Source: Candidatus Parcubacteria bacterium
Lineage (GTDB): Bacteria; Patescibacteriota; Minisyncoccia; UBA6257; 2-01-FULL-56-20
NCBI GenBank assembly: GCA_027449645.1
Contig: DAIDLF010000028.1
Location: forward strand, 1-35,191
Length of the DNA stretch: 35,191 nucleotides
Reading direction: 5' to 3'
The stretch's first letter is position 1. Every line of letters begins with the position of its first letter. Both the position numbers and the translations under genes were made by a program. This document shows, in pieces, positions 1 through 35,191 of this stretch. The notes under the pieces were generated by a model. The model was not told the origin of the DNA. It saw only the letters and a list, made by a program, of their open reading frames with translations, and did not search any database.

Positions 1-52
1 TTCTCCGCCTCCCTTATTGCAATGGTCAAAAATTTCTTTGAATCAATCATAG

Positions 53-124
53 TGCGCCTTGTAGGGATCGAACCTACGACCTCTCCGATGTGAACGGAAC
101 GCTCTACCACTGAGCTAAACGCCC
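53..124 (-). tRNA. tRNA-Val (anticodon CAC)
   Basis: Reverse complement GGGCGTT-TA-GCTC-AGTGGTA-GAGC-G-TTCCG-TTCACAT-CGGAG-AGGTC-GTAGG-TTCGATC-CCTAC-AAGGCGC-A folds as a cloverleaf. The anticodon loop TTCACAT gives CAC. CCA is not encoded. Two G-G mismatches occur in the acceptor stem. Confidence 0.85.
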
Positions 125-182
125 TTGTTGCCTTGCCAGAAAATTGTAGCGAAAGGGCGGGAAAAAAGCAAAAACAGGGAAC

Positions 183-220
183 AAAAAAAACGGGCACCGC
201 GCGCGGCACCCGTTTTTTTT
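183..220 (-). terminator. Intrinsic terminator downstream of rplL
   Basis: Minus-strand hairpin CGGGTGCCGCG/CGCGGTGCCCG (G-U wobbles allowed) followed by T8, immediately after the rplL stop. Confidence 0.85.
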
Positions 221-221
221 G

Positions 222-593
222 TTACTTGATCTCCACTTCGGCGCCTGCCTCCGTGAGCTTCTTCTTGATCTCTTCGGCTTCCTCCTTCTTCGCGCCTTCC
301 TTCACCGCCTTCGGCGCATTGTCCACGAGGTCCTTCGCCTCCTTCAGGCCGAGCGCAGGGTTCACCTCGCGCACCGCCTTGATGACGTTGAGCTTGCTCG
401 CCCCGGCTGACTTCAGGATGACGTCGAAGCTGGTCTTCTCCTCGGCAGCGGCCGCCCCTGCGCCCGCACCGCCGGCAGCGGCCGGAGCCGCAGCCGAAAT
501 GCCGAACTTTTCCTCGAGGGTATGTACGAGCTCCGCGAGCTCTACGACCGTGAGGGACTCGATCTTCGCGATCAAATCATCGAAATTTGCCAT
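222..593 (-). CDS. rplL: 50S ribosomal protein L7/L12 (bL12)
   Basis: [31 protein letters not shown], Ala-rich hinge, then [18 protein letters not shown]...EAGAEVEIK. Confidence 0.97.
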
Positions 594-621
594 GATGATA
601 GTTGCTTATTGTTTGCTTGCG

Positions 622-1143
622 TTAGCTCGACCTTTTTGCTTTCTGGTCCAGAAGATACATGAAGGAACGGATGGGTCCGGCAAGGACGCCGAGGAACTGC
701 GCGAGGAGCACGTCGCGCGGCGGAAGGGTGCCGATCTTCACGACCTGCGCGCCTTCGATCATTGCGCTCGCCTTGATGTCATAGCCGCCGAGCAGCTTCT
801 TGATCCACGTATCTTTCGGCATGCCTTCGGGCAATTCCAAACCGGAGAAGAACCGGTACGCCGGCCCGGCAATCGTATCCGCGCCGCCCTCGGCGAAGAT
901 CGTGCCAACAGAGATCTTGAACTGAGAAAGGTCCATATCGATGCCGCGCTCCTTGAGGGCAATGCCCAGAAGGCGCTTCTTGATGACGAGGAAGTTGGCC
1001 CCGTTCTTCTTGAGCTCGATGCGGAGTTTGCGGAGATTTTCCGCCGTCACCTTGGTGAAGTCGGCAAAAATGAGCGACTGGCTTTTGGCGAGAAGCGCCC
1101 GCGCCTTCTCGAGCTCTTCGGTTTTCTGCGCTTTGGTTTTCAT
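622..1143 (-). CDS. rplJ: 50S ribosomal protein L10 (uL10)
   Basis: MKTKAQKTEELEKARALLAKSQSLIFADFTKVTAENLRKLRIELKKNGANFLVIKKRL. Located upstream of rplL. The start is trimmed from the longer ORF. Confidence 0.93.
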   Translation of the reverse strand: MKTKAQKTEELEKARALLAKSQSLIFADFTKVTAENLRKLRIELKKNGANFLVIKKRLLGIALKERGIDMDLSQFKISVGTIFAEGGADTIAGPAYRFFSGLELPEGMPKDTWIKKLLGGYDIKASAMIEGAQVVKIGTLPPRDVLLAQFLGVLAGPIRSFMYLLDQKAKRSS

Positions 1144-1174
1144 GGTGATGATGGGTCGACGATAATGATTGATA

Positions 1175-1271
1175 AAAGAAAAACGGCCATCCAAAGCCGC
1201 TGCCGTACAGAGCCTTTCCTCTATAGGGCTTACCCGCCATTTCTCCGGCGGAACCTATGATCTTTGGAAGT
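1175..1271 (-). promoter_or_regulatory. Probable ribosomal protein L10 leader / attenuator
   Basis: About 130 nt leader between the promoter and rplJ. It has a stem ATAGG...CCTAT enclosing CCGCC/GGCGG with an asymmetric GTAAGC loop, then AGAG-gaaagg-CTCT, then CGGC...GCCG followed by TTTTT (1184-1199 plus U-tract). Confidence 0.55.
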
Positions 1272-1277
1272 GGTCTC

Positions 1278-1305
1278 AGTATAGCGCAACCCCGCCATTT
1301 GTCAA
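1278..1305 (-). promoter_or_regulatory. Sigma70-type promoter for rplJ-rplL
   Basis: Minus strand TTGACA-16 nt-TATACT. Confidence 0.8.
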
Positions 1306-1943
1306 ACCGGCCGCTTCCACTCGGTGAGCTTGCCCGCACGGCGCTCCAGGGGATGCGCAAGCCGCAGCCTTGCAAGGGCGCGCTGGGGCGCGATGGCGAA
1401 GTGCGGCGAGCGGTCGAGGGCATTGTTGATTTCCCAGAGGTCCCTTTCTGCCGTAAGCCATGCGCTTCCGAACCGCAGAAGGCTGAACGGGCGCGAATAG
1501 CTCCGCAAGGTCTTCGTGCCGTCATCCAGGAAGTATTCATGGAAAAAGGACATCGCGAGCTCGCGCGGCGTGCGATAAATGGGGTCGCGGAATCTGAGCA
1601 CGGCGTGATTCGTCTTGCTGAGGGCGCCCCAAAGCCCCCCGCGGCGGAACAGCGCCACCACATGGTCGTGATCGCCCCGGCCTTTCTGGACCTTGAGGTC
1701 CATGAGGAGCGGGGGCTCGCCGTGATACCAGAGCGCGGCGGCGGCAAGGAGCGCGCCCTCTATGCAATGGGCTTCGCGGCGGCAAAGCACGGTGAGCGGC
1801 GAGCGCGACGTATCGCCCCCGGGTTCAAAGTTGATCTTCAGGGAATCCAAAAAATCCTGGATCTTCTCCGGCGTATCCAGTTTTGCGAACAGGGCAGATG
1901 CCTCGGGATGGTCCTTCAGTGCCGTTTTCGGGAACATGCTCAT
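1302..1943 (-). CDS. Hypothetical protein, possible transglutaminase-like fold
   Basis: CIEGALLAAAALWYHG...DHDHVVALF...DP order of Cys/His/Asp is compatible with a transglutaminase-like triad. Follows ychF by 19 bp. Confidence 0.7.
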   Translation of the reverse strand: MSMFPKTALKDHPEASALFAKLDTPEKIQDFLDSLKINFEPGGDTSRSPLTVLCRREAHCIEGALLAAAALWYHGEPPLLMDLKVQKGRGDHDHVVALFRRGGLWGALSKTNHAVLRFRDPIYRTPRELAMSFFHEYFLDDGTKTLRSYSRPFSLLRFGSAWLTAERDLWEINNALDRSPHFAIAPQRALARLRLAHPLERRAGKLTEWKRPV

Positions 1944-1962
1944 GGCAAATCGTGGCTATGCA

Positions 1963-2991
1963 TTATCCATGCCGGACCTCCAGCACATCGCCATCCTGCA
2001 CTTCATATTCCTTCCCTTCCACCCGGAGCCAGCCCTTCTGCTTCGCCTTGCTCCATCCGCCCGCCTCGAGCAGCTTGTCGCATGCAATCACCTCAAGCCG
2101 GATGAACTTATGCTCAAAATCCGTATGGATGACGCCTGCCGCCTGCGGGGCCTTCGTCCCCCGCGCGATCGTCCATGCGCGCGTCTCGTCCTCGCCGGTC
2201 GTGAAGAAGCTGATGAGGTCGAGCACGGCATAGGATTTCCGGACGAGGTCCGGTACGCCGTTCACCTGGGCCACGTCGGAGGCCAGATCTATGGCGAGAT
2301 GGTCGCCGCCGAGCGCCGCGATCCTTTCGGAAAGCGCGGGCGGCACGTCGGATGCGGTGCCGTTCAGAAGATAAAGCTGGCGCTTGAGGGTAAGGAGGTT
2401 GAGGTCGGCAAGCCGCACGTTCTCCTCGAGCTCCTTCACGAGCTCGGCATCCGCGCGCGGCAGATCGCCCGCCTCAAGGATCTTTTTGAGCCGGCCAAGC
2501 AATTCGCGGTCCTGCACGGCCTCCTTCTTTCCCGTGCGCGCCTCCGACTCCGATTTTGCATACCGCTTCTCCACCGACTCCAGATCCTTCAGGATAAGTT
2601 CCTGGTTGATGATCTCCAGGTCGCGCACAGGATCCACGGAATTTTCCACGTGGATGATCTCGGGGTTTTGGAACACGCGGAGGACAATGACGATCGCCTG
2701 CGTCTCGCGGATGTGCGCGAGGAACTGGTTGCCGAGACCCTCGCCCTTGTTCGCGCCCTTCACGAGGCCCGCAATATCGTAGAACTCCACGACGGCAGGG
2801 ATCTTCTTTTTTGACCTGCTCAATTCGTTCAATTTTTCCAGCCGCTCGTCCGGCACCGTAACGATGCCCACATTCGGATCAATGGTGGCGAACGGGTAAT
2901 TCGCGATCACGATATCCTGCTTGGTGAGCAGTTTAAAAAGCGTGGATTTGCCGACATTCGGGAGACCGACGATGCCGATGGAAAGTTTCAT
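1963..2991 (-). CDS. ychF: Redox-regulated ATPase / Obg-like GTPase YchF
   Basis: MKLSIGIVGLPNVGKSTLFKLLTK...YPFATIDPNVG...DIAGLVKGANKGEGLGNQFLAHIRE, C-terminal TGS-like region. Confidence 0.96.
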   Translation of the reverse strand: MKLSIGIVGLPNVGKSTLFKLLTKQDIVIANYPFATIDPNVGIVTVPDERLEKLNELSRSKKKIPAVVEFYDIAGLVKGANKGEGLGNQFLAHIRETQAIVIVLRVFQNPEIIHVENSVDPVRDLEIINQELILKDLESVEKRYAKSESEARTGKKEAVQDRELLGRLKKILEAGDLPRADAELVKELEENVRLADLNLLTLKRQLYLLNGTASDVPPALSERIAALGGDHLAIDLASDVAQVNGVPDLVRKSYAVLDLISFFTTGEDETRAWTIARGTKAPQAAGVIHTDFEHKFIRLEVIACDKLLEAGGWSKAKQKGWLRVEGKEYEVQDGDVLEVRHG

Positions 2992-3219
2992 GATGATCGT
3001 GCAATGAATAAGCAGCGAGAGAAACCGATGCCTACAGGAGTCAGTGTAAGAGAAATAGCGCCGTCCGGCAAGGAGGTCCGAACCCTAAACCAGTTTATTG
3101 GCGCCAAATTTGTCGTCATTTCCCGCACACGGAACTTGGCTGAAAAGGCCTGATTTGCTAAGGTTTTTTCCGGACGGCATTCCGGAGCCCCGCGCAAAGG
3201 ATAGATTTCCAGTTTCTCC

Positions 3220-3247
3220 TTGCGGCATGGTGCCCTCTTTTTATAAT
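3220..3247 (+). promoter_or_regulatory. Predicted promoter for riboswitch-controlled operon
   Basis: TTGCGG (3220-3225), 16 nt spacer, perfect TATAAT (3242-3247). Predicted TSS near 3254. Confidence 0.65.
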
Positions 3248-3258
3248 GAATAGGCATT

Positions 3259-3500
3259 GGATGCGGCGTCGCGGCAAGGGCAAGGCGGTCGCGTCCAAAA
3301 CAAAAGCCATAAAGGCTGGGGAACGGAGAAGCAGGTGAAAATCCTGCACAGTGCCGCTACGGTGATCTGCGCGCAACATCATGCAATGATGGCCTGCGTG
3401 CGGAAAGTCCGGTCGCCGCTCCCCTGCCGTAAACGTCTGACATTCCTCGAGCAAGGGAAAGTGGATACGCATTGCCGGCTTCGCCGCCGGCACCGATGTC
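3259..3500 (+). promoter_or_regulatory. Cobalamin riboswitch (core about 3305-3431)
   Basis: GAA-GCAGG-TGAAAAT-CCTGC-ACAGTGCCGCTACGGTGA matches the conserved cobalamin aptamer core (J3/4-P4-L4-P5-L5). A long P6-type stem follows (CTGCGCGCA/TGCGTGCGG with CATCA-tgcaa-TGATG). A B12-box-like AAGTCCGGTCGCCGCT is at about 3405-3420. GGAG/CTCC can close P3. Confidence 0.85.
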
Positions 3501-3533
3501 CCTTCTCTCGCCGAGAAGGTTTTTTATTTTTTT
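3501..3533 (+). terminator. Riboswitch expression-platform intrinsic terminator
   Basis: CCTTCTC-TCGCC-GAGAAGG perfect 7-bp hairpin followed by TTTTTTATTTTTTT. The partly exclusive antiterminator candidate AAGGGA (3453-3458) pairs with TCCCTT (3499-3504). Confidence 0.9.
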
Positions 3534-3562
3534 AAGATCACCCAATTCCCTCACCTCTCCCC

Positions 3563-5689
3563 ATGAACGAAGTCCTGAACCCGGAACTGGAAGAAGCCTG
3601 TCGCGAGACCATCCCCGAAATCGAATTGCGGGAGCAGGTTCCGGAGCGCGATCCCGCAGAGGAAGGCGCGGAGCTTTCGCCATCGCCGAAAAACGAAGAA
3701 GGCGAAAAATCCGGAACCGCATCCGGCCTCGATCTCGTGCTTGAGCGGCACGGGGGTGCCGAAGAGGACTGGAAGATCACCTACCACGAGAGCGGCCATC
3801 GTTTTGATCCCGAGGCCCGGGAGCTGCTCGACGAGCACGGGAAATCGCTCACGAAGGAAATAGAGACGTCGGACGACAATATGTCTGCCGAGAAGATCGC
3901 GGAGCATTACCGGATGCTCGATCATTTCCAATCGAACCCCGACAAGCCCTATCTCCTCCCCGACTGGGTGGAGCAGACCCAGCACGGCGAGGTGATCCAT
4001 TCCACCATCGTCACGCTCGACGAGAACAACATATTCCATTATGAAACGCGATCGCACGAGGTAATGGCGGATGAGCCGGAAGAAGAGGATGCGCGCGAAG
4101 AAGTCCAAGAAGCGCCGGAGGCGGGCATCCTTTCAGATGAAATTCCCGCTTCCGATGATGCCGCAGAAACCGTGGCCAGCATCCCGGTGCTCAGGATCGA
4201 TCTCAATGAAAAGATCCTCGGGTCCCTTTCGGCAGAGCAAGCATATAGTGCAACAGCCGAAACGGCGCCGATCGAGGAAGATATTCTCCCCGCGCTCCAT
4301 GAAAATCCCCATTACGAGACTGCGCCGCATGAAGTTCTTGCGACCATAGGAAAGGATGATGGCACATCGGAAGATGCAGGTCCCGAAACCATGGAGCAAT
4401 CCTCTGTCGCGGCTGAAGCGACGTTCATGGAGATCGCGCCCGCGGAGGCGGTTGGTGCCGAAGCCGCTCCCGAAACGGCAGAAGGGGGAGCGATAACGCA
4501 GGCTGATGGGGCGGCGGCACAAGAGATAAGTCCAATCCCAGAGACAAGCGCAGAAATGCCGGTAGCAGAAGCGGAGGAAGATGGCCAAATCCATCGCTTG
4601 CCCGAAACCGTGATGGCTCCTCGTGAGACAAGCGAATCTATGCCGGCAGACGGCACTGCCGAAGCCGAAACGCTTTCCGAAGCAGTCCTCGAACCTGCAT
4701 CGAGAGAGAAAGAAGGGTCAGAGGCAGAAACAACGGTCGGAAGCGCAGCGGCAGGAGAAAATACCCCCCGGGCCGAAACTGGGGCCGAAACCAGAACTGA
4801 GGCTGAAATTGAAATGTACCCTGCAGTCCATACTGCAGAAACCAGAGAAGCTGTCCAAGTTATGAAATCCTCGGCTGAAAAGGCAGGCGCGACGAATGAA
4901 AGCGAAGTGGAAAGCGCAGAGGCGCAAGCCATTGCCCACAAGACCGCGGCGCGCGCCGGGGAATCGCATCCTCCTCTCCAGGAAAATGCCGACATCGCCA
5001 AATCAGCGGAAAGTTCGACTGACAGGCCGGCAGTAAAAGAAAAAAATGCACCGATCGAGGCTGTCTCCCATGAAGACGCACCGGACTCCGCAGGGCACGA
5101 GATGACTGGTCCCGAAGAAAACGCGTGGACACGGGAAGTGATTGCCGCGCCGCAGGAAAAAACTCTCCCGCGCGAAGCAATCGCCATTGCGCAAAAGCCG
5201 GAGGCGGCGCAACAAGAATCGGCGGTTACCGTCGAGGCCTCCTCCACTGCCCCCGCCGTCGAGGCCCGCGTCATCGCCGCCGGCACTGCCACCGAACGTG
5301 CTGCTTATCCTGAACATGAAAGCGCGGCACTTCCGGAAAGTTCCGCCGAGAAAGATTCTGATATCGCCATCGAGGCATCTGCCGAAGCATCCAACCGCAC
5401 GGAAACGGCGGCAGCGGAAGGGATGACTGGAAGGGAGGTTTTATTGCGGTCGCTCGGTATCGTAACGGAACGGCGGAGCGCAGGTGCGGGCGCGGAGGCG
5501 AAAACGGGCGCGGCCGAGACCCTGGCTCCTTTCACCGTCACCGCGGCCCGCGCGGGCGCGGCAGCGGGAGCACAGACTGCCGGAGCGAACCAATCAGCCG
5601 GGTCACGGCAGCGGGAACAGGAGCTGAAACCGCGCGAACGCGCGAGTGGCACTTCCCTCAACGGGATCACCTTGCGCCGGGCGGCATGA
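3563..5689 (+). CDS. Acidic Ala/Glu-rich low-complexity protein of unknown function
   Basis: 708-aa ORF with an ordered-looking N-terminal ~180 aa followed by Glu/Ala/Thr-rich sequence. First gene after the riboswitch terminator. Antisense ORFs in the region look like composition artefacts. Confidence 0.8.
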   Translation: MNEVLNPELEEACRETIPEIELREQVPERDPAEEGAELSPSPKNEEGEKSGTASGLDLVLERHGGAEEDWKITYHESGHRFDPEARELLDEHGKSLTKEIETSDDNMSAEKIAEHYRMLDHFQSNPDKPYLLPDWVEQTQHGEVIHSTIVTLDENNIFHYETRSHEVMADEPEEEDAREEVQEAPEAGILSDEIPASDDAAETVASIPVLRIDLNEKILGSLSAEQAYSATAETAPIEEDILPALHENPHYETAPHEVLATIGKDDGTSEDAGPETMEQSSVAAEATFMEIAPAEAVGAEAAPETAEGGAITQADGAAAQEISPIPETSAEMPVAEAEEDGQIHRLPETVMAPRETSESMPADGTAEAETLSEAVLEPASREKEGSEAETTVGSAAAGENTPRAETGAETRTEAEIEMYPAVHTAETREAVQVMKSSAEKAGATNESEVESAEAQAIAHKTAARAGESHPPLQENADIAKSAESSTDRPAVKEKNAPIEAVSHEDAPDSAGHEMTGPEENAWTREVIAAPQEKTLPREAIAIAQKPEAAQQESAVTVEASSTAPAVEARVIAAGTATERAAYPEHESAALPESSAEKDSDIAIEASAEASNRTETAAAEGMTGREVLLRSLGIVTERRSAGAGAEAKTGAAETLAPFTVTAARAGAAAGAQTAGANQSAGSRQREQELKPRERASGTSLNGITLRRAA

Positions 5690-5720
5690 CTCTTAACAAA
5701 CACGACAACCAACGATCACC

Positions 5721-7397
5721 ATGGCCGACTTCAAAAAGATCCCCTACTACAGTCTCCGCGCGGAAGCGCTCATCGGCACCCTGCCCGTGCTGATCGGCCG
5801 CGCACAGGAGCAGGAGCGGCTCACGCGCGTCATCAACCGCCGCATCAACAACAACGCGCTGATCGTCGGCCCGAGCGGGATCGGCAAGACGACGTTGGCC
5901 TACGGCTGGCTCAAGCGCCTGAGCGAACAGGAAAAATATGACAACCTCCAGCTGATCCAATTCGACACGGATCATTTTTACGGCATCGACGAGGCGATAG
6001 GCGGCGCAAATGGCGGTGCAGGCAAGGTCTACCGCGAAGCGCTCGCATCATTGCCGCCCTGCGTGCTCTTCATCGACAACTTCGGCCGCGCCATGCGCCA
6101 GAGCTCCAGCTTCGTGCACCAGGTGATGCGCCTCTATGATATGACCCTCAAGAAGCCGGACGTGCGCATGGTGATCGCGCTCCAGCCGCAGGAATACGCG
6201 TGGCTCGAACGGGAGCATCCCGCGTTCGTCCAACTCTTCGAGACGGTCCTCCTCAAGCCGCAGACGTCGGCGGAGTACGTGCGCATTTTGGAGACGGCGC
6301 TCCCCCGCCTCAATCACGAGCACCGCATCATCATCCCCACGCAGTCGCTGCAGGAGATCGTCGCGTATGCCGAACGCTTCCCCGCGCTCGGACAGCTGCC
6401 GCGCTCGGCGATCAGCCTCCTTGACGAAGGCATCGCGTTCGCGGCGGCGAGCGGCCGCAAGGAGCTGATGGGCAACGGCGTGGCGCAGGTGGTGGCGAGC
6501 AAGACCGGCATCCCGGTGAGCCAGCTCAATCCCGACGAACTCGCGTCGCTGAAGGAGCTGGAGCAGAAGCTCGGCGAACGGATCATCAGCCAGTCCGGCG
6601 CGATCGCGAAGATCGCCTCCACGCTCCAGCGCGCCAAGCTCGGCATCCGCAATCCACAGAAGCCGCTCGGCTCGTTCCTGATGCTCGGCCCGTCCGGCGT
6701 GGGCAAGACGGAGACGGCAAAACTGATCGCAGAGACAATGTTCGGCCGCAGCGAGAGCTTCATCCGGTTCGACATGTCCGAGTTCGCGCAGGACCACACC
6801 GTCCAGCGGCTGATCGGCGCGCCCGCCGGCTACACCGGCTACGAACAGGGCGGCGCGCTCACGAACGCCCTGCACGCGGAACCGCACTGCCTCATCCTGC
6901 TCGACGAGATCGAGAAAGCGCATCCCAAAATTTTTGATATCTTCCTCCAGGTGCTGGATGACGGCCGCCTGACGTCCGGCCAGAACGAGACCGTCGACGC
7001 CTGCAACGCGATCATCATGGCGACCTCGAACGTCGGCGTGGAGGAGATCCTGAAGGCCGCCGCCGCGGGCGAGACCGACCTGAACCGGCCGGAATTCATC
7101 CAGGAAAAGATGCTCCCCTTGCTCGCCGGTGCGTTCCGCCTTGAATTCCTGAACCGGTTCGACAGCATCCTTATCTTCAACCCGCTCAGCCTGCCGGGGC
7201 TCGTGCAGATCGCCCAGCTCGAGATAAAGAAGATCGAGCGGCGGCTGGCCAAGCACAACGTGCAGTTCACGATCGATCCCGCAGTGCTCGAGGAAAAGAT
7301 AAAGACGATGACCGACCCGCGCTTCGGCGCGCGCCCGGTGAAGCGCTTCATCGAGGAGACCTGCGAATCGCTGCTCGTGCAGTCGCTGTTACAATAA
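5721..7397 (+). CDS. Clp/ClpB-family double AAA+ ATPase (Hsp100-like), no N-domain
   Basis: D1 Walker A GPSGIGKTT. D2: GSFLMLGPSGVGKTETAKLIAETMFG, ILLDEIEKAHPKIFDIFLQVLDDGRLTSGQNETVD, IIMATSNVG. Interdomain KTGIPVSQLNPDELASLKELEQKLGERIISQ is typical of the Clp family. Confidence 0.93.
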   Translation: MADFKKIPYYSLRAEALIGTLPVLIGRAQEQERLTRVINRRINNNALIVGPSGIGKTTLAYGWLKRLSEQEKYDNLQLIQFDTDHFYGIDEAIGGANGGAGKVYREALASLPPCVLFIDNFGRAMRQSSSFVHQVMRLYDMTLKKPDVRMVIALQPQEYAWLEREHPAFVQLFETVLLKPQTSAEYVRILETALPRLNHEHRIIIPTQSLQEIVAYAERFPALGQLPRSAISLLDEGIAFAAASGRKELMGNGVAQVVASKTGIPVSQLNPDELASLKELEQKLGERIISQSGAIAKIASTLQRAKLGIRNPQKPLGSFLMLGPSGVGKTETAKLIAETMFGRSESFIRFDMSEFAQDHTVQRLIGAPAGYTGYEQGGALTNALHAEPHCLILLDEIEKAHPKIFDIFLQVLDDGRLTSGQNETVDACNAIIMATSNVGVEEILKAAAAGETDLNRPEFIQEKMLPLLAGAFRLEFLNRFDSILIFNPLSLPGLVQIAQLEIKKIERRLAKHNVQFTIDPAVLEEKIKTMTDPRFGARPVKRFIEETCESLLVQSLLQ

Positions 7398-7407
7398 CCA
7401 CACCGCC

Positions 7408-7749
7408 ATGGCCCAAAACCACGCACCAAACAACGAACATCTCTCATCGCCCGAGGCGCCCGCAACGGCACGCGGCGCGAAGACGCCGATGACAACTGCC
7501 GAGCGGCTGACGGTCGCCGATGCGGAGCGCATGGAGACCAATCGCTATGAGATGCTTGAGGTCGTGGAGGGCTACTTGAGCGAACCGTTCAAGAAGTCGG
7601 TGCGCGAGAAGATCCGGCGCGAAAAGGAACGCCTGCTTGCCTTCGTGTCCTATGAGAAGCAGGTGCAGGACGCGGCAAAGAGGATCGTGCGCGTGCTCAA
7701 CCCGGCGTATTTCGTCCATAAGCCGCTCGATAAAACTATGTTCGAATAA
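7408..7749 (+). CDS. Small conserved-operon protein of unknown function
   Basis: 113-aa ORF, 10 bp after the AAA+ gene and 30 bp before the T4CP-like gene. Helical, charged C-terminal half. Confidence 0.75.
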   Translation: MAQNHAPNNEHLSSPEAPATARGAKTPMTTAERLTVADAERMETNRYEMLEVVEGYLSEPFKKSVREKIRREKERLLAFVSYEKQVQDAAKRIVRVLNPAYFVHKPLDKTMFE

Positions 7750-7779
7750 AAAAATCGCGCGCGATTAAAAAACACCACC

Positions 7780-9066
7780 ATGTCATCCGTCACCATCGGC
7801 ATCAACGAATTCCGCAACAAGCTGACCTCCATCCAATTCAAGGACGAGGACCGTTTGCGGCACATGTACATGATCGGGAAGACCGGCGTCGGCAAATCGA
7901 CAATCTTCCAAAACATGTGCCTGCAGGACATCAAACAGCACCGCGGCGCGTGCTTCATCGACCCGCATGGCGAATCGATCGACTGGCTGCTCAAGCGCAT
8001 CCCGGCGGACCGCATGGAGGACGTGATCCTTTTCGACCCGAGCGACGCGGAGTTCCCGTTCGGCCTCAACCTGCTCGAGGCGAAGAGCGACTGGGAGCGC
8101 GACTTCCTGGTGAGCGAGGTCATCCAGATCTTCTACAAGCTCTTCGATCCCGACCACACGGGCGTGATCGGTCCCCAGTTCGAACACTGGCTCCGCAACG
8201 CCGCACTCACCGTGATGGCGGGACCGGGCGGCGGCACGATCATCGAGATCCCGCGGCTCTTCGTGGACGCCGGCTTTGAGGCGGAAAAGCGCCGCCACCT
8301 TACCGACCCGCTCGTGATCGATTTCTGGACGAAGCAGATGGCGAAGACCTCCGATTTCCACAAGAGCGAGATGCTCAATTACTTCATGTCCAAGTTCGGC
8401 CATTTCACGAACAACGCGCTCATGCGCAACATCATGGGCCAACATGAAAGCAGCTTCGACTTCGATTCCGTGATGGATGGCCGCAAGATCCTCCTCGTCA
8501 ATCTTTCCAAGGGAAAGATCGGCGAAATGAACGCGCACATCCTCGGCCTGATCCTCGTGGCAAAATTACAGGCCGCCATTTTGCGCCGCGCGCGCCAGAG
8601 CGGCGGCGAGCGCACGCCGTTCTATCTCTACGTGGACGAGTTCCAGAACTTCATTACCGATTCCTTCATCAGTTTGCTCAGCGAGTCGAGGAAGTACGGC
8701 TTAGGCGTGCACCTTACGAACCAATATCTCGCGCAGCTGCCCGCCGCCCTGCGCGATGCCGTGCTGGGCAACGTGGGCACGCTCCTCTCTTTCGAAGTAG
8801 GCGCCGAGGATGCCGAACTGCTCACCAAAGAGTTCGATCCGTTCACCCTGCACGACTTCATCGGCCTGCCCCGGTTCCATTTCTATATAAAACTGATGAT
8901 CGACGGCAAGACGAGCAACGCCTTCTCCGGCGTCGGACTGCCGCCCGAACCGCCCGCACCTGCGAGCGATGCGATCGACGGTGCCGTGGCGATCGTCAAC
9001 CGCCTGGCCTACGGCACGCCGCGCGTGCTCGTGGAAGAGATGATCAGGCGGGAGCTGGCGCAGTAG
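7780..9066 (+). CDS. VirD4/TraG/TraD-like type IV secretion DNA-binding ATPase (soluble, no N-terminal TM)
   Basis: Walker A MIGKTGVGKSTIFQNM, FIDPHGESIDWLL, LVNLSKGKIGE, Walker B FYLYVDEFQNF, SRKYGLGVHLTNQYLAQLP (TraM-recognition/TraG C-terminal motif). Confidence 0.9.
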   Translation: MSSVTIGINEFRNKLTSIQFKDEDRLRHMYMIGKTGVGKSTIFQNMCLQDIKQHRGACFIDPHGESIDWLLKRIPADRMEDVILFDPSDAEFPFGLNLLEAKSDWERDFLVSEVIQIFYKLFDPDHTGVIGPQFEHWLRNAALTVMAGPGGGTIIEIPRLFVDAGFEAEKRRHLTDPLVIDFWTKQMAKTSDFHKSEMLNYFMSKFGHFTNNALMRNIMGQHESSFDFDSVMDGRKILLVNLSKGKIGEMNAHILGLILVAKLQAAILRRARQSGGERTPFYLYVDEFQNFITDSFISLLSESRKYGLGVHLTNQYLAQLPAALRDAVLGNVGTLLSFEVGAEDAELLTKEFDPFTLHDFIGLPRFHFYIKLMIDGKTSNAFSGVGLPPEPPAPASDAIDGAVAIVNRLAYGTPRVLVEEMIRRELAQ

Positions 9067-9080
9067 TGCCCTGAAATATT

Positions 9081-10289
9081 TTATTTTTCGGCGTTATAGA
9101 TCTGCTGGATCTCGGATGCGGAAAGGACGCGATTATAAACGCGAAAATCGTCAATGAGGCCTACGAATTGATAGGCCAGAGTGCTGTAATTCCCCATATA
9201 AAGGTTGGGCCCATCAAAAGAGGCCGTACCCGGTGCTGAGGTTTGGCCATCAAGGACCCCATTAGCATAGAGCTTCAGGGAAGCGCCATCATACGTTCCT
9301 ACGATAAAATACCAGATTCCCGGGGTAAGGGTGGTATTCCCTCCAACACTCTGTTGAACGCCATTGATGCGCGCAGAAAAATAATCCTTACCAGCATTAT
9401 CCGCAAGATAAGGAAGAGCAAAACTGGCGAATATCTGCAAACCAGAACTGCTTGCGGGATTGATCCATCCCATCATGGTGAACCCCTGACTCATTGAAAC
9501 ACCCGAGGTGACCCCGTTCGCAAGCACATAGCCCGAGGTAAACTGAAGACAGCTCGATCCGAGTTTACAAGCAGACCCCGATTGCCATGTGGGGAGAGTC
9601 GTCCCCGTGAGTGTTCCGTTGGCTCCATGACCGCTCCAGTCAAGCGTGCTGCTGCCCGATCCTTCATCAAGCGGCCAGTAGCCCACGAGGCCTCGTCCGG
9701 TACTAGGAAAAGTGGAGGCTCCAGACCCTACCTCCGCAAGCGCAGGATCGGCACCTCCCGCGGAACTCGATTTTGCATATTTCATTGATTCCATGAAGGC
9801 AGAGATTCCATATTGGGTGCCGTTCGTGGCATAGGTGTAATAAAGATTGCTTGAGGTTTGGTTTGTGGGATCTACGGGGAGATTGGAAAGAGGGCTGCCT
9901 GCGGAGATAGTGGAGAGGTTCACCGGGATCCAGCCGGTTGAAACCGCGCTGCGATTAGTGGAAGATGCCGCACAATGGTAGGTCCAGGTAGAAGAAGGCA
10001 TACCCAAGCCTTGGCATTGGTCACCGAGAGTAGACGTAGCAGAGGTGTCGAAGGTTGAGATATAGCTGGTGGTAGCCGTGCCAAGAGAAAAACTTGATGC
10101 AGCGGATTGGTCCGTCACATAGAGATTCAAAGCTGAGTTCAGGGTGGCAAGATCGGAGACCCGGTTCGCATCGCGGGATTGGCGCAACAGCTCTGCGGGG
10201 TTCAGGGTCAAAACCACCACGACCGCAAGGATCGCGATGATGGCGATCACGACGAGAAGCTCAATGAGGGTGAAGGCAGAGCGTTTCAT
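9081..10289 (-). CDS. Type IV pilin-like protein with C-terminal LamG/concanavalin-like domain (copy B)
   Basis: MKRSAFTLIELLVVIAIIAILAVVVVLTLNPAELL prepilin signal/N-helix. C-terminal GLVGYWPLDEGSG...GWINP...GLIDDFRVYNRVLSASEIQQIYNAEK. Confidence 0.93.
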   Translation of the reverse strand: MKRSAFTLIELLVVIAIIAILAVVVVLTLNPAELLRQSRDANRVSDLATLNSALNLYVTDQSAASSFSLGTATTSYISTFDTSATSTLGDQCQGLGMPSSTWTYHCAASSTNRSAVSTGWIPVNLSTISAGSPLSNLPVDPTNQTSSNLYYTYATNGTQYGISAFMESMKYAKSSSAGGADPALAEVGSGASTFPSTGRGLVGYWPLDEGSGSSTLDWSGHGANGTLTGTTLPTWQSGSACKLGSSCLQFTSGYVLANGVTSGVSMSQGFTMMGWINPASSSGLQIFASFALPYLADNAGKDYFSARINGVQQSVGGNTTLTPGIWYFIVGTYDGASLKLYANGVLDGQTSAPGTASFDGPNLYMGNYSTLAYQFVGLIDDFRVYNRVLSASEIQQIYNAEK

Positions 10290-11570
10290 TTATTTCTCGG
10301 CGTTATAAAGCGCCTGGACTTCTGCCGAAGAAAGCGCGCGGTTATAAAGACGAACGTCATCAATGATGCCTGGGAAAAGATTACTGCCGCCCCGCGATCC
10401 AATCGTGAAGGGAATCGTATTGGCCCCAGGTGGATAGGCCCAAGATACCGGGGCACCCGCAACTCCATCTCGATAGGCAATAACTTGCGTTCCATTGAAA
10501 ACTCCTGTGACGAAATGCCAATTCCCGTCACCAATCGCACCTCCGGTTGCCGTACCGCTGTTGCCATTCGCTCCTGAACGGATATTGAACGTAATACCTC
10601 CCATGTAATAACCCAGATCAAAACCACAGGTTCCCGCGCCGACAGTGCATCCGCCATATTCAGCGCCAATACCGTTATATGACGAATTGGGCACTGGTAT
10701 CCTTATCCATGCCGCAACCGTAAGGTTCCCAACAAGCGCAGTGCTTGCACTGCTCGTAACCATCACATAATTCGTGGTTCCGTCAAAGTTTCCTGCCCAT
10801 CCCCCCACCTTTGCATTGCTCGTATAATGGCTTCCGGCTATCATCGATCCATTCCATGCCCCGTTATTCCCATTGCTCGTCTGGTCGTAAGCGATGGTGC
10901 CAGATCCTTCGTTAAGCGGCCAGTAACCGACGAGACCAGCCGGGTCAAAGAGGGAAGAGACGCTGGGAGTGCCTCCGAAGATGACCTCGGGGAAGAACGT
11001 GTCTTGGGGTAAGGCACCATATTGCGCTTTGTACTTCTGAGATTCAAGGTCGGCAGTGACCACAAACTGGGACCCATTCGTATTATAGCTGTAAAAAAGA
11101 TTGGAACTCGTCTGATTCACGGGATCTACGGGAAGATTGCCCAAAGGAGGGCCGGAGGAGATGTTCGAAAAATTCACCGGAATCCAGCCGGTCGTCGTCG
11201 CGTTGCGATAGGTGGAGCTTGCGGAGCATTGCCAAGATTGTCCAGTGCCTAAAGTAGGGAGAGCGAGGCCCTGGCATTGGTCACCCGCCGTACTCGTGGC
11301 CGAAGAGTCATAGACCGAAGGATAAGTGGCGTTTGCGTTCCCTAACGAGAAGGAAGAGGCCCCTGACTGGTCCGTGACATACAGATTGAGGGCGCTGTTC
11401 AGCGTCGCCATGTCGCTTACCCTATTCGCGTCACGGGATTGGCGCAACAGCTCTGCGGGATTCAAGGTGAGGACCACGACGACCGCAAGGATCGCGATGA
11501 TGGCGATCACGACGAGAAGCTCGATGAGGGTGAAGGCGCGACTTTTGCCGTGCGCATTATAAAATGCCAT
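10290..11570 (-). CDS. Type IV pilin-like protein with C-terminal LamG/concanavalin-like domain (copy A)
   Basis: SRAFTLIELLVVIAIIAILAVVVVLTLNPAELLRQSRDANRVSD...GLVGYWPLNEGSGTIAYDQTSNGNNG...GIIDDVRLYNRALSSAEVQALYNAEK. Tandem paralog of copy B. Confidence 0.93.
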   Translation of the reverse strand: MAFYNAHGKSRAFTLIELLVVIAIIAILAVVVVLTLNPAELLRQSRDANRVSDMATLNSALNLYVTDQSGASSFSLGNANATYPSVYDSSATSTAGDQCQGLALPTLGTGQSWQCSASSTYRNATTTGWIPVNFSNISSGPPLGNLPVDPVNQTSSNLFYSYNTNGSQFVVTADLESQKYKAQYGALPQDTFFPEVIFGGTPSVSSLFDPAGLVGYWPLNEGSGTIAYDQTSNGNNGAWNGSMIAGSHYTSNAKVGGWAGNFDGTTNYVMVTSSASTALVGNLTVAAWIRIPVPNSSYNGIGAEYGGCTVGAGTCGFDLGYYMGGITFNIRSGANGNSGTATGGAIGDGNWHFVTGVFNGTQVIAYRDGVAGAPVSWAYPPGANTIPFTIGSRGGSNLFPGIIDDVRLYNRALSSAEVQALYNAEK

Positions 11571-11593
11571 ATACTTTATTATACCAAACCCCG

Positions 11594-12466
11594 CTATATC
11601 CCGAAGATCCGCTGCGCGTTCGCCCAGATCTGCGCCTTCATTTCGTCCGTGGAAACGCCTTTGAGCTCGGCGAGTTTTGCGACGGTGTGCACCACGAATG
11701 CCGGCTCGTTGCGCTTGCCGCGGAACGGTACGGGTGCCACGTAGGGCGCGTCGGTCTCGGACAAGATGCGGTCGGCCGGGATCGCGGCGATGGCGGCATC
11801 GTAATCGCGCGTAAAGGTGACCACGCCGCCGAAGGTAAAGGAATAACCGAGCTCAAGCAGCGCCCGCGCATCGTCCGGTGTGCCAGTGAAGAAATGGATG
11901 ATGCCGGGCGGCAGGCCGCCGCCGCCGTGCTCGCGCAGGATCGGGATCAGGTCGTGGAACGCGTCGCGACAGTGGATCATGAGCGGCTTCCGCACCTCAC
12001 GCGCGAGGGCGATCTGCGCCAAAAAGGCGTCCTTCTGCTTGCGCACCTGTTCATCGCGCGGTTCGTCGTCGCTGAAATGAAAATAGTCCAGGCCGCATTC
12101 GCCGATGGCGAGCGTCTTCGGGTGCAGCGCGAGCGTACGGTAATAATCGTGATCAAAGACCTCGCCGCGCGACGTGAACGCTTTCGCGGCCTCTCCCCCG
12201 CCGAGCTCCTTCTCGTCGTGGAATGACTTGCTCGTGTGCACCGGATGCAGCCCGATGACGGCATAGACGCCATACTCGATCTCGTCCGCCAGCTCCACGG
12301 CACGGCGCGACGTGTCGCGCTGGGTGCCAACGTTCACCACATAGACATCGGCCTCGCGGGCGTGCGCCAAGACCGCGGCGCGGTCGGCGTCAAACAGCGC
12401 AAACTGCGCATGAGTGTGGGCATCAAGAAAATGCATATCGGAAGATGAAGGTTCCATGGTGAACAT
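11594..12466 (-). CDS. TatD family metal-dependent hydrolase/DNase
   Basis: FLDAHTHAQF, VIGLHPVH, AIGECGLDYF, PLMIHCRDAF, HFFTGTPDDARALLELG, LSETDAPYVAP. Confidence 0.93.
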   Translation of the reverse strand: MFTMEPSSSDMHFLDAHTHAQFALFDADRAAVLAHAREADVYVVNVGTQRDTSRRAVELADEIEYGVYAVIGLHPVHTSKSFHDEKELGGGEAAKAFTSRGEVFDHDYYRTLALHPKTLAIGECGLDYFHFSDDEPRDEQVRKQKDAFLAQIALAREVRKPLMIHCRDAFHDLIPILREHGGGGLPPGIIHFFTGTPDDARALLELGYSFTFGGVVTFTRDYDAAIAAIPADRILSETDAPYVAPVPFRGKRNEPAFVVHTVAKLAELKGVSTDEMKAQIWANAQRIFGI

Positions 12467-12915
12467 CAGGAAACATAACGGACATCCGGATGGAGGAGGT
12501 CCCCTGCGCGGAAATCCTCAGCCAACTGCCGCGGGAGGATCTTTACGTCATCCGCGCCGTCCACCCAGCGGATTTCGGCGATCTCATGGGCGTGGGACCG
12601 GACACGCTCTTCGCAGCCTACGTAATCCCCTCCGTTCTTTATCTCAAAGAAAAACTCCACGGACTGCAGGTCTCCTTCGGTAAAATTGTTGATATACAAC
12701 AGTCTCCCGATCGCGGGCTCCACGCCGAGCTCCTCAACGATCTCCCGGCGGATGCATTCCCTGACGTCCTCTCCCCATTCAAGATGCCCTCCCGGCAGGG
12801 CGGCGTGCGTGATGTTGCCGGGATGCCGGACCACAAGCAGTTTGCGGTCGTGCATGATGATGCCCCGACAGCGGATGGTGAATGTTCTTTCGTGCATGGA
12901 TAGGGATGCCATCAT
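12466..12915 (-). CDS. Nudix hydrolase
   Basis: Nudix box GGHLEWGEDVRECIRREIVEELGV. Confidence 0.93.
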   Translation of the reverse strand: MMASLSMHERTFTIRCRGIIMHDRKLLVVRHPGNITHAALPGGHLEWGEDVRECIRREIVEELGVEPAIGRLLYINNFTEGDLQSVEFFFEIKNGGDYVGCEERVRSHAHEIAEIRWVDGADDVKILPRQLAEDFRAGDLLHPDVRYVS

Positions 12916-14384
12916 TTTACCCGGGGGAAAAGCACGTCCGGCTTCGCCGCCGTCACGGTGCCATCGCTGCCGTGCACGATGGCGGCGCGGATCTTCCGCG
13001 ACGCTTCCGGCATGAACGGGGCAAGCTCCTGCGCCACGGCATCCAAAAGCGCGAGCAGGTTTGCGAGTACAGCATAAAGTTCGGCCTCATCCTTGATCTC
13101 CCAGATCTTTTTGTCATTCACATACCGGTCGCCGAAGGCGATTGCGGCCCAGACCGCCGCAAGGGCGTCGCTGAACCTGAACTGCCCGAGCCGCGCCGCC
13201 GCCGTATGGCGCATCGTGCGGATCGCCTCCGCAAATTCGGGCGCAAGCGCGGGACCGCCCGGAGGAATGCCTCCCTGCTGTTTCTCCGCGACGGCAAGCA
13301 CGCGCGCGGCAAAATTGCCGAGGCCGTTCGCCAGGTCGGCATTATAGCGCTCCTTCATCTTCGCTTCGGAAAAATCGCCGTCATCGCCGAACGACACTTC
13401 GCGCAGGAGGAAATACCGCAGGGCATCGTTGCCATAGCGTGCCGCAAGGTCAAGCGGGTCCACCACATTGCCAAGCGATTTGGACATCTTGGTCCCGTCA
13501 ATGGTAAGGAATCCGGTACAGATGACCTGTCCGGGCAGGGGCAGCCCCGCAGACATGAGCATCGCGGGCCAGATCACCGCATGGAACTTCAGGATATCCT
13601 TCGCCATCACGTGGATGTCGGCCGGATGGGCCTCCCATCCTTCCATGCCGACAACCGTAATGTAGTTCACGAGCGCGTCGGCCCACACATAGATGACCTG
13701 GTGCGGATCATTCGGCACCGGGATCCCCCACTCCTTGTTCTCGCGCGAAAAGCTCACGTCCTCCAGGCCGTGTTCCACGAATGCGCGGATATCATTGAAG
13801 CGGTGCGACGGCGCCACAAAGTCGCCGTGCGTCTCGTAAAAATCCAGGAGCTTTTCCTGATAGGCGGACAGTTTGAAGAAATAATTCTCCTCCGTCACGA
13901 GCTCGGGCGCGGTCTTGTGCTCCGGGCAGAGCCCGTCCGGCGTGAGCTCATCCTCTTTCAGGAACGCCTCATGCCCTTTGCAGTACAGCCCCTGATACTG
14001 TCCCTTATAGATGTCGCCTGCCGCCTCCATGCGGCCCCACATATCCCGCACCACCTCGAGGTGCCGCTCCTCCGTGGTCCGGATGAAGTCCGTGTTTGCG
14101 ATGCCGAGCTTCGCCCAGGTGCCGCTCCAGAGCTCCGCCATGCGGTCCAGATAAGCGCCCACCTCTTCGCCCTGCTTTGCCGCGGCATCCACCGTCTTCT
14201 GCGCATTCTCGTCCACTCCCGTGGAAAACACCACATGCTCGCCCTGCGCCTCGCGCCAGCGCGCCAACACGTCCGCCACGATCGTGGAATACGCGTGGCC
14301 GATGTGCGGCTTGTCGTTCACATAATAAATCGGCGTGGTCACATAAAACTCGCCGTGGGTGCCCTGCCGGTCTTGATGGTCCAT
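12912..14384 (-). CDS. metG: Methionyl-tRNA synthetase
   Basis: FYVTTPIYYVNDKPHIGHAYSTIVADVLARW (HIGH), TKMSKSLGNVVDP (KMSKS). Short form, ends after the anticodon-binding domain. Confidence 0.96.
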   Translation of the reverse strand: MDHQDRQGTHGEFYVTTPIYYVNDKPHIGHAYSTIVADVLARWREAQGEHVVFSTGVDENAQKTVDAAAKQGEEVGAYLDRMAELWSGTWAKLGIANTDFIRTTEERHLEVVRDMWGRMEAAGDIYKGQYQGLYCKGHEAFLKEDELTPDGLCPEHKTAPELVTEENYFFKLSAYQEKLLDFYETHGDFVAPSHRFNDIRAFVEHGLEDVSFSRENKEWGIPVPNDPHQVIYVWADALVNYITVVGMEGWEAHPADIHVMAKDILKFHAVIWPAMLMSAGLPLPGQVICTGFLTIDGTKMSKSLGNVVDPLDLAARYGNDALRYFLLREVSFGDDGDFSEAKMKERYNADLANGLGNFAARVLAVAEKQQGGIPPGGPALAPEFAEAIRTMRHTAAARLGQFRFSDALAAVWAAIAFGDRYVNDKKIWEIKDEAELYAVLANLLALLDAVAQELAPFMPEASRKIRAAIVHGSDGTVTAAKPDVLFPRVK

Positions 14385-14394
14385 ACCAATGATA

Positions 14395-15447
14395 TTACGA
14401 CGAAAGCGGCGATGTGGGCAATGGCGGCGAGCCGGAGTCCCTGCCGGCATGCCGTTTGGTGGACCAGTCCTGGACGACTTCCTGGAACACGGCGGCGGCG
14501 GGCACGGAAATGATCACCCCGAGCATGCCGCCGATCTCGGCCCCTATCAGGAGCGCCACGATGACAATGACCGGATGCAGTCCGACCGAATGCCGCGTAA
14601 GGAGCGGCACCAGGAGATGCGACTCGAACTGCTGGGCCACCAGGAAGAAGATCAGGGTATATACCGCGAGCGACGCGGAAACCGTGAGCGCGGAAACGAT
14701 GGCGATGGCGCCGGAAAGGATGGGTCCGAGGAACGGCACAAGCTCGAAGATCGCGGCGAGCACGCCGATAAGGAAAGCGTATTTCACGCCAAGGAGGGCC
14801 AGGCCCACCCACACGATGCATCCCATGATGAAACTGAGGAACACCTGCATCCGGAACCACGACCCGATGAGCCGCTTCGAGCGCGTATAGATCCGCATGG
14901 TCGTGGCCTCATAATCCGGCGGGGTCACCACCTTGAGAAACCGCTCCACGCCATCATGCCCAAGGCTCAAATAGAACGAGCTCACAATGACGGCGATCGC
15001 GAGGCCGAAGCTCCCGACCGCGCCGGAAAGGAGCGAGAGGGGCGAGGATTGGCCCGCAATGAACTGCTGGGATATCTTGCCGATCACCGCGGTCGCCGAC
15101 TGGGATCCCTGGAAATTCAAAAGGAAGCTCCACGAGCCGAGCGAAGACACGCTCATGCCGGACAGGATCGTGTCGATCTCCACGAGCAGGAACGGCACCA
15201 CGGTGTAGACAATGAGGATGAACGCGATGAGCGCGAGGAGAAAGATGAGGATCACGCTTACGCTCCGCGGCAATTTCACATGCGATTCGAGCAGGTCCAC
15301 AACGCCCTCCAATCCGGATGAGATGACGACCGCAAGGAAAAGGCCGAGCAGGATCTGCCGGCCCTGATACAGGACGCCCACAAGCACCGCGAAGACGAGG
15401 ATCTTCCACAGCATGCCCCAGGAAATATCGATGGCCTTGTTTCCCAT
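14395..15447 (-). CDS. AI-2E family transporter / PerM-like membrane protein
   Basis: Multiple TM helices; FLAVVISSGLEGVVDLLES...LPRSVSVILIFLL, VGLALLGVKYAFLIGVLAAIFELVPFLGPILSGAIA, PLLTRHSVGLHPVIVIVALLIGAEIGGMLGVIISVPAAA. Confidence 0.92.
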   Translation of the reverse strand: MGNKAIDISWGMLWKILVFAVLVGVLYQGRQILLGLFLAVVISSGLEGVVDLLESHVKLPRSVSVILIFLLALIAFILIVYTVVPFLLVEIDTILSGMSVSSLGSWSFLLNFQGSQSATAVIGKISQQFIAGQSSPLSLLSGAVGSFGLAIAVIVSSFYLSLGHDGVERFLKVVTPPDYEATTMRIYTRSKRLIGSWFRMQVFLSFIMGCIVWVGLALLGVKYAFLIGVLAAIFELVPFLGPILSGAIAIVSALTVSASLAVYTLIFFLVAQQFESHLLVPLLTRHSVGLHPVIVIVALLIGAEIGGMLGVIISVPAAAVFQEVVQDWSTKRHAGRDSGSPPLPTSPLSS

Positions 15448-15454
15448 ATACCAC

Positions 15455-16726
15455 CTATAACGTGAGGATGCGCGCAAAGGTTTCCTTGCTCCGGTAAGGT
15501 CCCACTAAGGCGAAGTTGAGCCCCTGCGCCCTGATTACCGTGCGGGCCGCCTTCCGGATGTCCTCCGCCGTGACGCGCTCAATCCTTGCCGCACGCTCCT
15601 TGGGCGACATGACGGATTTCGTGAGGATCTCCTGCCCGCCGTAAAAGCTCGCAAGATCATCGGAGGTTTCAAGGCCCAGCACGAGGTTCCCAAGCATATG
15701 GTCCTTGGATTTCCGGAGTTCCTTCGCGGGGATCAGCTCATCCCGGAGCCGCGCGCATTCCTCGAGGATCGCCTTTGTCACGGCAACGGCCTTCGCCCGG
15801 TCCACGCCGGCCGAGATGCCCAGCATGCCGTGATCAAGCGATGCATCCGTACCGGCACCGACATAGTACGCCGCGCCCATCTCCTCGCGGACACGCATGA
15901 AAAGCCGTGAACTCATGCCGCCGCCCAGCACGTCGGCCAGCACCCGAAGTGCAAAGCGCCGGTCATCAAAAATAGTGAATGCCCGGAATCCCATCACGAG
16001 ATGCGCCTGATCGGTCTTCTTGAAATGCAAAGCCACCCGCGGCGCCGACTGGCGCTCCACGGTCCTCTTCTTGGGAGGCGCGGCGCGGCGCGGCAAGGTC
16101 CCAAATGCGCGTCTCACCTGGGCAAGCACCGTCTTCTCATCGAATTTTCCCGCCACGACGACTACCGTCCCCGGCGTTACGTACCGCGCCTCGCGATATG
16201 CCGTGAAGGCTTCCCTCCCGAGCTTTGCGACGATCTTCTTTTCGCCGGCCACATCCCATCCCGCGGGCTGGTCGCCATATACCAACGCCCCAAAGATCCT
16301 CTGGGCCTTCGCCGGGAGATCGTCTTCATACATATTGATCTCCTGCATGATCACGCCGCGCTCCTTTTCTATCTCAGGGGCATCGAAAATCGGATTGAGG
16401 TAAAGATCCGAGACGATATCCAGGATCTGCGGCAATTTCTCGGCCTGTACCTTGGCCCAGTAGCCGGTGTATTCCTGGTCGGTGAACGCGTTGGACTGGG
16501 CGCCGAGCGCCGCAAGCTCGTGCGCGATCATGCCGGGCTTCGGCCGGTTCGTCGTCCCCTTGAACATCATGTGCTCCAAGAAGTGCGACACGCCGTTCGT
16601 CTGCTTCGTCTCATATTCCGAACCTGCCTCCACAAGGATCAGTACCGTGGCGGCAAGGTTGGAAGGCTGCGGCACAAGGAGTACGCGAAGGCCGTTCGGG
16701 AGGATGATCTTTTTGATGTCCTTCAT
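15455..16726 (-). CDS. M16 family zinc peptidase (pitrilysin-like)
   Basis: NGVSHFLEHMMFKGTTNRP (HxxEH) with downstream E. Start trimmed to MKDIKKIILPNGLRVLLVPQ. Confidence 0.94.
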   Translation of the reverse strand: MKDIKKIILPNGLRVLLVPQPSNLAATVLILVEAGSEYETKQTNGVSHFLEHMMFKGTTNRPKPGMIAHELAALGAQSNAFTDQEYTGYWAKVQAEKLPQILDIVSDLYLNPIFDAPEIEKERGVIMQEINMYEDDLPAKAQRIFGALVYGDQPAGWDVAGEKKIVAKLGREAFTAYREARYVTPGTVVVVAGKFDEKTVLAQVRRAFGTLPRRAAPPKKRTVERQSAPRVALHFKKTDQAHLVMGFRAFTIFDDRRFALRVLADVLGGGMSSRLFMRVREEMGAAYYVGAGTDASLDHGMLGISAGVDRAKAVAVTKAILEECARLRDELIPAKELRKSKDHMLGNLVLGLETSDDLASFYGGQEILTKSVMSPKERAARIERVTAEDIRKAARTVIRAQGLNFALVGPYRSKETFARILTL

Positions 16727-16740
16727 GGAATGTTCAGGCG

Positions 16741-18225
16741 CTATGACGAGGTCGTGATCGTCTGAATGTCCGCATCGAAGCTCTGGGCGCGGCTCACCAC
16801 CGCCTGTCCATAGGTCCAAAGGTAGTTCTTCCAGCGGCCGCCTGCATAGTACTTTGCCGCAGTGCAGCGCTCCTGATCGATGGTCGCGCTGTAGATCGCC
16901 TTGCATCCGACCATGCCATCCTTCAGGTAAAGTCCCGTGGCCACGAAAGCATCCGCATTGTTCCAGGGCGACGGCGGATTGTCCCCCGTCACCTTGCTGA
17001 TGCCCGGCGCATAAAGCTGCCACGTGGAAGGCACGAACTGCGCCGGTCCCATCGCGCCGCCGTACGCGCCATCCGCATTCGGGCATGAGACCATCATGGT
17101 GTTCGGATCCAGGTTGAGCGCCGCGGTGATCTGCAGGAAGATGGGAATATTGGAAGGGCTCATGGCCGTCTTGTAGCTGCACTGTCCGACATTCTGGCCG
17201 AGCGCCGACTCGCGGTCCAGAATGGCCAGGATGAACGCCGGATCGATCCCGGTCGCGCCGGAAGCGAGCTTCGCATACTGATAGGCATCCTCGAAGGAAA
17301 GCTGGCCGCCGCCAAGGAGTTGGAAGATGCGGTTGCGGATCTGTGCCGCAGTGGCCTGGGTCTGCGTGAGCAGGGCCTGATATTTGGATTCTTGCCCTTT
17401 GGTCGCCACAAGGAGCTGGGTCTTCTGGCTCTTGGTGCCGGCAACCTCCTGGGCCTGCGCCTGCTGATAGGCCACCGCGCTCGCGGCATCCGCCTTGGAA
17501 GCCTGGAAATCCTGCTCCTGGCTCTGAAGCTGGGTCTGCAGGTCAGTGACCTGCTGGACCGTTGCCCGGAGGTTGCTCTGGAGCAGAAGGATGTTCTGCG
17601 TCTCGTTCCAGAAATCGGAAAGCCGCGGATTCTTCAGGAATATCTCAAGGAGGCTGTTCTGGTCACTGCGATAGAGGGCTTCCACCAGCTGGCCCATGGC
17701 GGCCTTCTTGCTTGCGATATCCGCCTGTGTGACGCCGATCTGCGCCTCAGTGCTCGCAATCTGGGTATTGAGCTGCTGGATAGTGAGGTTGGTTGCCTGG
17801 ATCTGCAGGTTGAGCGACGCAATTTTGGCATTGAGCGACGCAATCTGGCCGTTCAGGGTCTTGCCCTGGCTCTGATAGCTCTGGATCTGGCCCTGATACT
17901 GGTCTATCTGCGCCTGAAGCTGCTGCAGCTGGGCCTCAAGCGCGGTGCGTTCGGCGGTAGGGTTCGAGCTGGACGCCGTGGAGGTCGTCGCATCGCCGGA
18001 TGCCCTGGTGAAGAACGTAGGCGCCGACACGGATCCGAAGACCAAAAAGGCCCCTGCAAGGGTGTAAATGGCGGCGCGCGCCACCTTCGTGAAAGGGATG
18101 CGGACCACTTTTGCTTCATCAAGATTCAGCCGCGCCGAAAGGGTGCTGAACGCCGTCCAATTGCGTCCGCCCGCGCGATCGCGCGACACGTCGCCAAGGA
18201 CTTTCGGTTTCAGGAGCTTGCGCAT
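16741..18225 (-). CDS. Coiled-coil protein with lytic-transglycosylase-like C-terminal domain
   Basis: N-terminal TM, long Gln-rich coiled coil (LQQLQAQIDQYQGQIQSYQ...), then FILAILDRESALGQNVG...GAYGGAMGPAQFVPSTWQLY...YYAGGRWKNYL. Confidence 0.88.
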   Translation of the reverse strand: MRKLLKPKVLGDVSRDRAGGRNWTAFSTLSARLNLDEAKVVRIPFTKVARAAIYTLAGAFLVFGSVSAPTFFTRASGDATTSTASSSNPTAERTALEAQLQQLQAQIDQYQGQIQSYQSQGKTLNGQIASLNAKIASLNLQIQATNLTIQQLNTQIASTEAQIGVTQADIASKKAAMGQLVEALYRSDQNSLLEIFLKNPRLSDFWNETQNILLLQSNLRATVQQVTDLQTQLQSQEQDFQASKADAASAVAYQQAQAQEVAGTKSQKTQLLVATKGQESKYQALLTQTQATAAQIRNRIFQLLGGGQLSFEDAYQYAKLASGATGIDPAFILAILDRESALGQNVGQCSYKTAMSPSNIPIFLQITAALNLDPNTMMVSCPNADGAYGGAMGPAQFVPSTWQLYAPGISKVTGDNPPSPWNNADAFVATGLYLKDGMVGCKAIYSATIDQERCTAAKYYAGGRWKNYLWTYGQAVVSRAQSFDADIQTITTSS

Positions 18226-18244
18226 TACCTCTCCATTATAAAAC

Positions 18245-18273
18245 AAACGGCCGCATATTGCATGCGGCCGTTT
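18245..18273. terminator. Hairpin terminator between rplY and the transglycosylase gene
   Basis: AAACGGCCGCAT-attgc-ATGCGGCCGTTT perfect 12-bp inverted repeat, T-rich on the minus strand. Confidence 0.75.
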
Positions 18274-18295
18274 CTGCGGAAGGTGATGCCAGCGG

Positions 18296-18952
18296 CTATT
18301 CCGCGGTTGCGGACTTCTGCGCGTCGCGCTCGGCCTTCTTCTCTTCGGCCTCGGACTTGATGGCGGAAACATCCACGGCTACCTCGGCAACCGGGGCCTC
18401 CTCCACGACCTTCGGCAACGTCGCCGTTGCAATGGCTGTATCCGGGTCGATATGCAGGGTGACGCCCTTCGGGACGGCAAGGTCCTTCACATAGAAGCTC
18501 TTATCAAGCGCATCAAGCGCAGAAAGGTCGACGACGAACGCGTGCGGGATATCCTGCGGGAACGCTTCCACCTCAATCTCGGAAAGCGAGCGGTTGATGA
18601 CGGCGGAAAGCTCCTTCACCGCCGGCGATTCGCCCTTGAATTCCACCGGCACGTGCGCGCGGACCTTTTCGTCCATGCGAACCGCGTGAAAATCGATATG
18701 CGCGATCTCGTTCGTGATCCGGTCGCGGACCAGGTCGTGGATCATCACCGGATGCTTGTCCTTGCCCACGTGGAGCGTGATGACCGTGGTCTCTCCCGCT
18801 TCCTTGAACGCCTTCACGAATTCCTTCGCCGGCACCGCCAGATGGACGTTCTTTACGCCGCGTCCATAGAGTTCCGCCGGAATAAGACCCTCCTTGCGGA
18901 GCGCCTTCACTTTCTTGCCCAAAACCTCCCGGGACTGTACTGATAATTCCAT
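18296..18952 (-). CDS. rplY: 50S ribosomal protein L25/general stress protein Ctc
   Basis: MELSVQSREVLGKKVKALRKEGLIPAELYGRGVKNVHLAVPAKEFVKAFKEAGETTVI...PVMIHDLVRDRITNEIAHIDFHAV. Confidence 0.95.
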   Translation of the reverse strand: MELSVQSREVLGKKVKALRKEGLIPAELYGRGVKNVHLAVPAKEFVKAFKEAGETTVITLHVGKDKHPVMIHDLVRDRITNEIAHIDFHAVRMDEKVRAHVPVEFKGESPAVKELSAVINRSLSEIEVEAFPQDIPHAFVVDLSALDALDKSFYVKDLAVPKGVTLHIDPDTAIATATLPKVVEEAPVAEVAVDVSAIKSEAEEKKAERDAQKSATAE

Positions 18953-18997
18953 GGGGAATAGTGTAACAAATTCTCCGAAAAAGGCAAATGGCGGCCG

Positions 18998-19888
18998 TTA
19001 TGCCATGCCATTGAACAGCTTCATCCGGTCTTCCACGATCTTCTGGATCGCCGTCACTGCCGGGGCTGTCAATTTATAGGGGGCAATCTCATTCGGATCC
19101 CTCAGCCCCTCTTCCACGCCGCGCCGCCACGCAAGGCGGAGTTCGCTTGAAACGTGGATGATCGTCATCCCCGCCTTTGCCGCCGCAGTGAAATCGGCAT
19201 CCTCCGTGCCGGATCCGCCGTGAAGCGTCATGTAATGCACGCCGGCGCCCGCGATCGCCGCCTTGATCGCCGCAATGCGCGGGATGTCCAGATGTTTGCG
19301 TGCCGCATCGGCGCCGCCGGTCGTCATGCTCTTCAAGAGGCCATGCATGTTCCCCACTGCCGGGGCAAGCACGTCAATGCCGGTCGCGGCCACAAACTGC
19401 ACCGCTTCTTCCGGAGTGGAAAGCGCGATGCCCGCCGGCGCGGCATCGATGACCTCGGAGTTCGAACCGATATAGCCGATCTCGCCCTCAATCACGATCT
19501 CCGGGTTGATCGCGCGGATCGCCTCGACGGCCGCTTTCGTATTGGCGATATTCTGGTCCATCGGAAGCGATGAATTATCGAAAATGATCTCATCAAAGCC
19601 CGCCTCCGCCGCCTCACGCACCTTCTCGATGGAGTGCGTATGGTCGGCGTTCAGGAAGATCGGATACTCGTACTCCTCGCGAAGGCTCCTCACAAGCGCC
19701 GCCGCCTGGCGCACGCCGATAAATGCGCGCTCCCCTTCCGACACGCCGATGAGAAGCGGCAGCTGCAGTCCCCGCGCGGCGGCAAAGATGCCCTTGAGCG
19801 CGGCCAGGTCGGAGATATTGAAATGACCTACGGCCACCCGGCGGGCATCGGCATCGGCAAGGACCTCACGAAGGGTTTTCATAGGCAT
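18998..19888 (-). CDS. fba: Class II fructose-bisphosphate aldolase
   Basis: VGHFNISDLAALKGIFAAA, FLNADHTHSIEKVREAAEAGFDEIIFDNSSLP, VIEGEIGYIG, AVGNMHGL, HYMTLHGGSGTED. Confidence 0.92.
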   Translation of the reverse strand: MPMKTLREVLADADARRVAVGHFNISDLAALKGIFAAARGLQLPLLIGVSEGERAFIGVRQAAALVRSLREEYEYPIFLNADHTHSIEKVREAAEAGFDEIIFDNSSLPMDQNIANTKAAVEAIRAINPEIVIEGEIGYIGSNSEVIDAAPAGIALSTPEEAVQFVAATGIDVLAPAVGNMHGLLKSMTTGGADAARKHLDIPRIAAIKAAIAGAGVHYMTLHGGSGTEDADFTAAAKAGMTIIHVSSELRLAWRRGVEEGLRDPNEIAPYKLTAPAVTAIQKIVEDRMKLFNGMA

Positions 19889-19903
19889 AGCGGGAGAAAT
19901 CGG

Positions 19904-20902
19904 TTAGAGCGTTTTCGGCATATAGTTTTTGGGCGCCTTCTTCAGGAAGGCCTGCAGTTTGGACTTGGTGAGCAGCCCGGTCTGGGCGCCGAAGAACTGG
20001 ACGACATGCATGGATTCTATCGGCGCCCAACGCAAGGCCTCCTGCACCGGCAGCCCGTAGATGAGCGCGCAGAGAAATCCCGTGGAAAAGGCGTCTCCCG
20101 CGCCGGTGCGCGAGATCGGCTTCTTCGGATCGGGATACGGCGGCATGAAGTAAATGCAGGTGCCGTCGGATGCGTACGCGCCGGCAGGCCCATCGGTGAT
20201 CACCACGATCTTCGGCCCAAGTTTATGGAGGCCGTCAAACAGGAATGTGATGTCCTCATTCTTCGTATGGAGGATGAACGCCGCCTCCTCGCGGTTCACA
20301 AAAAGCACATAGGTGCGCTTATAGATCTCGCGGAGCTTCTCCGCGCCGAACCGCAGCTGGAACGTGCCGGGGTTGAAGCCCATCTTCACGCCGGGGTGCT
20401 TCTTGAGGTATTCGGCCACCTTGCGGTGGAACGGCATGGTGTGCTCGGCAATGGAGGAGAAATAGACCCAGCTCGCCTTCCCGTCCAGAAGGCGCGGATC
20501 GTGATAGGCATACTTCTCGTGCTTGATGAGGATGGTGCGCTCGGCCTTGAAGGTGAGCACAAAATGATAGTTCGTCGGCTTGCCCTTGTTCACCTTGAGA
20601 TACTCCGTGCTCACGCCTTCTTTGTGATAGCGGTCCAGCACCTCGTCGCCGTAATGGTCATCCCCAACTGCCGTGACGATGGCCGTATTCAACCCGAGCC
20701 GCCGCGCGCCCACTGCCACATTGGACGCATTGCCCACGGCAGGCATCACCATGAGCGACTTATAAGGGATCTTGTCCGCGAAAGGCATCTCGAGCTCCGG
20801 ATGCTCATGCTGTTTGTCCCACTCCACTTTTGCCTCCTCGAGCTCGATGAAGGCATCAATCACCACGTCGCCGATGCAGATAAGGTCGTACTTTTGTTTC
20901 AT
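19904..20902 (-). CDS. PfkB family sugar/nucleoside kinase
   Basis: DLICIGDVVIDAFIEL, GNASNVAVGARRLGLNTAIVTAVGDDHYGDEVL, ISRTGAGDAFSTGFLCALI. Confidence 0.92.
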   Translation of the reverse strand: MKQKYDLICIGDVVIDAFIELEEAKVEWDKQHEHPELEMPFADKIPYKSLMVMPAVGNASNVAVGARRLGLNTAIVTAVGDDHYGDEVLDRYHKEGVSTEYLKVNKGKPTNYHFVLTFKAERTILIKHEKYAYHDPRLLDGKASWVYFSSIAEHTMPFHRKVAEYLKKHPGVKMGFNPGTFQLRFGAEKLREIYKRTYVLFVNREEAAFILHTKNEDITFLFDGLHKLGPKIVVITDGPAGAYASDGTCIYFMPPYPDPKKPISRTGAGDAFSTGFLCALIYGLPVQEALRWAPIESMHVVQFFGAQTGLLTKSKLQAFLKKAPKNYMPKTL

Positions 20903-20925
20903 AAGGTCATGCGGTTATGCCATGG

Positions 20926-23037
20926 CTATTGGCAGAAGCTGGGCTTGGTGGTGGTCGCCGTCAACGCGCCGTTCACCGTATAGATATATTCAAGCGTCGT
21001 CGTATTCACCGAATCGTATCCTTCCATACAGAAAGCCTTGGTAGAAGTGCCAATCTCCAAAGAATTGCCGCCGAGAAATGTCGCTGCTGTACTGCTGTTC
21101 CCAATTGTCGCGGTATTATTTCCATTGCCCGTCGCATTTGCACCGATTACGATTTCGTTAGTATCCCCGCTTGCCAAGGGATAAGCCTCATAACCGATAT
21201 CCACGGCGTAATTAGTGGCGGCATTAGATGCCCCAGTGGAAGTGAGAAGTCCGGCGTTATCTCCGATTCCAATATTAAACGAACCGGCTACATTATTTTC
21301 CAATGCTTGATATCCAATTCCCGTATTCTGGGCACCCGTATCATAAAAGAGGGCATTGTTCCCCACTGCAGTATTGTTTGTTCCAGTGAGATTAGAACCG
21401 AGCGCTCCCGTACCGAAGGCCGCGTTATTTTGGCCAGTCGTATTGTTTTGGAGAGAAGCGTAGCCGACCGCAGTATTAAATCCTCCCGTCGTATTCCCCC
21501 GAAGAGCATAGAAACCGATCCCGGTATTTCTTGTACCGGCCGTATTGAGTTCAAGGGAATAATAACCCAGAGCAGAATTGGTGCCCCCGGTAGTATTATA
21601 AGCCAATGATTTGAATCCTACGGCAGTATTGCTTGTCCCAGTAGTATTTGATCCAAGAGAATTAGCGCCCACTGCCGTATTGTATAGTCCCGTGGTGTTA
21701 TTCTGCATACTTTCATATCCGATGGCAGTCTCATATCCGCCCGCGTCATTAGCCAGCGCGAGAGACCCGAGTCCTATGCTATCCCCGGATGTAATAATGG
21801 GGATGCCGCTGAGGGTTGTCCCCATATTTGCCGCCGTGATCACCGAAGAGGGAGACGAGGCATTTTGTATGGCTGATATCGAGTTTGCGACATTTTTTGC
21901 CACTATCATATATCCATTCGCCCCATAATGGAGATAGTCCGTCCCCACGAAAGAAGTGTTTGCGGCGTATGACGACGCCGTAGTGCCCGCGTATCCGCGT
22001 ATTGCAGAGGTGATGGTATTGCCGGATATGGCGGAAACATAAATTTGCTCGCTCCCGATAGTGAGAATCTGGCCCACATAAGGAGCATTGAGCGTAGGCG
22101 TCACGCTGAAACTTGTCGAGGCCGCGCCGATCGCCGCCGTGAGCGTTCCCTTGAAGTCGACGGCGCGCAACGAATAGGGTGGAATGCAGTTGTTGTAATC
22201 GATCACGTCGGCAGGAATCGATGGATTATAAGAGTTGAGCAGTATGTTCCTTATATCAAGATAATGGCCTGTTGGGCCATACGTCGAAGAAAGCGCGCTG
22301 TTGATCTGTTGGACGTCGGCCAAATTGGCACTGGCACAATTTTCCCCTTCTCCGTTCACCACGGACAAGACCAGATAGTTCCCGTTTTGGGTCTTTGCTA
22401 CCATGCTCGCGATATCGCTCAATACCGTGCCGGTAGCGGTCAGATTGTTTCGGCCCGCCCATATTACCGTAAACCAGGGCCATGTACTCGACGCCGCGAG
22501 AAAACGAGATGCTATTTGGCTGCTTGTTTGACCCCCGACGCCGAAATCACGGACATTCGGACCGGGAAGATACTGATTGAGCAGGTTAGGATAGGTGTAA
22601 CCCGTATAGTCCTCGTCTCCCAGCGTCAAGCTGTCTCCCCATGCGCCGATGTTCATTGCGCTCACAATAGAAGAGGTGTTGGCGTAGGATATCGCTCCCC
22701 CGCACGTCGTCGTCGTCACCGCGCCAGCGGCGCTTACAGCAAGACAAGGAGAGCTTGAAGCGGCGAGCGAGGTGATGGCAAGATTATTGACGGTCGTCGT
22801 CGCTCCGATGAGCGTGATCGTGCTGCTCGGATTTCCGATATTGATCGTGGTCGCCGTGGACGTTCCAATGGCGATGGTGCCCGTGGCATCAATGATGACG
22901 CCGGAATCCCCAATGATCGTGTTATTGGAAAAATCCAACGCGGCAAACGCCATGGGGACGCCGATAATAAGAGAGATGGCTGCGACAATAGAGAGAAAAA
23001 GCGGAATGCTTCGGAAGGATCGTTTCTCAGAGTCCAT
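20926..23037 (-). CDS. Secreted SGNH/GDSL hydrolase fused to YadA-head-like repeat domain
   Basis: Signal/TM N-terminus. GAWGDSLTLGD (block I), FGVGGQTSSQI, IWAGRNNL, DYLHYGANGY (block V D-x2-H). C-terminal 17-aa repeats NTAVGxxSLxxNTTGxx. Confidence 0.85.
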   Translation of the reverse strand: MDSEKRSFRSIPLFLSIVAAISLIIGVPMAFAALDFSNNTIIGDSGVIIDATGTIAIGTSTATTINIGNPSSTITLIGATTTVNNLAITSLAASSSPCLAVSAAGAVTTTTCGGAISYANTSSIVSAMNIGAWGDSLTLGDEDYTGYTYPNLLNQYLPGPNVRDFGVGGQTSSQIASRFLAASSTWPWFTVIWAGRNNLTATGTVLSDIASMVAKTQNGNYLVLSVVNGEGENCASANLADVQQINSALSSTYGPTGHYLDIRNILLNSYNPSIPADVIDYNNCIPPYSLRAVDFKGTLTAAIGAASTSFSVTPTLNAPYVGQILTIGSEQIYVSAISGNTITSAIRGYAGTTASSYAANTSFVGTDYLHYGANGYMIVAKNVANSISAIQNASSPSSVITAANMGTTLSGIPIITSGDSIGLGSLALANDAGGYETAIGYESMQNNTTGLYNTAVGANSLGSNTTGTSNTAVGFKSLAYNTTGGTNSALGYYSLELNTAGTRNTGIGFYALRGNTTGGFNTAVGYASLQNNTTGQNNAAFGTGALGSNLTGTNNTAVGNNALFYDTGAQNTGIGYQALENNVAGSFNIGIGDNAGLLTSTGASNAATNYAVDIGYEAYPLASGDTNEIVIGANATGNGNNTATIGNSSTAATFLGGNSLEIGTSTKAFCMEGYDSVNTTTLEYIYTVNGALTATTTKPSFCQ
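21250..21750 (-). repeat. Tandem 51-bp (17-aa) repeats encoding NTAVGxxALxxNTTGxx
   Basis: About nine consecutive units, e.g. NTAVGANSLGSNTTGTS / NTAVGFKSLAYNTTGGT / NSALGYYSLELNTAGTR / NTGIGFYALRGNTTGGF / NTAVGYASLQNNTTGQN. Confidence 0.88.
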
Positions 23038-23093
23038 TGGTAGTAATTATACCTTTTGCACCATGAGGGAGGCAAACCCCACCCTCATACGCT

Positions 23094-24269
23094 TTAAAGT
23101 TTTGCCATATAAGCCCTCGTGAGGGGGCCGAAATAGCCCGAGTCGGGCACAATGTCCGCATGCTTCTGGAATTCCTTGAGGGCATTGAGGGTCAGCGTGC
23201 CGAAGTAATCCGTAGAGCCATGCCGCGCAAGGATCTTTGCGGCTGGGCCGGCATCCTCTTGGATCAGGAATGCTTGAAGCGCTTTCACGTCGGCCCCCGT
23301 ATCGCCCCGCTTCAGATTCCGCGTGAAGCGATAGGCATTAACGGCAGGAGAAGTGCCGGTGCCAGCGCTTCCCTTCGCTTGCGCGAGAAGGGCATGAAGT
23401 TCGGCAGTAAGGGATGCGATCTCCGTTTCAAGGGAGGCAGTCGAAGTGCCGGCCGCGGCCGTGGAACTGGCAGTGACCGTGGAAACTGGAGTGCTCATGG
23501 CGGTAGACGTGGCTGTCGCAGGAGTTGTCGTGGCAACCGCGACGGTTGTAGTGGCGGAGGCCACAGGACTGGCCCCGGTATACCCCGCTCCCACACCCAC
23601 CACAATCGAAGCAGTGGTGGTGAAGGTTCCATCCCCCGAAGCCGTTGAGGTGCCGTATTCGGATGAGATCACTTTATAGTGGTAAAGCGTGGTCTCCGCA
23701 AGGCCCGAGAGGGTGATAGTGTGCGCAGCAACCTGGGCGGCATCCGTGGAGGTCGCGCCATACGCGGTGGAGGTGCCATAGGATACCGTGCTGTCGGCAG
23801 GGATATTGGTATTCCAGGTGATGACCGCGCCGCCAGAATTAGGGACTGCGGCAACGCCCGTAATGATCGGCGGCGAGGCATGGGCGCAGTTCGTGGTCGT
23901 GGGAGTCAGCGTGTAGGTTGATGATCCGGTGGCCTGTGAAAGCAATGCGCTTTCCACGCCCGCATTGCAAGAAAGGGTTACCGTCCCGCCCGTACTGGAA
24001 GTGGCAACGGCAAGATCATACGACGGGGAAAGAAGCGTAAACGTGCCGCCGGTCGCCGCGGACATCGTGACCACGACGCTCGTGGCATTGACCTGCAACG
24101 CGTCAGCGACAGAACTGGTGGCGATGGTAACCGTTGCCGCAGGAGAGGAAAGCGTGATCGATTCGGAAGTGGCGAAACTCAACGCTGCCGCATGGACAAA
24201 CTGCATGAGAAGAGGAAGCAAAAAGAATGCGCCCAGGATGGACAAAAAGAATTTCCCTTTCATGCTCAT
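23094..24269 (-). CDS. Secreted FN3-like protein with C-terminal coiled coil and peptidoglycan-binding domain
   Basis: Signal peptide MSMKGKFFLSILGAFFLLPLLMQFVHA. FN3-like region ITGVAAVPNSGGAVITWNTNIPADSTVSYGTS...LSGLAETTLYHYKV. C-terminal LKRGDTGADVKALQAFLIQ...DYFGTLTLNALKEFQKHADIVPDSGYFGPLTRAYM. Confidence 0.88.
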   Translation of the reverse strand: MSMKGKFFLSILGAFFLLPLLMQFVHAAALSFATSESITLSSPAATVTIATSSVADALQVNATSVVVTMSAATGGTFTLLSPSYDLAVATSSTGGTVTLSCNAGVESALLSQATGSSTYTLTPTTTNCAHASPPIITGVAAVPNSGGAVITWNTNIPADSTVSYGTSTAYGATSTDAAQVAAHTITLSGLAETTLYHYKVISSEYGTSTASGDGTFTTTASIVVGVGAGYTGASPVASATTTVAVATTTPATATSTAMSTPVSTVTASSTAAAGTSTASLETEIASLTAELHALLAQAKGSAGTGTSPAVNAYRFTRNLKRGDTGADVKALQAFLIQEDAGPAAKILARHGSTDYFGTLTLNALKEFQKHADIVPDSGYFGPLTRAYMAKL

Positions 24270-24316
24270 GATGCTGATTATACAGGAGTATGGTATATTG
24301 GACAAATAACGAGCGC

Positions 24317-24784
24317 ATGCCCACCAAAAAGCCCAAACTATCGCCAACGATTCCTGAACTCCCCCCGGCGCCCGGCGAGCCTCACGCCATCCCGAAGACG
24401 CCCCTATGGCGAGAGATGAACCTTTTTGCATGGATCTTGCTCGCCCTGCTTGCGGTCGTGCTCATTTGGATCGTCACGATAGCCGCGCAGGCGCATATGA
24501 GCGAATCCCCTTCCGGCTTTTCCGTGGTCTACCTTTCATCCGGCGACGTGCTCGTGGGAAGGCTTTCATTCTCGCCGACGCCTGTTTTGACCGACGCGTG
24601 GATCGCCATCCATAACAGCTCCACGGATTTTTCTGCCCAAGGCCCCATCAATCTTATTTCGTTCAAAACCACCTCGGCCTCCCCGCAAGGCACCGTGCAC
24701 CTTAATTCTCAAAATATCCTGTATTGGGCGAACATAGATCCGATGAGCCAGCTCGCGAAAGAATTGGCGGCAAAGACGCAGTAA
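24317..24784 (+). CDS. Small single-TM membrane protein of unknown function
   Basis: MPTKKPKLSPTIPELPPAPG...LFAWILLALLAVVLIWIVTIAAQA, then SGFSVVYLSSGDVLVGRLSFSPTPVL. Confidence 0.75.
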   Translation: MPTKKPKLSPTIPELPPAPGEPHAIPKTPLWREMNLFAWILLALLAVVLIWIVTIAAQAHMSESPSGFSVVYLSSGDVLVGRLSFSPTPVLTDAWIAIHNSSTDFSAQGPINLISFKTTSASPQGTVHLNSQNILYWANIDPMSQLAKELAAKTQ

Positions 24785-24816
24785 AAAAGAAGGGGCCGTC
24801 TGTTCGGGAGCCGCCG

Positions 24817-25809
24817 TTATTTCCCCCTGCGGATCGCTTTCTTGGCCGCCGCAACAATATCCTTCGGCGCCATGCCATATTTCTGTATCAGCGCCTCGGG
24901 CGCGCCGGATTCGCCGAACGTGTCCTGCATGCCGATGGATTCCATCGGCGTGGGCGCATGCTTGGCCAAAACCTCGGCCACGGCGCCGGCCAATCCCCCT
25001 TCCACCTGGTGCTCCTCCACCGTGACCACCGCGCCGCATTTTTTCGCCAGCTCCACGATCTTCTTATCGTCAATCGGCTTGATGGTGGCGCAGTTCACGA
25101 CCACCGCGCCGATCTTTTCCTTTTCCAGTTCCCGCGCGGCAAGGAGCGCATTATAGAGGAGGCCGCCGCAGCCGATGATCAGCACCTCCGGCTTCTTGGA
25201 CTGCCAGAATATCTGCGCCTTGCCCGGAATGAACGGCGTCTCGTCCGTCGTCATCACCGGCGTCTTTTCGCGCTGGAAGCGGAGATAGATCGGACCCCAC
25301 ACCTGCGCGGCGGCAACAGTGGCCTTGCGCGCCTCCACGGCGTCGCACGGCACCAACACCTTTATATTGGGCATCACGCGCATGAGCGCGATGTCTTCCG
25401 TTGCCTGGTGCGTCGCGCCATCCGGCCCGACGGAAATGCCCGTATGATGGCCCGCGACCTTCACATTCGCGTTGTTGTAGGCGATCGTCGTGCGGATCTG
25501 TTCCCAGTTGCGGCCCGGTGAAAATGTGGCATACGACGAGATGAACGGAATCTTCCCCGTCACGCCCATGCCGGCGGCGACGGTCGCCATATTCTGCTCG
25601 GCCACGCCAAGTTCGAAAAACCGCTCAGGATATTTTTTTGCGAACGCCTCGTTGCGGGTGGATTCCGTGAGGTCCGCGCACAGCGCGACCACGTTCACGT
25701 TGGCATCGCCGGCGAGCACGAGCCCTTCGCCAAACCCGTCGCGGGTCGGCGCCTGGGCCACGTCGTCGTCAAACAGCTTCGGATTCAGTTTTGCCTCGGG
25801 GTTCAGCAT
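24817..25809 (-). CDS. Transketolase, C-terminal subunit
   Basis: VVALCADLTESTRNEAFAKKYPERFFELGVAEQNMATVAAGMGVTGKIPFISSYATF...VTVEEHQVEGGLAGAVAEVL. Confidence 0.93.
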   Translation of the reverse strand: MLNPEAKLNPKLFDDDVAQAPTRDGFGEGLVLAGDANVNVVALCADLTESTRNEAFAKKYPERFFELGVAEQNMATVAAGMGVTGKIPFISSYATFSPGRNWEQIRTTIAYNNANVKVAGHHTGISVGPDGATHQATEDIALMRVMPNIKVLVPCDAVEARKATVAAAQVWGPIYLRFQREKTPVMTTDETPFIPGKAQIFWQSKKPEVLIIGCGGLLYNALLAARELEKEKIGAVVVNCATIKPIDDKKIVELAKKCGAVVTVEEHQVEGGLAGAVAEVLAKHAPTPMESIGMQDTFGESGAPEALIQKYGMAPKDIVAAAKKAIRRGK

Positions 25810-25813
25810 GGGA

Positions 25814-26683
25814 TTATTCGTGTTCGCTTCGGATCTTTCCGCGAAGCGTGCGGAGTTCATCGAGCGCCTTTTCCGCCTCGCCCGGCTTGAAGGTCTTGGA
25901 ATGCCAGAGGTAGTTGTTCTCCATGAAGTCCACGCCCTTGCCGGGCAGGGTATGCGCAATGATCACGGTCGGCTGATCATGTACCGCGCGGGCCTCCGCG
26001 GCGGCGGCGATGATCTCCTCGAAGTTGTGGCCGTCGATCTCCACCACGTTCCAATTATGTGCCGCATATTTTTCCGCGAAGGGTTCGAGCGGCATGATCT
26101 TTTCCACAAAGCCGTCGATCTGGATGTTGTTGCGGTCCACCACCACCGTCAGGTTGCCGAGCTTGTACTTGGCGGCGAACTGGATCGCCTCCCAGGTGTT
26201 CCCCTCCTCGTGCTCCCCGTCGGAGGTCATGCAGTACACCTGGTATTTTTTGCCGTCGAGCCGTGCCGCAAGCGCGATGCCCTCCGCCTGCGAGATCCCG
26301 GAGCCGAGGGGCCCGGAGGTCGTCTCGATGCCGGGCAGGATGCCGCGGTGCGGGTGTCCCTGCAGGCGCGTGCCCAGCTGGCGGAGCGTGCGGAGCTCTT
26401 CCACCGGGAAATAGCCGGCGTGCGCGAGCGCCGCATACTGCACGGGGCAGATATGGCCGTTGGAAAGCACCAAGCGGTCCCGGTCGGGCCAGTTCGGATG
26501 CTTCGGATCATGGCGCAGAATATGGAAGTAGAATGCCGTGAAGATCTCCGCCATATCGAGCGGGCCGGCGATATGGCCCGAACCGGCATGGGAGACCATC
26601 TTGATGATGTCCTCGCGCAGGCGGTTGGCCATGAGTTCCAACGACTTCAGCTTGTCTTCGGTGAGCGATTCCATGGGTATCAC
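25814..26683 (-). CDS. Transketolase, N-terminal (TPP-binding) subunit
   Basis: GSGHIAGPLDMAEIFTAFYFHILRHDPKHPNWPDRDRLVLSNGHICP...MTSDGEHEEGNTWEAIQFAAKYKLGNLTVVVDRNNIQIDG. Confidence 0.95.
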   Translation of the reverse strand: MIPMESLTEDKLKSLELMANRLREDIIKMVSHAGSGHIAGPLDMAEIFTAFYFHILRHDPKHPNWPDRDRLVLSNGHICPVQYAALAHAGYFPVEELRTLRQLGTRLQGHPHRGILPGIETTSGPLGSGISQAEGIALAARLDGKKYQVYCMTSDGEHEEGNTWEAIQFAAKYKLGNLTVVVDRNNIQIDGFVEKIMPLEPFAEKYAAHNWNVVEIDGHNFEEIIAAAAEARAVHDQPTVIIAHTLPGKGVDFMENNYLWHSKTFKPGEAEKALDELRTLRGKIRSEHE

Positions 26684-26693
26684 GCAAAAAAAA

Positions 26694-27335
26694 TTAAATC
26701 TTCATAAACTCCCCGTACGCCTGCTTTGGGTCGCGGGCGCCGAAGAGATAGCTGGATGAGAGCACGGTATCCGCGCCGGCGATTTTCACGCGGCGCGCCG
26801 TCTCGGGATTCATGCCTCCATCCACTTCAATTGTAGCACCCGGAACGGCTTCCCTCAAAAAAGCGATCTTCTCGCAGACGGACGGCATGAACGCCTGCGC
26901 GGAAGGTCCGGGATGGACCGCGAGCACATGGAACACCGAGAACAGATCGAGGTACGGTTCCATGAGATCTGTGCCCGAGTCGGGATTGGATGAGAGCGCC
27001 ACTTCTGCATGGTGGCGTTCCGCAACGGAACGGATCTCCTCAAGCGAACGGCGCGTGACCGTTTCTGCGTGCACCACAAGCCGCCGGGCGCCGGCGGAAA
27101 GCCAATCATCCGCGCGCTCTTCGGGCCGCTCCACCATGAGATGCACCTCCAGTCCGAAAGGCGCATGGAGGCCTCTCCATCCCCACGGGTCTCCCCACGC
27201 ATGGTGGACGGCGAACACGCCGTCGGTCACATCAAGATGCACCAATCCTTCTTTGGGGTAAAACGCCGCAATCGCGGCAAGCCGCGCCTCCACGCATGGC
27301 TTGTCGGCACAATTAATAACAGGGATGACATGCAT
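26694..27335 (-). CDS. rpe: Ribulose-phosphate 3-epimerase family protein
   Basis: LVHLDVTDGVF, LEVHLMVERPEE, HVLAVHPGPSAQAFMPSVCEKIAFLREAVPGATIEVDGGMNPETARRVKIAGADTVLSSSYLF. Confidence 0.85.
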   Translation of the reverse strand: MHVIPVINCADKPCVEARLAAIAAFYPKEGLVHLDVTDGVFAVHHAWGDPWGWRGLHAPFGLEVHLMVERPEERADDWLSAGARRLVVHAETVTRRSLEEIRSVAERHHAEVALSSNPDSGTDLMEPYLDLFSVFHVLAVHPGPSAQAFMPSVCEKIAFLREAVPGATIEVDGGMNPETARRVKIAGADTVLSSSYLFGARDPKQAYGEFMKI

Positions 27336-27375
27336 CCCTGTTATTCTACCATACCTCCGCGGCGGTCTTCCCCTC

Positions 27376-30300
27376 CTAGAGGGATTTCAGAAGGCTTTCA
27401 AGCTGACTCAGCATGCCCTGGAGCGATTGGCTCACGATCGCCGTCTGATTGCTCGTGTCGGTCGCGGCCGCGTGGAACAATCCTCCGGTGACCGGCGTAA
27501 GGATCGGCTTGATGATCGGAAGCGGGGCAATCGTGACAGGGCTCACGGTCGCGCTTACCTGCGAGGAAGGCGTTCCTACGAGGCCGTTCATATCCTGTGC
27601 GGCAACGGCGTAATAGTAGGTTCCCGCCGCGAGCCCCGAGTCGGTATATGAGAGCACATTCCCCTGCACGATCCTGTTGGAAGCGCTCGGCGTAAAGTTT
27701 GGCGTGGTGCTGCGGTAGATGTTATAGACCCCTATACCGTTCGTCGCCGTGGCCGCCGACCAGGAGAGGGCCACCGCCGTGCCATTCGCGGTTGCGGAAA
27801 GATTCTGCACCTGGGACACGGTCGGCTGGACCGTCACCGGAGCACTGTTGCAGACGGTCATGCTGCAGCCATTGCTCTCCAGCACCGTATGGCCGCCATA
27901 CGGGCAGTACGGCATGATGTCCGGACATGCCACCGGAAGCTTCGGCGCGCTTGACCCTACGGTCATGTTGTTCCCCAGGATGATGAAGCTTTGATTCGCC
28001 ACGGTGGCGTAGTTGCCCCCGAAGCTGCCGCTCAAACCGAGATCCAGCGCCCCGGATGCCGAAGGGGCGATATCAGCGACATAGGTGAGCACCACGCTTC
28101 CCCCGTTCGGAATGCTCACGGTCTGGTTGAAGAACACGTTTGCCTGGGCACCGGTCACGCCTCCGGCTGAAAGATTGGCGACACTCCCAAGCAACGTGGA
28201 GCCGTTATACACCCTTATGTTCGAGAGTGAGCTTATCGCATTCGCGCTGTTCGAGCCCGCGCCGACGTAGGTGAGGTTCACCGGGCCGCCGGCCGCGGAG
28301 AACTTGACGCTTGCGAAGGTCACGCCCGACTGGCCCGCCGATACGGTCTGCGATGCAGGGGTGGAGGCATCAAGGCCGGCGCTCAGCGTACCATAAGCGG
28401 AAGCGGCAGGCGGATTGATGGTGAGCGTCACCGGAACAGTCTGATAGGTGGACAGCGAGGAGTTGATGATGAACACCGTGCCCGAGTAGGTGCCTGCCGA
28501 AAGGCCTGAGGTGTTGGGCGTAAAGGTCGCCGACGTGAATCCTCCGCCATTGGTGGTTGTGTCCATCTTCATCCATCCGCAGTTGACGCTTCCGTTCACG
28601 ATTGCGTTGCAGTTCCACGAGACCTGCCAGCCGATCGGCAGACTTGGGCTGAAGGTGAGCGTCTGCGCGGCAGGATTCGCCCCGCCCTGGGTCCCGGTGA
28701 ACGAGAGCGCACTCGGAGCGATGGTGGGGTTCTGGGATACGGCGGACGTCACCGTGATCGGGATGGTCTTGGTCACCTGCGTGGTAAGGGCCGGATATTG
28801 CGCGCCGCAGATATTCGTCTGCGAACAATACAGGGAAACGCTCAAGCTATAGGTTCCCGCAGTCGATGCGCTCGGCAGGGTCACCTGCCACAATCCCGTT
28901 GCGCTGTTATAGCTGCCGTTTGCCCAACTCACGTACGACGTCGATCCCTGCGGATACAGATACGCCTGCACATTGAAGCCGCGGGCAGAGGTTGCGGGCT
29001 GCCCTCCCGGAGCGGCACCCGTACTGCCCGGAGAGGCGATGCCATTCAGCGTGAACAAAATCGACTGATTCGGCTGATACGATGACTGTATCCCCGAGAT
29101 GTCCGTGATAGAGAGCGAAGCCTGCGACTGCTGGCCGGCGACAATGGAGAACGGCGCCGGGCTCTGCGCATAATCGTAAGGGTTCACGTATTGCTTCACT
29201 ATCTGGACGTAATATGCCGATCCCGGAGCCAATGTGGCCCCGTTGGTCACCGTGCCCACATTCCAATTGAGCTGCGTGGTGCCATATACCTCGCCCGCAA
29301 TGCCGGCCGCGCTGCCGTTGGCTTGCGTAATGAATACGGTATAGGTGGCATTGGAAGATCCGGCGCTGTCCGACCATTTGATGGTCTGTGTGCTGCCGAG
29401 CGGCCACTGTTCCCCTCCTGCCGGAGCAAGGATATTGATGGTATTGCCGGTTGACGGATTCACCGTAACGTCTGCCGTGAGCGGCATGGATGCCCCGTAA
29501 TCAAGCTGGCCCACTGCCTGGATGGATACCCCAGTCTGGTTCATGAACTGCAGGACATCCGTCCCATTCATGGCAACCGGACGGGCCACATCCCCGCAGG
29601 TAAACGTATGGCCGTTCGTGATATCAAAGATCGTAAGGCCCGTGACACAGCCCACAGTGAAATCGGCATTGCTGGTCCCTGAAAGCGAGCCCGGAATGTT
29701 CCAGGAGAACGTCACCTCGCCCGAACCGTTCACCGAGGTCGGCGATACCGAAAACGACGGCGTGGTGCCTCCTGTCCCTCCCGCGCCGCTCAGGTTGACC
29801 ACGGTAATGGGCGCCTGCTGTTGGGCGGAAAGCGTAAGGGAGACCGCCGAGTTGTCCGTGCCATCATAGTACGAGAAGTCGGCGTTATTCTGGATGGTGG
29901 CGACGACGCTCTGGGCGACATTCGGCGAAGAAGGAAGCCTGCTCAGATCGCCCCACACTGAAAGCGAATAGGAGCTGCCCGCAGGGATGATCAGCGGGTT
30001 GGCATGCGGCAGGAAGGTCCACGTGATCCGGTTTCCGGATATGGAGGACTGCGCCATGCGGTCGGCGGCAACAATATCATTACCGTTCGGGTCATGGAGC
30101 ACCACGGAATTCAGGAATGATTGCGCATGAGAGGCGCTGCCGCTGAAGCTCAGCGTGAGGCTATTCGGGACGGCATCCCCGGCGGCATTGGCCGTAAGAT
30201 TGATGCTGCCGAGCTGCTCAAAAGAGGCCGGAGGCATGGACGCCACCGACTGGCCGGCAAGCGTGAGCGCCGTCCGCACCACCGTGACAGGAGCCGCGGC

Positions 30301-31710
30301 GGCGCCATTCGCGATCACCGTGGCCGTCTCATTGGAAGTCGCTCCGAAGGCCGTACCGCCGGCAATGCTGAAGGTATGCACGCTGTCATCGGTCGCCGAG
30401 CTGCCGGTATAGGAACCGGCGTCCCCGTAAAGCGAGAGCGAGAGCGAACTGCCTGCAGGGACCACCAGCGCATTGGACAGGGAGAAAGTATATTGGTAGC
30501 CGCCGCCGATCTTCACCGGAGCGCTCGCCGCACCGAGCATGGAGAACTTGCAGCAGGTGCCGATCTGCAGGTTCGAGAATGAAGGCAGGTTCCCCGAAGC
30601 GGTCATGTCGGTCACGGTAAGATTCGTGAACTTCACGGCCTCGGCGGCATCCTGATTCGAGAACGTGAACGTTCCGAGCAGGTTGCCGGTGGTATTCATG
30701 ATCGCAAGGCTGGCAGCCGGCGTGTTCGGAGACAACGAGACGCTCACCACCGGGCCGGAGCCCGTTGATGCGCCGCCGATCGTCATCGTCTGCCCCGTTG
30801 TGGGCGTGCAGGAGTAGGCGCTATAGCTTGTAAGGCCCGCCGCCGTGCACGAGGCAAGCGTCGTGGCATTGGCGGGAGCAAGGCCGGCAAGAGACTGGCT
30901 TACCGCCTTCACGTCAGCAAAAACATTGACGTTCGCGGACGATCCGGCAGGGATGCGGACGGGCGAACCGGAAAACACATAATTGTTGTTGTCCGCCACC
31001 ACTGCCTGGGCAGCGCCGAACTGGACGCCATTCACATACAGTCTGAGATTCTGGAAATCGCTGCCGTTTTGTCCGGCGCCCACCACAATGCTGCTCACCG
31101 AAACTCCCTCGGCGGACGGCGCGGAAACCGCATAGCCGCCGACAAGCTGGTTTGCCGCCCCGGATGCGAGCGGCATGGAGGCTACGTCAGGGTTCCGCAC
31201 GACCGCAAGCTGGTTCCCCGTGGAAGAAGCGCTGCATCCAAAGAGCGCATTCAGTTTTGTCCGCGTCGAGGGACCCACATAACCCGTACCGTTGGTCAGG
31301 CCGTACGGAGCGAGGATCGTACTGGCATATTTCTCCTGGAAGCTCGTGACCGCAGCCGCAGTCTGATCGTCAAAGGTCCCGGTCATCTGCACGGACTCGC
31401 CGTCCTTCTGAAGCGCCGTCTGGAGGGCGGTCACTTCTGCGCCGGATGCGCCGTACGTAAGATTATCGGAGAATGCGTAACACCACGTCGAAGTACCCGA
31501 CGTGGTCGGGGTACCCGCGGAACCCGAGGTGCCTGCGCCGCCCGAAGCGGCCAACTGGCTCTGCAATACCTGCAACTGCGCGAGCAGTGCCGCGATCTGG
31601 GCCTGGATGCTCGCGGCACTCGGCGCCGGCGCCGCCTGGGCAAAGGACATTCCCGGCGCCACTAACACGGCCAGTGCGAACACTGCCGCCAATTTATTTT
31701 TTATATGCAT
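27376..31710 (-). CDS. Large secreted surface protein: coiled coil, peptidoglycan-binding-like domain, multiple Ig-like/FN3 domains
   Basis: Signal peptide MHIKNKLAAVFALAVLVAPGMSFAQA. QIAALLAQLQVLQSQLA coiled coil. LTYGASGAEVTALQTALQKDGE...GYVGPSTRTKLNALFGC. Beta-rich repeats; FN3-like VQNLSATANGTAVALSWSAATATNGIGVYNIYRS near the C-terminus. Confidence 0.88.
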   Translation of the reverse strand: MHIKNKLAAVFALAVLVAPGMSFAQAAPAPSAASIQAQIAALLAQLQVLQSQLAASGGAGTSGSAGTPTTSGTSTWCYAFSDNLTYGASGAEVTALQTALQKDGESVQMTGTFDDQTAAAVTSFQEKYASTILAPYGLTNGTGYVGPSTRTKLNALFGCSASSTGNQLAVVRNPDVASMPLASGAANQLVGGYAVSAPSAEGVSVSSIVVGAGQNGSDFQNLRLYVNGVQFGAAQAVVADNNNYVFSGSPVRIPAGSSANVNVFADVKAVSQSLAGLAPANATTLASCTAAGLTSYSAYSCTPTTGQTMTIGGASTGSGPVVSVSLSPNTPAASLAIMNTTGNLLGTFTFSNQDAAEAVKFTNLTVTDMTASGNLPSFSNLQIGTCCKFSMLGAASAPVKIGGGYQYTFSLSNALVVPAGSSLSLSLYGDAGSYTGSSATDDSVHTFSIAGGTAFGATSNETATVIANGAAAAPVTVVRTALTLAGQSVASMPPASFEQLGSINLTANAAGDAVPNSLTLSFSGSASHAQSFLNSVVLHDPNGNDIVAADRMAQSSISGNRITWTFLPHANPLIIPAGSSYSLSVWGDLSRLPSSPNVAQSVVATIQNNADFSYYDGTDNSAVSLTLSAQQQAPITVVNLSGAGGTGGTTPSFSVSPTSVNGSGEVTFSWNIPGSLSGTSNADFTVGCVTGLTIFDITNGHTFTCGDVARPVAMNGTDVLQFMNQTGVSIQAVGQLDYGASMPLTADVTVNPSTGNTINILAPAGGEQWPLGSTQTIKWSDSAGSSNATYTVFITQANGSAAGIAGEVYGTTQLNWNVGTVTNGATLAPGSAYYVQIVKQYVNPYDYAQSPAPFSIVAGQQSQASLSITDISGIQSSYQPNQSILFTLNGIASPGSTGAAPGGQPATSARGFNVQAYLYPQGSTSYVSWANGSYNSATGLWQVTLPSASTAGTYSLSVSLYCSQTNICGAQYPALTTQVTKTIPITVTSAVSQNPTIAPSALSFTGTQGGANPAAQTLTFSPSLPIGWQVSWNCNAIVNGSVNCGWMKMDTTTNGGGFTSATFTPNTSGLSAGTYSGTVFIINSSLSTYQTVPVTLTINPPAASAYGTLSAGLDASTPASQTVSAGQSGVTFASVKFSAAGGPVNLTYVGAGSNSANAISSLSNIRVYNGSTLLGSVANLSAGGVTGAQANVFFNQTVSIPNGGSVVLTYVADIAPSASGALDLGLSGSFGGNYATVANQSFIILGNNMTVGSSAPKLPVACPDIMPYCPYGGHTVLESNGCSMTVCNSAPVTVQPTVSQVQNLSATANGTAVALSWSAATATNGIGVYNIYRSTTPNFTPSASNRIVQGNVLSYTDSGLAAGTYYYAVAAQDMNGLVGTPSSQVSATVSPVTIAPLPIIKPILTPVTGGLFHAAATDTSNQTAIVSQSLQGMLSQLESLLKSL

Positions 31711-31735
31711 TGTTTTTTTGCGGATAAACGACCAT

Positions 31736-31754
31736 GGCCCCTGACCAGGGAGCC
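31736..31754 (-). other. 5'UTR hairpin upstream of the large surface protein gene
   Basis: Minus strand GGC-t-CCCTG-gt-CAGGG-GCC-type inverted repeat about 26 nt upstream of the ATG. Confidence 0.4.
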
Positions 31755-31830
31755 GTAAATATTTGTTGCCATTATTAAACCACGCCAGGAAGACGGCGCG
31801 CAAGCAGGCTGTGCATAACCGCAGGATCCG

Positions 31831-32283
31831 TCACCGTCCGCCCTCGATCTCCCCTATCTTCTTCAAGCGCCGCGCATAGCGCTCATCGCCCCCAAAGGGC
31901 GCGGTCAGGAACACCTTCACCATTTTGCTCGCATCCTCTGGAGCGATGAAATCTGCGGCAAGGGCAAGCACATTCACATCGTCATCGTGGCGTCCCTGAT
32001 AGATATGGTCCGGGGACATGGCAAGCGCGGCACGGACCCCTTTGGTCTTGTTGGCAACGATATCCACGCCGAACCCCGAACGGCAGATCACGATACCGCG
32101 GCGGCCTTCCGGATCCCCCGCCACCTGTACGGCCACCGCATGGGCGAAATCCGCGTAGTCGTCGTCCGGAACCGGCCGGTCATCGCCCATATCCATCACG
32201 GCATAGCCCTCACTTTTCAACTCGGCTTCCAGTTGGGCCTTTAACGCGAATCCCCCATGGTCCGCACCGATATAGATGTTCAT
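31831..32283 (-). CDS. rpiB: Ribose-5-phosphate isomerase B (RpiB/LacAB family)
   Basis: MNIYIGADHGGFALKAQLEAELKSEGY...GIVICRSGFGVDIVANKTKGVRAALAMSPDHIYQGRHDDDVNVLALAADFI. Start trimmed from the longer ORF. Confidence 0.92.
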   Translation of the reverse strand: MNIYIGADHGGFALKAQLEAELKSEGYAVMDMGDDRPVPDDDYADFAHAVAVQVAGDPEGRRGIVICRSGFGVDIVANKTKGVRAALAMSPDHIYQGRHDDDVNVLALAADFIAPEDASKMVKVFLTAPFGGDERYARRLKKIGEIEGGR

Positions 32284-32343
32284 AGGTACATTATAGCATG
32301 TACATACGCTCTGCACGGAATGATATCGTGGTAAAATAATCTT

Positions 32344-33033
32344 ATGATCCCGATCATCATCTCCCTCACGCTTGGCCTTCTCCCGGGATTCGCTTGGCTG
32401 GTGTTCTATTTGAACGAGGAGACCCATCCGGAGCCGAACCGCCTGATCGCATTCACCTTCGTAGCCGGCATGGCCTTCGGCTTTTTCACGGTCGCCATAG
32501 AAACCTTCTTCAGCACGGGCCTTTCCGGAGTGGGCATCGGCGAATTCTCCATTGCATCGCTCGCAGGACTCGCGCTCATAGAAGAGTTCATGAAATTCGC
32601 CGCGGCGCATTTTGCGGCAAGCCGGAATGCCGCGTTCAACGAACCGATCGATGCCATGATCTATGCCATCGTCGCCGCGCTCGGCTTTGCCACCCTGGAG
32701 AACATCGGCGCCCTCTCCAACGTGGCTTCCGGCGCGAATTTCGTGCCGATCACCCTCGCCACCCTCTCTTTCCGCTTTGTCGGCGCGACCCTTCTGCATT
32801 CCCTCACCTCCGCCATCGTGGGTTATTATTGGGCGCTGGGCCTCGTGCGCGGAAAGGTGGCGGGCTATGTGGCCATGGGCCTTGCAGTGGCGACGGCTTT
32901 GCATGGAGGTTTCAACTACCTTATACTTAATTACGGAGATGGCATGTATGCCGTCGTGCTCCTCGTCATTGTCGGATTTTTCGTATTGAATGATTTTGAA
33001 AAATTGAGGACGAAGGTGAATTTCATAAAATAA
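32344..33033 (+). CDS. PrsW-like intramembrane metalloprotease
   Basis: Multi-TM; LIEEFMKFAAAHF (EExxK-like), EPIDAMIYAIVAALGFATLENIG, LLHSLTSAIVGYYWALG. Confidence 0.9.
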   Translation: MIPIIISLTLGLLPGFAWLVFYLNEETHPEPNRLIAFTFVAGMAFGFFTVAIETFFSTGLSGVGIGEFSIASLAGLALIEEFMKFAAAHFAASRNAAFNEPIDAMIYAIVAALGFATLENIGALSNVASGANFVPITLATLSFRFVGATLLHSLTSAIVGYYWALGLVRGKVAGYVAMGLAVATALHGGFNYLILNYGDGMYAVVLLVIVGFFVLNDFEKLRTKVNFIK

Positions 33034-33051
33034 CCATCACTATATCACCCC

Positions 33052-33630
33052 ATGGACGCGAACGACGAAAAATTTTTTGAACAGCTTTCGGGGACAAAAG
33101 CCGATGCGGACGAAAGCTATAAAGTAGAACTGGCCAAAGCGAGCGCCGGAGTCCTCAGTACCGCGGCGGCGCGGCCGAAGATCATCCGGACCGCCAAGCT
33201 TGAGCGGGCCGAGATGCAGGAGAACGAGGAAGCCGAAGCGAAATCCGCCGCCGAAAACGAAACCGACGAACAGGAAGCGGCGTGGTCCGACAGCGAGCCG
33301 GAAGGCAAACTCACCGTGGATGTCTATCAGACGCCTTCCGAGGTGGTGGTAGAGTCCGCGATTGCCGGCGTGAAGCCAAGCGACATCGACGTGAACGTCA
33401 CCACGGACTCGGTCACCATCCGCGGCGCGAGAAAGCGCGAAAAGGCGGTGCGGGACGAGGACTATCTCTATCAGGAGTGCTATTGGGGGCGTTTCGCGCG
33501 CACCATCATCCTGCCGCAGGAAATAGATCCGGACGGCGCGGAAGTGACCTTCAAAAACGGCATCCTCACCGTCATCCTGCCCAAGGCGAACCGCAAGAAA
33601 TCGCGCAAACTCAAGATTGTCATCGACTAG
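33052..33630 (+). CDS. Hsp20/alpha-crystallin family small heat shock protein
   Basis: KLTVDVYQTPSEVVVESAIAGVKPSDIDVNVTTDSVTIRGARKRE...YWGRFARTIILPQEIDPDGAEVTFKNGILTVILPKA. Confidence 0.93.
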   Translation: MDANDEKFFEQLSGTKADADESYKVELAKASAGVLSTAAARPKIIRTAKLERAEMQENEEAEAKSAAENETDEQEAAWSDSEPEGKLTVDVYQTPSEVVVESAIAGVKPSDIDVNVTTDSVTIRGARKREKAVRDEDYLYQECYWGRFARTIILPQEIDPDGAEVTFKNGILTVILPKANRKKSRKLKIVID

Positions 33631-33651
33631 CGGCCGCGTCCCGGAGGGCAT

Positions 33652-33680
33652 TTGCATAAATTTTTGATTTACGGTATCAT
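33652..33680 (+). promoter_or_regulatory. Leaderless promoter of rpmB
   Basis: TTGCAT (33652-33657), 17 nt, TATCAT (33675-33680), 7 nt to ATG at 33688. Confidence 0.7.
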
Positions 33681-33687
33681 AAGGCCC

Positions 33688-33912
33688 ATGAGAAAGTGCG
33701 CACTGTGCGAAAAAACTTCACGGATGGGCGGCGCGAGGAAGCTTCTGCGCGGCCACTATAACCCCGTCAACTGGTCCCGCAAGTATCCGAACCTGCAGTA
33801 CGCGCAGGTTGAAGGCAAGCGCATGCTCGTCTGCACCGGCTGCATCAGGACGCTCAATAAGGCGCCGAGGAAGCGGGTGGCAAAGAAAGACTCCGTAGCG
33901 GCTGCGGCTTAG
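33688..33912 (+). CDS. rpmB: 50S ribosomal protein L28
   Basis: MRKCALCEKTSRMGGARKLLRGHYNPVNWSRKYPNLQYAQVEGKRMLVCTGCIRTLNK. Confidence 0.93.
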   Translation: MRKCALCEKTSRMGGARKLLRGHYNPVNWSRKYPNLQYAQVEGKRMLVCTGCIRTLNKAPRKRVAKKDSVAAAA

Positions 33913-33927
33913 CCTTTCATCTCCGCG

Positions 33928-35109
33928 ATGTCAAAAGAAAATATCCATGCGGAAGGACCACTGCAGGAATATCAGGAGGGCGATTTTTCGTTCTTCAGGG
34001 AAGAGATCAAACATCTCCTAGAAACGCGCGCCGCCGTCACCGATTCCGGGAAAAGCGGCCTCGTGTTCCGCGTTGATGCTTCGGAAATATCCCCCGAAAA
34101 CCAGGAACAGCTCCGCTTCCCTCCCGAGGACGATCCCGAGAATGCGCTTTCCATGAAAGCGTTCAAGGTATTCAATCTGGAAACGGCAAAGAAGGAGTTT
34201 CATATTCTGCAAAAGGCCCGGCGCGTGATGCAGGAGGGGGCGACCGACCCTTCCGTGCCGATGTTCCGCGTCCCCCGCGCCATCCGGTTCGACGAAATGG
34301 AAGTGGACAAAGCGGCAGAAGAGCTTCTCAACAAGAATGGTGCCGCCATTTTCGACGGCAAAATCGGGGTCATTACCATGGACTGGATAGAGGGGAAAAA
34401 CCTGGGCGTATATCTCTATGAAGCGGCCCTTGCCATGGCGGAGAAAAACAAGAGCATTCCTCCTGAATCGCCCAAGACCATGGAAGATTTTCGGGCGCTT
34501 GCGCGGACCCTGGAAAAATCAGGATATGTGTTCCCTCAGGAGATATTCTCCCAGCTGAAGCACGGCATCCCCGTATTGCACGAAGGGAAGGTGTGGCACA
34601 ATGACCTTTATCCCCCGAATATGATCGTGCGCCCCGACGGGCAGCTGTATATGATCGACTTCGGCGACGCGAGCGAGGAACACGATGATGCCGATGGCGC
34701 CGCGGGGACGCCGCTCCTTTCGGATGAAAACATCGTCCGCATGCTCGAGCCGCTGACCAAGACCTCCGGAGACAAGGAAAAGGAGCGCCGGGAAAGCGAT
34801 GTACAAGGATGGAACGGCCGCATGGCGGGCATCGACAGCAAACCGCACACAAAACGACAGTATGCGATGCTGAGGGATGCCGCGGAAAAGAACGACTTCG
34901 CCGTCCTTGAAAACCAGCTTATCGGGTCCTCTTCGTCCGACCAGGACCTTGAAAATTATCTTGCTGCCCTCTTTGTGATCTCGCAGGAAGATGATGTTTC
35001 CCGAGAGCACATCCGTTCCTTTTTGGACGGCTACCCCGACAAGAAGACCGGGACAAGGAGCTTTGTCCTGAACCGCCTGAAGGCGCTTCGGGCGGCGATG
35101 GCAATATAG
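33928..35109 (+). CDS. Protein with kinase-like (aminoglycoside phosphotransferase/RIO-like) catalytic motifs
   Basis: GVITMDWIEGKNLGVYLYE; catalytic-loop-like WHNDLYPPNMIVRPDGQLYMIDFGDAS. About 130-aa C-terminal extension. Confidence 0.75.
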   Translation: MSKENIHAEGPLQEYQEGDFSFFREEIKHLLETRAAVTDSGKSGLVFRVDASEISPENQEQLRFPPEDDPENALSMKAFKVFNLETAKKEFHILQKARRVMQEGATDPSVPMFRVPRAIRFDEMEVDKAAEELLNKNGAAIFDGKIGVITMDWIEGKNLGVYLYEAALAMAEKNKSIPPESPKTMEDFRALARTLEKSGYVFPQEIFSQLKHGIPVLHEGKVWHNDLYPPNMIVRPDGQLYMIDFGDASEEHDDADGAAGTPLLSDENIVRMLEPLTKTSGDKEKERRESDVQGWNGRMAGIDSKPHTKRQYAMLRDAAEKNDFAVLENQLIGSSSSDQDLENYLAALFVISQEDDVSREHIRSFLDGYPDKKTGTRSFVLNRLKALRAAMAI

Positions 35110-35158
35110 GAGAGAGTGAGGTAAGATAGACAAAGGTTAGTTATTCCCTCCTCGATTT

Positions 35159-35191
35159 CGGGCCGTAGTATACCGGTAGTACGAGCGCATG
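35159..35191 (+). tRNA. 5' part of a tRNA truncated by the window end
   Basis: CGGGCCG-TA-GTAT-ACCGGTA-GTAC-G-AGCGC-ATG matches an acceptor 5' strand, D-arm and anticodon-stem 5' half. The first anticodon base would be G. A 5' C is compatible with tRNA-Pro, but identity is not determinable here. Confidence 0.6.

Follow-up and report, generated by a model that had tools for sequence, protein, structure and literature searches.

Is the cobalamin riboswitch carried by a reduced bacterial genome a departure from known members of its kind, and which gene does it control? Both questions are raised by a leader on the forward strand of a 35,191-nucleotide contig of a Candidatus Parcubacteria bacterium, here called the window. 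A sequence-only reading had described a cobalamin aptamer in an apparently reduced, CPR-like genome, with a mismatched variant P5 and an unusual L5, and had raised the possibility of a divergent subclass whose ligand selectivity is altered. Patescibacteria are small-genome bacteria commonly held to be without most cofactor synthesis. The assembly, in which the window is contig C28, amounts to 665 kb in 40 contigs at 85% completeness, a reduced genome of the CPR type, and the host belongs to the Liptonbacteria family of the Patescibacteria. Since the records of its family relatives are mostly named Candidatus Liptonbacteria, the label "CPR-like" holds.

Identity, pairing and class of the aptamer

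In a search of the 35-kb window, the Rfam model RF01482 (AdoCbl, cobalamin clan CL00101) matches positions 3301–3469 of the forward strand with 56.6 bits (E 5.6e-8), above its curated gathering cut-off of 50 bits, and this is its single match across the whole 665-kb assembly. RF00174 scores 30.6 bits at the same site, slightly below its cut-off of 31.5. Model R1, which was built from nine family members and used for the searches and alignment of relatives, scores 74.8 bits at 3321–3419, the window having belonged to its training set. The core and the B12-box-like sequence quoted earlier are present within this interval, and the whole element is larger, comprising the aptamer together with P13/L13 (3301–3469). 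The match is thus not confined to short patches and takes in the helices of the P3–P6 four-way junction, of which P4 to P6 pair and covary and the P3 region is paired in the fold of the window. Judged by its sequence, the element is a genuine and ordinary-looking cobalamin riboswitch of an already known kind, which would be expected to bind a corrinoid.

The P4 hairpin (GCAGG/CCUGC with loop UGAAAAU, 3331–3347) is placed by the cmscan alignment and by covariation over 38 sequences. P5 (AGU/GCU with L5 GCC, 3350–3358) follows from the structure line, where its strands are 3350–3352 and 3356–3358 with one U-G included, and from UA/AU covariation. P6 pairs CGG (3360–3362) with CCG (3409–3411), the latter within the B12-box-like AGUCCGGUCGCC, according to the Rfam structure line and the pair counts. 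The consensus at this place is CUG/CAG, and the window therefore carries a compensated pair and no mismatch. Pairs were counted over 38 aligned R1 matches, two of them weak and probably due to chance; the R1 searches ran with the P6 columns one off, and the counts used the corrected columns. In this alignment 94.9% of the cells of P4, P5 and P6 are paired, against a shuffle mean of 73.0%, none of 500 shuffles reaching the observed value, and 83 cells show changes on both sides. Sliding the partner by one column lowers pairing to below 47%. At the outer pair of P5, 19 of the 38 matches have UA and 17 have AU. The CAG/CGG pairing previously taken for P5 was also counted and is rejected, being paired in 67.6% of cells as opposed to 76.2% in shuffles, below every single shuffle, with zero both-side changes. 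The mismatched P5 was therefore a mis-assigned pairing: its CGG is a strand of P6, and both P5 and P6, correctly placed, are paired and covary.

The P13/L13 hairpin (3441–3463, L13 CUCGAGCA) is identified by folding and by the co-variation of L5 with L13. GCA in L13 (3451–3453) is able to pair with UGC in P5/L5 (3352–3354), which corresponds to the kissing loop. L5 reads UGCCG in the window and UCCCG in the consensus. The UGCCG form is common in the clade and is accompanied by CGAGC in all of about 20 cases with L13 located, whereas CCCCG or UCCCG goes with CGAGG or CGAGA and, again where L13 was located, never with CGAGC. The change in L5 is thus compensated in L13 and the kissing loop is kept. 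The departure of L5 from the consensus, as first described, stands, but it is a clade-wide trait matched by L13 and not specific to the window.

The element shares with RF01482 the layout of P4, P5, P6, J6/3 and P13, the lack of P8–P12 and a score over the cut-off. It differs in P6 (CGG/CCG, not CUG/CAG), in L5 GCC with L13 AGC, in J6/3 (GUCGCC, not GUCUUU) and in a longer P6 extension. In place of the P8–P12 extension that serves as the class I criterion, the fold shows one elongated hairpin enclosed by the strands of P6. Class IIb cobalamin riboswitches, defined by GGAA at J3/4 together with UCU in J6/3 (PMC11260477), likewise miss P8–P12, and most relatives (32/36) have GGAA at J3/4; the window differs from the class in reading AGAA at J3/4 and GUCGCC, without UCU, in J6/3. 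The J3/4 change is its sole junction departure and is particular to the window. On these features it is a compact cobalamin riboswitch that fits neither class I nor class IIb as delimited in PMC11260477. We found no evidence of the divergent subclass once suggested: an altered ligand selectivity could draw on the departures of L5 and J3/4 from the consensus, but the P5 mismatch on which it also leaned does not exist and the L5 change is found clade-wide with its compensation in L13, so that this explanation appears very improbable.

Expression platform and proposed mechanism

The aptamer is followed by an intrinsic terminator (3501–3533), recognized by folding and terminator analysis, in which a CCUUCUC/GAGAAGG hairpin (3501–3519) precedes a T-rich run. 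A predicted antiterminator spans 3446–3515, with positions 3446–3469 pairing to the 5′ arm of the terminator around a GC-rich hairpin (3473–3492), and the minimum-free-energy fold of the leader contains this pairing in place of the terminator. The complementarity between P13 and the terminator is no better than in shuffled sequence for the window itself (p 0.28), and reaches p 0.004–0.016 in relatives with other sequences (L082, L083, L100, L021, L023, and L145). It is not significant in the remaining relatives; the antiterminator layout itself recurs in relatives.

A comparable arrangement is known from the corrinoid riboswitch of Priestia megaterium metE, where mutations showed switching of the P13/terminator type (PMC10653944). 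The window resembles it in the L5–L13 kissing loop, in P13 and in an antiterminator that joins the 3′ strand of P13 to the terminator's 5′ arm (PMC10653944). The metE switch differs in having been tested by mutation and in controlling metE, while the layout in the window is a prediction and a different gene lies downstream. By this analogy, corrinoid binding in the P3–P6 junction would favor the L5–L13 kissing loop, which in turn would hold P13 together and free the 5′ arm of the terminator, so that transcription would stop near position 3533. If no ligand were bound, the 3′ strand of P13 would form the antiterminator by pairing with the terminator's 5′ arm, and RNA polymerase would read through. 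From the terminator, the complementarity in relatives and the metE precedent we infer a transcription-terminating B12-OFF switch, in which both ligand binding and the OFF direction are presumed.

The usual target in relatives

Among the 38 genomes of the family, the riboswitch is found in nine with RF00174 and in ten with R1. The switch of G026 (L051:8208–8364), which the RF00174 search missed, carries a large P4-loop insert together with a P6 extension that is long and repeat-like, and keeps the core, L13 and the terminator. DUF4430 (PF14478) corresponds to the C-terminal domain of transcobalamins (PMC4350170) and occurs in the same ten of the 38 genomes as the riboswitch; the chance of this exact overlap is 1 in C(38,10), or about 2e-9, uncorrected for relatedness. 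Besides the window's own genome, nine have the riboswitch, and in each of them a DUF4430 and/or toroid gene lies directly after the switch (in G036 the contig ends inside this gene). A scan of the genome collection with a toroid-DUF4430 alignment revealed 37 loci (L081–L117) in Patescibacteria and Chloroflexota, which encode presumably secreted toroid-DUF4430 proteins in the former and toroid proteins in the latter. An R1 switch lies upstream on the same strand at 35 of them, the two exceptions being short or truncated records; R1 scores some few Chloroflexota matches weakly, though these pass the RF00174 cut-off.

The predicted structure of one toroid-DUF4430 protein (L082:4001–5866) has a mean pLDDT of 86, and its top 15 PDB matches are all intrinsic factor, transcobalamin or haptocorrin. 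TM-scores are low (0.25–0.31 by query) with an rmsd near 22 Å, meaning that the order of the domains agrees and their relative placement does not. The proteins of the relatives thus resemble the intrinsic factor/transcobalamin family in their toroid and DUF4430 domains and in their best structural matches, and differ from it in being bacterial, in their signal-peptide-like N-termini and in an identity of only about 14–18% to the solved proteins. The usual target in the clade is presumably a secreted intrinsic-factor/transcobalamin-like protein with an alpha toroid and DUF4430, which may act as a surface scavenger of B12. The switch itself is ordinary; what deserves attention is its pairing with a transcobalamin-like protein across Patescibacteria. 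That the two travel together suggests a regulated B12-scavenging system at the cell surface, whose proteins would be bacterial relatives of the B12 carriers found in animals. A literature search, whose coverage left out many subscription journals, found no paper on this link.

Other neighbors occur elsewhere in the order. At L146, L147, and L152 a switch match precedes a gene for a ribonucleotide reductase (RNR) with ATP cones, which at L147 is class I-like by NCBIfam. In G086 (L024:7059–8909) the riboswitch lies between the CbiZ and CobD/CbiB genes, an instance of corrinoid salvage in the order. The weakest R1 matches at order level (E 5e-4 to 9e-4) lie at genes with no evident connection to B12 and probably arose by chance.

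The switch and its neighbors in the window

The genome of the window is the one exception in the family, as its switch does not precede a toroid-DUF4430 gene. The first gene past the terminator is an orphan ORF of 708 aa (3563–5689), acidic and of low complexity, followed on the same strand by a ClpB/ClpA-like AAA ATPase of 558 aa (5721–7397), an ORF of 113 aa to which the family search assigned no family (7408–7749) and a TraG/VirD4-like ATPase of 428 aa (7780–9066). The two ATPases, likewise recognized by family search, are shorter than the usual 800–900-aa forms of their families. The 708-aa ORF has no match in Pfam, NCBIfam or PADLOC and no homolog among 245 genomes of the order. Its coding score, at 0.08, lies above zero and exceeds those of its other frames; the neighbors score 0.36–0.46, and a low value is expected of its biased composition. 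The predicted structure of its N-terminal 196 residues is of low confidence (pLDDT 55). The family's other 37 genomes hold no close counterpart of the ClpB-like and TraG-like genes (5721–9066), and in same-genus genomes none of the four genes of the cluster lies beside ychF, where only the pilin-like genes that adjoin it recur. Viral contigs were considered as the source of a counterpart to the AAA protein and set aside, the matches reaching only 27–29%.

The target of the switch here may have been rewired, stranded or, less likely, misassembled. In a misjoin the leader would have been joined to the wrong sequence and its true neighbor would be a toroid-DUF4430 gene, as the gene order in the other nine riboswitch genomes of the family and the fragmentation of the bin into 40 contigs might suggest. 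However, in codon usage the AAA and TraG genes match the other genes of the window, a complete switch terminator precedes the junction and no toroid gene is found on any other contig; we regard an assembly artefact as improbable.

The genome contains a DUF4430 gene of its own, located without a riboswitch on contig C1 beside a gene for a DUF6580 membrane protein (L050:2777–3819). The same adjacency, of a membrane-anchored DUF4430 gene and a DUF6580 gene, is seen both there and at L143:260–1286, and the two form a possible candidate pair for B12 uptake. Apart from a weak match to this short DUF4430 gene, no toroid protein was found in the genome. Neither an AdoCbl-dependent RNR above the cut-off nor the B12-binding domain PF02310, which is present in few relatives, was detected in the 85%-complete assembly, and hence no B12-dependent enzyme was found. 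The AdoCbl-dependent RNR had been considered as a general user of B12 and was discarded, as it is over the cut-off in five of the ten riboswitch genomes and also in six without the switch.

With these genes in place, we consider it quite probable that the compact cobalamin riboswitch has either been rewired to, or been left stranded before, the lineage-specific cluster of 708-aa, ClpB-like and TraG-like genes. Had it been stranded, the toroid-DUF4430 target would have been lost, and an intact-looking switch would control nothing important while the 708-aa cluster merely lies downstream. The near-absence of a toroid protein would fit such a loss, as would a cluster that by annotation is unrelated to B12 and is missing from relatives. 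An unused switch would be expected to decay, however, and here the core, the compensated P6, L13 and the terminator are all intact; stranding seems to us rather unlikely. Alternatively, and as a tentative but possible reading, a new operon captured the B12 riboswitch in this lineage, which would place an uncharacterized machine, consisting of an orphan acidic protein, a short ClpB-like unfoldase and a short TraG-like ATPase, under the control of a cofactor signal. The link between the switch and the 708-aa ORF is one of position, seen in one assembly. If capture is correct, a switch that governs intrinsic-factor-like carriers in Patescibacteria and Chloroflexota would have been reassigned in a single lineage. 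Adjoining the cluster, the window contains two adjacent pilin-like genes (9081–11570) with an N-terminal methylation motif and Laminin_G_3, which are probably duplicates.
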